Shown here: piece by piece, positions 1 to 64,000 of the stretch | Layout: the number at the start of each line of letters is the position of its first letter | Numbering within the stretch: the stretch's first letter is position 1 | IMG/VR virus record: IMGVR_UViG_3300022745_000020 | Coordinates: 62,001 to 126,000 of that record | Direction: 5' to 3' (one strand) | Length of the DNA: 64,000 bases | Source of the DNA: a virus | Made by a program: the position numbers and the translations under genes | Notes under the pieces: model-generated | Seen by the model: only the letters and a program-made list of their open reading frames with translations | Databases searched by the model: none | What the model was told of the DNA's origin: nothing

Positions 1-273
1 GCCAGTGGAGGATCTGGTGCTGGTGCAGGTGGTACTGGTGGCGATGGTATTTTTACTAAGACAGGAACGTACAATGGCTTTGTAGTCATTCAAAGTAGCA
101 ACGGTCCAGTAGGTGGTGCGGGTGGTGCTTCACCGGCTGCTGCCGTCTATGACTCAGTGCTGCTTGGAAGCGGTGGCGGTGGTGGGGGAAAAGGCTTTGC
201 GGGGGCCGCTGGTGGTGATGGATGTTTACGTATTTCTTTTCCAATGAACCTTTTAGCGGGATCACCTTTTTAA
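1..273 (+). CDS. Gly-rich tail-fibre adhesin, C-terminal part only
   Basis: The open frame runs in from the left edge (frame 1) and stops at TAA 271-273, giving the last 90 residues. They are very rich in Gly, with runs such as GAGAGGTGGDG and GSGGGGGKG alternating with short polar loops. Gly-rich motif blocks of this kind occur in fibre-tip adhesins (gp38 of T2/S16-type phages) and in the C-termini of many phage fibres, where they form packed polyglycine helices that carry receptor-binding loops. Position just before four more fibre and depolymerase genes fits a host-recognition role. The exact family cannot be decided without the N-terminus. Confidence 0.7.
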   Translation, partial: ASGGSGAGAGGTGGDGIFTKTGTYNGFVVIQSSNGPVGGAGGASPAAAVYDSVLLGSGGGGGGKGFAGAAGGDGCLRISFPMNLLAGSPF

Positions 274-383
274 TGCGAGTACTTTACACTAAAATGCCCT
301 TTATTACTTGTGTAGAGGTGCGTATGAGCCTGAAATGATCAGATCTGCCGACCAATTTAGCGTATTTTTAATTAAAGGTATCT

Positions 384-2798
384 ATGAGCTACTCTCCATC
401 ACTCAAGGGCGTGTATATCGGTACTTTTGCCACCGAAAAAGCCTTGACAGACTCCGTCAATCCCACCAAAGTGCCAGGATCTTTTGCTCTGGTAGGTACT
501 GGCCCCTATCGGATCTTATATGCAGAGGGGTCTAATTGGATCGATCATCACCTGCGCACACAAGGCGATGACCTACTCGACGCCAATGGCATATCTGTAC
601 GAAATAGAATGGATGTCGCCAGGAGGAATTATATCCTCTCTTCACTAGAGGCACCTGTCATCATCCCTCCACGTCTGCAAGTGGGTGCTAACGGCGCTAT
701 TCAATTTGGCACTTTGGTCTCTGGCACTACCATTACTTTCTCTGCCACCTCTGGCACGGGTGTGACATGTACAGCCAGTGCAGCATTCTTCACCAGTGCC
801 GCGGTGGATGTGAATAAGTACATTTCACTGCCCACAGGTGAGTGGGCTCAAGTGACAGCTTTCACCAGTACTACTGTGGTAACAGTCAGTATCTTGACAG
901 CAGGACCTGCCCTGAAGGGTACAGTAGGACCATATTCTAATTGGTATTATGGCCATGGCACAGCTGCAGTGTATGGCCATCCGGGTTACTCAAATGTCGC
1001 TCGTGCAGCTCTGGGTTGCTGGATGTACTTCAAAGCAGGTGCTCTCTATGCGGGCTCAGCTGCAGACACCTATTGGGTGGTGATGCGCAGCCCAATGACA
1101 GGCACTGCTTTCAACACCACGCCAGACAACGGATTCGGTCGCCTCCCATTGGCTACACCACAACGTATCATATCACCGGCTATGGGTGAGCAAGCCCATG
1201 CTGCAGGGGACGTATTCTTTGGAGGGGCTACAGCTATCCCTTTTGGAGCAGTGGGGCCAAATGGAAACGTAATCTGCACCCTAGCGGGCACCGCCTCTAC
1301 ATCAGCTCTAACTAAATATGTTATTCCGTACTATGGAAATAGCAGTTCTGGGCGACCGTCGTCCACTACAGCTGGGGGTTTTGTTCTGAGAACCCGATGG
1401 AGTGCTAGAGGCAGTCACTCTATACTCAGCCCTGCCCAGGGGTGGAGTGGTGAAACCGATGTCACTGGTCATGGTAATGCATCCAACGACATTGCTGGCG
1501 GTAAACCGACATTCCGCATGAAAGGAAATAGCGGTGGTCCAGATGACTATATCACCATTGAGAATCTGCGATTAGAGATCGATCCAGGTCCTTCTGGAGG
1601 TCGAGCTCTGCGCTCACCAGCGACTCTACCTATCACGGTACCTGCCGATTTCATGGGGATGAATCTCATGCAGCCGGGGTATAGCGGTAATGCCCTATCC
1701 CTGGTCAGTAAGGTCGGGGTAAATCGACTGAATCAGTCTCGTGTGAGTATGTGGGCTGCTATAGAGACAGCTGCAGGGGTATATAACCCTACTATACTGT
1801 CTAGTCTCGGGGCTATAATCACCGCCATCAAGGCCAAAGGGGGAAAGATAGCTCTGGGGTTATACGCCACACCTACTTTTTATGCGGGTACTACCCCGCA
1901 TCCTACTTATACAGATGCACAGACCCTGGGGCCATGGGGATATCTTGGAGAGTGCTCCAATCCCACCAGCACCACTGCAGTGGTGAACTTCGTTACATAC
2001 ATGATCAATTATTTCAATAAACCCGGAGGTGCTTGGTATGAAGCCAATGGGGGAAAGAAAGGTATTGATTATTGGGAGACTTGGAATGAGCCGGAGAATT
2101 ATACCGATTCAAACCAAAACTCCACAGGTGTAGGAGCTAAGGGAAAACAGTTTTGGTGGGGTAGCAGTACCCAATTGGTAGACCTGTGCAAACTACAGTA
2201 CGATTTGATTAAGTCATTAGACTCCTCCATTGTTATATGGTCACCTGGCTTTGCATCAACTAACGCCAATGCTCAAACATTTTTAGCGTGTCAGGGCACT
2301 ACTTACAGTTCCACCACAGGTGCTGATACGTTTGATCAGTTTTCTTTTCATACCTATTCAGCAGCCCCACCGGGGGAGACTACCGGTGTGGGAAATGGAG
2401 ATATCTTAACCAACTTAACTGGGCTGTATGAGCAGGTAACTGCACTGAGAACTCAAGGGTATAACTTTCCTCTGACCATCGGAGAGATAGGGTTTGACCC
2501 AGATGCACTCAATTCGGCAGCATGGTATGCAAAATCTGCAGCCGATCGATACACCTACTGGTGTAGAGTGGCCATGGTCTGCGCCGCCTGGGGCATCAAA
2601 TCCATATTGCCGTGGCACTGGACCTCAGGTAACACCACAGGAACAGCTGGTAATTGGGGAGGCGATGTGGATGGTTGTACTAAAGCCTACAATGATATCC
2701 AGACTAAATTGTGTGGAAAGACCATTGTCTCCTACAGCTATGAAAATAACTCCCCAGTGAGGCTGGACTTCAGCGACGGCACCTACTGGGTGGTATGA
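384..2798 (+). CDS. Tail-fibre/spike protein with GH-A-type glycoside hydrolase domain
   Basis: 804 residues. The first ~400 are Thr/Ser/Gly-rich beta-type sequence, probably virion attachment and carbohydrate-binding modules. Residues ~415-760 look like a (beta/alpha)8 retaining glycosidase of clan GH-A (GH39/GH5-like). WNEPE carries the likely acid/base Glu569 at the end of strand 4. TIGEIGF carries the likely nucleophile Glu701 at the end of strand 7. FSFHTYS lies between them, as expected for the family. The start at 384 follows an AAAGG ribosome site. Neighbouring genes encode a polysaccharide lyase and fibres, so this is probably a depolymerase that cuts capsule or exopolysaccharide during adsorption. 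The fold and catalytic pair are inferred from motifs; substrate is unknown. Confidence 0.75.
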   Translation: MSYSPSLKGVYIGTFATEKALTDSVNPTKVPGSFALVGTGPYRILYAEGSNWIDHHLRTQGDDLLDANGISVRNRMDVARRNYILSSLEAPVIIPPRLQVGANGAIQFGTLVSGTTITFSATSGTGVTCTASAAFFTSAAVDVNKYISLPTGEWAQVTAFTSTTVVTVSILTAGPALKGTVGPYSNWYYGHGTAAVYGHPGYSNVARAALGCWMYFKAGALYAGSAADTYWVVMRSPMTGTAFNTTPDNGFGRLPLATPQRIISPAMGEQAHAAGDVFFGGATAIPFGAVGPNGNVICTLAGTASTSALTKYVIPYYGNSSSGRPSSTTAGGFVLRTRWSARGSHSILSPAQGWSGETDVTGHGNASNDIAGGKPTFRMKGNSGGPDDYITIENLRLEIDPGPSGGRALRSPATLPITVPADFMGMNLMQPGYSGNALSLVSKVGVNRLNQSRVSMWAAIETAAGVYNPTILSSLGAIITAIKAKGGKIALGLYATPTFYAGTTPHPTYTDAQTLGPWGYLGECSNPTSTTAVVNFVTYMINYFNKPGGAWYEANGGKKGIDYWETWNEPENYTDSNQNSTGVGAKGKQFWWGSSTQLVDLCKLQYDLIKSLDSSIVIWSPGFASTNANAQTFLACQGTTYSSTTGADTFDQFSFHTYSAAPPGETTGVGNGDILTNLTGLYEQVTALRTQGYNFPLTIGEIGFDPDALNSAAWYAKSAADRYTYWCRVAMVCAAWGIKSILPWHWTSGNTTGTAGNWGGDVDGCTKAYNDIQTKLCGKTIVSYSYENNSPVRLDFSDGTYWVV

Positions 2799-2816
2799 AG
2801 TAAAATAAGTGTATAC

Positions 2817-2868
2817 AGACACACCCTACCTATACGGCCCATGTAAGCCGTATAGGTAGGGTGTGTCT
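2817..2868 (+). terminator. Perfect 22-bp hairpin between fibre genes
   Basis: Left arm 2817-2838 and right arm 2847-2868 are exact reverse complements with an 8-base loop, just after the stop of the glycosidase gene. No long T-run follows. It is probably a terminator or 3'-end stabiliser. Confidence 0.7.
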
Positions 2869-2869
2869 A

Positions 2870-2895
2870 AATCTAATGAATGCGTATCCACATGG
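2870..2895 (+). promoter_or_regulatory. Shared upstream motif of fibre genes (copy 1)
   Basis: AATCTAATGA followed by GCGTATCCACATGG, 34 bases before the fibre gene at 2930. A close copy, AATCTAGTGA then GCATATCCACATGG, precedes the fibre gene at 5221. Two copies downstream of hairpins and upstream of late-type genes suggest a late promoter or leader element. Function is inferred only from the repetition. Confidence 0.35.
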
Positions 2896-2929
2896 GTAAA
2901 ATCCCTTTCTCTATTGGTAAGGAAACGTT

Positions 2930-4318
2930 ATGTATTTTGATCAACTACTCCCCTCTACTGCAGGTTTGGCTCTCATAAAGGCCGCTTCTGCATCAGCACA
3001 AAGATCCCAACTCGGCCTGGGAAGCGCATCGACGCTGAACGCCACAAACATCGTTCAATCGGTCAATGGCCTGGCACCTGATGTCTCGGGTAATGTCCTG
3101 ACTCGCAATTTTACCTCAGGTACAGTAGGTGCTACAGCAGTAGTTATCCCCCTGGCTACGTACCTGTTGGTGGGTGCACCACACACACTTAACGTCACAC
3201 CTGATACGGGATGTACTCTACAAATAGAATACAGTCTGAACAACGGGGCTAACTATGTGGTGTATGATACAACCACAGTCAGCAACATTTACCAGTATAC
3301 GATGCTGCCTGGTGAGAGCGCGATTACTCATCTGCGCATTACTCGCACTGCAGGCACCAGCAACAACAGCACCTATTATCTCAGTGGGGGTGTGGACTAT
3401 GCTCAGTACCCCGCAGGCTCTCCAGCTATATCGATCACTGCGGCTAACATCTCAGACTCTTCTGCAGCAGGTCGAGCCTTACTGACAGCTGCAGATGTCA
3501 CCACTCAAAATGCACTATTGGGCACCAGTGGGGCGATCACCTCTTTGGCTGGGATGCAAGCTACTTTTAATAGTGGCTCTGCTGCAGAAAAAGCCGCGTT
3601 TCAATCGTCAGTAGCGGGGGTGTTCAATGAGATGGTCTCGCTGCACCCCAGTGCTATTCCTTTGATTATCCCAGGCAGTGGCACAGTGAGCACCAACGGG
3701 GCATTGGTGCTGGGTACAGCCAACTCTGTTATCTACAGTGACAGTTATGTATATCTTCCAGCAGGAGCTGCATTTGCAAGCTCTATCGCTGGATTTTACT
3801 ATGTAAAATTCACCACTCTAACTACAGGCACCATCTACAATAACGTCTATTCCCCAGGTGCAAACTTCCCCTCTATCGTAGCTGTGCCAACTGCGATTTC
3901 TGCAGCCGGCCCCGGTGCATTTACAGGCCCCACCACTGAAATTGATGCAGTGGTCGTCACTGTGACTGGTGGTGCTATGGGTGTAAATGGACGCATCCAC
4001 ATCCAGTACTACGCTGGAGGCACCAACAGTGCAGGCAACAAGACCGTCAAAATTTACTACGGTGACACTAACTTAAACTCCTCTACCATGACCACTCAGC
4101 TGCAGCTGTGTATGCCGCTGTATGTGATCCAAAACCGGGGTAAATTAACCAGCCAGTATACCCCAGGATCTGCTTTCTCTGGCACCAGCACCAGCGCACC
4201 TGTAGCTACTTCGATTGACTCGTCTGTAGATCAGATCGTCAAGATCTCTCTGACACACTCCAGTGCTGCTACCGATAACATCGTACTAGAGTCGTGTAAC
4301 ATCGACGTGTGGGGTTGA
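2930..4318 (+). CDS. Tail fibre protein
   Basis: 462 residues, low in charge and rich in Thr, Ser, Ala and Gly, as in trimeric beta-structured fibres. The N-terminal 60 residues contain AQRSQLGLGSAS and SVNGLAPDVSGNV, motifs frequent in phage fibre attachment regions. ISDSSAAGRALLTA near residue 180 matches the repeat unit of the long fibre at 5221. The C-terminal ~230 residues form a separate unrepeated domain, likely receptor binding. Start is supported by AAGGAA ten bases upstream. It ends two bases before the lyase gene, so the two are probably co-translated. Receptor unknown. Confidence 0.7.
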   Translation: MYFDQLLPSTAGLALIKAASASAQRSQLGLGSASTLNATNIVQSVNGLAPDVSGNVLTRNFTSGTVGATAVVIPLATYLLVGAPHTLNVTPDTGCTLQIEYSLNNGANYVVYDTTTVSNIYQYTMLPGESAITHLRITRTAGTSNNSTYYLSGGVDYAQYPAGSPAISITAANISDSSAAGRALLTAADVTTQNALLGTSGAITSLAGMQATFNSGSAAEKAAFQSSVAGVFNEMVSLHPSAIPLIIPGSGTVSTNGALVLGTANSVIYSDSYVYLPAGAAFASSIAGFYYVKFTTLTTGTIYNNVYSPGANFPSIVAVPTAISAAGPGAFTGPTTEIDAVVVTVTGGAMGVNGRIHIQYYAGGTNSAGNKTVKIYYGDTNLNSSTMTTQLQLCMPLYVIQNRGKLTSQYTPGSAFSGTSTSAPVATSIDSSVDQIVKISLTHSSAATDNIVLESCNIDVWG

Positions 4319-4319
4319 T

Positions 4320-5081
4320 ATGTCGGTTTATTACACCAAACCCACTAAGCGATTTACTACGACTGAGCCGTTTACTGGAGCAGTGGGCACTTATGATCTA
4401 CAAGCGCTTTCCTCTTCAAGATTGGTGATATCCTCCGATGCATCTGGTCAGCTCGCCACATTCACTTGTCAGCCAGGCGATCAATATCAAACATCCTCCG
4501 GCGAGCGCACAGAGATCATTTTAGGAGGGGGTTCGAATTCAGCAGCATTCAAGGTCACTGGGCTGGAAAACGATGTAGAGTATTGGACGTTTTCCGTCAA
4601 GCTAAGTTCCCCCTGGAGTCAGCCCGGGCTGTACAATGGCGTCTCACGTTGGCTAGTTCCCATTCAGTTTCACGGACCTGACTCGTACATAGCCCCTCCC
4701 AGCTTGGCTCTACAAACGGAGACAGGGGTATATGTCATGAGTATGTGTGTGGGTAATATGTCCAGTAAAAATACAGTCATGTACCCGCTGACTGACAACA
4801 ATTTACTGCTCGATAATTGGGTGGACTTTTGCTTCGAGATTCGCTGGTCTACAGGTACAGATGGCTATGTGAAACTGTATCGCCGCAATCCAGGAAGTGT
4901 ATATACCCGGGTATGTAAGGTGGCTAGTACCCCCACCATGCAGTATGCTACCGCAGGAGCCGCACAGATGCACTATGCTAAGGCGGGTATTTATCGCTCA
5001 CCATCATCGACCACCCACGTGGCATCTCATCGTCAGATCACCCGTACCACCGCCAGACCTGCAGGTCTGCCAGTGGCGTAA
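4320..5081 (+). CDS. Polysaccharide lyase (heparin-lyase-I-like jelly roll), tail depolymerase
   Basis: 253 residues. The pattern matches the concanavalin-like Polysacc_lyase fold (PF14099-type, related to heparin lyase I and PL7/PL20 alginate and glucuronan lyases). GERTEI at 61-66 supplies the Arg/Glu strand motif. IQFH at 115-118 is the Q-x-H motif. W167 with a following DGYVKLY strand fits the family core. YAKAGIYRS at 219-227 is the Y-x-K-x-G-x-Y motif carrying catalytic Lys/Tyr. No signal peptide, as expected for a virion enzyme. It follows the fibre gene with one base between, so it is probably mounted on the tail to cleave uronic-acid-containing surface polysaccharide by beta-elimination. 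Substrate unknown. Confidence 0.72.
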   Translation: MSVYYTKPTKRFTTTEPFTGAVGTYDLQALSSSRLVISSDASGQLATFTCQPGDQYQTSSGERTEIILGGGSNSAAFKVTGLENDVEYWTFSVKLSSPWSQPGLYNGVSRWLVPIQFHGPDSYIAPPSLALQTETGVYVMSMCVGNMSSKNTVMYPLTDNNLLLDNWVDFCFEIRWSTGTDGYVKLYRRNPGSVYTRVCKVASTPTMQYATAGAAQMHYAKAGIYRSPSSTTHVASHRQITRTTARPAGLPVA

Positions 5082-5119
5082 GGGTGTCTAAAATAATCAA
5101 CATTTGATGAACACTACAC

Positions 5120-5155
5120 CCACTGTACATGGACGATGTCGTCCATGTACAGTGG
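5120..5155 (+). terminator. Hairpin after lyase gene
   Basis: 15-bp perfect stem (5120-5134 with 5141-5155) with a 6-base loop between the lyase gene and the long-fibre gene. Confidence 0.65.
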
Positions 5156-5188
5156 TCTATGTTGCACATACACTCTACCTAATCTAGT

Positions 5189-5211
5189 GATTTGACCGCA
5201 TATCCACATGG
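5189..5211 (+). promoter_or_regulatory. Shared upstream motif of fibre genes (copy 2)
   Basis: Contains GCATATCCACATGG ending nine bases before the ATG at 5221, with the AATCTAGTGA block starting at about 5180. It is the partner of the motif at 2870-2895. It could also act as leader or ribosome-site context because of the GGAG that follows. Confidence 0.35.
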
Positions 5212-5220
5212 AGCCTCACT

Positions 5221-8154
5221 ATGCAAAATGATTTTCCGTCCAGGAACGGAGCGCCTATTAACTTCACCACTGGCTTGATGATCAAGGGAGTGAACATCTC
5301 CGGTGATGAGGGGGCTAAGGTAATGGCCCTCAAAGTTAAAGCCTCGGATACCTCTGCCACCTCCGTATATGACTGGATCCGGTCGATGGACACGACCGTG
5401 GCCTCCATCTTACAAAACGGTGTAGCCTCTACCGGCTCCGTCACTGTCAGTCAGATCAGCGATGCCTCCTCACTCGGGGTGAGTCTGCTCAAAGCCACCT
5501 CCACCACACAAGCTCAGACTCTGCTGGGAGTGGGTGCAGCGACTTCTTTTACCATCAGTCAAATCTCTGATGCGTCCACCATCGGTAAAGCCCTGATGAG
5601 TAGCGCATCAGCTACTGCAGCTCGTGGCTATATCGGCCTAGGTACGGCAGCGACTCAAAACACCACAGCATTCGCTACGGCCATCCAGGGCACCAAAGCC
5701 GATACCGCTCTACAGCCTGGAGTACTGCCAGCAGGCACGACCATAGTCACCAGTCAGATCAGTGACGCCAGCGCGTTCACTAAAGACTTCCTGACTGCCA
5801 CCAGTGCAGCCACAGCTCAGACTAAACTGGGCTTGGGCAGCGCCGCCATTCAAGCATCGACTGCTTTTGCTACATCTACTCAAGGTGGCAAAGCCGATAC
5901 CGCCTTACAGCCTGGAGTGCTGCCAGCAGGCACGACCATAGTCACCAGTCAGATCAGTGACAGCTCCTCATTGGGGCGCAGTCTGCTGACGGTGAATACA
6001 CAGGCCGATCTGAAGACCCTGGTGGGGGTAGCTGCCAACACCAATGTCACCATTTCTCAGATTAGTGATGCCGGAGCTACCGGTGCTGCCATCTTAGCTG
6101 CAGGATCCACCACAGCAGCTCAAGCTGCAATCGGTCTACCTAACGCATCGACTGCATTACAACCCGGTGCATTGCCACTGAATACGACAGTCACCATCAA
6201 TCAGATCAGTGATGCTAATGCGTGGTCTCGTACGTTTCTAACAGCATCTAATACTGCAACTGCATGGGCACAGTTGGGGCTCGGTAGCGCAGCGGGTACC
6301 GCAGCCAGTGCGTTCGCTACTGCTGCTCAGGGCTCATTGGCTAGCACTGCTTTGCAGCCCGGTGCATTGCCAGCGGGCACCACCATCGCATCGACTCAAA
6401 TCTCTAATGCCTCTGCCCTGGGCAGGCAAGTCCTCACAGCAGCCACCGCTGCACTGGCCCAATCCTATCTGGGTCTGGGCACAGCTGCGACTCAAAACTC
6501 TACCGCATTCGCTACAGCTGCTCAGGGTGCACTGGCTGACACCTCCTTGCAGCCATCTTCTATCGGTGTCACCGTAGCGGGTCTGTCAGGTGGTAAGCTC
6601 AGTAGCTCAGTCATCCCAGATATCGCCATCGTTCAATATCTGGGATCAGTAGCCAGCCAGACCGCCATGCTGGCACTGACTGGTCAGCAAGGTGACTGGT
6701 GTATCCGCAGTGACTTAGGCACCACCTGGGTGATCACGGGTGCTACGCCCACGGTGATCGGCAGCTGGACTCAGCTGTCCTATCCTACTGCCCCAGTGAC
6801 CTCTGTAGCCGGTAAGACAGGCGCTGTCACACTGGCAGCTGCTGATATCAGTGATGCCTCCACCATCGGTAAAGGTGTGTTGACGGCTACGACTGCAGCC
6901 ATCGCTCAGACTGCTCTGGGTCTGGGCAGTGCTGCCGGATATGCAGCCAGTGCATTCGCTACAGCTGCACAAGGTACACTGGCTGGGACTGCATTGCAGC
7001 CCGGTGCATTGCCACTATCGACTACAGTCACCATCAATCAGATCAGTGATGCTAATGCGTGGTCTCGTACGTTTCTGACTGCCAATAGTGCATCTTCGGG
7101 ACGTACTCAATTGGGCCTGGGTACTGCAGCGGTATCGGCCACTACCGATTTTGCTACTGCGCTGCAGGGCTCTAAAGCCAACACGGCATTGCAGCCCGGT
7201 ACGAACCTCACTCAGACAGTGGTGTCAGCGACTTCTCTGGCAGGCTCCCAACTCATCACTGCAGCCGATACCGCCTCTATGCGCAGTGTACTGGGTCTAG
7301 GTACTGCGGCCTTGAACAATGTTGGAGATTTCGCCACAGCCGCTCAGGGCACCAAAGCCAACACGGCTCTGCAGCCCAGTCAGGCAGGTGGTATCATGGA
7401 CCAATATCTGGTCAATGGCGTGACGCTCACAGGAGCTGCGCTGATGACATCGACCTCAGTGGCTGTAGCCAGAGCCAACCTGGCTCTAGGTCCCGGTTAC
7501 TCCTCCGATGTCATTGCGTATCAGGGTACCTGGGCTGGCCGCCCCGGCACCAACATACCACTGCCGGGTAACCGCATAGTCATCACTGATGTGGGTGTGA
7601 AGGGAAGGGCCGCCCACAATTACATTCACATGGTGCTCACTTATTCCTCACTCGGTTCCTATTATTACTCCTTGCTTAATGGCAGTGCAGTGATTTATGA
7701 CTATATCGGCTCGCAAGATACCCCCACGACTGGTTATAGCTTCCTCGCAATGAAGATAAACTCAAATTTGACACTAACCGTCCCAGGGGATTTTCTATCA
7801 CCCGTAACAAATACAGTTAGGTATGACCTGGAGTTCACTATCGATCAAAATTCGGTGGATGCCAGTAACCGTTCAATTATTTATATCCGATTTGGCTCTA
7901 CAGGCACCGATAGTGACCGACTCATCGGGACTTATCCCATCTCCGGAAACTCGATAACTACAGTCATCCGAGCCAGCTTTACCCTAGAGGGGTATAACTG
8001 CTGGACATATAACCCTCCTCTATATCAAGTCCTACCCTTTAGTAATTACAATATAGCCTTTGGCACCAGCAACTACTTCACGGTCTGGGTCGCTGGAGGT
8101 GCATCTGGTGAAAGTAGTATGATGCGTCAGCAGCGCGTCGTTGCCAGTTTCTAA
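5221..8154 (+). CDS. Long repeat-built tail fibre
   Basis: 977 residues. From about residue 70 to 730 the protein is a chain of degenerate ~55-65-residue repeats, each with a QISDAS-type start, an LGLGTAA-type middle and a FATAAQG...TALQPG-type end. I count about nine to ten units. Between repeats lies VAGKTGAVTL (about residue 530), a motif common in phage fibres. The C-terminal ~215 residues are unrepeated, aromatic-rich and less biased, likely the receptor-binding head. Start ATG 5221 follows GGAG nine bases upstream. A bidirectional hairpin separates it from the convergent gene at 8215. Confidence 0.8.
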   Translation: MQNDFPSRNGAPINFTTGLMIKGVNISGDEGAKVMALKVKASDTSATSVYDWIRSMDTTVASILQNGVASTGSVTVSQISDASSLGVSLLKATSTTQAQTLLGVGAATSFTISQISDASTIGKALMSSASATAARGYIGLGTAATQNTTAFATAIQGTKADTALQPGVLPAGTTIVTSQISDASAFTKDFLTATSAATAQTKLGLGSAAIQASTAFATSTQGGKADTALQPGVLPAGTTIVTSQISDSSSLGRSLLTVNTQADLKTLVGVAANTNVTISQISDAGATGAAILAAGSTTAAQAAIGLPNASTALQPGALPLNTTVTINQISDANAWSRTFLTASNTATAWAQLGLGSAAGTAASAFATAAQGSLASTALQPGALPAGTTIASTQISNASALGRQVLTAATAALAQSYLGLGTAATQNSTAFATAAQGALADTSLQPSSIGVTVAGLSGGKLSSSVIPDIAIVQYLGSVASQTAMLALTGQQGDWCIRSDLGTTWVITGATPTVIGSWTQLSYPTAPVTSVAGKTGAVTLAAADISDASTIGKGVLTATTAAIAQTALGLGSAAGYAASAFATAAQGTLAGTALQPGALPLSTTVTINQISDANAWSRTFLTANSASSGRTQLGLGTAAVSATTDFATALQGSKANTALQPGTNLTQTVVSATSLAGSQLITAADTASMRSVLGLGTAALNNVGDFATAAQGTKANTALQPSQAGGIMDQYLVNGVTLTGAALMTSTSVAVARANLALGPGYSSDVIAYQGTWAGRPGTNIPLPGNRIVITDVGVKGRAAHNYIHMVLTYSSLGSYYYSLLNGSAVIYDYIGSQDTPTTGYSFLAMKINSNLTLTVPGDFLSPVTNTVRYDLEFTIDQNSVDASNRSIIYIRFGSTGTDSDRLIGTYPISGNSITTVIRASFTLEGYNCWTYNPPLYQVLPFSNYNIAFGTSNYFTVWVAGGASGESSMMRQQRVVASF
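5425..7380 (+). repeat. Tandem degenerate repeats inside the long fibre gene
   Basis: Units of roughly 170-200 bp recur in the same frame. Each encodes an ISDAS block, an LGLG/AA block and an FATAxQG/ALQPG block. Some neighbouring units are nearly identical at DNA level: the segments at about 6170-6240 and 7005-7075 encode the same ITINQISDANAWSRTFLT-type string. That points to recent duplication or gene conversion within the gene. Confidence 0.8.
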
Positions 8155-8171
8155 TACAGACATCATAATCA

Positions 8172-8211
8172 CTCATGTAGGGTGAGGGGGTACCCCCTCA
8201 CCCTACATGAG
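8172..8211. terminator. Bidirectional terminator, perfect 40-nt palindrome
   Basis: 8172-8191 and 8192-8211 are exact reverse complements. It sits in the 60-bp gap between the convergent genes ending at 8154 (+) and 8215 (-), so it can end both transcripts. Confidence 0.75.
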
Positions 8212-8214
8212 ACT

Positions 8215-9810
8215 TTATGTCACATTCACCGCCACACAAGTGGGCCGATTGCCGCGCGGGTTAGCCTGCGCCACAGTCTCGATCAGTGCATTGTTTTGAA
8301 TGACTGCGTTGGTGATATCGCCCACATGGGAAAAGTTCACACAGATCTGCCTTTGCACATCCCCTACAGATACAGCGGCCAGGCGCATACTCATCACCAC
8401 CTCAGTACCCACAGGAATGTTAAGCAAGATGGCTGAGCGATTATCCACTTGTCCATATCCCTTAACATTATAGTCCGCTCGTGCGTCGAGTAGATACTTT
8501 CTGATATCTTCAGCCACACTGGCCTTATTCTGAGTCGATACAATTGTATCGGTTGCAGAGGGGTAGACCCGATAGCTCAATACACTCACAGTCGGGTCGA
8601 TGCGGGTATTGTTGATATTGATATCACTGTACCAAGCATTGACCGAGCCGAGTGTGCCGTCATCGCGGATAAACTGAAATGGCTGCACCTTCACAGTCAT
8701 ACTCTTACAGTACACCCCTGTCAAATTAGCTAAGCGGGTATCGAGTACATTCAAACTCAGTACCAGTTTTAAATACCCAGTGCCCTCTTCTTTATAAGCT
8801 TGTAATTTGACTTTGAATGCCGCATTGCTATAATAGTCCGATGAGACATTACCCACCTTCATATACGTCTGCCCTGTATTACTTAAGACATAATAATCAT
8901 CATCGAGCATCACGGTTTGAAACATACCGCCGTATTGGATGGGGGTGGTGGCTGCTTGAGGCAGCTGATTGGTCAGCACAGGAGACGCAGCATTTCCATA
9001 GGTGATCGGATAGGTCCCCAGATAGTAGCTCAGCTCACTATGGGCCAGAGCACTGCGATCTTCCACGGACTGTACACGTTTTAACAACTCCCTGAGTGTG
9101 GCACTCAATTGAGTCAACTCCTGCTGCCTCAATGTGACATCACCCTGTACAGCATCGGCTGCGTTTTTAGCCGCCTGAGCCGTGAGCATAGCGCTATAGC
9201 TCAAGTCTCGACTGCCCGAGCTGATCATATTCGTCAGCTCGACCATGCGCTCATCGATGTATCTCAGAATCGCATCACTCTGGATCTGATCGCCTCCCAA
9301 GATGGCCTGCCTGATCATCTCCATAGCACTGATCACGTACTCGAAGCCTGTGACATCGCCCAGGCTATGCAAGTGCATGGTCGGATCGAACGTCTGAGGC
9401 TTACCCACGACGTTAGGCCAGCCCAGAGGGCGAGTATCAGCGAGTAAGTTATTCACCAGCGCTTGGATACCCGTATAGTCCTGGACATACTCACCGCCGA
9501 TGGTCTGATAATCGACTAAGATGTCATTGCTCACCGCGGTGTTAAGCACCACGACTGAGCGATAGACATCTCTGCCGCTATTGACCGTGGCTGTCTGGGC
9601 CAGATCTTGACACTGGTATTCGATGTCCTTGACCAAGACGCGTTGAGTGTGTGCATCTCTGACTACAATCGAGTCATAGAAGTAAGGTGCGTACTTCGGC
9701 GCAAAGCTGCGGTAGGTGCGAGATCCACTCAGCGATACTGCTTCTGCAGAGATTTGGTTATAGGGGCTTTGCCCAGATAGATCCAGATCGAAAGTTAACG
9801 TATTGGGCAT
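8215..9810 (-). CDS. Virion structural protein, probably baseplate or tail
   Basis: 531 residues. Residues ~1-170 resemble the N-terminus of the neighbour at 9853-11901: a beta-rich start, a 'DYQTIGGEY' segment matching 'NYQALGGES', then an 'HSLGDVTGFEYVISAMEMI' region matching 'QDIRDLYGLEYLTAGLNRI'. A short coiled coil follows at about 225-260. The rest is beta-type sequence ending in a basic tail. The shared domain suggests both proteins attach to the same virion ring. ATG at 9810 follows AGGAA. The four genes 8215-13951 are consecutive on - and probably form a single late operon. No enzyme motif seen. Confidence 0.6.
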   Translation of the reverse strand: MPNTLTFDLDLSGQSPYNQISAEAVSLSGSRTYRSFAPKYAPYFYDSIVVRDAHTQRVLVKDIEYQCQDLAQTATVNSGRDVYRSVVVLNTAVSNDILVDYQTIGGEYVQDYTGIQALVNNLLADTRPLGWPNVVGKPQTFDPTMHLHSLGDVTGFEYVISAMEMIRQAILGGDQIQSDAILRYIDERMVELTNMISSGSRDLSYSAMLTAQAAKNAADAVQGDVTLRQQELTQLSATLRELLKRVQSVEDRSALAHSELSYYLGTYPITYGNAASPVLTNQLPQAATTPIQYGGMFQTVMLDDDYYVLSNTGQTYMKVGNVSSDYYSNAAFKVKLQAYKEEGTGYLKLVLSLNVLDTRLANLTGVYCKSMTVKVQPFQFIRDDGTLGSVNAWYSDININNTRIDPTVSVLSYRVYPSATDTIVSTQNKASVAEDIRKYLLDARADYNVKGYGQVDNRSAILLNIPVGTEVVMSMRLAAVSVGDVQRQICVNFSHVGDITNAVIQNNALIETVAQANPRGNRPTCVAVNVT

Positions 9811-9852
9811 GTTGGTTCCTGTTTGCGTGTGAGAGAATGGTAAGTCGTCTAC

Positions 9853-11901
9853 TCAATCACCCAGATAGCGAGTCAGTGTGATGCTATCGAGTGCGAAAGC
9901 ATTAGGGCTCTGAGCGATATTGAGATTGTACAACTCCAAAGTTGTGGCTTCTGTGGGGCTGCTCACATCAAAGACGATGTCTTCACTGCGGGTATACAGC
10001 CCGCTCAGTGGCAGTGTGTGCTCAGTGGGCACTCCATTGATCTTGAGTTGCAGATGAGGGGGTTTTTCCTGGTTGTACAGCACACTGAGCTTGAGCTTAT
10101 ATTTTCCACCAGGCACCAGTCTGACACTGCTCCTCCAGAATGCTTTACTGACATCACTGCTGGTGTTTACTGCCAAGAATCGGTTGTTATCGGCCATCAC
10201 CCTCAAGATGTAGCTGAAGTTAGGCAACAAATAAAAATCATTGTCATTGGCCAGCGTCTGCGTACCCAAAGCGATCTTGTAGATCACAGCGATCTCACCG
10301 GGATTGGCAGCCCCTAGGGACTGCGTGTAGTCACTTGTAAATCCACTCATCCCGCTACAGAAGTTACCATTGGCCAGATGGTTAAACTCCAAGCCGTACT
10401 TGTATTTATAATACAGGCCCAGCGCATCCAACTCGCTGCGAGATAAGTTGTGGTCAAAGACCAAAAACTCCTGCAGGTATCCTACGCTACCAGCCCCACC
10501 GATCTTGGTCATCAGTGACGCTCCCCCACTGACATTGACCTCTCTTAAGTAAGTGCTTCTGGTGGGGTAGTGCTCACTGGGCTGACTCGAGTATTTCAAA
10601 CACTGAGCCAATCTGGGGTGGATAGAGCTCGCGCATAGATGAGAGTCCTCATCATCGTAGATCATCCCAGTGACCTGATACGATCCCCCATAGGAGCTCG
10701 TATAGCCCAACTGAATCAGGTTTTCATTGTCCACATACAGCCGATCTGTACCTGAAACATTACTCAGTAAGGTAAAGACCTCAGCAGTAGTTGGAGCACT
10801 CTGACAGTATACTGCCACCACAGTGTGACTCGCACCGATGGAGATTTCGGGACCTGACGATAGATTGAGCCCAGCGGGTTGTTTGGATAAGTCACATCCC
10901 CGGGTATTGGCCAGTCTATTGACAGTGACCAGTGAACCACCCACTCCGGTGAACTTGCGCGATGTATTGGCCTTGTCAATGACGGTGAGCACATTGCCCG
11001 TCTGAGTGACTTTGACCATGTCGTTAAAATCTACCCAAGCGCTCAAGCCTGCGATGTACTTAGGGATATCCATCAGTGTACCATCTTGCCTCAACTGTGA
11101 GATAAACATCGCAGCCATAGCCAAGGCACTGATATCCCCATTGCTGTTTCTCACCTGGGTGTCAATGAGTCCATCCACAGTATCCACACTCTGAGTCAGT
11201 GACTGGATCGATTGGTGTATCCACTCTAGCGTAGAGTCCTCAGCGATGAGGTTTTTCTCAGCCAGATCCGATAGAAAGTACACTGTATCGGATTTATCCT
11301 GGGGATGGCTCTCCAGCACCCCATACAAAGGCACAGTGCTGTTAGGTAGATACTCGGAGATGATCTCCATGTGTAGAAAAGATTGCGCCGTCTGCACAGC
11401 ATCCCTGATGCGGTTCAATCCTGCAGTGAGGTACTCCAGCCCATATAGGTCACGGATGTCTTGCTTATGCCCTTTAGGGGGGAGTTCTTGGGGATGATCG
11501 ATCACAGACCAAGAGGTGTGTTGCCCCTGGACGATGCTCGCTACGTTGCTATTTAGAGCAGCGTAGTCGATGTTACTCTCACCGCCCAGAGCTTGATAGT
11601 TTAACTCCACACTACCTTGTAGATCAGCAGTGACGATCATCAATGCGTGATGGATCTCATGGCCGCATTTAAGTGTGACTTTTGTATCCATCTCCAGAGC
11701 GAACCAGTCCACCCCACGAGTCAAAGTGGTGCGGGTGTTGTTGTACACATGCACGATCATCATGGAGTCGGTGTGGTACGCCCCTAGGTTGGGCATATAC
11801 ATGCGAATCGCAGCAGGGTATAGTGCATGGACTTCTCCAGAGACACGACTACCCGCGTCTCGTCCAGTCAAGTCCAGTGGTTTGATCAGCTGTACAGTCA
11901 T
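9853..11901 (-). CDS. Virion structural protein with LamG-like domain
   Basis: 682 residues. The N-terminal ~170 share a domain with the protein at 8215-9810. A central segment (~285-505) beginning LSAWVDFND and ending LGLYYKYKYGL has the layout of LamG/concanavalin-like jelly rolls, which bind carbohydrate. The last ~170 residues, from NGNFCSGMSGF to the end, look like a second beta-sandwich carbohydrate-binding module. A paralogous attachment domain plus sugar-binding modules suggests a baseplate-mounted cell-surface binding protein. Domain calls come from pattern only. The ribosome site is weak (AAAGAAAG). Confidence 0.6.
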   Translation of the reverse strand: MTVQLIKPLDLTGRDAGSRVSGEVHALYPAAIRMYMPNLGAYHTDSMMIVHVYNNTRTTLTRGVDWFALEMDTKVTLKCGHEIHHALMIVTADLQGSVELNYQALGGESNIDYAALNSNVASIVQGQHTSWSVIDHPQELPPKGHKQDIRDLYGLEYLTAGLNRIRDAVQTAQSFLHMEIISEYLPNSTVPLYGVLESHPQDKSDTVYFLSDLAEKNLIAEDSTLEWIHQSIQSLTQSVDTVDGLIDTQVRNSNGDISALAMAAMFISQLRQDGTLMDIPKYIAGLSAWVDFNDMVKVTQTGNVLTVIDKANTSRKFTGVGGSLVTVNRLANTRGCDLSKQPAGLNLSSGPEISIGASHTVVAVYCQSAPTTAEVFTLLSNVSGTDRLYVDNENLIQLGYTSSYGGSYQVTGMIYDDEDSHLCASSIHPRLAQCLKYSSQPSEHYPTRSTYLREVNVSGGASLMTKIGGAGSVGYLQEFLVFDHNLSRSELDALGLYYKYKYGLEFNHLANGNFCSGMSGFTSDYTQSLGAANPGEIAVIYKIALGTQTLANDNDFYLLPNFSYILRVMADNNRFLAVNTSSDVSKAFWRSSVRLVPGGKYKLKLSVLYNQEKPPHLQLKINGVPTEHTLPLSGLYTRSEDIVFDVSSPTEATTLELYNLNIAQSPNAFALDSITLTRYLGD

Positions 11902-11963
11902 AGTGGGTGTATCTTTCTTTAAGTTTGGTGTGGCGCATGTGCAGTCTCAGTCATATAAACCGC

Positions 11964-11997
11964 TGTGTAGTAAGGGTGATGCCACCCTTACTACACA
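11964..11997 (-). terminator. Intergenic hairpin within minus-strand structural operon
   Basis: 15-bp perfect stem (11964-11978 with 11983-11997) and a 4-base loop between the genes at 12015-12626 and 9853-11901. It may attenuate or process the operon transcript. Confidence 0.6.
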
Positions 11998-12014
11998 CGG
12001 TGGTGAGATTGCGC

Positions 12015-12626
12015 TTAGAGCTTACTGGTGATATAGGCTTGTAGCTCAGAGATGGTCTGGGCTTGATTGGTGCACAGCAGCTGCAACTCATTGAGCCTGA
12101 CGAGATTGTTCTTGGGCTGCGCAGCGACCGTAGAGCGATGTGTGCTCAAAGCACGATGCTGATCTACGGTGAGTGTGATGTCTGCACCATAGCTCACTTC
12201 CTGTATGGTGCACTCGATGCCTAATCGAGATACTATCAGATCTGAGATATCTTGCTTCAGTGCTTGTAAATCGATGTCAGCCGGTAGTGCGTTGAGCACT
12301 ACGCTGAGAGCGCGCATCAAGTAGACGACCCCACCTGGATCGGGCAATCCCCTCACATAGCTGGAGGGGACTTTGACGACTTGCCCTGCATAGGACTGCA
12401 AAGCGATGATGCGCACATCACTGCTGTAATCGATCTCATAGATCTCTTTAGACACGCCATAGGGCTTGTAGTACAGCTCGTAGGGGTCCTCCCCACTGGC
12501 GACCAATCCGCGCAGCGTAGACACCTGTAGGCACTCGTAGATCACCCCAGCCAATATCACCGTGTCATACGGGGGCAGTGCCTCAAAGGTACCCCTCATG
12601 CCAGCTTCAGCAAACAAGTTACTCAT
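12015..12626 (-). CDS. Probable virion structural protein
   Basis: 203 residues, not recognised. The N-terminal half is beta-type, and the C-terminal ~45 residues (LVRLNELQLLCTNQAQTIS and onward) form a likely coiled coil. It lies in the minus-strand structural cluster, 14 bases after the 436-residue gene, with a GGGTGA ribosome site. Placement suggests a baseplate or tail component. Confidence 0.5.
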   Translation of the reverse strand: MSNLFAEAGMRGTFEALPPYDTVILAGVIYECLQVSTLRGLVASGEDPYELYYKPYGVSKEIYEIDYSSDVRIIALQSYAGQVVKVPSSYVRGLPDPGGVVYLMRALSVVLNALPADIDLQALKQDISDLIVSRLGIECTIQEVSYGADITLTVDQHRALSTHRSTVAAQPKNNLVRLNELQLLCTNQAQTISELQAYITSKL

Positions 12627-12640
12627 GATTCACCCGTGTC

Positions 12641-13951
12641 TTAGCTCTGTGGTACAGAGGCCTTACTGGCTACGAGGTAGACCACATCCTCATAGGTCAA
12701 AGTGAGATAGAGTACACCGTCTCTCACACTCTTCTTATACGTATTAGGTATGTCGGTGGTGGAGGTCATGTCTTGGGCGATGGTCAACATCGCACTCAAG
12801 TGCCTCAGTAGCGTCTGAGTGCTCACACTCATGCGACCGAAGTCAGTACTCATACTGCCTACGGACAAGATATCTGAATGAAAATCCGTCATCAGGTACT
12901 TACTGGATCGGTTTTGAGCATTGCCGATACAAGCGAGCAAGATGTTGTAAAACGGATGAGGCAGTGTCTGAGCGTATGCATCGATGTGGGATGATGGATA
13001 GCCCTTGATGACTTTCTTCAAATAGGCGAGCATACTCGATACTGTGCAAGCTTGGCTGTAGATGCCAGGCGTGATCGTGCGAGGGGCTACCGCATAATTG
13101 TACCATAGAGGCACGATCATGAACTCAGTGACACTGAAGATATCGGGGAAGATCGCTTTCCAAGTCGACAGTGCACTGGTGCTGTTAGAGGATAGATACC
13201 CCACCACAGCGGCTCGGATCAAATCCTCGCTGTTGCCAGCTGGGCCATAGACCAGCACTGTCCAGTATGTGCGAGTGGAGATGGTGGGATTGGCCTTATT
13301 GACCAAGCTGTACATCTGAGAGACCATGAGCGACTCTGGATAGTCACCTCGCGCTGCCTGGATCTGAGCGTATGTCTGAGAGGGATTGACCTGACTCAGT
13401 GCAGTCACTGCACCCGTGTAGTCTGTCTGTAGCGTATCGATGTTTGCCACAGGTGGCACCACCACGAGCTCATACTCGTCGTACTCTTGAATGAACGCTG
13501 TGTTATTGAACCACAGCTTGACTGAGTTGGTCTCCGTGGTATAGCTCGAACACGTAAACGAGATGGAAGTCGGATAGGTATGTCCCGTCACACTCACTGA
13601 CATAGTGGGCACGATGATGTCAGTGATCTGAGAGGAGTATTGAGCAGTCAGTGCCAGTTTAAACTCGTTAACTGACTCAGCTGCACCCAAAGCACCTTGC
13701 CTCTGATGCACCCAAGCAGCCACAGACTTGACCACATCGACCACAGCCCCCGGTGGGGGGATGCGAGCATCGGCCACAGTCGAGCGTGAGCTAAAGCACA
13801 GCACACTCGCAGACGATCCAGCTGTGCTGTAGGTCTTGATCTCACGGGAGAAGGTATGTCCATAGGGACTAAGTTCCCCCACATCGGCCGTGACACCGTC
13901 GGTGTTACTGACCAATGTGGGGATGTCGACAAAGCCTTTAAACGTATACAT
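12641..13951 (-). CDS. Probable virion structural protein (baseplate region)
   Basis: 436 residues, not firmly recognised. It is beta-rich, with a segment near 90-260 (TDIIVPTMSVSVTGHTYP and a later TYWTVLVYGPAGNSEDLIRA) that looks like wedge-type baseplate sequence. It is the first gene of the four-gene minus-strand cluster. ATG at 13951 is preceded by AGGAC. No catalytic motif seen. It could equally be another tail protein. Confidence 0.5.
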   Translation of the reverse strand: MYTFKGFVDIPTLVSNTDGVTADVGELSPYGHTFSREIKTYSTAGSSASVLCFSSRSTVADARIPPPGAVVDVVKSVAAWVHQRQGALGAAESVNEFKLALTAQYSSQITDIIVPTMSVSVTGHTYPTSISFTCSSYTTETNSVKLWFNNTAFIQEYDEYELVVVPPVANIDTLQTDYTGAVTALSQVNPSQTYAQIQAARGDYPESLMVSQMYSLVNKANPTISTRTYWTVLVYGPAGNSEDLIRAAVVGYLSSNSTSALSTWKAIFPDIFSVTEFMIVPLWYNYAVAPRTITPGIYSQACTVSSMLAYLKKVIKGYPSSHIDAYAQTLPHPFYNILLACIGNAQNRSSKYLMTDFHSDILSVGSMSTDFGRMSVSTQTLLRHLSAMLTIAQDMTSTTDIPNTYKKSVRDGVLYLTLTYEDVVYLVASKASVPQS

Positions 13952-14061
13952 GTGTAGTCCTATCTATCGAAAATACCGTTAGATTATTGATGAGAAATCC
14001 AGTGATCACTCATCTCAACCGATGGGTCTACAATGCAACTATTAGTAAAGAGCTGGGAAAT

Positions 14062-14469
14062 ATGCTAGAAATTTTATTAAAAACCATCGTATCGCTGTTG
14101 CCATTTGTCAAGGAGTGGTTATTCGGGGGTCCTAAAAAGAGCAGTCGAGTCGATATTGAATCTAAACTACTGACGCTCAAAAAGATTCTGATCTTGGTAG
14201 TCTGCGCCTCACTGGTGAGCGTGGTCTACTTGGTAGAAAGACTGTGGACCATCACCAGAAAGTACGAGCAAGTGCTCACCAAGGATAAGGTCGACAAAGC
14301 CACTGCTGCTAAACCCAGTTCATCATCACCTGCGGTCACCACGACCATGGACGATAGAGTGGTGGCTACGTGTACGACCACACCACCGACTCCAGCTACC
14401 TCCACCACACGCAGACAGCGACTGGATGATTACTCCTCCGTCGTCAAAGAACTCAAGGATTCGCAATAA
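14062..14469 (+). CDS. Small membrane protein, candidate holin or inner-membrane spanin
   Basis: 135 residues from the ATG at 14062, preceded by GGGA; an upstream in-frame start at 13987 has no ribosome site. A hydrophobic helix (MLEILLKTIVSLLPFVKEW) is followed by a basic linker and a clear transmembrane segment around residues 41-60 (ILILVVCASLVSVVYLVER). A charged helix and a Thr/Ser/Pro-rich tail come next. Its TAA overlaps the ATG of the lipoprotein gene at 14469. Membrane protein plus overlapping outer-membrane lipoprotein is the usual layout of lysis spanin pairs, so Rz-like or holin function is proposed but unproven. Confidence 0.5.
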   Translation: MLEILLKTIVSLLPFVKEWLFGGPKKSSRVDIESKLLTLKKILILVVCASLVSVVYLVERLWTITRKYEQVLTKDKVDKATAAKPSSSSPAVTTTMDDRVVATCTTTPPTPATSTTRRQRLDDYSSVVKELKDSQ

Positions 14470-14801
14470 TGTTCACGTATATCCGACAGATGGTCATCTT
14501 GAGCAGCGCTTGCCTAATTGTCTTGCCTCTATTGGGCAGCTGCGCTGTGCGCATCCACATCCAGACTCCTGCTGCAGATGACTCAGTCAAGCTCCTCAAG
14601 CACTGTGAACTCACCAAGTGGCCCTCACCTATAGAGTTACCTAAGCTCGATATCCCCGCCTATGAGGCCATGGTGCGTGTCAACCCAGTAGCAGCCACCT
14701 CTATGCTCACCGCCCATATCAAAGAGCTTAGAAACTTAATTAAGGATCACGCTCGCTCTATGGAAGACCTCAGACAAGAGTATGAGAGTGTATGCAGATA
14801 A
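14469..14801 (+). CDS. Small lipoprotein, candidate Rz1-like outer-membrane spanin
   Basis: 110 residues. N-terminal signal with hydrophobic core ILSSACLIVLPLLGSC. LLGSC is an acceptable lipobox (Leu -3, Gly -2, Ser -1, Cys 25), so signal peptidase II processing and lipidation are expected. The mature part ends in an amphipathic, likely coiled-coil helix (KELRNLIKDHARSMEDLRQE) with a penultimate Cys. The start overlaps the stop of the membrane protein gene (TAATG). Fits an o-spanin that disrupts the outer membrane at lysis, but no family match was established. Confidence 0.55.
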   Translation: MFTYIRQMVILSSACLIVLPLLGSCAVRIHIQTPAADDSVKLLKHCELTKWPSPIELPKLDIPAYEAMVRVNPVAATSMLTAHIKELRNLIKDHARSMEDLRQEYESVCR

Positions 14802-14877
14802 TAAAAACTGAGTATGGGCATAGAGTGTAGAAAACGACTCGCCCATCCTCCATACCAACTCTCCCCCCTACCCCATC

Positions 14878-16338
14878 ATGAGTGAACCCGCCACCGTCCC
14901 CACTGCAGCTGTAATCTACACCGACGGGGGCGCGCGCCCCACCAATCCGGGCTATGCAGGATATGGCTTCCATGGCTACGTCTATACGAATGAGCCCACC
15001 ACCAAGGGCAGTGGCAACACCAAGTGGATACTCACCGATCAAGGCTACTCACTCAAGACTCAGAAACCCGGGCAAAACAGTGAGGCTCCCGATAAAGCCT
15101 CATCGGTCAACGTACAGTCCTACGTGAATGGCTTCGGCACCGTCGATGGCATCACCACCAACAACGTGGCTGAAGTCGTAGGACTGACCAGAGCCATCGA
15201 CTGGGTGGCCTCTCAGGACATCCACGATGTGAAGTTCTACACGGACAATAAAGGTGTGGTAGAAGCTGCGACCTCCTGGATCCAGAAGTGGGAGAACAAT
15301 GGCTGGGTAAAGTCTAATGGGGAGCCTGTAGCTAATAAGCAGTATCTGATCAATTTGAGTGAGTCGATGAAGCGACTCCAGCAAAAAGTACCCTCCATCG
15401 AATACCGCTGGATCAAGGGGCACAACGGAGATCTGGGCAATGAGTCCAGTGATCGACTCGCCACTCTGGGCACACTCATGGCCATGACTGGCCAGCAGCA
15501 GCATGAGGTCGATCTCACCCCTGCTCAAGGTTACTGGTCTAAGAAGGTGGAGCGCCCAGTGCTCATGGACATGAAAGCTCTGTACTTCTTGTCCGACTCC
15601 AAGACCAATCAAGAAGGGGAGTACTATATAGGCACACACACTGACGATGAGATGCTCGGTGTCAAAGGAGCCGATGCACGCTTTGGATATGTGCGCTTGG
15701 CTACGCCCGATCCAGCCATCGAGTCTGTGCGCACACACGTCTACTCCCACCAGAGCGATCACATCAGTCTGTGCCAGATCTTACTCAATAAACTCTTCAA
15801 GCGAGAGGAGTATGTCATGCTCACTGAGCGAGGCTATCGGGCACTATACCGATCCAAACCCACTCAGCTGAACTTCAACTACCTCGATAAAGAGCCAGTG
15901 GTCACTGAGTTTCATCCCCCCTACTTAGCCCATCGGGCAGTAGAGCAACTCAATGAGCTCAAAGGCATCTACTTGAGTCTCAAAGATGGCTCTAAAGATC
16001 TCTACATCAAAGACATCACCGATGAGATCTACTCGACTCACCCTAAGAAAGGAGCCATGCTCAAGCCCATGATTGGCTCAGGCCTGGTGGAGTTGACGAT
16101 CAAAATCGACATCTCCAAAGAGCAGTCAGTGAGTGTGAAGATCCAACTCGGACACGATTGCCTGAGTAGAAATGCACTCAAGCACATCGAAGATAAACAC
16201 CCCAAGATCCAAGTGTTGTGCTGGAGACTCACCGATCAGCATTTTCGCTACGCCACCTACGTACACACCGATGATGGAGATGGCGTCTATGCAGCGCATG
16301 TATCTAATTCAGTGTGGATAAAACCAATCATCTCTTGA
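14878..16338 (+). CDS. rnhA: Ribonuclease H with extra C-terminal domain
   Basis: 486 residues. The N-terminal ~200 are a complete RNase HI fold. YTDGGAR gives Asp16, NNVAEVVGL gives Glu99, FYTDNKGV gives Asp123, and GHNGDLGNESSDRLA gives His182 and Asp192. The four acidic residues bind two metals and cleave RNA in RNA-DNA hybrids, for example primers during phage replication. The remaining ~280 residues are not recognised and are uncommon on RNase HI; they may be a substrate-binding or partner domain. A RecA-like gene follows about 1.6 kb downstream, which fits a replication/recombination cluster. The ribosome site is weak. Confidence 0.88.
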   Translation: MSEPATVPTAAVIYTDGGARPTNPGYAGYGFHGYVYTNEPTTKGSGNTKWILTDQGYSLKTQKPGQNSEAPDKASSVNVQSYVNGFGTVDGITTNNVAEVVGLTRAIDWVASQDIHDVKFYTDNKGVVEAATSWIQKWENNGWVKSNGEPVANKQYLINLSESMKRLQQKVPSIEYRWIKGHNGDLGNESSDRLATLGTLMAMTGQQQHEVDLTPAQGYWSKKVERPVLMDMKALYFLSDSKTNQEGEYYIGTHTDDEMLGVKGADARFGYVRLATPDPAIESVRTHVYSHQSDHISLCQILLNKLFKREEYVMLTERGYRALYRSKPTQLNFNYLDKEPVVTEFHPPYLAHRAVEQLNELKGIYLSLKDGSKDLYIKDITDEIYSTHPKKGAMLKPMIGSGLVELTIKIDISKEQSVSVKIQLGHDCLSRNALKHIEDKHPKIQVLCWRLTDQHFRYATYVHTDDGDGVYAAHVSNSVWIKPIIS

Positions 16339-16423
16339 TGAGACTTAGCGCTCACTGCACTGAGCACGACCGTGTCTTCTTTTTGGTCTAAGTTTTCTTT
16401 TTTGTCTCGCGTAGTAACTGATC

Positions 16424-16846
16424 ATGAACCCCACCACAGCACTGACTCCTGAACCATCATTCCTGATGCGATTATTCTTCATGTGTATGCCCAAGTGGCT
16501 ACAAAGAGCTGTGGTGCTGTGCTCATTCGCTACGCGCTATGCTCATGTCAGCAGCGATGACAAGGAAGTACTACATCGCTTAAACAACATCTTTGATTTA
16601 GTCAGCAGTGAAGACGCATTGAAGTTACCGATGAACGTCAGTCATCTGGTATGGGTCGATGATACCATCATGCAACCCATCATTGAGAGTGTGCGAAGTA
16701 ATCGCGATGAGAGTACCTTGGCCACATATGCGGCATATGTGGTCGATCGACTGCCTAAGTGTCTGCGCTACACCGAGCGGGATGATATGGTCAATGACTT
16801 TACACAGCTGTTTACTGAATTTCCTTGCCTGAGCGCTGCTCACTGA
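16424..16846 (+). CDS. Hypothetical protein
   Basis: 140 residues, mostly helical, not recognised. A hydrophobic stretch near residues 14-35 (MRLFFMCMPKWLQRAVVLC) could be a membrane-binding helix. It lies between RNase H and a convergent gene and ends at a strong hairpin. No clear ribosome site precedes the ATG. Confidence 0.5.
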   Translation: MNPTTALTPEPSFLMRLFFMCMPKWLQRAVVLCSFATRYAHVSSDDKEVLHRLNNIFDLVSSEDALKLPMNVSHLVWVDDTIMQPIIESVRSNRDESTLATYAAYVVDRLPKCLRYTERDDMVNDFTQLFTEFPCLSAAH

Positions 16847-16861
16847 GATGCATGTATGCAT

Positions 16862-16913
16862 ACACACTCCCCTCCACAGCCTACTATGACAGTGGCTGTG
16901 GAGGGGAGTGTGT
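16862..16913. terminator. Bidirectional hairpin between convergent genes
   Basis: 20-bp perfect stem (16862-16881 with 16894-16913), 12-base loop, between the + gene ending at 16846 and the - gene ending at 16926. Confidence 0.75.
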
Positions 16914-16925
16914 GTCTATCTGTAC

Positions 16926-17753
16926 TTAGCTGTAGATCTCGCTGATGCTTTGCATGGTGTTTTGCACTGCGCCTTGCAGAGCCAGAATGCGAAAATGTAC
17001 ATCACTGTACATTTGCAGCTCTTGAGCTACATAGAAAGTGTAGTCTCCGAGCTTGTGAGCTGTTTGCTTGCTCAGGTGCTTGGAGTCCTCACGTCCGTAT
17101 TGACTGGCGATTACGTTAGCCAGATCTACACCTTGAGAGATTTTACTCTTCAAGTTAGCTCGGTTCACACTTTGCACATCGCAGATGAGCTGGTGTATAG
17201 TCTTAAACACCGCAGGCCAGTCTCCATGGCGAGAAATCACTTCTCCGATGGTGGATTCAGACTTGGTGCAACCCTTAGCAAAATAGTGAGAGATCTCTTT
17301 GTAGAGTGCTTCTCGCTCATGCGTGTGGCGTGTAAACATCGAAGCATCATCTCGTGCACTCTCAGCGACCTTGGGGTCACTGACGACTTGACTCATGAAG
17401 AAGATATAAGGATCGATGACAGTCTTCTCCACCATCTTCACATGTGCACTCATCTTCAGCAGCGCATGGGCGTAAGGTAGATACATCCCCACCAGACCTT
17501 GGGGTGTGTAAGCGCGCACACGAGTCATCGATGCATATGGGACGCCATCGAGCACTTTGATGAAGTTGCGTTGATCTTGAGGCAGCTCTTTGATATCGGG
17601 TAAGTCAGCTGCTGAGCCTGCGAATTTAAATGTGTCAGTGATATGACTCATGAAGCTCTTGAAAGCTGCAGAGCCCTGTACGAAGAATTCACTGACGACG
17701 TTCTCCAAGGCGAGTTGATGCTGCTCATAGGCAGCGACATCGATGTGTTGCAT
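16926..17753 (-). CDS. Hypothetical helical protein
   Basis: 275 residues, predominantly alpha-helical with few aromatic clusters, not recognised. Long amphipathic stretches suggest an internal head or core-type protein, but nothing in the sequence proves it. It is divergent from the recombinase gene; the 175-bp gap between them presumably carries both promoters. Confidence 0.55.
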   Translation of the reverse strand: MQHIDVAAYEQHQLALENVVSEFFVQGSAAFKSFMSHITDTFKFAGSAADLPDIKELPQDQRNFIKVLDGVPYASMTRVRAYTPQGLVGMYLPYAHALLKMSAHVKMVEKTVIDPYIFFMSQVVSDPKVAESARDDASMFTRHTHEREALYKEISHYFAKGCTKSESTIGEVISRHGDWPAVFKTIHQLICDVQSVNRANLKSKISQGVDLANVIASQYGREDSKHLSKQTAHKLGDYTFYVAQELQMYSDVHFRILALQGAVQNTMQSISEIYS

Positions 17754-17928
17754 GAGTCCAGTCCTCTATCGGTGTAGGTGTATAGGAAGTAAGAGAGAAA
17801 AAGAGAAAACTTACAGCGCTTGGTTATCTGATGTGTGCCAGGCAGGCAAAGTAGTGACTAGAGCAAGCATTGGCTCGATACATTCACTGGATTATCTCTC
17901 TTAGGCAAAGCGAAGGAAAACATAAACC

Positions 17929-19392
17929 ATGGCTAAGATCTCTTTGAGTTTCATGCCCGACATCGAAGTTATCCCTGAGGTCAGACATCTGTACAACGTA
18001 GGTGCTCTGCTCGATATCCCCACAGGCATCTATCTGCCTGGACGTATGGGAGAATCCATCCTCAATGGTGGAGTGGGCATGCTCACAGGTGTCGTAGGTC
18101 GCCCCAACACGTACAAGTCCGCTGAGATGGACTACATGGCCATGTCTGCCATGTCTGCATTCCCCGGTACGTTCTACGGCATCTATGACACTGAAATCAA
18201 CAAGACTGCTCAGCGACTGGCTCAACTATCCAAGCACATCGATGCACTCAAACATGTCGATCTGATCGCTGAGAAGATGGTGCGCATCACCGACAAGACC
18301 CAACTCTCAGCCACTGAGTGGTATGAGAAGGTCAAGGAGCAGATGGCCGCTAAGATAAAGCATCGCAAGGACATCTTGATAGATCTACCCTTTGCCACCA
18401 AATCAGGTATTCCCCTGCAGATCCCATTGCCCACCTATCAAGGCGTGGACTCACTCAGTGAATTCGTCACCGATGATGTGGAGCAAATGCAAGATGAGAA
18501 CGAGCTCGGTGACAGCGGAGCCAACACCATGCACATGCGACAAGGTGCCGCTAAGACACGGTTCTTGTCCGATGTGATTCGCAGAGCCAGTGAGAGTAAC
18601 ACAGCGTTTCTCATGTCCGCTCACGTCGGACAAATCATCGGCATGGATCCGAGACAGCCTCCCCCTAAGCAACTCCAATACCTGAAAAACGGCGATGTCA
18701 TCAAAGGTGTGTCGTCTAAGTTCTTGTACCTGACCACCGTGTGCTGGCAGACAGTATCCAGTACAGTCTTGCTCAATGACAGCACCAAGGCTGCAGAGTA
18801 TCCCAAGGAGCAAGGCAGTGGCTTCAAAGGTGAGACTGATTTGAACCTAGTGACACTATCTACGTTGCGCAATAAGAATGGCCCCAGTGGAGGGGCCATG
18901 ATCCAGCATGTGGTCTCTCAGCAAGAAGGTGTGTTGCCCTCGCTCAGTGAATTTCACTACATCAAGAGTGCTGACCGCTATGGCTTGGAAGGCTCCTTGC
19001 AAAACTACAGCCTGACACTGCTGCCCTCAGTGGCACTGTCGCGCACCAAAGTGCGCGAGAAGATCGACTCCGATGCCAAGCTGCGTCGAGCCATCCGCAT
19101 CACCTCAGAGCTGCTGCAAATCAACTTGCTGTACAACTACCTCGACGAAGACTTGTACTGCGACCCCAAGCAGCTCTATGAGGGCATCAAAGCCCGAGGC
19201 TACGACTGGGACATCCTCCTCAACAGCCGAGGTAATTGGTGCGCCGATCACTATGATCAACCCATCCCCTACCTCAGCACGATGGATCTTATGAAAATGC
19301 GCGTCGGGCGCTACCATCCATTTTGGTTGGCTGCTGACAACAAAACCGTCCTCAAACCCAGCGAGTATGTGAAGTATACCGCATCAGCTTAA
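17929..19392 (+). CDS. UvsX/RecA-like recombinase
   Basis: 487 residues. The RecA core begins with GILNGGVGML-type sequence before a P-loop GRPNTYKS (residues 57-64, Lys63), a variant of Walker A like the GPSKSFKS of T4 UvsX. YDTE at about 86-89 matches the UvsX YDSE segment with the ATP-activating Glu. SAHVGQ and a following KGVSSKFLYLTT segment occupy the positions of the loop-2 and sensor region. The protein should form ATP-dependent filaments on single-stranded DNA for recombination and repair. phiKZ-type phages carry a related core gene. AAGGAA precedes the start. The ~140 C-terminal residues are lineage-specific. Confidence 0.8.
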   Translation: MAKISLSFMPDIEVIPEVRHLYNVGALLDIPTGIYLPGRMGESILNGGVGMLTGVVGRPNTYKSAEMDYMAMSAMSAFPGTFYGIYDTEINKTAQRLAQLSKHIDALKHVDLIAEKMVRITDKTQLSATEWYEKVKEQMAAKIKHRKDILIDLPFATKSGIPLQIPLPTYQGVDSLSEFVTDDVEQMQDENELGDSGANTMHMRQGAAKTRFLSDVIRRASESNTAFLMSAHVGQIIGMDPRQPPPKQLQYLKNGDVIKGVSSKFLYLTTVCWQTVSSTVLLNDSTKAAEYPKEQGSGFKGETDLNLVTLSTLRNKNGPSGGAMIQHVVSQQEGVLPSLSEFHYIKSADRYGLEGSLQNYSLTLLPSVALSRTKVREKIDSDAKLRRAIRITSELLQINLLYNYLDEDLYCDPKQLYEGIKARGYDWDILLNSRGNWCADHYDQPIPYLSTMDLMKMRVGRYHPFWLAADNKTVLKPSEYVKYTASA

Positions 19393-19406
19393 AAAAGGAG
19401 TGCGAT

Positions 19407-19739
19407 ATGCACCACCACCAGGGGGAGACCTCCATCCCCACTCAAGAAGATTTGGTCAGTCTGATCACCTCATCCCTGCGTGATGCAGGTCATCCCCAGC
19501 CTCAATTCTGGATCAGTGAGCATGCCGCTCAGACTCTGGCTGAGAGAGATCCCTCCTCTCAAGTCGATGCGGTGCGAGACATCTGGTTGATCTTGCTGTG
19601 CAAGTGCTCTGAGGACACCAGTGCAGCCAGATTTACTCTGAGCTGGGGAGGCGATGACATCGCAGTCTACGCATCGGCTTTTCAGAAGTACGTCTTACCC
19701 GTGGTGATGCAGCACCACGTGGGCTTTGACCCAGCGTAA
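19407..19739 (+). CDS. Hypothetical protein
   Basis: 110 residues, not recognised. It starts with a His-rich MHHHQGE and contains W/F-rich helical segments. AAGGAG lies just upstream, and only 14 bases separate it from the recombinase stop, so it is co-transcribed with the recombinase and the beta fragment downstream. Confidence 0.6.
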   Translation: MHHHQGETSIPTQEDLVSLITSSLRDAGHPQPQFWISEHAAQTLAERDPSSQVDAVRDIWLILLCKCSEDTSAARFTLSWGGDDIAVYASAFQKYVLPVVMQHHVGFDPA

Positions 19740-19765
19740 TAGAGATAGAGAAAAGGACTTCAATC

Positions 19766-20434
19766 ATGAGTAAACGTCAAGCAGTGACCAAACTCTGTCT
19801 GGAGACCATCGCCAAGATGCTCCCCAACGGAGATAACCTCAAACTCTATCAGAAGAAGTTTGAGGACATGGACGATAAGCAATTCGATGCATTCATGGCT
19901 GACTTGAAAGCCAAGAATACCCGACTCGTGGTGGTCATGCCCAATGGCTCCAAAGAGAAAGTCGATGTCGGACGCAATTTCGAGATCGCTCGCTCTCTCG
20001 GACGAGAGCCCTTCGAGCAAGTCTGGGTACCTGCTACCCAAGGCGCTCGCAAGTACCTCACCCCCATCCCTTACTTGGTCATGCCCATGCCAGTGCGCCG
20101 TCAAGCTCAGATGGTCTCCAAGAAGATCAGCCTGCCCGAGGATGTGAACTCAGTCGATCACGTCACCGGTCAGCCCACTGGTAAATCCAAAGGTGCTAAG
20201 GTATCGGCTCCTGAGGTCAAGGTGCTCGCCAGTATGGGGCTGGATAAGACACTCAATGAGCTCATGAGTATCCGAGCAGGAGACGCTGGTGGATACCGGG
20301 CGCTGTCTACGTTTATTGAGCGCACGGGCTATGCCAGCATCGAGCAAATCGAACCCTATCGCACGGGTGTGAAAGCCACACAGGCGATGAGTCACTACCT
20401 CAAAGCAGCTCACCTGAGCAACAATCTCGTATGA
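19766..20434 (+). CDS. RNA polymerase beta subunit, C-terminal fragment
   Basis: 222 residues that resemble the last ~220 of bacterial beta. FEDMDDKQFDAFMADL matches the 'FSDEEVMRLAENL' helix. TPIPYLVMPMPVRRQAQM matches the 'VGYMYMLKLNHLVDDKM' strand. VTGQPTGKSKGAKVSAPEVKVL matches '[25 protein letters not shown]', and GLDKTLNELMSIRAGD matches 'GAAYTLQEMLTVKSDD'. This segment joins beta to the beta' clamp. It supplies exactly the part missing from the end of the large beta protein at 37653-41954. phiKZ likewise has a separate beta C-terminal gene (gp149, as I recall) near its RecA-like gene. Its ATGA stop overlaps the next gene. Confidence 0.82.
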   Translation: MSKRQAVTKLCLETIAKMLPNGDNLKLYQKKFEDMDDKQFDAFMADLKAKNTRLVVVMPNGSKEKVDVGRNFEIARSLGREPFEQVWVPATQGARKYLTPIPYLVMPMPVRRQAQMVSKKISLPEDVNSVDHVTGQPTGKSKGAKVSAPEVKVLASMGLDKTLNELMSIRAGDAGGYRALSTFIERTGYASIEQIEPYRTGVKATQAMSHYLKAAHLSNNLV

Positions 20435-21195
20435 CAGCCCAAGCCGACTCCATCCTCGTGGACATCGCCATGCTGCTGGATATGCGCATGGCCTGTGCCC
20501 ACTGGATCAATGAGACCTACAGTGAGCGCCTGGGTAAGATGGGGAGCTACTATGTGCGAGAAAGCGATGAGCTAGACTTGGCTGAGTTCGGTCGTCTATC
20601 GGCCGCTTCAATCAAGCGTATTTTATCGGCTGCAGGTGATGAGGTCATCTGTTTGAGTGTGATGACCGCGTTCACTCGCTTCTTGCAAGAGCTGCTGAAG
20701 GTGCAAACAGAGCTGGCCATGGCTTCTCCCATCGCACCGATTCGCATCATCGATATCAATATCCACCCCTACACGCTCGATGACAAGTCCTGTGAGGAGC
20801 TGTGTGCTGCAGTGCAGTACAACCTCCTACCTTACAGCGTAGAGGTCAAGGTGGTTAACTTGCCCCCAGAGCGCATCACAGCCGGCTATATCAAAGATCG
20901 CTACATGGCCCTGGCCATCTACAACCCAGCCGATTGGATCGAGGTTAATAAGGATGAGTTCCTCAAAGGACAATACCGCTCATTGACTCTGTACACACCT
21001 CGCATCAACCACATCCGAGACCTCACCAGCGCAGAGCGGGAAGAGCTCGATAAACTCTGCGTGGTGGACCTATTTGATCTATTTCGTGACAGTGTAAAAG
21101 CCTACATCCGCATGGAGTACATCCCCATCGCAGCAGTCAGTGCTAATACTCCAGTCAACCCCAATCACACATTCCGTAAACACCTCTGGGCGTGA
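20431..21195 (+). CDS. Hypothetical protein coupled to RNAP beta fragment
   Basis: 254 residues, not recognised. Mixed alpha/beta, with a central segment 'IRIIDINIHPYTLDDKSCEE' and a conserved-looking YNPADWIEV. It starts inside the stop of the beta C-terminal gene (ATGA) and ends overlapping the next start (TGATG), so the three are translated together. Coupling suggests a function alongside the polymerase, but this is inference. Confidence 0.6.
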   Translation: MTAQADSILVDIAMLLDMRMACAHWINETYSERLGKMGSYYVRESDELDLAEFGRLSAASIKRILSAAGDEVICLSVMTAFTRFLQELLKVQTELAMASPIAPIRIIDINIHPYTLDDKSCEELCAAVQYNLLPYSVEVKVVNLPPERITAGYIKDRYMALAIYNPADWIEVNKDEFLKGQYRSLTLYTPRINHIRDLTSAEREELDKLCVVDLFDLFRDSVKAYIRMEYIPIAAVSANTPVNPNHTFRKHLWA

Positions 21196-21662
21196 TGATG
21201 TCCATCTTGAAATGGTTTACTAGAAAGACCCACACACCCAGTGCCAAGGAGATACTGCACTCCCAGCACGACTGGGTAAAGGGATACCTCGATGGCTATT
21301 TGAATAAACCAATCATCGCTGTGACTGGAGAGCATACTCCTTTGGTGATTGGGTTTTTACTAGGTACTCGTGTGATCGGCGATGGCCTCATGCCTTGTCC
21401 CATCGTGAGTGACTATGTGAGCCTCAATACCCAATTGGCTATAGGGCGCATCTGGCCCTATAGTGACTATATCTTACAAACTCTGTGCAAACTCACACCT
21501 GAGCAGAGGTGGCTATTGATCAACACAGTGGATTCATTTCCCCGTATGCAAATCCCGGTGGTGGGTGATGAGCCTCAAGAGGCAGAGCCCACCTATGAAG
21601 GATACATCGATATCTTGAATCGCAATCATTACTTCGAGCATGTGCTCAAGCAAAAGGCATAA
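21195..21662 (+). CDS. Hypothetical protein
   Basis: 155 residues, not recognised. Overlaps the previous stop (TGATG); a second ATG follows at 21198. Helical with some hydrophobic segments but no convincing membrane helix. Last gene of the recombinase/beta-fragment operon before a palindromic terminator. Confidence 0.55.
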   Translation: MMSILKWFTRKTHTPSAKEILHSQHDWVKGYLDGYLNKPIIAVTGEHTPLVIGFLLGTRVIGDGLMPCPIVSDYVSLNTQLAIGRIWPYSDYILQTLCKLTPEQRWLLINTVDSFPRMQIPVVGDEPQEAEPTYEGYIDILNRNHYFEHVLKQKA

Positions 21663-21673
21663 AGATCCACTAG

Positions 21674-21709
21674 ACTACCAGACAGGTGCATGCACCTGTC
21701 TGGTAGTCG
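21674..21709. terminator. Bidirectional terminator, perfect 36-nt palindrome
   Basis: 21674-21691 and 21692-21709 are exact reverse complements. It fills the 50-bp gap between convergent genes ending at 21662 (+) and 21713 (-). Confidence 0.75.
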
Positions 21710-21712
21710 GAT

Positions 21713-22138
21713 TCATTTGGCTTTGTTGCTCTCTTGCATGCGTTTCATGAAGGTATCACAGTCCTCGGTGACCACACCTTGATCCATCTCCCCGGGGATG
21801 TAGGATACCTCCACCACGCCATCGGGCAGGCACGGTAGGGCTCGATCGACTGGAGTATCACTGATTCCGATGTTTTTGATCTCAGGTCTCGTGACCAGGT
21901 TAGCCAGCAGACGAGCCGTCTGAGCGTTGATGTCATTGGCCTTCTCATCGACTTTCATTCGCATACGACCTAAGCTCACCTTATCGTTGTCTGCGATGAA
22001 TTTCTGTAAAACCCCCAGCATCTTGACATCTTCGATCAGCTTGTCTTTGTCCTTGAGTAGCAAATCGATCAGATCGTCTCGGATCGTGCGCGAGCGCTGT
22101 AGCTCCATGAGCAGTGGATCTTTATTTGCATCATCCAT
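21713..22138 (-). CDS. Hypothetical protein with N-terminal coiled coil
   Basis: 141 residues. The first ~90 are a charged amphipathic helix (ELQRSRTIRDDLIDLLLKDK onward). The C-terminal part is short and acidic. Size and helical start recall phage small terminase subunits, but there is no large terminase next to it and no DNA-binding motif is clear, so the function is left open. Confidence 0.55.
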   Translation of the reverse strand: MDDANKDPLLMELQRSRTIRDDLIDLLLKDKDKLIEDVKMLGVLQKFIADNDKVSLGRMRMKVDEKANDINAQTARLLANLVTRPEIKNIGISDTPVDRALPCLPDGVVEVSYIPGEMDQGVVTEDCDTFMKRMQESNKAK

Positions 22139-22197
22139 GATTCATTCTCCGTATATGACGTGTATCATTTAAGCGTTAAGTGGCTACTGGAGTGTAC

Positions 22198-22220
22198 TCT
22201 CACAAATAAGATTTGTGAGA
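22198..22220. promoter_or_regulatory. Small palindrome in divergent intergenic region
   Basis: 10-bp perfect arms (22198-22207 with 22211-22220) around a 3-base centre, between the divergent genes at 22138 (-) and 22354 (+) and about 60 bp upstream of the early-type promoter motif. It could be an operator or a leader hairpin. Confidence 0.4.
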
Positions 22221-22264
22221 TGTATCCGTTCACTACATGCGCATACACGAGTATCGGGTACATT

Positions 22265-22290
22265 GGAAAAAATTACAGTCCTATATCATC
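22265..22290 (+). promoter_or_regulatory. Early-type promoter motif, copy 1
   Basis: GGAAAAAATTACAGTC, one base, then TATATCAT (22282-22289), 64 bases before the ATG at 22354. Same layout and spacing as the copies at 44615, 47190, 48978, 49956 and 56609. Confidence 0.65.
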
Positions 22291-22353
22291 TACTTGAGTC
22301 AAACCACTTAAAAGGAGTGATCTCTACTATCTTTTACCACTTACGAGGTAAGC

Positions 22354-22833
22354 ATGAATCGTGACAATGACAGTGAACACCATCGAAGGATGGGCAGCGA
22401 TCGCAGGGGCTTCACAGAGTACTGTGGCCCTGGCGGTGCGCTCAAACTGCTTTGGGTGCGTGTGCTTTTCGCCGTCGGGCTGGACCTCACCAGCTTCAAG
22501 TCCTTGCTCAACGAGTACGTCCACAAGACGTATGGTGCTGCTGCTTCACAACCTGGCAGTGCCAAAGTCTCCAACGGCAGGATCGATCAGATCCATACGC
22601 TGCGAGCGAACTTGAGGAGATCCTTGACTCAGCATCAGGAGTTGACTTTTAAGAAGTTGATTCAAGGGCTGAAGATCTTGGGCATGGTGAAGTTAACGAT
22701 CACGTTGGATGGGGAGTTCAAGCCCAGAGATGGTCATCCCCCCAGAAAGATCAGCGTGAGCATCCCGATGAATCTGGGTAAGGTCAGCATCGAGCCCAGC
22801 GATGAATCAACAGGAGAATCTGAAGATGCATGA
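22354..22833 (+). CDS. Hypothetical protein, possible frameshifted N-terminus
   Basis: 159 residues. The body (from LDLTSFKSLLNEYV to the acidic C-terminus) is convincing coding sequence. The first ~40 residues in this frame are unusual (HHRRMGSDRRGF). The +1 frame over 22367-22450 reads as a natural protein start (TVNTIEGWAAIAG and STVALAVRSNCFG). This suggests a -1 frameshift, an indel or dual coding near 22440-22470. ATG 22354 does have a ribosome site (GAGG at 22345). First gene after early-type promoter copy 1. Not recognised. Confidence 0.55.
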   Translation: MNRDNDSEHHRRMGSDRRGFTEYCGPGGALKLLWVRVLFAVGLDLTSFKSLLNEYVHKTYGAAASQPGSAKVSNGRIDQIHTLRANLRRSLTQHQELTFKKLIQGLKILGMVKLTITLDGEFKPRDGHPPRKISVSIPMNLGKVSIEPSDESTGESEDA

Positions 22834-23374
22834 AGGTCAACCAGTGAAATCCCTCCTAGAGGTATTTCGTGACAACGTGAGCTACTGCCTGACAGAGCTC
22901 GAAGGCCCGGAGATCCGAGCAATCATTGACACCTGCTTGCGATGGGTGAAGATCCATCCGCAGCTCATGCTCAGTGATCCGGTCATCGAGCAGTTTCGCA
23001 GCGATTGCAACTTCACGCAGTTTGCACGTTTCGCATCGCGGGTATGCATGCTCAGTGAGGTGCAGCTGGACAAGAGCGTCTACGACGAACAGCTCATCGC
23101 CATCGTCAGGGCACTGAACTGCCACGACGAGCACTACACCTTACCCGTGGGTGATGAGCCGGTGCTGGGTCTGCACTCCATGATCGATCGAGTGCTGGGT
23201 GAGCGACTACCTCTCCAAGTCGAGACGAAGTTGAGTGATGAACAAATCACCAGCGTGCTGATCACCATTGTCTTGGCCAACCGCTTCTTGCAATTCGCCT
23301 TGTTGCTGTCGTTTAGCCCATCGGTGATCGTTCTCAAGGAGATCAAGACTCTGATGGACAGGACCCCTGCGTGA
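22826..23374 (+). CDS. Hypothetical protein
   Basis: 182 residues from ATG 22826, which overlaps the previous stop and follows GGAG nine bases upstream; an earlier in-frame ATG at 22802 lacks a site. All-helical, not recognised. Two similar-length helical halves (a 'VFRDNVSYCLTELEG' region and a 'RFLQFALLLSFSPSVIV' region) are visible, without clear homology to each other. Confidence 0.55.
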   Translation: MHEGQPVKSLLEVFRDNVSYCLTELEGPEIRAIIDTCLRWVKIHPQLMLSDPVIEQFRSDCNFTQFARFASRVCMLSEVQLDKSVYDEQLIAIVRALNCHDEHYTLPVGDEPVLGLHSMIDRVLGERLPLQVETKLSDEQITSVLITIVLANRFLQFALLLSFSPSVIVLKEIKTLMDRTPA

Positions 23375-23457
23375 GCCAACGCACCAATCGCTCGTTACTC
23401 CCCCACAACGCGTTTTTTCTCCCTCAATCTCTTTTCTTCCCCCACAAAGGAATCATC

Positions 23458-24573
23458 ATGTCTGACAACGAACTCCACACCAGCGCCCAAATCGAAGCCC
23501 AAGCTGAAGCGGCTATCCAAGTCGAGACCATCGTCTATGAATCGGCTGAACTGACCACGCTGGAGCTGCCCGTGAACTTCCAGCCCATCGGCTCTGAAGG
23601 CTTCGACTTCTCCGACATCACTCTTCCCGATCCGATGAACACTGTCGCTGGCGACGCACTGAGCCAGACGCAACAGCAAGAGCCCCCGAGCGTGCCCGAG
23701 GTCACGTTCGACTACGAGTCCAGCGAAGACGATGTCCAAGAGCCCAAGCACACCAAGAAGGGCAAGAACAAGAACAAGAATCGCAAGGCTCACCGGGTGG
23801 ATGAGCCGCATGTGCTCAATGGTGAAGAAGCCGTCCACGCAGCAGGTGAACTTAAGCGCCACTTCCAAGAAGCCCCTCCGAAGAAGGTGGCTGCGCTGTT
23901 TCGCTCAGCAGATCTGCTGGGTGACATGATGAAGCAGCGCGGCATGGATGTCTGGCAACCCCCGAAGGAAGGAGTGGACTTCATCAACTTCTCCTCCCGA
24001 TCCGCCACCCCCATGGGTAGGGTGTTCGACATCTACTCCCCCTTCAAGGCGTTCAACCCGAGCACCGACAAGGTCGAAATCACCCCAGTGACCATCCCCA
24101 ACTTGGGGAACTTCGTCACAGTGGCCGGCATCTTGTATGCCATCGCGGGTGTCTATCGCAGCGATGATACCGCTGCCTTGAGTGACGAGACTCAGCACGA
24201 GCTGCACACGTCCTACGCCGGACCGCTTAACGGCGTCACGTACGGGCTGCGACTGGTGGAGATGCCCGGGCTCAAGCGAGTGATGTGTGATGTGCTCTGG
24301 CTGGTGCTGAAAAGCAATCCGGTCATGGCCAACATGCTCAAGGAGTCGGGTGGCATCCAACTGCGCTCATTCTACGTCAATGACCAAGGTGTGGAGAAGA
24401 GCTCCATACATGAGGCCTGGCTGGTCGAGCTCTACTCGATCTGCCGCGTTTACTTGCAAAACGACGTGGAGGATCCGGAGTTCACCATCGGGGTCGACGA
24501 GCCGCTCCTGCCCGCACCGCGGCAGAGCTATAGCAAGCGCCAAGGCTATCGGGGTAATCGCAGCCGCGACTGA
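23458..24573 (+). CDS. Conserved-looking phage protein with basic linker and basic tail
   Basis: 371 residues from ATG 23458, chosen for its AAAGGA site. Order: an acidic N-terminus of ~95 residues, a lysine/asparagine stretch (KKGKNKNKNRK) at ~100, then a folded domain from ~130 to 350, then a short Arg/Tyr/Gly basic tail. The segment VDFINFSSRSATPMGRVFDI resembles the 'INIYSRGxTELGRxLSNF' motif found in phage proteins near NADAR domains; the likeness is loose. The basic linker and tail suggest nucleic-acid contact. Codon use is strongly C-ending, suggesting high expression. Function unknown. Confidence 0.6.
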   Translation: MSDNELHTSAQIEAQAEAAIQVETIVYESAELTTLELPVNFQPIGSEGFDFSDITLPDPMNTVAGDALSQTQQQEPPSVPEVTFDYESSEDDVQEPKHTKKGKNKNKNRKAHRVDEPHVLNGEEAVHAAGELKRHFQEAPPKKVAALFRSADLLGDMMKQRGMDVWQPPKEGVDFINFSSRSATPMGRVFDIYSPFKAFNPSTDKVEITPVTIPNLGNFVTVAGILYAIAGVYRSDDTAALSDETQHELHTSYAGPLNGVTYGLRLVEMPGLKRVMCDVLWLVLKSNPVMANMLKESGGIQLRSFYVNDQGVEKSSIHEAWLVELYSICRVYLQNDVEDPEFTIGVDEPLLPAPRQSYSKRQGYRGNRSRD

Positions 24574-24595
24574 TCAATGCAACGCTGATCGATGA

Positions 24596-24660
24596 AGAGT
24601 CTGAGTGTGCTAGAGGGAGTCACATCCTTCTGGTCCACTCGGGCTCTTTTATTTTTTTTT
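24596..24660 (+). terminator. Intrinsic terminator with T-run
   Basis: 12-bp stem (24596-24607 with 24636-24647, two G-U pairs) followed by a T-rich run to 24661. Ends the 22354-24573 unit. Confidence 0.75.
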
Positions 24661-24727
24661 TCATATATCGACTTTTTTCAATCCAATGATTTACTCATAT
24701 AAAAACCCCCTCTCATAGGTGCGTGGC

Positions 24728-25849
24728 ATGACTCTGGCTCAATCTACATTTCAAACCGGTGCGAGCGATGCACTGCAAGCCGTAGACGTCTACAATCAAA
24801 CGGGTGCGGCTGTCATCAACACCATCCGCGATACGGCAGGTTATATCAAGAGTCTGGATAGGACGTTCAAATCCGCCACTGACTTGAGCATCAATGGCAT
24901 CTCTGTAGACTCTATACTCAAGATCAATCAAGGCCAACTCATGGTCAATCCAGATGCGATGCTCAAAGCTGCATTGAGAGACGTGCCTGGGTTGATGTCG
25001 GCTTATCAGACACTGTCGGATGCTCGTAAAGTGACCTTCACGGCCATTGAAGATGCCATCAGCCTAGTCAAGGTCACCAAAGGTGCTGCTCAGTCGTTTT
25101 TAAAGTCAGCTCCAATCAACGATGTGCGAGCCATCATGGGCATGGTCATGGCCATGGCCGAGGGCTGCCCACTGTTTCCCAATATCGTCGTAGAAGATAT
25201 CGGAGCACTTCGATTTTTATTGAAGAAACTCCTGCATGAGGCCACCACACTGGGGCTGACTGGACTATATGGGGCTTTCGTAGGCTGCCCTAAATTCACT
25301 GAGGATACTCATCGGGCTGTTACGCAGTCCATGTGCTCGACGCTGTATGGTACATGTAACAACGACTTGCTGCTGGAGATCGCTGAGAATGGTGGAGGCA
25401 GATTCCTCCTAGAGGGCGATCCTAATTTCTTTAGGAACTACGTCTGTAAGTATCAGCTGGGATACAGCTCTGCATCCGAACTCTGGAGAGCTAAGCAATC
25501 CACATTCGCAGATGACTTGAAGAAGATCATCCGAGCCTTCGGTCTGATCGATCCGATGTGGTTTGTCTCTAAACTCAACAAAGACATCCATGCCATCCAT
25601 GCGTATGTATTTGATAAAGCCAGTGATGATATGTTTGAGCTGATGCGTCACGCTCAGATGCTCAACTGTCCCAGCTCTCGAGCTATGATTCGCCACTGTG
25701 AGTCCACTCACGACTGGAGCACATTCGATACCCGCCAGTACGTCATGCTCACCTATCACGCGAGCATGCTGCGGCGTCAAAAAGACGCCAAGAAAGGCTA
25801 CGCCCTACTGCGAGCTGAGATGGCCAAGAGCTTTCATTTTCTTAAATAA
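24728..25849 (+). CDS. Probable virion structural protein
   Basis: 373 residues from ATG 24728, seven bases after an AGGTG site; a GTG at 24719 is in frame. Long helical segments with an Ala/Thr-rich N-terminus (SDALQAVDVYNQTGAAVIN) that looks like tail or head assembly proteins. It precedes the 700-residue structural gene and the tape measure, so it is probably part of tail or inner-capsid assembly. Family not recognised. Confidence 0.55.
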   Translation: MTLAQSTFQTGASDALQAVDVYNQTGAAVINTIRDTAGYIKSLDRTFKSATDLSINGISVDSILKINQGQLMVNPDAMLKAALRDVPGLMSAYQTLSDARKVTFTAIEDAISLVKVTKGAAQSFLKSAPINDVRAIMGMVMAMAEGCPLFPNIVVEDIGALRFLLKKLLHEATTLGLTGLYGAFVGCPKFTEDTHRAVTQSMCSTLYGTCNNDLLLEIAENGGGRFLLEGDPNFFRNYVCKYQLGYSSASELWRAKQSTFADDLKKIIRAFGLIDPMWFVSKLNKDIHAIHAYVFDKASDDMFELMRHAQMLNCPSSRAMIRHCESTHDWSTFDTRQYVMLTYHASMLRRQKDAKKGYALLRAEMAKSFHFLK

Positions 25850-25865
25850 AACATACATACACCCC

Positions 25866-25907
25866 CCACAGTAGTGCAGGTCAATCCAATGACCTGCACT
25901 ACTGTGG
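25866..25907 (+). terminator. Perfect 18-bp hairpin
   Basis: 25866-25883 pairs exactly with 25890-25907 around a 6-base loop, between the genes ending at 25849 and starting at 25990. Confidence 0.7.
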
Positions 25908-25989
25908 TGTATAACTGTCTCTATTTTTACTCTATGCACTTCAGTAGTGCGCCAGCATCAGACACCCTGCGAAGAGGAATAAAACACCT

Positions 25990-28092
25990 ATGGCCACCAC
26001 CTCCCCCATCGAGCAAGCCGCTCAGATTCGATTGGCTCAACGCAGCCTGATCAGCCCCAACGGAATGATCACTGATCGCTTATGGATACGTCAGGCGTTT
26101 TTGGTGCCTCCCACCCTAGGCTCCACAGGTGGACCCGCTTCTAGTCTAGACCCAGTGGATCAGGAAAACAGAGGCTACTCCAGTGCATCGTTTAAGTACA
26201 CCGACTCTACTGTGGGTGGGAACTTCTGCATCAATCCACCTCCTCAGTTCACACCCTATGCGGATATCCCTGTTAAGGGGCTGAGTCGTCAAGCAGTGGA
26301 TCAAGGCATCGCCTATTCAGCGGGCTTTACAGGCATGGGCAGGTACTACAGTGAAGCCATCGATGACAACAATCGCATCGTGCACTTGAGTTTTGGGTTT
26401 GTATCGTACAACTCACTGACTCAGTTCTTCACAGGGTTTTACACGCCCTCACTGGCTACGCTGGCTCGCACGGGTAGATCGACCACTGGCTTCATTGATA
26501 TGTTCTTGAAGACAGCTTTTGGTGTGATTAATCTAGCGGTACTGCCTCTGACGATCATCCCTATCTTGTTCATGACCATCGGTAATGCGATTCGGTTTAT
26601 GTTCAAAATACCCGCTAGTAAGTTTTGCTATTTCAAAGAAGGTATGACCTCATACTGGAAGGTGGTGAACAACTTAGTCAACCAGCTAGCGGTCAATCGT
26701 CAGTTGATCACTTATACACAGTCCAGCGTGTTTGAATCGTTCATTGGTGAGAAACCTAAACTCGATAACGCTACAAAGACCATCTTTCATCAAATCTTTC
26801 CAGAGATGGCTGAAGATGGTATCATCGACGTCTATGCCATTGCTAACCGTGCTAAGCGCCTAGAGCAGCGTCACCGCAAGGAGATGTTCAAGCAACTGAG
26901 TGCCTTAGGAGATGAGGGTTGGTACGGTAAGGTCAGGAAAGTCTATAAGGAAAATGCAGGTCTGGAGCAAATCGATGCTCATGAGACCATGCCGTTTTCT
27001 CAAAAGACATTCTGGGAAAAGTTCTTCGCTGGAGCTGAGCTCAGTAAAGGCGATACTGAGGGCATCATCGAGCAGGATCTGCGCACTCGAAAAGACACTG
27101 CCAACGCAGCGACTGCCAGTGGAGGTAAGACACTCGAAGATCTAAAGACTCAGCCCTATGAGCCTAATGTCTCCGACGGATTTTTCGAATACTTCTTGGC
27201 ATCTGCTGCCGACGGCAGTTCTTGGGCATCGTTTCGGGTCGACGACACGGGATCCACCACTGAGACGTTCTCTAACTCTACTTCCCCGTCTTCTCTAGCG
27301 GATAAACTCAACTCCGCTTCTAAGTCTGCACGAGAGACTCACATCAGCTTTGCTGAAGGTAATGTAGACAGTGCGGGGTTTGTCAAAGGTGTACTCGATG
27401 GGGCTGTGAGCATCCTCACCAACACGGCCGATTTGCTACATATCGGGGGGTTGGTGCAGTTTGCTGGTCGTGCATTTGTAGATATCCCTGAGCACTGGAC
27501 AGATCACGCCGCTAGTGTGGGGGAGACTTCTACGTACACCACCACACTCATCAGCCCCTATGGAAACGTAGTTTCGCAGATGATGCACATCTACATCCCG
27601 CTGTGTATGCTCCTAGCTGGAGCACTACCTTTAGCCACCGGTAAGCAGTCGTACACCAGTCCATTCGTGTGTCAGCTCTATGACAGAGGGCGAAGTATCA
27701 CTCGCTTAGGTATGATCACATCACTCACCATCACTCGGGGTACGTCGAATATGGCCTGGGATAGAAACGGCAACGCCATGGCCATCGATGTGTCGTTTAC
27801 GGTGAAGGATCTCTCCTCAGTGGTGAGTCTGCCTATCCATGAAGGCATGAGCATCATGCCCCTAGAAGGCGTCTTCGATAGTGAGAATAAATTCACAGAT
27901 TACATGATGGCGCTATCGGCCACGAGTCTGCCAGACGCTCATGATCGTCTACCCATCCTCAAGAGGCAGATGGATACCAAGATCGCTCAGATCAAACAGA
28001 TCGCATCTCCTGCTATGTGGGGTATGCAGTTTGCGAATATGCTCCCAGGTCAGCTCATGAATATCTTTATGAGTCCGACTGATAAGCGTTGA
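25990..28092 (+). CDS. Tail/baseplate structural protein with hydrophobic segments
   Basis: 700 residues. Two strongly hydrophobic stretches, ~178-205 (VINLAVLPLTIIPILFMTIG) and ~532-552 (IYIPLCMLLAGALPLATG), could be membrane-active or buried helices. Near 585-610, SNMAWDRNGNAMAIDVSFTV looks like the 'DxxGxPxxVxVSLTFxE' closing motif of baseplate and tail-tube-initiator proteins. It lies convergent to the tape-measure gene. A tail-tip or baseplate hub role is likely but not proven. Confidence 0.6.
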   Translation: MATTSPIEQAAQIRLAQRSLISPNGMITDRLWIRQAFLVPPTLGSTGGPASSLDPVDQENRGYSSASFKYTDSTVGGNFCINPPPQFTPYADIPVKGLSRQAVDQGIAYSAGFTGMGRYYSEAIDDNNRIVHLSFGFVSYNSLTQFFTGFYTPSLATLARTGRSTTGFIDMFLKTAFGVINLAVLPLTIIPILFMTIGNAIRFMFKIPASKFCYFKEGMTSYWKVVNNLVNQLAVNRQLITYTQSSVFESFIGEKPKLDNATKTIFHQIFPEMAEDGIIDVYAIANRAKRLEQRHRKEMFKQLSALGDEGWYGKVRKVYKENAGLEQIDAHETMPFSQKTFWEKFFAGAELSKGDTEGIIEQDLRTRKDTANAATASGGKTLEDLKTQPYEPNVSDGFFEYFLASAADGSSWASFRVDDTGSTTETFSNSTSPSSLADKLNSASKSARETHISFAEGNVDSAGFVKGVLDGAVSILTNTADLLHIGGLVQFAGRAFVDIPEHWTDHAASVGETSTYTTTLISPYGNVVSQMMHIYIPLCMLLAGALPLATGKQSYTSPFVCQLYDRGRSITRLGMITSLTITRGTSNMAWDRNGNAMAIDVSFTVKDLSSVVSLPIHEGMSIMPLEGVFDSENKFTDYMMALSATSLPDAHDRLPILKRQMDTKIAQIKQIASPAMWGMQFANMLPGQLMNIFMSPTDKR

Positions 28093-28106
28093 TACAGCAT
28101 AGAGCC

Positions 28107-28143
28107 CACTCACCACCCTAGCGCATTGCCAGGGTGGTGAGTG
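28107..28143. terminator. Bidirectional hairpin between convergent genes
   Basis: 13-bp stem (28107-28119 with 28131-28143), 11-base loop, between genes ending at 28092 (+) and 28153 (-). Confidence 0.7.
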
Positions 28144-28152
28144 AGTATGCTT

Positions 28153-31100
28153 TTATGCTCTGCGTCTCATGGACACAGGAAGATCGGGGATATCATATCG
28201 AGCACTCATTGGCTTGGAGTTACTCCTCACAGCTGGAGTATCATTAGTCAATTCAGTCTCGGGTTTAGCTGAGGGGTCCTTAGCCTGCATAGACTCCACA
28301 GCAGCAGGGATATTGGGTTTATTAGCGATGATGGCCAGTAGTTGCTCCATGCGCTTTTGTACAACCAGACTCTCGCTCAAGATCCCTTCGGTCTTAAACA
28401 TCAGGTTGGCACCTGGGCTGTTATCGACTGCGGGTTCGATGCGAGTGGGCTGGAGATTGCTCATGTCTAAGCCCAGACTAGCGCGAGCAAAGTCTGACTT
28501 TATAGCCGCTCTGGAGGGCTTGGGAGTAGCTGTGGCTACCTCTGTATCCCCCGAGGGGGTTTGAGGCCTTGTAGAGGCCTTTAAAGCCCTCCAAGAGCTA
28601 TCCTGAGATGCATTTTGTACAGCAGAGACTCGCGTGCGCTCGACAGGGACAGTATCACTGCCTAAATCGATCCCAAACGCAGCTGCAGTCTTCCTGAGCT
28701 TAGCATCGATGTAGTCCACCAGAGCCTGTACAGATCTGGGAGATCCATTGTCGTAGAAGATACTTTCATTAGCAGCAGCTGCCTTAGGCAGGATCTGAGC
28801 AGCTGGAGTCTGAGGGGCATTTTGGTACACCTCATACAGGCGCTTGGCTCCAGCCTTACCCAGGAAGTGAGCCATGTAGGCTTTGGTCACATCCTGAGTC
28901 TGACCGTCGCTGTTGGCCTTGATGAGGTGTGCTCCCATGAGAGCGTTAGCACGAGCATCGTAGACTGAAGTGCTCTCGGGCATATAGCCGTATCTAGAGC
29001 CATACTTAGAAACAGTTTCCTCCCAAGTGGCTTGAGTGAAACCGTTGAGTCCGGCAGCACTGCCGAGCTTAGCTCTGGCGTCTGGGTTAAAGCCAGACTC
29101 CATAGCTGCAGTAGCCAGTGCCACCTTAGGGTCCACACCCACCGCCTGAGCAGCTGCGGTGATGGTGTCTTTGACCGATTGCTTATCTCGGCTCTTGGGC
29201 TCAGGGACTTTAGTCAGAGCACCTATGGTGGGTTTTTCTGGCAGAGCACCGAATTGAGCCTTGTTAGGTGCATCGGTAGACGCCACTGCGGGCTTACTCT
29301 CCGCATCAGGCAGAGGAGCAAACTTGGGCTGATTGCTCGCTTGCAGTGGGGCTTTACCTGGCTGAGATACAGGCCCCACGATACCCGTTTGCAGTGTAGG
29401 CTTCTTAGATTGAGTCCCCAGTGGATCGATCTTCTCCAGAGGACCAGAGGCTTTAGCATCGGCATTGATGCCAGATAGTTTCACATTGGGCTGGATGCTG
29501 GCAGCAAGGATCTGGCGAGCAAGCTCTGGATTGCGAGAGCCATCGGTGGCACCCTTTTGAGTGCCTAAGCCCCCACCTCCTCGACCGATGCCTTCTTCTA
29601 TGGCTTTCATCGCCAGCTCAGGCTGCTGCTTATAGCGATCGATATCGAGCTGCACGCCCACTGGCTCGATGTGCCAGGGCTCACCTCCCACAGGTCGAAT
29701 CAGTCCATACTTGCGCAGCAGCCCCAGATCATCCATCTCATCGAGGGCTTTAGAGTCAGCATCCAGCGCTAAGCCGTAGCCATGTAGACTCTGACCAGGA
29801 ACAGCAGCTTTAGTGCCAAACTTCTGCCGCATAGCGACTTGGTCTTCATAGCTGCGATAGGCATCGGTGACGGTGATGCGCTTACCAGTGAGTTGGTAGT
29901 ATTCCTCCACAGCGCCGAAGAAGCTCTTCATGAGTGCTGGGTTGACCTGATCCATCTTGAGCTTGCCATCCTGGCGGATAAGGCTATAGCCATTGCGACC
30001 ATCCAAGAGTGGCCCATCGGCAAACTTCAAGCCACTGGGATTGACCTTGGAGTCAATTACACTCACACTGCTGGTGGCAGTGGGGGGCTTTTCCACATCC
30101 AAGGAGAAGTTGGTCTTAGGCAGCTCAGGTGCTGCCTTGGTCAACGTATCTTGCTGCTGCTTTTGAGCATCGGCTACGAGCTGTATACCACGCTGCTCAC
30201 GAGTGGGCTTGGTGGTATCTGCAGCAGCCTTATTAGGCTTAGACTTGATCTCATCGAGCTTATACTTGAGTCGGATGTCTTGGATGACAGCCTTCACATC
30301 TGTCGATGAGCAGGCCTTATACGCTGCGTCATGCAGCGGTAATACCCCGTAGCCGTAAGGGCCATCCATGTAGGAGGCTAAGCTCATATACGACTGCAGA
30401 TCTGCACCCTCCAGAGAGCTGATCGAATCGATATCGAATTTCCCAGTGACTTGCTTGACAGCCAGAGCGTGTGTCAAAAACACAGGCTTGAACCTGGCAC
30501 GATACCACATGGTGAAGCGATTGACATCTTCTTTGCTCTGACTGTCGAGATCGAAGATGGACATGATGTCCTTGAGATTGACCTTACTCTCAATGATATC
30601 AGGGCCTTGATTGGTAAACTGCACCCGATCTTGTAAGATGCGCTCGAACTTCACCACCTTGACATAATTGACTTCATCATCGGGATGAAAACCATACTGC
30701 ACCAGGCGCAGCTTGTCGATATCGCCGAGCTTGTCTTTGTAGTGACGATAGACTTTCCATGCCCCATAGCCCACAGCAGCAGCCACAGCCGCACCGATGA
30801 CCACAGGAGAGCCCAGGAAGGCCCCTAGCGCAGTACCCAGTGTAGCCAGACCAGTGCCAGCTGCAGCCATCAAACCGCCTCCAGTGGCTGCTGCAGTAGC
30901 AGCACCACCAGCCGCAGCTGTGGTGGCACTGGCAGCGCCTACAGCAGTGGCAGTACCTGCTGCTGCAGTCGCACCAGTCGTCGCTGCTGCAGCAGTAGCA
31001 GCAGCTCCCCCTAGACCCAGAGCACCGGCTCCCCAGCCCATGAGTTTACCGATACTGCCTTTGCCCAGAGACAGCAGATTCTTGATACCATCGATGAGAT

Positions 31101-34100
31101 CGCTGAGCTTACCCAGCAATCCACCAGAGTCTTTATCTGTAGAGTCTTTCTTCTGGAGTTTACTCTGTACAGACTCTTTGGCTTTCTCGATCTCCTTAGC
31201 ATCTTCTTGATGCTGCGCAGCCGATTGCTTTTGATTGCGCTTGAAGATAGACTTCAGACTCTTCAATGGAGAGACTCCTGAGGACTTAGAGCCATCTGTA
31301 GATTTATCAGCAGTGGGCGTCTCCCCACTCGATCCATCTGTAGCAGGCAGTCGATCATCCAAGATATCACGGATCTCCTCGAGTACGGACAGAGACTTTT
31401 TAGAGGTGATGGCATCGCTGCCACCGAAGAGTCCGCCGATACCCCCAGTGAGTAGATTACCCACTGCGCCCAGTCCCTTCATGCCGGCTGTGGCGATTTT
31501 CTTAGTGGCCTCCCAGCCCAGCTTCATGCCCTTGTATGCGAGTTTGCCAGCACCCATGACCAGGGACTTAGCTGCATTAAAGACCTTACCCAGGCGAGTG
31601 CGCACGGGCCGGCCCTTGTTATCGTACAGCCCTTTTTGGAGCATCTCGAGCGTGACGACTTCATTACCATCCCCATCGAGCACAGGTCCATCGATATCGG
31701 AGTAGGAGCGAATAGCCTTGCCCGTACTCTTAGATGTATAATAGCCCTTGACCATGAGGTTGGCCAGCAGTACAGGATCTTTTACACCTGGGCTGTATAG
31801 ATCCACAGGCCTGCCTAGGAAGTTGTATCCTGCTTTGAGTGCACTGCCTATGAACGATCGAGCAGACTTGAGGATGGTCATCTCCAGATTCCACATGGCA
31901 GACACGCCACCTGTGGCTAGCCAGCCCAGGCCCTTGACGATCTTCTTGGGGACGTAAGCCAAACCCCTGCCCACCAGTGAGGTGAGCCTGACCATGATCC
32001 CACGAGGATCTGGACACACCAGTTGATCGAGCTCCTCATCCTTGATGAGGATATTCCCACTCTCATCGGTGATGGCTTGATTGATGTCTTTATGGGACTT
32101 CAGCACATCCTTGCTGTGTAGACGACGATACTTACCCGCATCGATTTGTACTCCATACAGGCGAGGTTTATTCTCCCCCTTGACATACACATCACGAGTT
32201 TGTTCTTTAAACTTACCCGGGATACTTGCAGCGGCTTTGGCTACATCCCACATCCCACTGGCGATCTTCCCACTGAGCTTGGCACTACCCATGAAGAGTC
32301 TACCTGTACCACTGATCAGTCCGGATACCCCACCGATGGCTTTATCCTTAGCCCAAATGAGAGAGCGGTTAGTCATACTCAGCTTGGGTTTACCACCCAA
32401 GCCAGCGATAGCCACGTGCTCGACTCGATCGAGGATCTTATTCAAAGTCTCATTGATTCGATCGAGTTGCTGAGGGACACCTTCTCCAGGCAGAGCAGTC
32501 TGAGCCGATACTGTAGCACCTGCCTTATCTGAAGCGGAGAATTTAGATTTCAATGTATCCCAGCTGGGGATATTGACTTGCCTGATGCGCTCAGCTGCAG
32601 CGGTGAAAGCCGCAGTGGCTTTCTCCACCATGGTCTCTACAGACTGAGGATCGATCTTGAGCTTGTCTTTGAGTGTGGACAGTGATGGCCGATCGATGTG
32701 CTCAGGGGGTGGCTCGACTGTCTTAGCCTCGATGTCTTGCGCTTGAGAGTTGTCATACTTAGATGTATACCCCGAGCGCTGACCCCGATCCATGATGACA
32801 CTAAGCCTATCGTCAGGGGCTCTGACCACAGGCAATAGGGATCTGCGAGATCCATCTGGATTGAGCAGCTGCACACCGCCGTCTCCGATGGGCATGATGG
32901 CTTCTTTGCCATCTTCCCCAGCTACTGCTTCTTGCACACCTTTCTTGCCAAAGAGCTTGAACTTGGTGGCCTTACTCAAGATTTTGTTGATGAACACGCC
33001 ACCTTTGGCGAACTTCTTAGTGGCTGGATCGTCTTGCTGGCCTAAGCCCGATGCAGGCTGCTCACTGCCCTTGTCGACATTGGGCACAGATTGCTCTTGC
33101 TTGATGTCTTCGGCTTGCGATGCGGCAGTCGGAGGCGTTTTGGTTTGACTGTCCTCATCCTTTTTCTCACCAGCCTCTTTGATCTCTTTCCAAGATTCAA
33201 GAAGTCCTTCCTTGATTTTGATCATGCGCTGCATGACTGCGACTCGGATCTTCTCTGGCAGTGCAGCGAGCTCCTTGAGTAAGAGCTCATAGTCGATCTC
33301 GCCGTCGACCGTGCAGCGCTCGAGCATAGACTCAGCTTGAGCATTGACATTCTTGATCTTAGAAGTTACTGTCTCAGTGGCTTGTTTGCCAGCATCGACT
33401 AATGCACTCAGATGGACATTGCCAGAGACTTCCTTGCTGATGGCTTTGGAGACCTCGTCGAGTTTGGCTTTAGCAGCCTGACCTGATTTACTCTTAGAGG
33501 CATCTTCCATAGCAGCTTTGAGGATATCGGAGGGCTTACCTTCCGAGCCCTCATCCAGGGTCTTTTCCAGACCGGTAGCTCCCATGGACTTGGCCATCTT
33601 GCGAGCTTGAGCAAAAGCTCCCTTCTTGGCTTTCTTGCCACGAGCTCTGAGATTTTCTTTAGTCTGCTCGTATTTGGCTTTGGCCTTCTGGACGGTCTCA
33701 GACTCACTCATGGCTTTCTTGAGCTCTTCGGCCATGGTGGGCCGCTTGGGCTCAGCCTTCTGAGCCGATGGAGTCATCTTCAGATAGTGCTCGAGCATGG
33801 CTTTGGTGTCGACTCGTCGACTCAATCCCCCCTCGTAGCCATCTTCTTGCGAAGATACGATCCCATGCTCTCTGAGCAAATCGCTGTGACCTTGATCTGC
33901 CAGTCGTTGGATATTGGTGGTGGTATCCCCCAAGTCACTGGTTAGGTTTCTGTGGATATTTCGCAGATTCATCTGCTTTTGTATAGGGACTTTTTCGAAG
34001 AACTCTCGCATGACGCGAGCGGCTTCTTCTGCACCAGCCTTGATCTCATAGCGGTTAACGTCACCCAAGGTCTGCTCATCGGCATACTCTTTGCTCGACG

Positions 34101-35745
34101 ATGCCATGCGGTGCTTGAGAGCTTCTTTGGCTTCATCGGAGAGTTTGTAGCCATCTTTTTCTAAGTTGGTGATGATCTCATTTAACTTAGAGTGTAAGGC
34201 ATTGGCTTTGTTTTGATCGTACACTCTAGACAGTACGCGCTTACTCATCTCCTTCTTAGCGATAAACTCAGAGCGCTGCATATCAAACACAGTCAGACCT
34301 GTGGAGGTGTCGCCTGTGCGAGTGATCTGGAGCTCTTGCAAGATACGGGCTAAGTATCCTGGCATGATTTCGGTGAGAGACTTCTCCGTGCGAGAGACTT
34401 CACCATCGGGGCCCGATGAGAACGCAGAGCCTGGAGTGGCACTGCTGTCAGCGATTTCGTGAGCGCTGTCTTGAGAAGGCATCATCTCTGCTAAGAAACG
34501 CTTGAGATGATTAGTGATACCACCTTCGTAGTTGCCGATGTTATTGTCTCGAAATCTTGAGGCTAGGGCCCCTGCGTTTTGAACCAGGTTAGCTCCTTTT
34601 AGACCCAAGCGCACGAAGCTCTTATTCGTAGCGAGTTTATTGTCCACCAGGGACTTAGCAGCTTGCCCAGCCAGGCCTTGGGAGACGGTAGTGCCCAGCT
34701 GATCACCAGCCATGCCCGCTACCGTCATGCCCGCACTGCTCATCATCTCTTTGGTGTCTTGGAGCTGAGTGGCCATATCGGCCAAAGAGCTCATCGCATC
34801 CTTGGCTTTACCTTTGAGCTTATTGCCCACTTCAGCGACTGCTCTAGATAGGTACTGACCGCTGTGGCCGAATAGGCCATTGCCGATCAAGCTGGCCATG
34901 CGGCGCTTATTATACTCCAGCAAGAATTCACTGGTTTGAAACTTGACGTAGTCAGGCAAGCCCGTGTTCTTTTGGATAGCAGGCAGCACCTGTGAGTGCA
35001 GATCGAATGTAGCCTGAGCGATCTTGACGATGTCTTGGATACCGAAGAGTTGTCGGTAGGAGACTTCCAAAGACTTCTTTTGAAACTCCAGATTGATCGT
35101 GCGATTGTACTGATCGAGTCTGGCCATGGAAGCTGCTGCATCACTGAGCACACCCATCGTGTCTCGGTGTTTGCGCATATCCAGGCCCTGAGCTACCGCG
35201 TCTTGAGTGCTCTGGCGATCGTGATTGGCCTGCTCTTGTTGCAGCTGGGCTTGGAAGATGCCCGTGAGTGTGCTGCCTAGAAACTCTTCTCTTTGATTGT
35301 CTTGGTTACCAGAAGCAGCTACTCGATCCTCATATTCCTCGTCTTTTCTCCACTGACCGAGTCGCTCTTGGATGCTCTTGGGGATATACCAAGCATCCTC
35401 GGGGATGGTCTTGGACAGAGCCTTTTTGATGAGCTTGACCTCGGGCTTGATCTCTCGCAGAGTCTGCTCATACGTCGAGGAGATACGCCCAGCCAGATTG
35501 CTGGTGAAATCGATGGTCTGACCATATCCAGGAGGCAGTATCTCCTTCATGGTCTCTTTGATGAAAGCCCCGTCACGAGGCCCAGTCTTTATCCCCTCGA
35601 TGACACCTTCTTTGAAGTCGGTGACGGGAGAGCGATCTTTCTTAGGGGCATCGAAATCGAAATCCAATTCCCCCATATCCAGTTCATCATCGAAATCAAA
35701 CCCGTCGTTGATTTTCTCTTTCTTGATCTTATTTGGCTTGGTCAT
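28153..35745 (-). CDS. Giant tape-measure protein with M15 peptidase and lytic transglycosylase domains
   Basis: 2530 residues from the ATG at 35745 (AAGGAG six bases upstream; a GTG lies three bases earlier). Acidic N-terminus, then long coiled coils. At ~913-960 is a KGGVF...GEDGKEAIMPIGDGG block typical of tape-measure proteins. A Gly/Ala-rich hydrophobic region at ~1570-1665 looks membrane-inserting. At ~1930-2030 lies a VanY-type M15 peptidase (SLHGYGLALD with His1988 and Asp1995; EPWHIE with His2025). At ~2190-2300 is a soluble lytic transglycosylase (AMESGFNP with catalytic Glu2216). It should set tail length and open the peptidoglycan on DNA entry. phiKZ has a comparable giant (gp181) beside its polymerase genes. 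Confidence 0.85.
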   Translation of the reverse strand: MTKPNKIKKEKINDGFDFDDELDMGELDFDFDAPKKDRSPVTDFKEGVIEGIKTGPRDGAFIKETMKEILPPGYGQTIDFTSNLAGRISSTYEQTLREIKPEVKLIKKALSKTIPEDAWYIPKSIQERLGQWRKDEEYEDRVAASGNQDNQREEFLGSTLTGIFQAQLQQEQANHDRQSTQDAVAQGLDMRKHRDTMGVLSDAAASMARLDQYNRTINLEFQKKSLEVSYRQLFGIQDIVKIAQATFDLHSQVLPAIQKNTGLPDYVKFQTSEFLLEYNKRRMASLIGNGLFGHSGQYLSRAVAEVGNKLKGKAKDAMSSLADMATQLQDTKEMMSSAGMTVAGMAGDQLGTTVSQGLAGQAAKSLVDNKLATNKSFVRLGLKGANLVQNAGALASRFRDNNIGNYEGGITNHLKRFLAEMMPSQDSAHEIADSSATPGSAFSSGPDGEVSRTEKSLTEIMPGYLARILQELQITRTGDTSTGLTVFDMQRSEFIAKKEMSKRVLSRVYDQNKANALHSKLNEIITNLEKDGYKLSDEAKEALKHRMASSSKEYADEQTLGDVNRYEIKAGAEEAARVMREFFEKVPIQKQMNLRNIHRNLTSDLGDTTTNIQRLADQGHSDLLREHGIVSSQEDGYEGGLSRRVDTKAMLEHYLKMTPSAQKAEPKRPTMAEELKKAMSESETVQKAKAKYEQTKENLRARGKKAKKGAFAQARKMAKSMGATGLEKTLDEGSEGKPSDILKAAMEDASKSKSGQAAKAKLDEVSKAISKEVSGNVHLSALVDAGKQATETVTSKIKNVNAQAESMLERCTVDGEIDYELLLKELAALPEKIRVAVMQRMIKIKEGLLESWKEIKEAGEKKDEDSQTKTPPTAASQAEDIKQEQSVPNVDKGSEQPASGLGQQDDPATKKFAKGGVFINKILSKATKFKLFGKKGVQEAVAGEDGKEAIMPIGDGGVQLLNPDGSRRSLLPVVRAPDDRLSVIMDRGQRSGYTSKYDNSQAQDIEAKTVEPPPEHIDRPSLSTLKDKLKIDPQSVETMVEKATAAFTAAAERIRQVNIPSWDTLKSKFSASDKAGATVSAQTALPGEGVPQQLDRINETLNKILDRVEHVAIAGLGGKPKLSMTNRSLIWAKDKAIGGVSGLISGTGRLFMGSAKLSGKIASGMWDVAKAAASIPGKFKEQTRDVYVKGENKPRLYGVQIDAGKYRRLHSKDVLKSHKDINQAITDESGNILIKDEELDQLVCPDPRGIMVRLTSLVGRGLAYVPKKIVKGLGWLATGGVSAMWNLEMTILKSARSFIGSALKAGYNFLGRPVDLYSPGVKDPVLLANLMVKGYYTSKSTGKAIRSYSDIDGPVLDGDGNEVVTLEMLQKGLYDNKGRPVRTRLGKVFNAAKSLVMGAGKLAYKGMKLGWEATKKIATAGMKGLGAVGNLLTGGIGGLFGGSDAITSKKSLSVLEEIRDILDDRLPATDGSSGETPTADKSTDGSKSSGVSPLKSLKSIFKRNQKQSAAQHQEDAKEIEKAKESVQSKLQKKDSTDKDSGGLLGKLSDLIDGIKNLLSLGKGSIGKLMGWGAGALGLGGAAATAAAATTGATAAAGTATAVGAASATTAAAGGAATAAATGGGLMAAAGTGLATLGTALGAFLGSPVVIGAAVAAAVGYGAWKVYRHYKDKLGDIDKLRLVQYGFHPDDEVNYVKVVKFERILQDRVQFTNQGPDIIESKVNLKDIMSIFDLDSQSKEDVNRFTMWYRARFKPVFLTHALAVKQVTGKFDIDSISSLEGADLQSYMSLASYMDGPYGYGVLPLHDAAYKACSSTDVKAVIQDIRLKYKLDEIKSKPNKAAADTTKPTREQRGIQLVADAQKQQQDTLTKAAPELPKTNFSLDVEKPPTATSSVSVIDSKVNPSGLKFADGPLLDGRNGYSLIRQDGKLKMDQVNPALMKSFFGAVEEYYQLTGKRITVTDAYRSYEDQVAMRQKFGTKAAVPGQSLHGYGLALDADSKALDEMDDLGLLRKYGLIRPVGGEPWHIEPVGVQLDIDRYKQQPELAMKAIEEGIGRGGGGLGTQKGATDGSRNPELARQILAASIQPNVKLSGINADAKASGPLEKIDPLGTQSKKPTLQTGIVGPVSQPGKAPLQASNQPKFAPLPDAESKPAVASTDAPNKAQFGALPEKPTIGALTKVPEPKSRDKQSVKDTITAAAQAVGVDPKVALATAAMESGFNPDARAKLGSAAGLNGFTQATWEETVSKYGSRYGYMPESTSVYDARANALMGAHLIKANSDGQTQDVTKAYMAHFLGKAGAKRLYEVYQNAPQTPAAQILPKAAAANESIFYDNGSPRSVQALVDYIDAKLRKTAAAFGIDLGSDTVPVERTRVSAVQNASQDSSWRALKASTRPQTPSGDTEVATATPKPSRAAIKSDFARASLGLDMSNLQPTRIEPAVDNSPGANLMFKTEGILSESLVVQKRMEQLLAIIANKPNIPAAVESMQAKDPSAKPETELTNDTPAVRSNSKPMSARYDIPDLPVSMRRRA

Positions 35746-36000
35746 CACTTGCTCCTTACGTTTGGAGGGGTGTATGCGTATGGTCTATATAGGTAGAGTA
35801 TACCCATACACCTTAGAGTGTGCTCTGCGCTCCCATAGGGGGCTCTATAAAGCTCACTCGATGGACATGCATTGAATAATGACAGATACGGGCCATGAGG
35901 TGTGAGCTCTGAGCGAGAGATGAGCCTGTATTTTTGTCTGTGGTTTTACTTTGAATCATTTTTTCTTCTACTTCCCCCTTTGCAGCAGGAGAGTCTATTC

Positions 36001-37623
36001 ATGAGCAACTTGAATGTCCCCTTTAATATCGGTCTACTCAACCTTGATAAGAACCCTCAGTGGACGAACTCCGTCAAGCCAGTGACCAGTCAAGATGTCT
36101 TCGAGGGCATCACGCGCAATTTCCACCCAGCTGGGCTGTTCTCGACGGAGATCTTTGGCACACCTGGCACTCCCGGGAGGTTTCTCAAGGAGTCATGGAT
36201 CGACACCAAGATCCAGATCTTGCATCCTGCCATCTACAAGACACTGATCTCCCTGAAGGGGCTCTACGAGGGCATCATCACTGGAAAAGCCTACGGCAAG
36301 TGGGATGAGCTGCTGTGTGACTTCGTGGAGTCCGATGCGAGTGAAGGATCTACCGGCTATACGTTTTTTCTCAACCATTTCCGGCTGATCAAGCACATCC
36401 CCAGTGAGAGCCTACAGAGGCAAGAGAAAATCAAGCTCGTCACCTCTCGACAAGACCAGGCTTTGATGAGCAAGATCTATGTCTTGCCTGCTGGATACCG
36501 GGATGTGGAGATCGACGATACGGGTCGAGTCACCAGCGATGAGATCAATGAGCTCTACAACTCACTGTTGAGTGTGGCCAACACCATCCCTGCTTTGGTG
36601 GTCAGAAACGATCTGTCGAACTGTGATCGCCAGCGCGTATCGCTGCAAAACACATTTAACGATCTGTATCAAAAAGCCATCGATATCATCCGAGGCAAGA
36701 ACAACCTCATGATGAGTAAGTGGGCAGGTCGAGCAGTCTTTGACTCCACTCGAAATGTGCTCACAGCCATGAACACCACCATGACGGACTTGGATGATCC
36801 CTATGCACCCAAGCTCAACGATACGATGGTGGGACTGCTGCAGTTCATGAAGACGGCTCGTTTGAAGACGCTGCACTATTTAAAGACAGGCTTTCTCTCT
36901 GAGGTGTTTAGCTCGGCATCGGCTCCTGCTGTCTTGTGTGATATGCGCTCTCTCAAGAGTGTGCATGTGACTGTGAAGTCTCGCACCTATGACAAGTGGA
37001 TGAGCAATGAAGGCTTAGAAAAAGTCATCAACAGCTACCGAGAGTCGTCCATTCGCTCCAACCCCATCACAGTCGAAGGTAAATACTTGGGATTGGTCTA
37101 TAGGGGCGAGGACAGCACCTATCGACTCATCCATGGCGTCGATGACCTACCCGATCCTCAGATGGCCAAGTACTGCACACCGATCACTTACAACGATTTG
37201 TTCTACGTGGCGTGCTATCGCTGGGCAGCTGCAGTACCTCAGATCGTCACGCGCTATCCGATCGCCACAGGGCGCAGCACCTATCCATCGAGCACATACC
37301 TCATGAGCACGATGCGCACAGAAAAGCGCCATGCGCTCGATGCTCAGTTTAATCTCATCGAGGGTGATATCGCCCCACGTTTTCCCATCACGGGTGAGCC
37401 CACCTACGATTCACAATCACCTCACCCATCTCGACTGGAGAATCTAGGCGCTGACCACGACGGTGATACTGGATCATTGATCAGCTTGGTGACTCAAGAG
37501 GCTGTGCAGGAAATCGATGCAGTCATGCATGATAAATCCTTCTATCTGGGACCCGAAGGTAAGATGGTCGCCAACTGTAATACCTCCACGATCAATTATG
37601 TCGTGACCAACTTGACCATGTAA
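36001..37623 (+). CDS. RNA polymerase beta' subunit, N-terminal half (virion-type)
   Basis: 540 residues from ATG 36001 (CAGGAGAG upstream). MMSKWAGRAVFDSTRNVLTA corresponds to the 'LLGKRVDYSGRSVIVVGP' region of beta'. The later ADHDGDTGSL is the active-site loop NADFDGDQM: Asp485, Asp487 and Asp489 bind the catalytic magnesium. The protein ends ~50 residues later, before bridge helix and trigger loop, which must be on another gene outside the window. It sits between the tape-measure giant and beta, the same order as phiKZ gp181-gp180-gp178 as I recall, which points to the polymerase packaged in the virion for early transcription. Confidence 0.9.
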   Translation: MSNLNVPFNIGLLNLDKNPQWTNSVKPVTSQDVFEGITRNFHPAGLFSTEIFGTPGTPGRFLKESWIDTKIQILHPAIYKTLISLKGLYEGIITGKAYGKWDELLCDFVESDASEGSTGYTFFLNHFRLIKHIPSESLQRQEKIKLVTSRQDQALMSKIYVLPAGYRDVEIDDTGRVTSDEINELYNSLLSVANTIPALVVRNDLSNCDRQRVSLQNTFNDLYQKAIDIIRGKNNLMMSKWAGRAVFDSTRNVLTAMNTTMTDLDDPYAPKLNDTMVGLLQFMKTARLKTLHYLKTGFLSEVFSSASAPAVLCDMRSLKSVHVTVKSRTYDKWMSNEGLEKVINSYRESSIRSNPITVEGKYLGLVYRGEDSTYRLIHGVDDLPDPQMAKYCTPITYNDLFYVACYRWAAAVPQIVTRYPIATGRSTYPSSTYLMSTMRTEKRHALDAQFNLIEGDIAPRFPITGEPTYDSQSPHPSRLENLGADHDGDTGSLISLVTQEAVQEIDAVMHDKSFYLGPEGKMVANCNTSTINYVVTNLTM

Positions 37624-37652
37624 ACTCCCTACAGAAGAAGGACCTCTTCACC

Positions 37653-40600
37653 ATGCTCTCACGTCTGGACAACACCCGATTCTATCGTGCGTACGGAATC
37701 TATCGCACCTCCCAGCTCACGCAGCCTCATCTGGCTAACTCGAGCGCATTTGCTCTGCCGTACAACAGCATCTTTCACTACTGCAGCTGGGATGGGATCG
37801 GATACGGCCCCATGGCCGATGACCCCATCTTCACGGGCATCAACAAGCCAGTGTACATCTTCAATATCCACATGCTCAACTCCTACGAGGGAGCTCCTCG
37901 CAGAGTCAGTGTGAACATCCCCGACATGGAAAGAGACCTGAGGGGGAAAAACCGAAGACTGCGCACGCTCAAAGACATCGCATCTTTGAATAACGACACG
38001 CAAACTCTGGTGGTGTACAACTACGACTTTATCCCTCACTGCTATCGATATACGAAGAACTTATACACGCGCTACTCCAAGTGGAGTAACTTGTATACTG
38101 AGATCATCTCTCAGATCGCACGAGTGAGCCACAGCAGTGAGCATCACCAGTTCTTGAAGATCAATATCCCTCAGATCCTGCCGAGTCTGGCTCAGCTCAA
38201 TACAGCGGCTAAGGACACTCCGATCAAATCCTCTATGCTCAAGATCTTCACCGAAGAGAGAGCCTATACACTGCTGGACCTGTGGAAGTGGCTCAGTGCG
38301 GATCGCCACACCAGCATCCTCTCACTGATCCCCAAGGAGAAGTTGCACCTGATCAACTTCATCGTTCAAGACGGCAGCGTCTGGTCGGTGTTGAATCTGG
38401 GGTTCTTGGACTCTGTGCGTGATGATGGGGAGAGTAAAGCTCAGAAGGCTGAAGATGTACCTGGTGCGATCGAGGAGAAAATATCTCCCATCCAGCTGCA
38501 AAAGCGTGTGCTGGTGTACCTCATGCGCATCATGGAATCACGCACCGTCACGGCCAACTTAAGTGATAAGCAAATCACAGAGCTGGAGCAAACTGGCTCC
38601 ATCGGCGATGATCAAGATGACACTCCTGGGTCTGAGGCGAGTGATCCTCAAAGCTCTGCTGCAGTGACAGTAGATGCTCCCAGTGACAGCAATGCCCCCA
38701 TCGATCAGCGCATGATCCTCGATGAGGGAGAGGGTGATGAGGCGATGCTCAAGATGCTCGAAGATGAGCAAATCGATGAGAAGCTCAATCAACTCAATGC
38801 CATCTCTGTCGATGAAAGTGAGGTCTCTGCAGGAGTCACTCTCAAGCACGTACTCTCCCAGAGTGCCCCGACTCCAGAGCAGGGGTTTGCTGTACACCTC
38901 AATCACCTGGCTCAGACGGGCAATATCAGCGCAGCTGAGATGAGCCGCTTTAACAAGCTCAGCCAGCGATATAAGGAGCTGCCCTCACCAGATCCTAAAA
39001 AGACACTGGATCAGTACACCCAGGTCAAGCATGAGGATCTGGCAGTCGATGCCAATACCCCAGTCTTCAAAGACAGCCAGAGTGTGCTGGATAAAAACAT
39101 GCTCAAGGGCAGTCTGGAGAGCTTCGATAGCTCATATAGGCAAAAGGCTCTGAAGCAGCACACAGTGGCTATGGCGCTCGGTGTACAGCACGCTGGCGTG
39201 GCAGTGACCGACTACTCTGTGGAGCGCAATGAGTCCATACTGGGTAAGTATGATTTGCATGTGGTGCGCTTAGCACCTATCCAGGGCTCTCCGAGCACCA
39301 TCTCTTTTCGAGTACCCCACTTAAATGACGACGGGACGTTTACTGCCAATGGAACCGATTACCGACTGCGTAAGCAATTCTCAGATATCCCACTGAGAAA
39401 GATCGGCCCCGATGAGGTGGCGCTCACCAGCTACTACGGCAAGCTCTTTGTGCGCAGAGGTCTGAAGAAATCTCACGATCTCACAGCTTGGCTGCATGAC
39501 GAGATCATGGCCAAGTACTACAGTGAGGATAAGTCCCCCATCGTGGAGATCAAGACCGCGTATACCTTCGACAATCTACCCAAACTACCTCGACTGTATA
39601 CGGCTGCGGCTCACTCATTTCGAGAGATCCTCACCGATAAATACCGACTGATCTTCGATCGCGACAGCCTGATTAAGGAAGTCGATGGTCACACTCTGGG
39701 CGTGGAGACCACTCATGCTGGCATGACGCTGTGTGGGATGAGTCGCACTGAAGTCGTCCTCATGGATGAGTATGGTAATTTGTACACTATCCCTGCGAGT
39801 CATCTGGAGGCTGAGCCTACATTGATTGGCTCTATGCTGAGCTATCTGGGGCTCAGTCAGAGCAGCTGCCCAGTAGAGTATGCTCAGCTGAGCATCTACG
39901 GAAAGGACATCCCCTTGGGGTTTGTGCTGGCGTACTACATGGGACTCAATGGACTGATCGATACTCTGAAGGTCGATGTGAGGAGAGTGCCAGCTGGCAC
40001 TCGAGTCAAACTCGATGAGCTCACCGAGTACGCTGTGGCCTTCAGTGATGAGACGCTGGTCTTTCCCAAGGACAACACTCTGGCCAGTATGGTGCTGGCT
40101 GGATTCAATCTGTACGCTAAAATCTTGAAACTCTATAGCGTCTACTCCTTCGATCAAAAGGCTGTCTACTTGAACATCCTCGAGGCAAACGCCATGAGCG
40201 TGAGGTATGTGCGGGAGATGGATCTGATTGAGCAGATGTTTATCGACCCGATCACTCTCATGAGGCTGAAGGCCCTAAAGCTGCCTCAGACACTCAAGGG
40301 GTTACTGTTTGAGTCGGCTCGGATGCTACTCACTGATCAGCATCCAGATGAGATGGATCTGAACTACATGAACATCAAAGGCTCTGAGCTGATCGCTGGA
40401 GCCGTCTACGCTGAGCTCGTGCAATCCCTGAGGGTACATAACGCCCAATACGGCAAGAGCAATCGCAAGATCGAGATGAATCCTCACGCCGTATGGACTC
40501 GCATCGTCGATGACCCCGTCAAGATGCAAGAGTCACAGATCAACCCCCTGATGGAATTAAAGAGCATCGAAGCTGTGACGTTCTCAGGCACTGGTGGGCG

Positions 40601-41954
40601 CAATCGCCGATCGATGACCAAGGACACTCGCATCATGCACCCCTCTCATCAGGGGGTGATCTCAGAGGCCACAGTCGATAGCTCCGATACTGGCATCAAC
40701 GTCTTTTTGTCACCCAATGCAAAATTCAAAAATGCATTGGGTATGATTGATAAGTACGATTATAACAAAGACGGCATGCCCTCTACGCTGTCGAGCAGTG
40801 CACTGGTGTGTGCAGCCAGCACCAACGACGATATGCGTCGAGTGGCATTCATCTCGATTCAGCAGGCTCATTCAGTGGCCTGTGCGGGCTATCACCAGTC
40901 GACTGTGCGCACGGGTTATGAGGAGATCGTGCCTCAGCGCACAGGCTCGATGTATGCCATCACGGCTAAGAAGCCAGGTCGTGTCACCGATATCAATGAG
41001 CACGGAGTCATCGTCACCTACGACGATGGTGAAATACTTGGCTATGAAACAGGTATTCGCTGTGGAAAGGCCGCTGGTTTGGTTATCCCACACCGCATCG
41101 TCTGTCCATTGAAGAAGGGCGATAAGCTGGAGGTGGGAGACCCCATCATCTACAACAGTGGGTTTTTTGAGCCTGACTTCTTCAATCCTAAAAAGATCGT
41201 CTGGAAGAACTCGATGGATGCGACCACAGTGCTGTGGGAGTCGGTGGACACTCACGATGACGCCTCATCCATCTCAGTGGAGTTTTCCAAGCGCATGCGC
41301 ACCACGGTTGCTAAGGTCAAGACAGTGGTCGTACCTTTTGACACAGTGGTCTCACGATTGATTTCAGTGGGCAAAGAGGTGGAGTTTGGCACGAGTGTGT
41401 GCGTGCTGCAAGACAGCGTCAGTGCCGCCTCGGGGGCGTTTGATGAGACGACTCTGGACTCCCTATCGGAGTTATCTACTCAGTCTCCTAAAGCAGGTGT
41501 CAAGGGCACAGTGGTCAATGTCGAGATCTACTACCACGGTGACTTAGACGATATGAGTGACTCGCTGAAGTCACTGGCCAGGGCCAGCGATAAACGACTA
41601 GCAGATAAGGCCAAGGCACTGGGTAAATCCATCTATACCGGACAAGTCGATTCTGGTTTTCGCATCGATGGAGATCCATTGGCGCTCGATCATGCGGCCA
41701 TACAGATCACCATCACTCAAGACGTCGGTATGGGTGTGGGCGATAAGGGCGTCTTCGGCGCTCAGCTCAAGAGCGTGATCTCCGCGACCATGAGCCAGCC
41801 CATGACGACCAAGTCCGGTCGTCAAATCGACGCCATCTTTGGATACAAGAGCATCGATGATCGCATCGTCTTTAGCCCATACATCCTAGGCTCTACATCG
41901 ATGGTGCTAGAGGCCTTGGCTGAGAAGATGGTGCAGGAATATTACTCGTCTTGA
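37653..41954 (+). CDS. RNA polymerase beta subunit, large N-terminal part (virion-type)
   Basis: 1433 residues, 29 bases after beta' N, with an AAGGA site. From ~962, QINPLMELKSIEAV, GGRNRRSMTKDTRIMHPSHQG and SSDTGINVFLSP match the 'NPLSEITHKRRISALGPGG...[22 protein letters not shown]' core. GVGDKGVFGAQLKS near 1362 matches 'GRHGNKGVISKI', with Lys1365 in the active centre. GRQIDAIFGYKSIDDR and SPYILGSTSM align with the 'VDIVLNPLGVPSRM' end. The beta C-terminus is missing and is supplied by the gene at 19766. Residues ~310-395 are an acidic low-complexity insert. Lobes and sigma contacts are not evident, so promoter recognition is presumably sigma-independent, as in phiKZ. Confidence 0.9.
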   Translation: MLSRLDNTRFYRAYGIYRTSQLTQPHLANSSAFALPYNSIFHYCSWDGIGYGPMADDPIFTGINKPVYIFNIHMLNSYEGAPRRVSVNIPDMERDLRGKNRRLRTLKDIASLNNDTQTLVVYNYDFIPHCYRYTKNLYTRYSKWSNLYTEIISQIARVSHSSEHHQFLKINIPQILPSLAQLNTAAKDTPIKSSMLKIFTEERAYTLLDLWKWLSADRHTSILSLIPKEKLHLINFIVQDGSVWSVLNLGFLDSVRDDGESKAQKAEDVPGAIEEKISPIQLQKRVLVYLMRIMESRTVTANLSDKQITELEQTGSIGDDQDDTPGSEASDPQSSAAVTVDAPSDSNAPIDQRMILDEGEGDEAMLKMLEDEQIDEKLNQLNAISVDESEVSAGVTLKHVLSQSAPTPEQGFAVHLNHLAQTGNISAAEMSRFNKLSQRYKELPSPDPKKTLDQYTQVKHEDLAVDANTPVFKDSQSVLDKNMLKGSLESFDSSYRQKALKQHTVAMALGVQHAGVAVTDYSVERNESILGKYDLHVVRLAPIQGSPSTISFRVPHLNDDGTFTANGTDYRLRKQFSDIPLRKIGPDEVALTSYYGKLFVRRGLKKSHDLTAWLHDEIMAKYYSEDKSPIVEIKTAYTFDNLPKLPRLYTAAAHSFREILTDKYRLIFDRDSLIKEVDGHTLGVETTHAGMTLCGMSRTEVVLMDEYGNLYTIPASHLEAEPTLIGSMLSYLGLSQSSCPVEYAQLSIYGKDIPLGFVLAYYMGLNGLIDTLKVDVRRVPAGTRVKLDELTEYAVAFSDETLVFPKDNTLASMVLAGFNLYAKILKLYSVYSFDQKAVYLNILEANAMSVRYVREMDLIEQMFIDPITLMRLKALKLPQTLKGLLFESARMLLTDQHPDEMDLNYMNIKGSELIAGAVYAELVQSLRVHNAQYGKSNRKIEMNPHAVWTRIVDDPVKMQESQINPLMELKSIEAVTFSGTGGRNRRSMTKDTRIMHPSHQGVISEATVDSSDTGINVFLSPNAKFKNALGMIDKYDYNKDGMPSTLSSSALVCAASTNDDMRRVAFISIQQAHSVACAGYHQSTVRTGYEEIVPQRTGSMYAITAKKPGRVTDINEHGVIVTYDDGEILGYETGIRCGKAAGLVIPHRIVCPLKKGDKLEVGDPIIYNSGFFEPDFFNPKKIVWKNSMDATTVLWESVDTHDDASSISVEFSKRMRTTVAKVKTVVVPFDTVVSRLISVGKEVEFGTSVCVLQDSVSAASGAFDETTLDSLSELSTQSPKAGVKGTVVNVEIYYHGDLDDMSDSLKSLARASDKRLADKAKALGKSIYTGQVDSGFRIDGDPLALDHAAIQITITQDVGMGVGDKGVFGAQLKSVISATMSQPMTTKSGRQIDAIFGYKSIDDRIVFSPYILGSTSMVLEALAEKMVQEYYSS

Positions 41955-41970
41955 TCCATGTATGTGGCAG

Positions 41971-42000
41971 GGATGCGGCTGGTGATGTGGAGCCGCATCC
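41971..42000 (+). terminator. Hairpin after RNAP beta
   Basis: 10-bp perfect stem (41971-41980 with 41991-42000), 10-base loop, followed by TTT, 16 bases after the beta stop. Confidence 0.65.
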
Positions 42001-42069
42001 TTTGACCACTGACTCACTCATGAGTAAATTCTCTATAGTTTTGACACACAAGAAAGGTTCTTTTGTAAC

Positions 42070-42276
42070 ATGAGCACTCCCATCGACAAGACCAGTGCAG
42101 TGGTGGCCGCAGTGGCCATCTCACTGGCACAAGAAATCATCGAACAGACCAGCGATGAGAATTTCTCCGATATGCTCCAGGGTAATGTCATCACTGGGGC
42201 GATACTGGCTCAGATGGTGGCCACCTCTGCTGCTCAGCGTCTGAGCAGCAGCACCAAGCTCAATCAAGGGGCGTGA
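42070..42276 (+). CDS. Small hypothetical protein
   Basis: 68 residues, mostly one or two Ala-rich helices, not recognised. It ends one base before the 475-residue gene, so the two are co-translated and may work together. An AGAAAGG site lies upstream. Confidence 0.55.
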   Translation: MSTPIDKTSAVVAAVAISLAQEIIEQTSDENFSDMLQGNVITGAILAQMVATSAAQRLSSSTKLNQGA

Positions 42277-42277
42277 T

Positions 42278-43705
42278 ATGATCAGCTACAACGCGGCCAA
42301 AGAAGCCTACACCTTGGCCAGTGAAGCCGCTGCCAAGGGCCTGAAGCTCTCAGCTCAGAATGGCTCAGTCGTGGCCATCCTGGCCAATAAGCTCTATGGG
42401 GGACTGAGCGTCCTCGAAGAAAAGCAAGACCTCACACCCGAGTATATCGCCTCGCTGGCTCAAAACGTGCAAGGTGGCACCTCTAACGAGACGTTCATCC
42501 AAGTGCTCGATAAGACCGCGACGAGTGTGGCCAAGGCCGTGCAATCACATCTGTCATATGCGCGCAATGTGGTCATGCCTGTGATCTCTGACTTGGTGGT
42601 GGCTCTGGAGCTCGTGCAAAAAGAACTCATGCAAGAGGCCAGCCGCGATCTCAAGATCGTGGTGCAATCCATCCCAGCTCCGCTGAAAGCTGCCAGTCTG
42701 CGAGAGCACCTGCAGAGCTATCGAGACGCCCGTGTCTATGATCGCAAGAGTCTGCGGGGCTCGGCTCGGGAGGCTGGTGATCTGCGTGAGACCGTGCGAG
42801 AGGCCATCCCGGGTCTGGAAGAAGAACTCACCGCCTGGGTCAACACCCTCGATGATGCGTTTATCTCTTCGGTGTGGAGTGAGCGATTCATGGCCAGTGG
42901 CAACTGGACTGGTTATGAGCGCACGCTCGACTATGATCTGCTGGTGTATATCCTGGCCGGGCGAGTGGTGGATAACCCCAGTGAAGGCTCTGAAGTCTCC
43001 CTGTCTCAGTGGAACACCACTGCTAACGAGATCCACGTCGAAGCCGGACGCAATCTGTGTGCGGCATTGGCTCGCTACGATGCGGCTGTGCAGCTCGGCG
43101 ATATGATCGTCGACTACAGCGATGACTCCATCACGGTCAATGAGCCGCTATACAAGCGCTGGATCGATGAAGGTGGGGACAACGCCTCAATCATGGGCGC
43201 TACGGTTCAAGCCCGTGTGCCTACGAGCATCCACGTCATCGCTGAGAACCGCGTCAAGTACGCCACCGATTGGGCTCGTCACTTATCTATGCGTGCGAGC
43301 ACTGTAGCCACTCGACGCTTCATGATGCTGCGTGATCGTCTGAGTCTGCTGGTGCACACTGAAGTGCGCGATCACTACAAGCAGATCTATGCGGCTTGGA
43401 ATCCAGATGAGAACACGTATATCAAACTCGAGCCCTATGTGCGCTTTCAAGCGCTGCTCAAGGAGAAGGTGCAGACTCTGAAGTCTGTGGACTTCGATGA
43501 CTTGTGGAAGCTCTCTCGCGATGTACTGTGCGATACGGTGTTTTACTTCACCGATGCAAAGTCCATCCTGGAGTATCGTGAGCATGCATTTGCGCTCAAC
43601 CGAGACTTGAGCAGCGATGATGCCGATCTGCTGGCTCGCATCGAGTACGTGGTGGACTACGTCTTCGATCAAGTCAACGTGGTCGATGCATATTCGACTC
43701 GGTAA
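42278..43705 (+). CDS. Hypothetical helical protein, possibly structural
   Basis: 475 residues, largely alpha-helical, without catalytic motifs I recognise. It was checked for a beta' C-terminal half (bridge helix, trigger loop) because it follows the polymerase genes; none is visible. The segment 'SEVSLSQWNTTANEIHVEAG' and a following repeat-poor helical body suggest a virion or capsid-internal protein. Codon use is like its neighbours. Confidence 0.55.
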   Translation: MISYNAAKEAYTLASEAAAKGLKLSAQNGSVVAILANKLYGGLSVLEEKQDLTPEYIASLAQNVQGGTSNETFIQVLDKTATSVAKAVQSHLSYARNVVMPVISDLVVALELVQKELMQEASRDLKIVVQSIPAPLKAASLREHLQSYRDARVYDRKSLRGSAREAGDLRETVREAIPGLEEELTAWVNTLDDAFISSVWSERFMASGNWTGYERTLDYDLLVYILAGRVVDNPSEGSEVSLSQWNTTANEIHVEAGRNLCAALARYDAAVQLGDMIVDYSDDSITVNEPLYKRWIDEGGDNASIMGATVQARVPTSIHVIAENRVKYATDWARHLSMRASTVATRRFMMLRDRLSLLVHTEVRDHYKQIYAAWNPDENTYIKLEPYVRFQALLKEKVQTLKSVDFDDLWKLSRDVLCDTVFYFTDAKSILEYREHAFALNRDLSSDDADLLARIEYVVDYVFDQVNVVDAYSTR

Positions 43706-43721
43706 AGACAGCATATAGTGC

Positions 43722-43758
43722 CCCGATGCATACAGCAGTGACCGCTGTATGCATCGGG
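43722..43758 (+). terminator. Perfect 15-bp hairpin
   Basis: 43722-43736 pairs exactly with 43744-43758 around a 7-base loop, after the 475-residue gene. Confidence 0.7.
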
Positions 43759-43812
43759 CATGTATGCCGGTGTCTATAGAGATACACAGCCAAGTGTAGG
43801 AGAGAAAAATAG

Positions 43813-44544
43813 ATGTCCATACAATCACTCAAATGGATCCGAGATCCTGAACGTGTGAGGGCCACACGAGTCAGGCTCGAAGACGGCAGTGTCATCACCA
43901 AGACAGGATGCAAGATCATCTTGCCTGCCAGGTACGAGGAAAAGGGGCTGATCGTCATCGGCACAAACACCTCCATCGTGGGTCTGTTTGCCATGGTGCT
44001 CGACGATGGTGCTTATGCCGTCAGTATGATCAACGCCATGATCAACATCGATCCAGTCTCACACCGTAAAATCAAAATTGGTGTAGAAGACTACTATGAA
44101 TTCACCTTCAACAAAGGCGGTACTCTATATAAGAACACCACACTGGTGAAGTCTGCTAACGTGGTCTATCAGTTGTATGTGGAGTTGCTCAGTGGGGGAA
44201 AGATCCCTTTCTATCTGGGCTATGAGGACATGGCTAGACTCTTTGATACCGCTAAGAAACACGCTGGCAGTGTGGTGGGCACCAATAGAGAAGTCACTGA
44301 GTTGATCGTATCGCTGATGGCTAGGCGCAAAGATGACCTGACCAAATACTACCGAGAGGGGATTAAATCTCGCAGTGAACTGGTGAGTAACCCCCCTACA
44401 TTTGTGGCACTGAGAAACGTATCGTTTACTCCGAGCAACACCACCGATAGACTGGGTGGGTCGTATTTTGAAGTGGGTATGGTGGCTGCATTGAACAACC
44501 CCACTGAGAGACCTGAGCGCATCGAGACGATACTGCGTAGGTGA
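43813..44544 (+). CDS. Hypothetical protein, probably conserved in this phage group
   Basis: 243 residues, not assigned. Beta-rich N-terminus (TRVRLEDGSVITKTGCKIIL) and a C-terminal segment PPTFVALRNVSFTPSNTTDRL followed by GGSYFEVGM and PERIETILR, which looks like a structured, conserved motif. Located after the RNAP/unknown block and ended by a hairpin. It could be a virion or assembly protein; no enzyme signature was found. AGGAGAG precedes the start. Confidence 0.55.
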   Translation: MSIQSLKWIRDPERVRATRVRLEDGSVITKTGCKIILPARYEEKGLIVIGTNTSIVGLFAMVLDDGAYAVSMINAMINIDPVSHRKIKIGVEDYYEFTFNKGGTLYKNTTLVKSANVVYQLYVELLSGGKIPFYLGYEDMARLFDTAKKHAGSVVGTNREVTELIVSLMARRKDDLTKYYREGIKSRSELVSNPPTFVALRNVSFTPSNTTDRLGGSYFEVGMVAALNNPTERPERIETILRR

Positions 44545-44558
44545 CGATGTTGTGATAT

Positions 44559-44607
44559 ATACACTCCCTCTACTGGTGCACTGAATGCACCAGTAGAGGG
44601 AGTGTAT
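44559..44607 (+). terminator. Perfect 22-bp hairpin
   Basis: 44559-44580 pairs exactly with 44586-44607 around a 5-base loop. Separates the structural block from the early-type gene region. Confidence 0.75.
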
Positions 44608-44614
44608 GTCTACT

Positions 44615-44640
44615 GCATAAATTTATGACCCTATATTATC
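44615..44640 (+). promoter_or_regulatory. Early-type promoter motif, copy 2
   Basis: GCATAAATTTATGACC, one base, then TATATTAT (44632-44639), 58 bases before the ATG at 44698. Directly follows a terminator hairpin, so it opens a new transcription unit. Confidence 0.7.
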
Positions 44641-44697
44641 ACATGGAGTTCCCATTACTAAACACCCCCCTTCAACCTCACACAGGAGAATCTCATC

Positions 44698-45270
44698 ATG
44701 GCTTTCACTAAACTGTCCCCCTCACGCATCGCAGCACTTAACATCAAAGGCTTGACGTCTGATGTACCGATGGAGTGCCACGATGTCTGCAAGCTGATTG
44801 CGCACACCGAGCTTAACGCACTACTTTTTAGTGCGCTGCAATATCGCCCTTTGATGAAATCTGGAGTTCAGTTCCATAAGGAGATAGTGGAGCACATTCT
44901 CGGATTGGCTTTTAAAATCATCCACTCACCGGGGCTTTATGTCGATCAAGCTGTGATGAGTTACTCAAAACTCTTCTATGAGTCGGCTGTAGAGCTATCT
45001 TCTCGTAAAATCAACTTTGCTGAGTTTTACGAGATTATGAAAAAACTCAGTGTGATGTACATCGAGCAGCTTGGTGCAATGGAGGTGCAATATCTGGAGA
45101 TGTGCGGGTGTATCTACAGAGGTGCTGTCGACGTCGCGGCGCTTCAGGTGGATCAGTTCATTCGAGCCGCGATCGATCGTGCTCATGAAAACAAGGCAGC
45201 CATCAGCGCCATATCGGGCGAGATTGTGGTCTTTAAAGCTCAAGTGATCCAGTGGTTAGCCGATTGCTGA
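44698..45270 (+). CDS. Hypothetical helical protein, first of an early-type unit
   Basis: 190 residues, all-helical, not recognised. Strong site (CACAGGAGAATCTCATC) before the ATG. Helical-hairpin layout resembles the smaller proteins at 48266-49877, but I see no convincing sequence match. Confidence 0.6.
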   Translation: MAFTKLSPSRIAALNIKGLTSDVPMECHDVCKLIAHTELNALLFSALQYRPLMKSGVQFHKEIVEHILGLAFKIIHSPGLYVDQAVMSYSKLFYESAVELSSRKINFAEFYEIMKKLSVMYIEQLGAMEVQYLEMCGCIYRGAVDVAALQVDQFIRAAIDRAHENKAAISAISGEIVVFKAQVIQWLADC

Positions 45271-45308
45271 ACGGATATACCCCATACACCAATCCACAGG
45301 AGACAGAG

Positions 45309-45890
45309 ATGTTTCTTATTCCCACATCGGTAGTGCATAACTACCTCTTCGATAACGGATACCATCACGAGCTATCGGAGTTAATTGCAAGGGCTAAGCT
45401 CAAGCCCGATACCCAAGTGCATCTCAGGGAGTTAAACAGATACCTCAGCACCGAGGTGATGTTGGAGTTGGCATCATTTATTCCTGAGTCCGATAAACTC
45501 TGGAATAAGTTCTTCCACGGACTTATCCAATATGTGACTCATACCGTGTTCGAGCTCAAGCACGATGAGTTCTGCGCCTGGTGGCTCGCCAGTATAACCA
45601 TGACTGAGTATGGCTCCACCTACTCAGCGGGTAAGTATTTATCTCAAGTGATCCCCCTGACAGAAGGGGAGATCAACCCTCACAATTACGCTCACATCTA
45701 CGAGCTTTTGAAATTGGAGCTGCTGCACTATAGCATAGTTCCAGGTCCTGTCAAAAAGATCGATCATCGACAGGACCTGGAAGTCCTCAGTGTGAAGATG
45801 TTCAAGAAGATCTTCAGGATCGATCGCACTCGATCGATCCTTCGGGTGATCCATCACAAGACGCTCACACTCACCATCGGCTCTATCTGA
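45309..45890 (+). CDS. Hypothetical protein
   Basis: 193 residues from ATG 45309, which follows CAGGAGAC; an earlier in-frame start at 45252 overlaps the previous gene and has no site. Helical, not recognised. An inverted repeat inside the gene (about 45745-45782, around the PVKKIDHRQD codons) would fold the mRNA but is coding. Same unit as the gene at 44698. Confidence 0.55.
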   Translation: MFLIPTSVVHNYLFDNGYHHELSELIARAKLKPDTQVHLRELNRYLSTEVMLELASFIPESDKLWNKFFHGLIQYVTHTVFELKHDEFCAWWLASITMTEYGSTYSAGKYLSQVIPLTEGEINPHNYAHIYELLKLELLHYSIVPGPVKKIDHRQDLEVLSVKMFKKIFRIDRTRSILRVIHHKTLTLTIGSI

Positions 45891-45926
45891 GCCTAACTCC
45901 CACAAACTGTGAAAAGGAACCCTACC

Positions 45927-46085
45927 ATGTCTGACATGACTAACTCTAACTCCTCACAATACGTCAATCTACTCCGCCAAGAGCTCATGCGAGCGCTGAA
46001 GAAAGCCGTGGATGCTCTGCCGTCCGATGAAGGTGCATCCGACGACTCCGACGCAGTCAGTGAAAAGGTGACTCGGGTATTCTAA
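45927..46085 (+). CDS. Very small acidic protein
   Basis: 52 residues: ATG 45927 after AAAAGGAA, TAA at 46083. Ser/Asn-rich start, a short amphipathic helix (YVNLLRQELMRALKKAVDAL), then an acidic Asp/Ser-rich tail. Placement and ribosome site match the flanking small genes. Possibly a host-protein inhibitor of the kind common in early phage regions, but nothing shows which. Confidence 0.6.
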   Translation: MSDMTNSNSSQYVNLLRQELMRALKKAVDALPSDEGASDDSDAVSEKVTRVF

Positions 46086-46098
46086 ACGTCAGTCAGAC

Positions 46099-46135
46099 CG
46101 AGGTAGGTACCTACAAATAAACAAGTACCTACTCG
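46099..46135 (+). terminator. Hairpin between small genes
   Basis: Arms 46099-46110 and 46125-46135 pair over 11 bp with one bulged G and a 14-base loop. Confidence 0.5.
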
Positions 46136-46167
46136 ATAGCATAACGAACACACAGGAGAATGCAATC

Positions 46168-46410
46168 ATGAGTGAAGACCAAATCAAAGTCAACCACATC
46201 CGCAGGCTCTATGAGAATCGTCCTGCAGCGATGCAGCCCCTTCGTCTGGGGCAGTGGTTTGTCAACGGCATGACGATCTTCGATGATGCGAAATTGGCCA
46301 GCATCGTCGAGCCCGAACGTGCTCTAGCACACATCATCACCAAGGGCTACTACAAGCTCGATCTGAGCGCGCTGGAGCGGCTCAATAGCGGCCAAGTCAA
46401 GAAGTTCTAA
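46168..46410 (+). CDS. Small hypothetical protein
   Basis: 80 residues, helical with a central QPLRLGQWFVNGMTIFDD segment, not recognised. CACAGGAGAATG precedes the ATG, the same leader sequence as at 44698 and 47279. Confidence 0.6.
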   Translation: MSEDQIKVNHIRRLYENRPAAMQPLRLGQWFVNGMTIFDDAKLASIVEPERALAHIITKGYYKLDLSALERLNSGQVKKF

Positions 46411-46416
46411 TACGTG

Positions 46417-46451
46417 TCTGATCGTACTCGAGCTACTCGAGTACGATCAGA
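46417..46451 (+). terminator. Perfect 16-bp hairpin
   Basis: 46417-46432 pairs exactly with 46436-46451 around a 3-base loop. Confidence 0.7.
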
Positions 46452-46483
46452 TCGATCCAATTGGCACAAAAGGAGAATCCGGT

Positions 46484-47107
46484 ATGAATGAAGTAAACAA
46501 GATCACGTTGGGTCAGCTCACCTGCCAAGCTACTCATCTGGGCTACCCAGACCCAGTGAGTCTTGAGCAGATACTGCGAGAAAAAGGCACTCTCACCTTC
46601 TTGTGCTTACTCGATCGCATCGAGGTGGCCAATGCACGACGTTGCCTCTCGTACAGGTTCTTACAAGTGCTGCTGTTCATTTACGTGGACAGCGCCATCT
46701 GTCTGAGTAAAGGTGTAGCCAAGATCTATAACGAGTTGGGGATTAATCAACTCGAGATCGATGGGAATGACTACACCGCTCCAGTGTTTGGACAGCAGTA
46801 CCTCAAGACGCTGAGTGATCACTATTTGAGTGATCAATCCCCTTTGACCGTGTACGATAAAGCTCTGGTCAACGCTCTATCTCACTTCGATCACCCCTGG
46901 GTGATACACAGCTCCCTCACCACTCTAGGCGGAGTGAAGGGTCGTATCCTAGCTCAGAGCGGGTACATGCTCTGGCTAGGAGATGATGGTATGTTCTATG
47001 CAGGATGCAGAGGTCCTTGGACCAAAGAACAAGCACTAGCCCACTGGGGATCCCGTGAAGATGAACGTGCAGTCATCTTCACCAAAGCCATCAAAGAGCT
47101 GGAGTAA
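46484..47107 (+). CDS. Hypothetical protein
   Basis: 207 residues, not recognised. Helical N-terminal two thirds, then a beta-type C-terminal part (GYMLWLGDDGMFYAGC) with a Trp/Gly-rich segment. AAAGGAGAATCC precedes the ATG. Own hairpins on both sides make it nearly monocistronic. Confidence 0.55.
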   Translation: MNEVNKITLGQLTCQATHLGYPDPVSLEQILREKGTLTFLCLLDRIEVANARRCLSYRFLQVLLFIYVDSAICLSKGVAKIYNELGINQLEIDGNDYTAPVFGQQYLKTLSDHYLSDQSPLTVYDKALVNALSHFDHPWVIHSSLTTLGGVKGRILAQSGYMLWLGDDGMFYAGCRGPWTKEQALAHWGSREDERAVIFTKAIKELE

Positions 47108-47118
47108 GGTGTAAAGGA

Positions 47119-47174
47119 TAGATACAGTGGACTCCCCAGTCCACTGTATCTACTGATCTATTTTTTTATTTTTC
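47119..47174 (+). terminator. Strong intrinsic terminator
   Basis: 15-bp perfect stem (47119-47133 with 47138-47152), CCCC loop, then a T-rich run (47160-47174). Confidence 0.85.
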
Positions 47175-47189
47175 TCCTTACTACGTAAT

Positions 47190-47215
47190 GCATTTTTCTA
47201 CAGTCGTATATTACT
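47190..47215 (+). promoter_or_regulatory. Early-type promoter motif, copy 3 (TATATTAC)
   Basis: GCATTTTTCTACAGTC, one base, then TATATTAC (47207-47214), 64 bases before ATG 47279 and directly after an intrinsic terminator. TATATTAC is the phiKZ early-promoter element as I recall it. Confidence 0.75.
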
Positions 47216-47278
47216 TAAGTGAGAGGAATTTCCTCATCAACCAATCAACCCTATCTTTACTCTACACAGGAGTACATC

Positions 47279-47512
47279 ATGCAAGAATACGCAGATCTGA
47301 TCAAGTCCATCCAAGAAGCAACCGATGCCCACACGGCTCGTACAGGCATCGAGCAGCTGTACAAACTCTTTGATGACCCGGTGGCTATCGAGATGGCCAT
47401 CGAGGTTGGTATCGTGGAGAAGTCAGATAACGGTCGATATTGGAGTATCGATGTGGCGCTGCAGTATGCGACCAGTAAAACATCGTCTCTGACCTATCTG
47501 ATCCCCCAGTGA
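47279..47512 (+). CDS. Small hypothetical protein
   Basis: 77 residues from ATG 47279, preceded by CTACACAGGAGTACATC. Helical, not recognised. First gene behind promoter copy 3. Its leader is nearly the same as that of the gene at 49078. Confidence 0.6.
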   Translation: MQEYADLIKSIQEATDAHTARTGIEQLYKLFDDPVAIEMAIEVGIVEKSDNGRYWSIDVALQYATSKTSSLTYLIPQ

Positions 47513-47519
47513 ATCCCCC

Positions 47520-47549
47520 ACAGGTGAGGTGCTCTCGCACCTCACCTGT
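47520..47549 (+). terminator. Perfect 13-bp hairpin
   Basis: 47520-47532 pairs exactly with 47537-47549 around a 4-base loop; no T-run, so it may attenuate rather than stop transcription. Confidence 0.65.
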
Positions 47550-47579
47550 CTTATCCATCGCCTTGAAAGGGAATGAAAC

Positions 47580-47906
47580 ATGGCATCAGAAATCCGTAAG
47601 GTCTATGATGACATCTGCGCAGCATTGCGCATTGTTGCCCCGGCACTGCAACACTACATGGAACATAAGGGTCACTCATGCTCACTGATCCTGTATGTGG
47701 TGGCCAGTCATCTGCCACATACCCAGAAGTGTTTGAACGATTGCGTGGACCTAGCGACAGTGATGCTCAAAGTCCATGGATGTGAAGTGCTACAGCCCTG
47801 GAGAGGAAATCCTCAAAGCACTGAGAACTACTACGGGTATGAGGCAGTTTACCAAAACTGCGAAACGGGCGGTACATTTACTGTGCGCATCTCATCGCAC
47901 CTCTGA
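47580..47906 (+). CDS. Small hypothetical protein
   Basis: 108 residues, several Cys and His (CAALR, GHSCSL, HTQKCLNDC, HGCEVL, QNCETGG) but no regular zinc-finger spacing. AAAGGGAATGAAAC precedes the ATG. Not recognised. Confidence 0.55.
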   Translation: MASEIRKVYDDICAALRIVAPALQHYMEHKGHSCSLILYVVASHLPHTQKCLNDCVDLATVMLKVHGCEVLQPWRGNPQSTENYYGYEAVYQNCETGGTFTVRISSHL

Positions 47907-47953
47907 CCCCCCTGCACACATAACGCGCTCACCAGCGCTAGGAGAATGACATC

Positions 47954-48193
47954 ATGACTTCACACCAAGAACAAATGGATGCATTGAGTGCTCGATTCAT
48001 TGAGTTGCAAAAGGAACTCTGCCGCGTTCGCCTGAATGCTTGCCGAGCTGAGTTGCGCAACCCTCAGATCAACCACGTCGTGCGCAAGGAAGCGGAGAGT
48101 CGCATCCAAGCAGCTGCACGCAGCCTGAACACAGGTTCCCCCTGTGTGAGCCTGATTGTGCAGATCGAGCATTTGCTCGATCTGGATGAGTGA
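47954..48193 (+). CDS. Small helical protein
   Basis: 79 residues forming two amphipathic helices, charged, not recognised. TAGGAGAATGACATC precedes the ATG. Possibly a truncated relative of the helical family in the next four genes. Confidence 0.55.
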   Translation: MTSHQEQMDALSARFIELQKELCRVRLNACRAELRNPQINHVVRKEAESRIQAAARSLNTGSPCVSLIVQIEHLLDLDE

Positions 48194-48211
48194 TACCCAC
48201 CTCCATCATAC

Positions 48212-48234
48212 GGGGGAGCCTAGACAACTCCCCC
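48212..48234 (+). terminator. Short GC-rich hairpin
   Basis: 7-bp stem (48212-48218 with 48228-48234) followed by TTTCATTTACTCTTTTT. Weak terminator or attenuator. Confidence 0.45.
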
Positions 48235-48265
48235 CTTTCATTTACTCTTTTTAGGAGAGAGCACC

Positions 48266-48565
48266 ATGATCGAATCGTTTCGTGACTTCGCCCCCACTGA
48301 GACCGCCGATGACCATCGGACTCTGAGTGAGATGAACAAACCGCTCAAGACCTTCTACGTGAAGGATTTGATCTGCGCGCGCGATAGCGTGCTGGCCAAC
48401 CCGTTCCTCGCCTACAATCACCTGAACATCGCCATGCTCAACATGCAAGTCTGTGCAGACATCACGCTGTGGAGTCGCACCAGTGAGATCCGTCACGATG
48501 TCTCTCGGGGTTTGCATCAGATGGCCCATCAAGCACTGGTCAATCTGTGTGATGAGTTGAGCTGA
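48266..48565 (+). CDS. Small helical protein, family member A
   Basis: 99 residues, four predicted helices. The C-terminal half ending DVSRGLHQMAHQALVNL lines up with DLMIGLHHRAAHRLQSI of the next gene, so the two are probably tandem paralogues. TTAGGAGAGAGCACC precedes the ATG. No function recognised. Confidence 0.6.
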   Translation: MIESFRDFAPTETADDHRTLSEMNKPLKTFYVKDLICARDSVLANPFLAYNHLNIAMLNMQVCADITLWSRTSEIRHDVSRGLHQMAHQALVNLCDELS

Positions 48566-48593
48566 ACGTTATCTTATCTGAAGGAGTATCGCC

Positions 48594-48890
48594 ATGATCG
48601 ACCTGACTGTCATTTTGCGTCGCCTGTTCGACAGCGCCCCTGTGGCGACTCAGGTGCTCGCGCAGCCCACCTTGTACGAGCGCGCTCAGTCTCACGCTCG
48701 CAGTGCTCTGGAGCATATTCTCAGTAACAACTTGCCTCATGCGCAACGTGACATCTACATCAGCAATCAGTTGTTCAAGCTGGTTGACGATATAGATACA
48801 CTGTGTGTAATCGGTCAAGTCGAGCGGGATTTGATGATTGGTCTGCATCATCGAGCGGCTCACCGCTTGCAATCGATCGTACTCAATTGA
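48594..48890 (+). CDS. Small helical protein, family member B
   Basis: 98 residues. Pattern of helices (ARSALEHILSNNLPHAQRDI, then a second hairpin, then GLHHRAAHRLQSI) matches the gene upstream and more loosely the proteins at 49078 and 49512. AAGGAGTATCGCC precedes the ATG. Function unknown; helical-hairpin scaffold suggests protein binding. Confidence 0.6.
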   Translation: MIDLTVILRRLFDSAPVATQVLAQPTLYERAQSHARSALEHILSNNLPHAQRDIYISNQLFKLVDDIDTLCVIGQVERDLMIGLHHRAAHRLQSIVLN

Positions 48891-48911
48891 AACAACATAG
48901 ATACAGTAAAA

Positions 48912-48967
48912 TCTACACCATTGAGGATCATCTCCTCAGTGGTGTAGAGTCTTTTTTTTTCTTTTTT
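48912..48967 (+). terminator. Strong intrinsic terminator
   Basis: 16-bp stem with one G-U pair (48912-48927 with 48933-48948), then a long T-run (48952-48967). Confidence 0.85.
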
Positions 48968-48977
48968 ACTACGAGTT

Positions 48978-49003
48978 CCAAAAATTTATGGTCATATATT
49001 ACT
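48978..49003 (+). promoter_or_regulatory. Early-type promoter motif, copy 4 (TATATTAC)
   Basis: CCAAAAATTTATGGTC, one base, then TATATTAC (48995-49002), 75 bases before ATG 49078, immediately after an intrinsic terminator. Confidence 0.75.
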
Positions 49004-49077
49004 AATCTGAGTAGGAAGTTGAATCTTCCTTCACCCAAGCAACCCAATCCTCAATCTTACTCTCACAGGAGTACACC

Positions 49078-49437
49078 ATGAACGCCATCACCACCTCTTG
49101 CACCACCCTGTTCGCCTCCACCACTGGCGAATCCATCACCCGCCGTGTCAATGGCAACTACTTCGTGCGCGTCGCCTACCATTTCCGACACGCCCTGATG
49201 TCCGAAACCCATGCCCAGCTGCAGGGTGCTTGGTGTGCGATCACCATGTGCGACCGCACCATCGCGATCAAGCGCCTGCGCAATGCTCGTGCCGCCGCCG
49301 CGCTGGCCGGCATGACCATTGATGTCAAGGCCATCGGCGACGCCATCGAGCTGCTCGACCAAGTCAAGATCACCGAGGCGACGAAGGAAGTTGAACGCAT
49401 CCACGCAGCTCTCGAGCTGCGCATGCGTATTCAATAA
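49078..49437 (+). CDS. Small helical protein, family member C
   Basis: 119 residues. N-terminal ~30 beta-type (a TGESITRRVNGNYFVRVAY region), then three to four helices with layout similar to members A, B and D. Codon use is strongly C/G-ending compared with neighbours, suggesting high early expression or a different origin. Start follows CTCACAGGAGTACACC, almost the leader of the gene at 47279. Confidence 0.6.
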   Translation: MNAITTSCTTLFASTTGESITRRVNGNYFVRVAYHFRHALMSETHAQLQGAWCAITMCDRTIAIKRLRNARAAAALAGMTIDVKAIGDAIELLDQVKITEATKEVERIHAALELRMRIQ

Positions 49438-49441
49438 GCTC

Positions 49442-49472
49442 GTAGAGGTAGGGTGCTTCACCCTACCTCTAC
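49442..49472 (+). terminator. Perfect 14-bp hairpin
   Basis: 49442-49455 pairs exactly with 49459-49472 around a 3-base loop, followed ~15 bases later by TTTTTTT. Confidence 0.7.
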
Positions 49473-49511
49473 AGGCTCGCCTCATCATTTTTTTAGCTTT
49501 AGGAGCAAGTC

Positions 49512-49877
49512 ATGGAATTCGTCACCAAGTTCTTCGCGCAGTTGTACAACCCCATCGGCCTGTTCTTCGCACGCCGTCAAGTGCACGCCATCCAAAAATA
49601 CCGTCAGGAGATTAATCGTCGAGTGGAGGATTCCCTAGTCGGGGCGACGCATGAACTGTACCTGGTTGAACGGGTGGTCATTTGCTTGGAGTGGGCCTTG
49701 GTCTATTTGAATCAATACAAATACGCCCAAGTCAACGATGAGCTTCATGTCTGCTACAAGACGTGCAAGTGCATCGACTGCCCCGAGTTGGGTGACTACA
49801 TCGACTTCCTGATGTGCAAGATGGCGTCTGAGCAGTACGATGTTGTCAAACAGAGACTGAATCTGTTGACGCAGTGA
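49512..49877 (+). CDS. Small helical protein, family member D
   Basis: 121 residues. The helix pattern from VVICLEWALVYLNQYKYAQ to YDVVKQRLNLL follows that of member B (48594) over ~60 residues at low identity. TTTAGGAGCAAGTC precedes the ATG. Several Cys (CYKTCKCIDCPE) could bind metal, but spacing is irregular. Confidence 0.55.
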   Translation: MEFVTKFFAQLYNPIGLFFARRQVHAIQKYRQEINRRVEDSLVGATHELYLVERVVICLEWALVYLNQYKYAQVNDELHVCYKTCKCIDCPELGDYIDFLMCKMASEQYDVVKQRLNLLTQ

Positions 49878-49887
49878 TCGCGTCAGC

Positions 49888-49946
49888 TGCATGGGTGAGT
49901 ACATCTCACCCATGCAGTCCTACTCTTTCTTTTTTTTTCTTTTTTC
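49888..49946 (+). terminator. Strong intrinsic terminator
   Basis: 13-bp perfect stem (49888-49900 with 49906-49918), 5-base loop, then a T-rich run to ~49946. Confidence 0.85.
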
Positions 49947-49955
49947 ACGAGTGTT

Positions 49956-49981
49956 GCAATTTAATATGGGTACATATTATC
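49956..49981 (+). promoter_or_regulatory. Early-type promoter motif, copy 5
   Basis: GCAATTTAATATGGGT, one base, then CATATTAT (49973-49980), 51 bases before ATG 50032 and after an intrinsic terminator. One mismatch from TATATTAT. Confidence 0.65.
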
Positions 49982-50031
49982 CACTTGGATACTGTTACGA
50001 GTATTTTTCAACTCACCCAAAGGGGATCAAC

Positions 50032-50412
50032 ATGAATGACATCGAACGAACCTGGAAGCAGTCAGTATTTCGCAAGAGCATGATCGGCATGGGCTTTTTC
50101 ATCACCCACTGTGATGCGCAATCCATCATCATCTCTACGGATGTCGAGCAAGATGCAAAAGGCCCAGTACCTGCACTGTCGGTGATGACTATTCTGAACT
50201 CCATCTACCGTCTACCCAACAGCTTCATCAAGAAGCTCGACATGATATTCCAGCCAAAGAGCGTGGTGATCTCGATAGAGTTCGAAGCTCAGGTGCAACT
50301 CTTCGATGAATACTTCGATGCTGCGCTGATGAAAGTGATCGAGGACTTTCGACACAGTCGAAGTGTACACGCAGTAGCTCATGAGCTGCACATGAACTAT
50401 CTGGAAAACTGA
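50032..50412 (+). CDS. Hypothetical protein
   Basis: 126 residues from ATG 50032, preceded by AAAGGGGATC. Alpha/beta, with a central beta strand pair (KSVVISIEFEAQV), not recognised. First gene of the unit 50032-52682. Confidence 0.55.
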   Translation: MNDIERTWKQSVFRKSMIGMGFFITHCDAQSIIISTDVEQDAKGPVPALSVMTILNSIYRLPNSFIKKLDMIFQPKSVVISIEFEAQVQLFDEYFDAALMKVIEDFRHSRSVHAVAHELHMNYLEN

Positions 50413-50465
50413 TACCGTGTCAGCCGCTCACAATAAGGCACTCCACACCTACATGGAAAACCACC

Positions 50466-50879
50466 ATGTTCACAAACGCTTACAATGCATTTAAGAAGAA
50501 GCTCGACGCCACTGACATCGGTGACTGGTTCACAGCCTCATCTGAGTATGAATTGCAACAGTTCTACATTCACCGACTGGACGCACTGATAAAAGCAGGT
50601 CGTGAATGTGGTTACTGTATCTTACCTCATGGATCGCTATGCCGAGATTTGGATCTGGTTGCGCTACCTTGGGTGGAAGATGCGGTAGATAAAGATGAAT
50701 TGTACTACCGTTTGGCGTTAGCTGCCAGTCCGGGTGTCCCCCGAAAGAAATATGCGGTATGGGAAGTCAAACCCCATGGACGCAGAGCCTGCTCTGTCCC
50801 CATATGCATGATCGACTACTCCGATACCAGAGATGGAGTCGGGCATATCGATCTGAGTGTCATGGTGCAGGAGGTGTGA
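50466..50879 (+). CDS. Possible nucleotidyltransferase-fold phage protein
   Basis: 137 residues. HGSLCRDLDLVALPW (about 51-65) resembles the 'GSxxRDxDLxAxPW' motif of a small phage protein family with a nucleotidyltransferase-like core (GS followed by DxD). WEVKPHGRRACSVPI and HIDLSVM at the end match the later strands with a third acidic residue. Substrate unknown; it may be inactive. ATG 50466 has only a GGAAA site. Confidence in the family is modest. Confidence 0.5.
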   Translation: MFTNAYNAFKKKLDATDIGDWFTASSEYELQQFYIHRLDALIKAGRECGYCILPHGSLCRDLDLVALPWVEDAVDKDELYYRLALAASPGVPRKKYAVWEVKPHGRRACSVPICMIDYSDTRDGVGHIDLSVMVQEV

Positions 50880-50885
50880 CCTATC

Positions 50886-51323
50886 ATGGACGAGTTATCT
50901 CTTATCCGCAAATCTCTTCTCCACTGCCAAGCTGTTGCGCGCAGCGTACTGCCGGTGGTGGAGACTGTTTTGTATAGAGGCAGCACTGTACATATAGGCG
51001 CTCAGGTGATCTTGGATCATCGACTCTGCATGCCTGGATGGATAATGGGCAACGTGTGTACATCCATCTTGAATGGAGATGAGCAGACCGCAGATAGTCG
51101 AGTGGCTATCACTTATGTGAATGAAAAACCAGTGAGTGCCTGTCTGGCATTTTGCAGACCTGACGAAAAGGATCCAGAAGTCCATACGTTCACCAAGTGG
51201 GCATACCGCAGATGCGGGTATGGTACACTGGCAGTGGTGGCCACTGGAGTGCAAGACTTCGACTACCGCATAGGTCGAAGTGAAGAGGAAACTGTAGGCT
51301 TTTACGAGAGCCTGTCCAACTGA
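50886..51323 (+). CDS. Possible GNAT-type acetyltransferase
   Basis: 145 residues. NEKPVSACLAFC looks like GNAT strand 4. TFTKWAYRRCGYGTLAVVA resembles strand 4-5 with the acetyl-CoA loop R-x-x-G-x-G (RRCGYG), followed by a final beta/alpha segment ending FYESL. Phages use GNAT enzymes to modify host proteins or toxins; the target here is unknown. It starts six bases after the previous stop, so the pair is co-translated. Confidence 0.5.
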   Translation: MDELSLIRKSLLHCQAVARSVLPVVETVLYRGSTVHIGAQVILDHRLCMPGWIMGNVCTSILNGDEQTADSRVAITYVNEKPVSACLAFCRPDEKDPEVHTFTKWAYRRCGYGTLAVVATGVQDFDYRIGRSEEETVGFYESLSN

Positions 51324-51353
51324 CCCTAACAAGCGAAAAAGGAACCAAAGATC

Positions 51354-52682
51354 ATGACTACCCACACACTCGAACAAAAGATCATCGACACCATCGAAGG
51401 TGGAACGAAGATTGCTGTAGGACGAATCCAGTCGCTGTCCAAGACGTATAATGATAATCTGACTGTATACGAGCTGAATGTGCACCTTAGACTGCGAAAT
51501 GACATCACGATACCAGATTGGTGCACACGCATGACTTCGAGGATTTCCGTGCTACTGCACAATCATGGTTACTCCGAATACAGCGGACCACTGACATACG
51601 GCACAGCACCTACATTTGAACTAATGGCCATCGATCCGATCAATGGCGCTGGAGTGCATGTGATTGTGCGAGTCATGCATTCCGAACAGGCTGCAAAAGA
51701 CCACGTAAATGACAAAGATCTTAAGTCTCAGAAAAAGACCTGCTCCGGCCAATGTGGATCCTGCCAATGTAAGGATCCCTCGTCGCAAAGCTCCACTCCT
51801 GCTCAGCAAGTTCCCGAATGGCGCGGGATTCAAAGGTCGGATTTTCATTCCCATGAGCTGTCTATGATGAAAGCCAACTTTGCTACTGCGCGCACTTTAA
51901 TCACGGATAAGCAACCTGAGCTGAGGGCATTTTCCGACAATGTCATCTTGGATATCCTCAATGACAGCGGCATGCACCTGATCGAAGGTAACCGAGAGCT
52001 GGTTGCTGGTGTATTTGTACAAGCTGCTCGTAAGCTGATTGAAAGCTGTTACACCAAGTTCTCGTCAGTCAAACCGAATACCGACACCACCCCCACCACT
52101 GAAGAAAATCAAATGGTGCGAGTTTGCTCGGGTTGCCTGCGCACACAACAAGAAATGCTTACGGCTGGTGGGTGTGATAGTCAGCGATGTGGAAATATGG
52201 TCGATATGACCAGAGAGGCTCTGGAGTACAATAAGAAATCCAGGCGTGATCTTGATGACCGGTTGCGAGAGGCGGCTCAAAAGGCAGTCCAAGAGAAATC
52301 TGTGGACACGTCGAGTTCCAAAGATACGTCTCATGACAAGGATGGTGCTCAGAAGGAGACCATTAACATTTATCGTTTCACCATTCCTAGCGATGGTGGT
52401 CAGGTTCTCGCGGTGATCGGGGAGGCTGGCGGTGGTCAAGGTGCAGTTCCTCAGCCGACTGCGACTGATCGTCCCAGATTCGTGGCCAGTAGTTTTCACA
52501 AGATCCAAACCGATGGGGTGGTCGTGCCAGACTCCCTGATTCGAGAGATTCTCATGAAACACGGATACACGATCAAAGAAGGTCAAACGGATCTGAAACC
52601 GTGCGTTTATGAAGGTGCGAGGGAGTTGATCGGACTGGTTTTGGAACAATGCGGATTGAAGTTGAATAAGATCCGTAACTAA
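51354..52682 (+). CDS. Multidomain protein with Cys clusters and internal duplication
   Basis: 442 residues. N-terminal ~110 alpha/beta. Two Cys clusters could bind zinc: CSGQCGSCQC near 128 and CSGCLRTQQEMLTAGGC plus DSQRC near 258-280. A charged low-complexity linker follows (~290-330). A ~40-residue helical motif occurs twice: NVILDILNDSGMHLIEGNRE with AARKLIESC near 195-235, and DSLIREILMKHGYTIKEGQT with GARELIGLV near 395-435. No family recognised. AAAAGGAACC precedes the ATG. Domain count suggests a modular binding protein. Confidence 0.6.
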   Translation: MTTHTLEQKIIDTIEGGTKIAVGRIQSLSKTYNDNLTVYELNVHLRLRNDITIPDWCTRMTSRISVLLHNHGYSEYSGPLTYGTAPTFELMAIDPINGAGVHVIVRVMHSEQAAKDHVNDKDLKSQKKTCSGQCGSCQCKDPSSQSSTPAQQVPEWRGIQRSDFHSHELSMMKANFATARTLITDKQPELRAFSDNVILDILNDSGMHLIEGNRELVAGVFVQAARKLIESCYTKFSSVKPNTDTTPTTEENQMVRVCSGCLRTQQEMLTAGGCDSQRCGNMVDMTREALEYNKKSRRDLDDRLREAAQKAVQEKSVDTSSSKDTSHDKDGAQKETINIYRFTIPSDGGQVLAVIGEAGGGQGAVPQPTATDRPRFVASSFHKIQTDGVVVPDSLIREILMKHGYTIKEGQTDLKPCVYEGARELIGLVLEQCGLKLNKIRN

Positions 52683-52689
52683 AGTGTCA

Positions 52690-52729
52690 CACATAGACCC
52701 CAGTGCATCGTCGCACTGGGGTCTATGTG
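52690..52729 (+). terminator. Perfect 17-bp hairpin with T-rich tail
   Basis: 52690-52706 pairs exactly with 52713-52729 around a 6-base loop; CTTTTTCTCC follows shortly after. Confidence 0.75.
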
Positions 52730-52760
52730 CATCTATCTTTTTCTCCCCACCCTCACGATT

Positions 52761-52786
52761 GCAAAATACTACAATCGCACATCATA
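52761..52786 (+). promoter_or_regulatory. Early-type promoter motif, weaker copy
   Basis: GCAAAATACTACAATC, one base, then CACATCAT (52778-52785). The upstream block fits the other copies well but the TATAT box is degenerate. 105 bases before ATG 52891, after a terminator. Confidence 0.45.
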
Positions 52787-52890
52787 AATTAGAGCCGCTG
52801 CATTCAACACTCTGTCGACTAGAGATTAATCGCGTCGCATAAAAGTGCAGATTTAGTTTATCAACGTACAAACCTACCGGAGAATCAAAC

Positions 52891-53142
52891 ATGACTACTA
52901 TTGAGAAAGAGATCACCTTCTTCCTGAGACAACGCGGTCTTTGGGAAGAGGAGGCCAAGATCGTCATCGAAGAGATGAAGAATAAGGGGTCTGCAGTCCC
53001 AACAGACTTGAAATGGGGATCAAATGTCGATGACTACCCCACTGGCGCGTTGCGCATCTTGAAGACGGCGGCCAAACGAGCTGCTCTGAATTACATCGAC
53101 CACAAAGCGCCGAAGCATTGGGCTCGCGGCAATTTCGAGTAA
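52891..53142 (+). CDS. Small conserved-type phage protein
   Basis: 83 residues. FLRQRGLWEEEAKIVIEEM, then VDDYPTGALRILKTAAKRAA, then YIDHKAPKHWARGNFE. This layout (helix, 'YPxxxLxxLxxxxxxxAxxYID', 'P..W.R..F') matches a small protein seen in many unrelated phages whose function I do not know. CCGGAGAATC precedes the ATG. Confidence 0.6.
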   Translation: MTTIEKEITFFLRQRGLWEEEAKIVIEEMKNKGSAVPTDLKWGSNVDDYPTGALRILKTAAKRAALNYIDHKAPKHWARGNFE

Positions 53143-53169
53143 ATCATTCATCATGCAGGAACTTCCATC

Positions 53170-53883
53170 ATGTCTACTCACAGTGGTAACACCAGTTTCA
53201 TCGGGGTCTGCAGCCTGCTGGGCATTCACTGGGGGATGGGACAAGAGACCCTCAGTGCGAACGCCACCTACTATTCCCAACCGACCAACGCGAGACTGGT
53301 GCGGGCAGTGCATACCGTATTAATGACGTGCATCAATAACGAACGCGCTTCGCTCTCTCACCAATTCAGTTGTGCCCTGACCCAATCGGGCGCTAGTCTC
53401 ATGATGCTGATTTGGGTGTGCAATACTGACAGCCTGGATAAGATCCTGGAGCGTGCGCTGGTGAACGGAACTGACATTCCCTGGACCGTCACCTTCATGA
53501 ACGCGGTCAATGAAACCCTCATCGGTCGGGAGTTCAAGCTGAAGTCTCGACCCGTCTGTCCTACTCCCCCCAGTGTGCAAGCTGTGGATCCGAAATTGAC
53601 GATCCTTGAGGGAGACTACTCGCCCAGTCTTGTTGCTGAGGAGCTGGTGCGTGCCATCAAGCTCGCGCAATGGTGTTCTAAGCCTATGGATGACCCCTAC
53701 ACGCGGGCGTTGATTGGTAAGCTGGTGCAGATGTATTTCTCTACCGACCACAACCATACAGTGCCAAGTGGTGAGTCCTATGTCCACACACCGTTGACCA
53801 AAGTCAGACAAGATTCAAAGATGGAGACTTCACATCCGCGATATAGTGAGGTTGAAAAGAAAGACTTCCTTGCTCACAAATAG
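53170..53883 (+). CDS. Hypothetical protein
   Basis: 237 residues, not recognised. Helical N-terminal 110 residues, a short beta-type segment, then a second helical part. It ends with TAG, the only amber terminator among the genes assigned in this window. Codon use is somewhat GC-richer than the next genes. Confidence 0.55.
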   Translation: MSTHSGNTSFIGVCSLLGIHWGMGQETLSANATYYSQPTNARLVRAVHTVLMTCINNERASLSHQFSCALTQSGASLMMLIWVCNTDSLDKILERALVNGTDIPWTVTFMNAVNETLIGREFKLKSRPVCPTPPSVQAVDPKLTILEGDYSPSLVAEELVRAIKLAQWCSKPMDDPYTRALIGKLVQMYFSTDHNHTVPSGESYVHTPLTKVRQDSKMETSHPRYSEVEKKDFLAHK

Positions 53884-53938
53884 GGCCCGAATGGGAAAGA
53901 GAATATACCAACATCTGGGTCAAACAAGGAGATTGATC

Positions 53939-54034
53939 ATGCACATGTCTCACGTCACCCGTTCTCATATACGTAACTTCCGGAGCGTATATGAGCAGGT
54001 CCAACAAGTCATACCTTCGCAGGAATCCTCCTAA
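53939..54034 (+). CDS. Possible 31-residue leader ORF
   Basis: ATG 53939 has a strong site (AAGGAG eight bases upstream) and opens a 31-codon frame rich in His, Ser and Gln, ending TAA 54032-54034. It overlaps the basic ORF at 53991 in another frame. It may be a leader peptide that delivers ribosomes to that start, or a real micro-protein. Confidence 0.3.
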   Translation: MHMSHVTRSHIRNFRSVYEQVQQVIPSQESS

Positions 54035-54161
54035 GAGCCTGCGAAAGATTGCAAAGCGTCAAATTCGAGCAGTGGAGAAATCCCGTCTGCGCAGGATGGA
54101 AGAATACCAATCCATCTCCAACAAACTCTACAGCGACTTCATGGGGAGCTGGTGGTGGTGA
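53991..54161 (+). CDS. Very small basic protein
   Basis: 56 residues: ATG 53991 after CGGAG, TGA 54159-54161. Strongly basic (RSNKSYLRRNPPKSLRKIAK, then more Arg/Lys), a short helix, and a final triple Trp. Basic charge suggests nucleic-acid or RNA-polymerase binding. The start lies inside the 31-codon ORF at 53939. Confidence 0.5.
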   Translation: MSRSNKSYLRRNPPKSLRKIAKRQIRAVEKSRLRRMEEYQSISNKLYSDFMGSWWW

Positions 54162-54171
54162 GGTAATAGGT

Positions 54172-54197
54172 GAGTGCGGATATTGATATCCACACTC
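54172..54197 (+). terminator. Imperfect hairpin
   Basis: Arms 54172-54183 and 54186-54197 pair over 12 positions with one mismatch and a 2-base centre. No T-run. Confidence 0.4.
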
Positions 54198-54233
54198 GTT
54201 GATCATTCACACGAAAGACAGGAGAAAAGAATC

Positions 54234-54455
54234 ATGACCAAGAAAATCGTCAAAGAAGATGGTGACTGTTATTTCAATGACGAAATCACCATTGCACGGT
54301 AGTGGATAACCAGGACTCCCGGCGGGAATAGATTTAATGGACGCTGGGTCGCCCGCAATCCTCAAGGGGATATCCTTGACTTCGACACGTATGTCAACGA
54401 CATCCTCGAGAGATTGGGCTTAGAGGTCGAGAGGGCTCCGACCCTCCCCACGTAA
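54234..54455 (+). pseudogene. Small ORF interrupted by an in-frame amber codon
   Basis: ATG 54234 follows AGGAG. Codons 1-22 read TKKIVKEDGDCYFNDEITIA-type protein. Then TAG at 54300-54302 stops it. The same frame continues for 50 codons with plausible protein (FNGRWVARNPQGDILDFDTY, NDILERLGLEVE) to TAA 54453-54455. Both halves look like one small alpha/beta protein of ~73 residues. Either a nonsense mutation, a sequence error, or amber readthrough. No suppressor tRNA is visible in the window. Confidence 0.6.
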
Positions 54456-54488
54456 GCAACTTCACTTCAAAGTAAAGGAAACATAGTC

Positions 54489-54956
54489 ATGACCACGCAA
54501 CACATCACCCCCGAGCAGATCGAGCATGCCATCAAAATGTCCACTGTGGCCGATGGTATCGTTGATTTCAGTTATATCTTCGATGTGACTTATGGTGATG
54601 GAAATGAGATCCATTCATACTGGATTTGGTTGGAGTACATCGATCTGGATAAAAACTCAACGCGCATCCCCGGCGTGAACACTCGAGAAGCAATCTGTAA
54701 GCTTTTCGATGATGGATTCTACTACGTGGCAGCCAATTGCCGTAAACCGCCCTCCGAGCAAGGTGGAGAGATGATCGAACATATCAAATCCCATCCGTTG
54801 AGGACACAAAACCATTGCACTCAGTATATCATCCAACCCCAAGGTGCTGAGGGCACTCAGATCAATCTCATCTTCTCCAATCGCAATGCGAGTTCAGCAG
54901 TGGTGTGCACGAACGACGAGTATCCGGACTGGCTCACCAAGGTCGTTGCGATCTGA
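54489..54956 (+). CDS. Hypothetical protein
   Basis: 155 residues, alpha/beta with aromatic-rich strands (EIHSYWIWLEYIDL), not recognised. AAAGGAAACATAGTC precedes the ATG. A mid-protein segment 'FDDGFYYVAANCRKPPSEQG' could be a surface loop. Upstream of the 211-residue gene in the same unit. Confidence 0.55.
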   Translation: MTTQHITPEQIEHAIKMSTVADGIVDFSYIFDVTYGDGNEIHSYWIWLEYIDLDKNSTRIPGVNTREAICKLFDDGFYYVAANCRKPPSEQGGEMIEHIKSHPLRTQNHCTQYIIQPQGAEGTQINLIFSNRNASSAVVCTNDEYPDWLTKVVAI

Positions 54957-55003
54957 AGCGCAACTCATTGATCAAGAAACACTCCCTAAACGAAAGGTCA
55001 GTC

Positions 55004-55639
55004 ATGAGCACAAATGAAACTCTCCTCCAGAGCGATGGTAACATCAACTACAACGATCTCACAGATGCACTGGAGGAAGTGCATCAGTCTATGCGAGATC
55101 ATCACGCCCCAGATGACAAGCCGCAGCTGCAAGTCATCGACGTGCAAGCCACTGAAGTCCCTGAGCCGCCCGAGCGTGAGCTCACCGATGAGGAAAAAGA
55201 GCTTCAGGTCACTCAAGAAATCCTAAACATCTTCAACCCCCTGAAGGTGCTGCTCGAGCAAGTCGCTCACCTATCCAGTCTAGGCGAGGAAGGTAAGCTC
55301 TCCACTGAGCAAGCCATGCAGCTGGCTGAGCTGATCGGACACTACAATCAGTTCATCAACGAGGTGCAGTGGACTTCACCTAAGCCGATCCCTCCTTTTG
55401 ATTATGAATACTACCTCGTATCCAAGCGCTTGCTGTGGGTGAGTAAATCCACCCCGGAAAATACGCTGGTCATCGAGGTGATTCGAGTCTTCCTGATCAA
55501 AGGCATGTGTCTGATCTACGGACGACCTGCGGCCAGTGCCATCGAGTATTTCTCTAAGGCACCGCCTGCGCCTGCCCAACTCATCTTGGCGCCGCAGGAC
55601 TTGGCTGGACTGGATTATACATTGGAATCGATTGACTGA
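55004..55639 (+). CDS. Hypothetical acidic protein
   Basis: 211 residues from ATG 55004 (AAAGGTCAGTC upstream); an in-frame start at 54905 lies inside the previous gene. N-terminal ~75 residues acidic and Pro/Glu-rich, likely disordered. The rest is helical (EILNIFNPLKVLLEQVAHL onward). Not recognised. Confidence 0.6.
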   Translation: MSTNETLLQSDGNINYNDLTDALEEVHQSMRDHHAPDDKPQLQVIDVQATEVPEPPERELTDEEKELQVTQEILNIFNPLKVLLEQVAHLSSLGEEGKLSTEQAMQLAELIGHYNQFINEVQWTSPKPIPPFDYEYYLVSKRLLWVSKSTPENTLVIEVIRVFLIKGMCLIYGRPAASAIEYFSKAPPAPAQLILAPQDLAGLDYTLESID

Positions 55640-55659
55640 TCTAGTCAAGGCATAACAGT

Positions 55660-55711
55660 CCCCTACACCACGGAGTAGTATCCGTGGTGTAGGGGGATCT
55701 GTTTCTTTTTT
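55660..55711. terminator. Bidirectional terminator between convergent genes
   Basis: 15-bp perfect stem (55660-55674 with 55681-55695), 6-base loop, followed on + by TTTCTTTTTT. Lies between + gene ending 55639 and - gene ending 55721. Confidence 0.8.
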
Positions 55712-55720
55712 CTCTATTGT

Positions 55721-56488
55721 TTACCAACGAGCCCACTCAGGCTTATTGTCCTCAGTGAACTGCCACCCCAGAGCTTGGAAGAGCTCGATGCCTTGAGAGC
55801 GAATGCTCTCCGTAGCGATATTGCGCACAGCGGGCTTGAGCACACCCTTGAAGTGCGCGGGCTTCAATTGCATCGCTTGGATCTCTCGATCACTCTCCAG
55901 AGTGGGAGAGTAGTACTTCTTAGCGAATTCAATACCGCTGTGCTGCACCCAATCAAACGTGACCACATGCTTGATGGTGCGATTCCACACACCTGCGATA
56001 TTGACATCCTCAGTAGCACCACGCAGACTAAAGCACGTGTTCATGCGAGGATTCTTCAGTGCACTCTCGAGCGCTTGCTGGTAGGGGCCTTCTGGCTTGA
56101 CCTTGGCCATGATGGTTATCTGGGGACTGCCATCGGGCTTTTTAACGCCATCGAAGTCTAACCAGAGCTCAGCGAAGTGGTGAGAGATGCGAGTCTCCTC
56201 GATCATCATAAATCGCTCCGTATACGACTCCATCGACTGCCCAGGCAGAGGTTTGGGATGCCCGCATTCACCCGACAGAGTACTGGCCTTGACACGGCGC
56301 ATGAACAGGCTATTCGATTCGAACAGGTCCCGTGCTGCTTTATCAGCAGTGTAGTACTCACCCACGCTATTGACTGCATCGAGTGCACCGACGGGGTGAG
56401 TGTAGTAGCCGTCAGCATCGACGGGGAGTTCCCCCTTCTTATTGACGGGGAGGGTGGTGCAGGTAAACGAGATGGTGTTGTTGCTCAT
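55721..56488 (-). CDS. Prohead protease (gp21-type serine protease)
   Basis: 255 residues. SGECGHPKPLP (about 72-82) is the 'GELGHP' motif with the likely catalytic His77. RISHHFAELWLDF matches the 'NVSHRIxxIWxEG' segment. NTCFSLRGAT matches 'VGVSSRG' with the likely nucleophile Ser154. The C-terminal ~80 residues are typically removed in such proteases. It would cleave scaffold and head proteins during capsid maturation. phiKZ-type phages have a homologue (gp175, as I recall). It is transcribed alone on -, convergent to the early region. Confidence 0.8.
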   Translation of the reverse strand: MSNNTISFTCTTLPVNKKGELPVDADGYYTHPVGALDAVNSVGEYYTADKAARDLFESNSLFMRRVKASTLSGECGHPKPLPGQSMESYTERFMMIEETRISHHFAELWLDFDGVKKPDGSPQITIMAKVKPEGPYQQALESALKNPRMNTCFSLRGATEDVNIAGVWNRTIKHVVTFDWVQHSGIEFAKKYYSPTLESDREIQAMQLKPAHFKGVLKPAVRNIATESIRSQGIELFQALGWQFTEDNKPEWARW

Positions 56489-56608
56489 GGGGACTGCCTC
56501 TTTATAAAAGGGGGTATGTGGCTCGATGGATGGTGAGGTAGGGGTAGTATACCCCCAGTCAAATTAAACGTCTCTATACCATGTCCATGCGCCTGTATAG
56601 GGCGTATT

Positions 56609-56634
56609 GCAGAAATATACAAGCATATATCATC
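56609..56634 (+). promoter_or_regulatory. Early-type promoter motif, copy 6
   Basis: GCAGAAATATACAAGC, one base, then TATATCAT (56626-56633), 67 bases before ATG 56701, in the divergent gap after the prohead protease gene. Confidence 0.7.
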
Positions 56635-56700
56635 ACTACGAATTGGGATAGCGAAACCCAATACACCGCTGAATCTTCAACTTCCATTGCGAGGTCAATC

Positions 56701-56931
56701 ATGTTCTCATCTGTTTTCAATTGGTCACTGGATCACTTCTCGATCGCGATGATCGGTGTGATCACCTTCTTGTTCACGATGTACATCGGGAGTGTGCTGA
56801 TCCAAAAGTACCACTGCTGCGTCGGTGTCGATCAGCTGAACCTGGTGGACATCTACCGGAAGATCCTTCCGTTCATCGCGTTTTGCTCAGCCTGCGCTGG
56901 CATGCTGATCGCACACCAGTGGGGATTGTAA
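56701..56931 (+). CDS. Small two-helix membrane protein
   Basis: 76 residues from ATG 56701 (GAGGTC upstream). Two transmembrane helices: ~14-36 (IAMIGVITFLFTMYIGSVLI) and ~54-72 (ILPFIAFCSACAGMLIA), with a short loop containing CC. Early-type promoter placement suggests an early membrane-acting protein, for example superinfection exclusion, but this is a guess. A holin is possible from size alone; early expression argues against it. Confidence 0.6.
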   Translation: MFSSVFNWSLDHFSIAMIGVITFLFTMYIGSVLIQKYHCCVGVDQLNLVDIYRKILPFIAFCSACAGMLIAHQWGL

Positions 56932-57222
56932 GAAAATACCCACTGGTCGTATGTAGTAGATGGCTAAATCTACGAGACTCAAACCTCACACAAGGAGAGT
57001 GTATGAAACACGATTCGGGCTGATCGAAGAGCTACCTTGATGTCACAGTAAGTGGAAATACCCTCCTCCGGTCCGGGAAGGGATCTTATACCCACTACAA
57101 CTCCTAGATGACTGGAGTTTTTCGCTTACCAAAACCAGCTCTCGTATAGAAACAAACGGAACTGGCTGGACATCAAAGTGCATACACACGTACATTTGAA
57201 TACCAACGAAAGGAAAATCCCA
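56932..57222 (+). other. Intergenic region with mini-ORF and small terminator
   Basis: Holds a strong AAGGAG site before a six-codon ORF at 57003, perhaps a relic or leader. It also holds a small hairpin with T-run at 57099-57122 and then the leader of the gene at 57223. No tRNA-like cloverleaf was found. Confidence 0.5.
57099..57122 (+). terminator. Small intrinsic terminator
   Basis: 6-bp stem (57099-57104 with 57114-57119), 9-base loop, then a T5 run. Confidence 0.55.
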
Positions 57223-57696
57223 ATGAGCAAGACGAAAACCGCTGAAGGTCACGTGAGCGTGGCCGACATCTCCGCCAAGCTGCGCGACGAGGTCAAGGAA
57301 GTCGACGGCAAGCTGAACATCGACGGCGAACAGTACTACGTCCACGGCAACAACGAGGGGCTGAGTCGCCAGACACTCGACCACGTCGAGAACTACACCG
57401 GACGCTACGCGGCTGCAGCTACTCTGGCCATCGGCAGCGCCGCGCACGACCTGATCGTCAACGGCGCCAGTGAGAGTGGAGTGGTCGAAGGTGCTGCCGA
57501 GATCGGCCACAAGAGCCTGGAGGTGGTCTACAAGAAGGAACACTCCTTCACTCCCCCCGGTGGCGAAGCCCGTACCGTGCATGGTCACACCACTGTGCGA
57601 GTCGTGGACAAGCTCAAGGAAGTGCGTGCCGTTCGCAAGGAGCTGCAATCCGCAGCTGCTGCGGTGTGGGGAGCCCCCGAGGGCAACAACAGCTGA
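57223..57696 (+). CDS. Hypothetical protein, probably highly expressed
   Basis: 157 residues from ATG 57223 (CGAAAGGAAAATCCCA upstream). Helical with an Ala-rich centre (GRYAAAATLAIGSAAHDLIV) and a Gly/Pro turn (TPPGGEARTVHG). Codons are strongly C/G-ending (AAC, GAC, ATC, CTG), more than in neighbouring small genes, as in abundant structural proteins. Not recognised; could be a small virion or decoration protein. Confidence 0.55.
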   Translation: MSKTKTAEGHVSVADISAKLRDEVKEVDGKLNIDGEQYYVHGNNEGLSRQTLDHVENYTGRYAAAATLAIGSAAHDLIVNGASESGVVEGAAEIGHKSLEVVYKKEHSFTPPGGEARTVHGHTTVRVVDKLKEVRAVRKELQSAAAAVWGAPEGNNS

Positions 57697-57726
57697 TCGA
57701 AAGATCAGTCGACAAACAGAGCATAC

Positions 57727-57786
57727 ACCACCACACTGAGGATCACTCCTCAGTGTGGTGGTGATCATCTATCTATTTTTTTTTTC
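57727..57786. terminator. Bidirectional terminator between convergent genes
   Basis: 16-bp perfect stem (57727-57742 with 57747-57762), 4-base loop, then a T-run (57775-57786) on +. Confidence 0.85.
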
Positions 57787-57792
57787 AGAATA

Positions 57793-58662
57793 TCACGAAG
57801 CGATGACGGCTTGAGCCGCCAGAGACGCCGTCGAGCTGGCCAGGCCATTCATGTCAGGCTGGACCATATCGGCTTGGATACCCTTCAAGAAGGCACTGCG
57901 CATCATCGGGTTGGCGTTGAGCTGGGAGATGTTGTTCATCACGGTCTGAGCCAGCAGCTCCACACCACGACCAGTCTGAGTCACGCCGGTCCATTGGATC
58001 GAGATCTCCAGATGTTCCATCCCGTTGGTGAGGTCACGCTTGCCCAGGATATCATTGGTGCCCTTTGGATACATACCAGCGGTCAGCCAGGCTTTGGAGA
58101 CCTGGGTGTTGGTCGGATCGGGCTCCCAGCTCAGGATGGTCATGGAGTACATATCCAGCGTCATGGGGCCCACTGGTACACCGCTGACCGTGTTGATCAT
58201 CGGAGTCTTGGTCTCCGGATCCATGATCAGATAGGTGATCCAGTCGTGCAGCATGTTCTGGAAAGGACGACCATACAGATCGACCACTGTGCACTGCGGA
58301 TTGGTGCGCTCACGGGTGACGTTGGTGGGCGTCTCCAGGATCTCACCAGCCCCACCGACGGTGGACTCAGTGGTAGCCACAGTCAGGCCGCTGTTGAAGC
58401 CTTCCCAGGAGATGGCATGCAGCTCCACGAGGGACTTCAGTGCCGCCAGATAAAACTCACTGTTGGGCAGTTGCGAAAACCCCAGAGGGGCTTCCATGAC
58501 CATGTGGCGAGTGTGATTGCGCCGATACTTGGTCGAGCTGACCAGTTGCGACAGATCCACAGCGGTGCCATGCTGGCCACCGAAGCGTGGATCCAGGATG
58601 GGTTCTTGTCGACCATAGGCATAGGCCTTGTCGGTCATCAGAGCGTTGGGTAGACGAGCCAT
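57793..58662 (-). CDS. Tail tube protein
   Basis: 289 residues. Directly downstream of the sheath gene on the same strand, the invariant order in contractile-tail phages. Beta-rich core with an RLPNALMTDKAYAYGRQEP N-terminus and a HLEISIQWTGVTQTGRGVE strand pair near the end, typical of tube proteins of large myoviruses (phiKZ gp30-like, as I recall). Many hexamers should form the inner tube through which DNA passes. CTCCTTTC-complement site (GAAAGGAG) precedes the ATG at 58662. Confidence 0.7.
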   Translation of the reverse strand: MARLPNALMTDKAYAYGRQEPILDPRFGGQHGTAVDLSQLVSSTKYRRNHTRHMVMEAPLGFSQLPNSEFYLAALKSLVELHAISWEGFNSGLTVATTESTVGGAGEILETPTNVTRERTNPQCTVVDLYGRPFQNMLHDWITYLIMDPETKTPMINTVSGVPVGPMTLDMYSMTILSWEPDPTNTQVSKAWLTAGMYPKGTNDILGKRDLTNGMEHLEISIQWTGVTQTGRGVELLAQTVMNNISQLNANPMMRSAFLKGIQADMVQPDMNGLASSTASLAAQAVIAS

Positions 58663-58706
58663 ATAGACTCTCCTTTCGATGAGTAAAGTCGTGTGGTGAG
58701 GGTGTG

Positions 58707-58736
58707 GATGAGTGCTGTAACTCTACAGCACTCATC
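58707..58736 (-). terminator. Hairpin between sheath and tube genes
   Basis: 13-bp perfect stem (58707-58719 with 58724-58736), 4-base loop, no T-run on the minus strand. May reduce read-through or be a processing site, setting tube and sheath dose. Confidence 0.6.
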
Positions 58737-58743
58737 TCAGTGC

Positions 58744-60852
58744 TTAGGCAGCCAGATCGCTCATGCGACGACCGCGCACATCCAGGGTCATGACCGTCTT
58801 CATGTTGTTGGCATACAGGGTGATCGGAAGCGACCAGCTGTAGCCACGCTGTGCATCGGCGTTGGTGATCTGGCACTCCGGGATGATCTTGTAGAGATCA
58901 CAGAAGCGTCCGATCGTGCGTTCTTGCACGCGCTGATTCACCCGTTCGATGAACTGGGCATCGGTCAGACTGGTCTTGCCCGTGAATTCACGCCACACAC
59001 GCTGACCCACCTTCTGCAGCTCTACAGCACAAGCCATGGTCAGGAAGGAGGTGAAGATAGAGGTGTCATCATCACACACCGTGTGGATGGCCGGGAAGAA
59101 GGTGTTTTGCGTGTCGTACGCTTGCACCCAGTTCAGCCCCAGAGCCCAGTCGGTGTTGCGGATGTGAGCGGGCATGAACGTGCTGTTGATGTTCTTAAAC
59201 ATCGTCACACGGGTGTTGGGCCAGCTGTCCATCAGGGCAGTGGACTTCCACACACCGTTGCCAGCGCCCATCATCTTCGCAGCCATAGAGGCGACTTCGA
59301 TGGTCAGGGGCAACTTACCCTTGTAGGCAGAGCCAATGAGCTCACCGTAGCGACCGACGATTGCACCACGGCGGATGCTCGTGCCGAAGTAGTCACTCTC
59401 CGGATACATCTGCAGATAGCCCAGCAGCACAGCTGCAATCGAGCTCTCCTGAGAGCGAGTAAGCTCAGGTCCGCCGACCGTATAAGTCGACAGCACCACG
59501 GCCGTGTCCTTGCGCTCAGAGATGAATTGGCACAGAGCACGCTTGGTCGTCAGCGGGAAGCCCGTGTCGTAGAGGAACGACTCGGGATACATCGCATCGT
59601 CTTGATACTTGTGATTGGGGTCGGCGTAGGCGGCCACAGCAGCACTCACTGCAGTGGCAAAAGCCGTATCATTCATCGTACCGTCAGAGCCACCGGCTGC
59701 GTAGAGGTTGGTGCTCTCGCTGGGCCAGATAGAGCCAGCCGACGCGGTATCGATCTGGAAGGTGTGATAGGGCTCACCCGTGCTGTAAGTGCCGCTGAGC
59801 AGGTTGACCAAGTACTTGGTGGCGCCCGCTACCTTGAGCTCGGAGCTCACAGCCACAGCCGCACTCTCATCGGCAAAGACCGTTTGCAGGATCTGCTCGA
59901 TGTTGGCCGTGTACAGATGCATCTCCCCGAAGTCACCGAAGTTAATCGGAGCTGCGGCATTATCGATGTTACGATACGAATCCGGGAAGACCTTACCCAG
60001 GCTCACTTCGACGTTGGTGGTGGGGTCAATCGCGCCTGGCTTGAGCACGAATTCCACAAACTGATCGCCGCCTTGAGTCGATACAATCTTGGCCGTATCC
60101 TTGGAGGTGGCACGACGCGCCACAGCCAGACGGAACGGGTAAGCCCCCACCTTCTCCATGAGGGTGGAGTTGATTGCGTTGTTCGACAGGGCAGTGGGCG
60201 CCCACAGGCGCAGTGCAGCATCGTTGCCACGCTTACCGTAGCACGAAGCGCGGATCTCAGCGATCGGGTACTTGGTACCTTGCACGGGCGTGGCGTCCAG
60301 GCTCAGCAGAGTACCAGCACCAGAGCTCACTTGACCGAAATTGGCTTCATCGCTCAGGGCAGAGACGTTAGACAGGCTCCACTTGGCCAGATGACCTTGA
60401 GTCCATTGAGGAGCACCACCGGTGGTCGCTTGCACAGGCAAGCCGGTGATGGCGTCACGGGCATAGGTGCCATCGGAGTTGCGCTGATACACGGGCAGAC
60501 GGCTGGCCACGATGTCCAAGCTGAGCAGCAAGTTAGAGCGAGGCCCCACATCAGCAGGCAAGATGCGCTCGATCATCTGGGCACTGCCAGCTGCCGAGAG
60601 GGTGTTGCTCAGCACGGTCTGGTGATTCGCATACTCGCTGCGCAGATCAAACGTGTCCAGGCCAAAGATATTGGTGCGCATGGCGCCCGCGACGAGTTGA
60701 GCGTCGGTGGGGCCCCATGCAGCGTAGATGTAGACCTTGGCCAGGTGGGTAGGCAGACCCACTTCATCGACCACGGGCGTGCGAGTGCTCAGGTCTTGGA
60801 TACCGCGCGCGATGACCATCGGCGCGGCGTTGACGATACGAGTAGATGCCAT
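58744..60852 (-). CDS. Contractile tail sheath protein
   Basis: 702 residues. N-terminal PMVIARGIQDLSTRTPVVDEV and a VYIYAAWGPTDAQLV strand are typical of phage sheath subunits that wrap the tube. A long variable middle domain follows. The conserved C-terminal region includes NIFPAIHTVCDDDTSI-type sequence and a FCDLYKIIPECQIT region before the last strand, which forms the inter-subunit mesh. Size fits large-myovirus sheaths (phiKZ gp29, ~695 residues as I recall). AAGGAGTCCTTC precedes the ATG. Confidence 0.78.
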   Translation of the reverse strand: MASTRIVNAAPMVIARGIQDLSTRTPVVDEVGLPTHLAKVYIYAAWGPTDAQLVAGAMRTNIFGLDTFDLRSEYANHQTVLSNTLSAAGSAQMIERILPADVGPRSNLLLSLDIVASRLPVYQRNSDGTYARDAITGLPVQATTGGAPQWTQGHLAKWSLSNVSALSDEANFGQVSSGAGTLLSLDATPVQGTKYPIAEIRASCYGKRGNDAALRLWAPTALSNNAINSTLMEKVGAYPFRLAVARRATSKDTAKIVSTQGGDQFVEFVLKPGAIDPTTNVEVSLGKVFPDSYRNIDNAAAPINFGDFGEMHLYTANIEQILQTVFADESAAVAVSSELKVAGATKYLVNLLSGTYSTGEPYHTFQIDTASAGSIWPSESTNLYAAGGSDGTMNDTAFATAVSAAVAAYADPNHKYQDDAMYPESFLYDTGFPLTTKRALCQFISERKDTAVVLSTYTVGGPELTRSQESSIAAVLLGYLQMYPESDYFGTSIRRGAIVGRYGELIGSAYKGKLPLTIEVASMAAKMMGAGNGVWKSTALMDSWPNTRVTMFKNINSTFMPAHIRNTDWALGLNWVQAYDTQNTFFPAIHTVCDDDTSIFTSFLTMACAVELQKVGQRVWREFTGKTSLTDAQFIERVNQRVQERTIGRFCDLYKIIPECQITNADAQRGYSWSLPITLYANNMKTVMTLDVRGRRMSDLAA

Positions 60853-61148
60853 GAAGGACTCCTTGTTTCGGGGACTGGAATGTGAGAAAAATAGTGTCTC
60901 AAACGAACTGATTGCTCAGAAAAAGCCTCTTAAAGATGAAGGGGATCATTATGATTACCGCCCGTATGAGCACATGCAGAACCCTATCAATCGATTGATG
61001 TATTTTATCACAGTGCCATATATAGATACCTCATTGATCTGACAGTCACAGGATCTCTATTTATATATGCACTACACCCGACGGATCTTATGATCACCCA
61101 CTCAACCGATCTGTGGCCAGAGTCCACTTACATGGAGCACACCTCAAA
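60853..61148. other. Divergent intergenic region upstream of sheath
   Basis: About 296 bp between sheath (-) and the + gene at 61149. AT-richer centre, with a TATATAGA block at 61019-61026 preceded by a partial match to the early-type motif, and TTATATATGC at ~61060. A 64-codon + frame crosses it but has no independent support. Presumably holds the late promoters for both directions. Confidence 0.45.
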
Positions 61149-62117
61149 ATGATCTTCGATACCGCCTACGATACGTCCAGTGCACCTTACAACTTGAAAA
61201 CCATCCTCAGCACACTGCAGTTGGCTATGGCAAGTTATGAGCTCAAGCTGCAGAACAACGAATGCCATACCACGGGTAAAGTCACCAACCTGTGGCTGTT
61301 GATGGACACGGGTCTACACAGCAAGACCTGCCCTGTGTTCAACCACCCTGTGGTGATTTATACGCAGCGCGATGACAACTCTGCGATGGTGCTCGATGTC
61401 AGGCAATTTGGCTCTACCGATAAAGCCACTGGGGCATTTAAGTATCGCTCTGGCTCTGAGGTGAGCTGGGCACTGACTCGTGCATATCTTAATGGTATCT
61501 GGATCGAAGAAGGTCCTAAGCTACTGCAAGATCTGAGCACCATCCCTATGTCAGCTTATAGTGCGATGATCTCTCAGACCATCACTCGGCGCTATAATCT
61601 AGAGCCTGCCGATCAGGTCAATATCGCCATCTTGGCAGGCTACTTCTATCTGGGGCTGTACGAGGATGCACCTGTAGCCGATGAGACCGACTTGATGAAG
61701 ACGGCAGTGAAGATCGCTCGAGCCACTCACTTGCCCACTGCCAAGGTCTTCGATCGCATCAAAGACTTAGGTGCTATTGATTCCATTGAGGAGTTCTGCC
61801 ATCGACTCAAGGACTTTGTGGGCAACATCCGCTTGAAGGATTTCAACACAGCTATGCTGCTGCAGATCACTTGTGGGAATTGGTTTGGCCCCAATGGCAG
61901 AGAGAATATGGCCATCTCTTTAGAGCATCCTCCGACGTGGCTGGCTATTTGCTATCACTGCCTGAGTGATGCGACTTCGATGCGCTCTCCTCTGGCTAAA
62001 CTCGTGCAGCAGCAAGATCGCTCCGGTGAAGGCGAGCGCTTCATCAGAGCCATCGATGCACTGGTCAATCCTGAAGAGGTCAGCAAAGCCATCTCAGGTG
62101 AGCCCTACTCACGCTAA
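61149..62117 (+). CDS. Probable virion structural protein
   Basis: 322 residues from ATG 61149 (GGAG 11 bases upstream; a GTG at 61113 is in frame). Mixed alpha/beta with a helical second half, not recognised. Next to sheath/tube and followed by a large structural gene, so probably a tail or neck component in the phiKZ gp27-28 neighbourhood. No catalytic motif seen. Confidence 0.55.
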   Translation: MIFDTAYDTSSAPYNLKTILSTLQLAMASYELKLQNNECHTTGKVTNLWLLMDTGLHSKTCPVFNHPVVIYTQRDDNSAMVLDVRQFGSTDKATGAFKYRSGSEVSWALTRAYLNGIWIEEGPKLLQDLSTIPMSAYSAMISQTITRRYNLEPADQVNIAILAGYFYLGLYEDAPVADETDLMKTAVKIARATHLPTAKVFDRIKDLGAIDSIEEFCHRLKDFVGNIRLKDFNTAMLLQITCGNWFGPNGRENMAISLEHPPTWLAICYHCLSDATSMRSPLAKLVQQQDRSGEGERFIRAIDALVNPEEVSKAISGEPYSR

Positions 62118-62134
62118 CCAAGTCGCAGACATAA

Positions 62135-62171
62135 GAGTCAGACAGCGCTCTATATAGAGGCTGTCTGACTC
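62135..62171 (+). terminator. Long near-perfect palindrome
   Basis: 12-bp stem (62135-62146 with 62160-62171); the 13-base loop is itself almost palindromic (CTCTATATAGAG), so the whole element is nearly symmetrical. Confidence 0.7.
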
Positions 62172-62209
62172 GGGTCATTTTGCAACGCTTTCAAGAGGTA
62201 CGAGCTTAT

Positions 62210-64000
62210 ATGAGCTACTTCGTCACACAAGCCATCCGAAATATCTGGTGCACTCCAGCTCAAGATGGACAGTATATCTTTAAGATGAAGAGGCAGACTG
62301 GCTATCTGGGTTTTTCCTCTCGCACTGAGGTGATGACCACTGCGATCAATCCCCCAGTGATAGGTACTCGCTTTCACTTGTTCAGCCTGAGCGCAGCATA
62401 CCCGGATCTGTTGTCGATGATAAACTTTCCTCAGCACTGGGTGAAGTTCAGCGACTGCGCCATTCAGACCAGGCGAGTCGTAGATATCTACAATGCACTG
62501 GGTGTGCGTATCCCATTGAGTCATTGTTACTTCACCTACACGACAGAGCGCATGCTGCTGGTGGCTGTGCAGGAGTTGAATATCCTGGGCGTGATGGGCA
62601 ATGATCGACTGTTGAGTCTGCCAGTCGATGATCTGTACATCAGAATCTACAAGAACAGCTATTACAACAGCACTCGCTGGGTCGTGGATCAAACAGCTGC
62701 TCAGCAGAACATCACCAATCCCGTCTATGTCGAAGGTATGGTGGTCAAGACCATCAACGACATCGTAGCCTTGCAAAACAAGATCAGCACGTATGCCAGT
62801 AAACTCGGTAAGAGTCTATTCTTCAAGAATGGTTTCGAAGTACCTAGCCTGACTCTGGTCAATGTCGGTATAGGCGATCAGATCGAATGGGTCTATGATG
62901 CCTCACTGACCACATACGAGGATCTGGGCTATATCGCAGATCTGCCCTCATTCACCTCCAGTCAGGACAATCGAGGTAAATACATCTTGCATATGACTGA
63001 ACATCAAAGCAGCATCATCTACCAAGACGATGTGGTGCTGGTCATGAGAAATGGTGCAGTGGGTATCCAGATCCCGAGAAATGCCACATGGACTCTGAGG
63101 AACTTGACCCATCAGGACTTTGCCCTGCGTGAGGATGTGATCGGCTCTATCTTACAGAGCTTTAGCTCTGGTTGGAGCGCGAGTAACACCAAGATTGGAC
63201 TGTATGCTCGCAAGAGTGGCTATGAGCGTGCACTGGTAGATCAGCACACTCGCATCAAAGAGCTCTATCGCCTCAGCGATGATAAGATCTTAAAGGCCAT
63301 GCAGGGCGTGGACTCCACCGTCTCTACGTGGAGTGCAGATGCGCTAGAGAGCGGAAGCTACGCTAAGATCATGTCCAGTGATTATCGAGACATCACACAC
63401 GCTATGGTGATCGATGCACTCGGATACAATGCGATAGCCAACGATGTGGCCAAGCCCTCTCAGAAGCTGCTGGGTGGATCTACTGTCGTTAACATCCCTT
63501 CGGCCTATCAAGATGAATGCTCCTCATACTGGTACGATGCAGACGGGTATTTGCTGAGCTACCACAATCACAGTGGTGTGACGACGCTACAAGTTGACAA
63601 CTCAGTGCGATATGTGGAATTTGTACGAGAGGCGTACACCGATCGATTTGAGGAGTACTTGAATGTATCGGGCTTGACACTGCGCAGTGATCGGGATTAT
63701 CGGTACTTCATCCGCGAGGCTTCCAGCAATCCCCAGGAACATCTGTGGAGGCAGCTCGATCAGAGTGATCCGCGCATCTCCATCACTGGATCATCCATGA
63801 CCTGGAATGGAGTAAGTGCCATGTATAACACTTTGATCCGCAGCACTCGAGGTGTGGTGATCAATGACTATACGCTACCAATCACAGATGGATTGCTGGC
63901 GTTTAATCTGACTCACAAGGTGGTAGTAGATGGACAGCTCATCTCTAAAGAGTTGGAAGTCCCCCCAGGTGAGCTCGACATCTGGCTCAATGGTCGATAT
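62210..64000 (+). CDS. Large virion structural protein, N-terminal part
   Basis: ATG 62210 opens a frame that stays open to the window edge (597 codons). Beta-rich with regular Tyr/Asp-rich strands, a helical segment near 190-205 (INDIVALQNKISTYASKLGK), and segments such as FRDDVVLVMRNG-type YQDDVVLVMRNGAVGI. It looks like a baseplate or tail protein of a large myovirus; no enzyme motif in the visible part. The C-terminus lies outside the window. Weak AGAGG site. Confidence 0.65.
   Translation, partial: MSYFVTQAIRNIWCTPAQDGQYIFKMKRQTGYLGFSSRTEVMTTAINPPVIGTRFHLFSLSAAYPDLLSMINFPQHWVKFSDCAIQTRRVVDIYNALGVRIPLSHCYFTYTTERMLLVAVQELNILGVMGNDRLLSLPVDDLYIRIYKNSYYNSTRWVVDQTAAQQNITNPVYVEGMVVKTINDIVALQNKISTYASKLGKSLFFKNGFEVPSLTLVNVGIGDQIEWVYDASLTTYEDLGYIADLPSFTSSQDNRGKYILHMTEHQSSIIYQDDVVLVMRNGAVGIQIPRNATWTLRNLTHQDFALREDVIGSILQSFSSGWSASNTKIGLYARKSGYERALVDQHTRIKELYRLSDDKILKAMQGVDSTVSTWSADALESGSYAKIMSSDYRDITHAMVIDALGYNAIANDVAKPSQKLLGGSTVVNIPSAYQDECSSYWYDADGYLLSYHNHSGVTTLQVDNSVRYVEFVREAYTDRFEEYLNVSGLTLRSDRDYRYFIREASSNPQEHLWRQLDQSDPRISITGSSMTWNGVSAMYNTLIRSTRGVVINDYTLPITDGLLAFNLTHKVVVDGQLISKELEVPPGELDIWLNGRY

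Follow-up and report, generated by a model that had tools for sequence, protein, structure and literature searches.

Most known phage capsule depolymerases are beta-helix tailspikes. The jumbo phage phiKp24 has fourteen putative depolymerases (PMC9700779). PslG, a GH39-like endo-glycosidase of Pseudomonas aeruginosa that acts on exopolysaccharide, has the catalytic residues E165 and E276 (PMC7237758). A prophage of Acinetobacter guillouiae encodes a putative glucuronan lyase (IPR025975) (PMC12507336), and the lyase families PL13 and PL7 have a jelly-roll fold in common (PMC12088678). Multi-depolymerase tails, phage GH39-like enzymes and a prophage-borne PF14099-type lyase (PMC12507336) are therefore known, each as a separate precedent.

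The fibre locus described here encodes a PF14099 lyase together with two GH39-like barrels, enzyme families that phage annotation has overlooked; no PHROG family covers either the GH39-like barrel or the PF14099 lyase. We consider it likely that a jumbo myophage distantly related to phiKZ carries here a variable locus of tail fibres, with several exopolysaccharide-degrading enzymes that would clear host glycan.

The phage and its fibre locus

The window, by which we mean the whole stretch of 64,000 nucleotides that was analysed, corresponds to bases 62001-126000 of a virus record of 147,902 bases that is itself probably incomplete. The phage encodes a phiKZ-type multisubunit RNA polymerase and a tail sheath (PHROG 3148, 2986, 3242), which together mark phiKZ-like phages, and PHROG matches to virion proteins are also present. 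Its genes place it among the phiKZ-like jumbo phages, as a distant member. Relatives of the RNA polymerase are 32-39% identical, and the nearest annotated ones belong to Burkholderia glumae phages, with 36-39% identity in the large subunit. A comparison of the opening 25 kb of the window with 50,697 phage records gave no near DNA match.

At least seven fibre or glycine-rich tip genes, with parts in common, lie between and around the enzyme genes. Two of the fibre genes within the window are as follows.

2930..4318, + strand: fibre protein, 462 aa, of which aa 7-188 are 57% identical to part of an upstream 1457-aa fibre
5221..8154, + strand: large repetitive fibre protein, 977 aa, with PHROG head/tail fibre matches

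The 977-aa fibre has its N-terminus in common with a 717-aa protein encoded upstream of the window, at positions 4751-6904 of the neighbouring stretch L002. The 717-aa protein is a possible tailspike; its PF12708 match (18.6 bits) is under the cut-off, and we do not claim it as a pectate-lyase-type tailspike. A repeated array of fibre genes with glycine-rich C-terminal domains occupies L002:8527-20000 and window positions 1-273, and recalls polyglycine adhesin tips; one gene in this array has a weak PF21722 match. Third-position GC is lower in genes of the fibre locus (0.45-0.58) than in three core genes (0.61-0.72), which fits a variable, exchanged region.

A fibre-fused glycoside hydrolase

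The first enzyme gene of the window encodes the protein that we call GH_A.

384..2798, + strand: GH_A, fibre-fused GH39/PslG-like glycoside hydrolase, 804 aa (open reading frame; matches to GH39 xylosidase/PslG profiles; AlphaFold barrel)
390..578, + strand: N-terminal module, aa 3-65, common to neighbouring fibre genes (blastp)
579..1622, + strand: middle region, aa 66-413, without a family match in profile searches
1623..2795, + strand: clan GH-A (beta/alpha)8 domain, aa 414-804 (AlphaFold; PslG as top PDB fold match)
2088..2090, + strand: codon of Glu569, predicted acid/base, equivalent to PslG E165 in the alignment (conserved in 43/43)
2484..2486, + strand: codon of Glu701, predicted nucleophile, equivalent to PslG E276 in the alignment (conserved in 43/43)

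A first-pass annotation of this DNA had proposed two polysaccharide-cutting enzymes, and both open reading frames lie where it placed them, at 384-2798 (804 aa) and 4320-5081 (253 aa). It described the former as a GH-A-type hydrolase with Glu569 and Glu701 at its active site, a claim that our alignment and structural model bear out. The full GH_A protein alone has no significant match in Pfam, PHROG, NCBIfam or PDB, and a single-protein search of phage records and viral contigs returned no relatives. Its C-terminal 391 residues align with P0005, a 393-aa protein encoded upstream, and with a "beta-1,4 xylanase" of Caulobacter phage Cr30. Across 43 aligned sequences, drawn from the window, from viral contigs and from bacterial genomes, seven columns are invariant (W457, E565, W567, N568, E569, H656 and E701). 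It is the profile of this family, not GH_A alone, that matches GH39 beta-xylosidase (E 1.7e-30) and PslG (2.2e-27) in the PDB, and both catalytic glutamates align with the PslG pair, for which chain and protein numbering differ by a constant offset of 26 by our count.

The first-pass annotation had named a fold lacking the TIM barrel as evidence against its proposal. AlphaFold predicts a barrel with eight barrel strands (pLDDT 80.6, pTM 0.87), in which E569 directly follows strand 4 and E701 lies within strand 7, and the top PDB fold match of this model is PslG (Foldseek, E = 1.2e-12). GH_A thus has the marks of clan GH-A, namely a (beta/alpha)8 barrel, an Asn-Glu acid/base and a strand-7 Glu nucleophile, and its assignment as a clan GH-A hydrolase with the right catalytic pair is well supported; by family profile and fold it is GH39/PslG-like. 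Among viral folds, the barrel is matched best by phage proteins; a tail protein of phage Goslar (E 1.9e-4) and the GH5-domain proteins of Pseudomonas phages rank among the weaker matches. TIM-barrel glycosidases in phages are thus of an already known kind. Relatives of both GH domains, that of GH_A and that of its upstream paralogue, are at most 28% identical, and substrate specificity is therefore not transferable.

Residues 3-65 of GH_A match the N-termini of neighbouring fibres encoded at L002:13828 (39% identity, E 7e-8, blastp) and L002:16750 (E 3e-5, blastp), which makes GH_A a fibre-fused enzyme. By this resemblance, the module is likely to be the part that attaches to the tail. GH_A would accordingly be a fibre with a C-terminal GH39/PslG-like domain, predicted to be an endo-hydrolase with a retaining mechanism in which E569 acts as acid/base and E701 as nucleophile.

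A second hydrolase and hairpin-closed units

A paralogue of the hydrolase domain lies in the same fibre locus.

Record 57461-58642 (L002:15461-16642), outside the window: P0005, second GH39-like enzyme, 393 aa (profile match)

The P0005 gene overlaps the end of a glycine-rich fibre gene, and its own end is 3.7 kb upstream of the GH_A gene. P0005 scores narrowly above the Pfam GH10 cut-off (24.3 vs 22.1 bits), and matches the GH39/PslG-type profile with an E value of 9e-47. The GH tree gives no answer on duplication as the origin of GH_A and P0005.

Several genes of the locus, including those for all three enzymes, are followed by inverted repeats.

L002 6920-6957: hairpin after the gene for the 717-aa protein
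L002 16653-16685: hairpin after the P0005 gene
2817..2868, no strand assigned: perfect 22-bp hairpin, 18 nt past the GH_A stop codon (-43.7 kcal/mol, z -9.4), terminator-like without a clear T-run
5120..5155, no strand assigned: perfect 17-bp hairpin, 38 nt past the lyase stop codon (z -5.3), terminator-like
8164..8219, no strand assigned: hairpin with 28-nt arms (89%) and convergent genes on either side, closing the fibre locus (repeat search, folding, terminator scan)

Inverted repeats of at least 14 nt with close arms number six in about 24 kb, and five of them lie directly past stop codons, those of the 717-aa protein, P0005, GH_A, the lyase and the 977-aa fibre. The hairpins behind the three enzyme genes are perfect. 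All five post-stop hairpins have folding energies far below those of shuffled sequence (z -5.3 to -9.5), and two were scored as terminator-like in a scan of window positions 1-8300, a range that does not include the upstream pair. The post-stop hairpins are probably terminators that divide the fibre locus into units, and their positions indicate that each of the three enzyme genes closes one such unit.

A standalone polysaccharide lyase

The third enzyme is encoded without fusion to a fibre.

4320..5081, + strand: polysaccharide lyase, standalone, 253 aa, PL13/PL20-type (PF14099 match)
4506..4514, + strand: codons of R63-x-E65, aligned with heparin lyase I R83/E85 (conserved in 20/20)
4665..4673, + strand: codons of Q116-x-H118, aligned with heparin lyase I Q149/H151 (Q in 18/20, H in 6/20)
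4974..4994, + strand: codons of Y219, K221 and Y225, aligned with heparin lyase I Y351/K353/Y357 (Y225 in 18/20, K221 in 14/20, Y219 in 11/20)

The first-pass annotation put the two enzymes two genes apart with fibres between them; the spacing holds, and the intervening fibres are a single fibre-like gene (2930-4318), the stop codon of which is 1 nt ahead of the lyase start. The lyase matches PF14099 with 49.4 bits (E = 6.9e-13; Pfam gathering cut-off 29.9). Its family alignment comprises 20 domains, the phage lyase and nineteen proteobacterial PF14099 domains, and the phage protein has the conserved active-site set of PF14099 (R63, E65, Q116, K221 and Y225). The aligned residues of heparin lyase I, which are numbered by count along its chain in the profile alignment, we take to be catalytic there. 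The heparin-lyase-like residues listed by the first-pass annotation therefore include the conserved set of the family, but also H118, a variable position at which Lys (10/20) is more frequent than His.

The heparin-lyase-like label itself is correct at the level of PF14099 and too narrow below it. With the family profile, the E value is 2.3e-11 for glucuronan lyase 2zzj (PL20) and 2.4e-10 for heparin lyase I (PL13), and alginate lyases match more weakly. At 253 aa, against about 380 aa for heparin lyase I, the phage enzyme is also much the shorter of the two; this length leaves no space for the long insertions that set heparin lyase I apart from the profile, and the size and inserted thumb region that mark heparin lyase I proper are absent. 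By profile and length, the phage lyase stands no further from glucuronan lyase than from heparin lyase I. A jelly-roll fold is presumed from homology; the AlphaFold model, made from the single sequence without relatives, has a pLDDT of 28.9.

The lyase is highly diverged, with at most about 25% identity to any relative found. Searched singly against phage records, viral contigs, plasmids and GTDB contigs, the protein had no relatives; an alignment-based scan found none either, and a direct search with the protein in 398 proteobacterial genomes found nothing. The PF14099 family profile matches in 29 of 398 proteobacterial genomes, in 16 of them above the cut-off. The designation of the phage lyase as a putative beta-eliminating enzyme of the heparin-lyase type is well supported at the sequence level, and membership of PF14099 implies a uronic-acid-containing substrate. 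A uronic-acid-containing polymer had been suggested for the enzyme pair as a whole. The lyase is consistent with this suggestion, but the hydrolase says nothing on uronic acid, its nearest characterised relatives being PslG and beta-xylosidases.

Proposed function

The analysis shows the genes and their order, the enzyme families, the catalytic residues, the predicted barrel fold and the fibre module of GH_A; enzyme activity, substrate, presence in virions and a role in infection are inferred. Their position in a fibre locus suggests that all three act on host surface glycans. GH_A is the only one of them with the fibre-shared module, and no recognisable attachment domain was found in the lyase or the second hydrolase, for which position is the one feature that points to presence in the virion. 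The lyase would cut a uronic-acid-containing chain by beta-elimination to give an unsaturated uronate end, with R63 and Q116 holding the carboxylate and Y225 and H118 acting as acid/base. The second GH39-like enzyme, upstream in the same locus, would join the set. By removing host capsule or exopolysaccharide, the enzymes would give the fibres access to the cell. Alternative polymers or hosts are most likely the targets of the different enzymes.

The lyase could instead be a free, non-virion enzyme that is let out at lysis and clears matrix near the cell, as in a plaque halo. A standalone 253-aa open reading frame without an attachment module is what this explanation would predict, but the gene is found inside the fibre locus and immediately behind a fibre gene, and we regard a free lyase as somewhat improbable.

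The first-pass annotation took the presence of a hydrolase and a lyase to suggest a layered or variable capsule, an inference that does not follow from the two enzymes occurring together. On a single host with a layered or mixed capsule, or with one polymer, the lyase might open uronate linkages and the hydrolase cut the remaining backbone, and two enzyme chemistries in neighbouring genes accord with such a division of labour. However, the GH39-like paralogue and the hairpin-closed units resemble modules set in parallel more than the steps of a pathway, and a PF14099 lyase above the cut-off is found in none of the 17 searched virus records with a GH39-like gene, so that there is no general partnership. 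We consider this explanation unlikely. Because the fibre locus includes a second GH39-like enzyme, the recognition of alternative receptors or hosts would account for the set equally well or better, and we favour parallel modules against alternative polymers, like those of phiKp24, over a layered capsule.

The four phiKZ-like contigs searched likewise have no PF14099 lyase above the cut-off, and a GH39-like gene is present in none of six phiKZ-like records. These absences indicate that, among the records examined, the enzyme set is particular to this phage. Our searches revealed neither the enzyme combination elsewhere nor a second jumbo-phage tail locus that encodes a PF14099 lyase.

A more specific proposal, which we offer as speculative, is that the locus consists of cassettes, each with one or more fibres followed by an enzyme and a perfect hairpin, that the lyase is bound without covalent linkage to the tip of the 462-aa fibre, and that exchange of cassettes switches the host glycan. 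To our knowledge, a jelly-roll polyuronate lyase held at a fibre tip is a type of depolymerase that has not been described in lytic phages. That one or both domains are inactive and now serve as glycan-binding adhesins is very improbable, for although their divergence is extreme and terminal branches of the GH tree are long, the two catalytic glutamates of the hydrolase are kept, as is every lyase residue named above. If the enzymes are active, they would add to the means of degrading acidic exopolysaccharides of bacteria and the biofilm matrix.

Comparison with known systems

PslG resembles GH_A in being its top PDB fold match, in having the same catalytic Glu pair and in a profile match (E 2e-27) that spans profile positions 63-418. 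PslG is, however, an enzyme of a bacterial biosynthesis cluster with a C-terminal carbohydrate-binding domain (PMC7237758), whereas the GH_A barrel lies behind a phage fibre module, and the two are about 14% identical. The "beta-1,4 xylanase" of Cr30 and GH39-like genes of uncultured phages belong to the same domain family as GH_A. The Cr30 gene encodes 394 aa and is unfused, but here the domain is fibre-fused in one copy and occurs in two copies per locus. In the GH tree, the GH39-like genes of phages form a well-supported clade of 11. In several viral contigs of this clade (L012-L027), the gene is directly upstream of a conserved pair of genes encoding ~320 and 423 aa; contigs with this arrangement look like prophages, and the members that were scanned have no PHROG match.

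Heparin lyase I and glucuronan lyase have PF14099 in common with the phage lyase, and the named residues align. Unlike glucuronan lyase 2zzj, the phage lyase has the Q-x-H and Y-x-K-x-G-x-Y set. The A. guillouiae lyase is of the same type and also phage-carried, a likeness drawn from its description and not from its sequence, but it resides in a prophage rather than in a phiKZ-like tail locus.

The Klebsiella jumbo phages phiKp24, RaK2 and phiK64-1 also have many enzyme-bearing fibres per tail locus (PMC9700779). The phiKp24 depolymerases are beta-helix tailspikes, whereas the locus described here, from a phiKZ-type phage, combines a TIM barrel with a lyase predicted to be a jelly roll. Multi-depolymerase jumbo-phage tails are known, and it is the enzyme families that are unusual.
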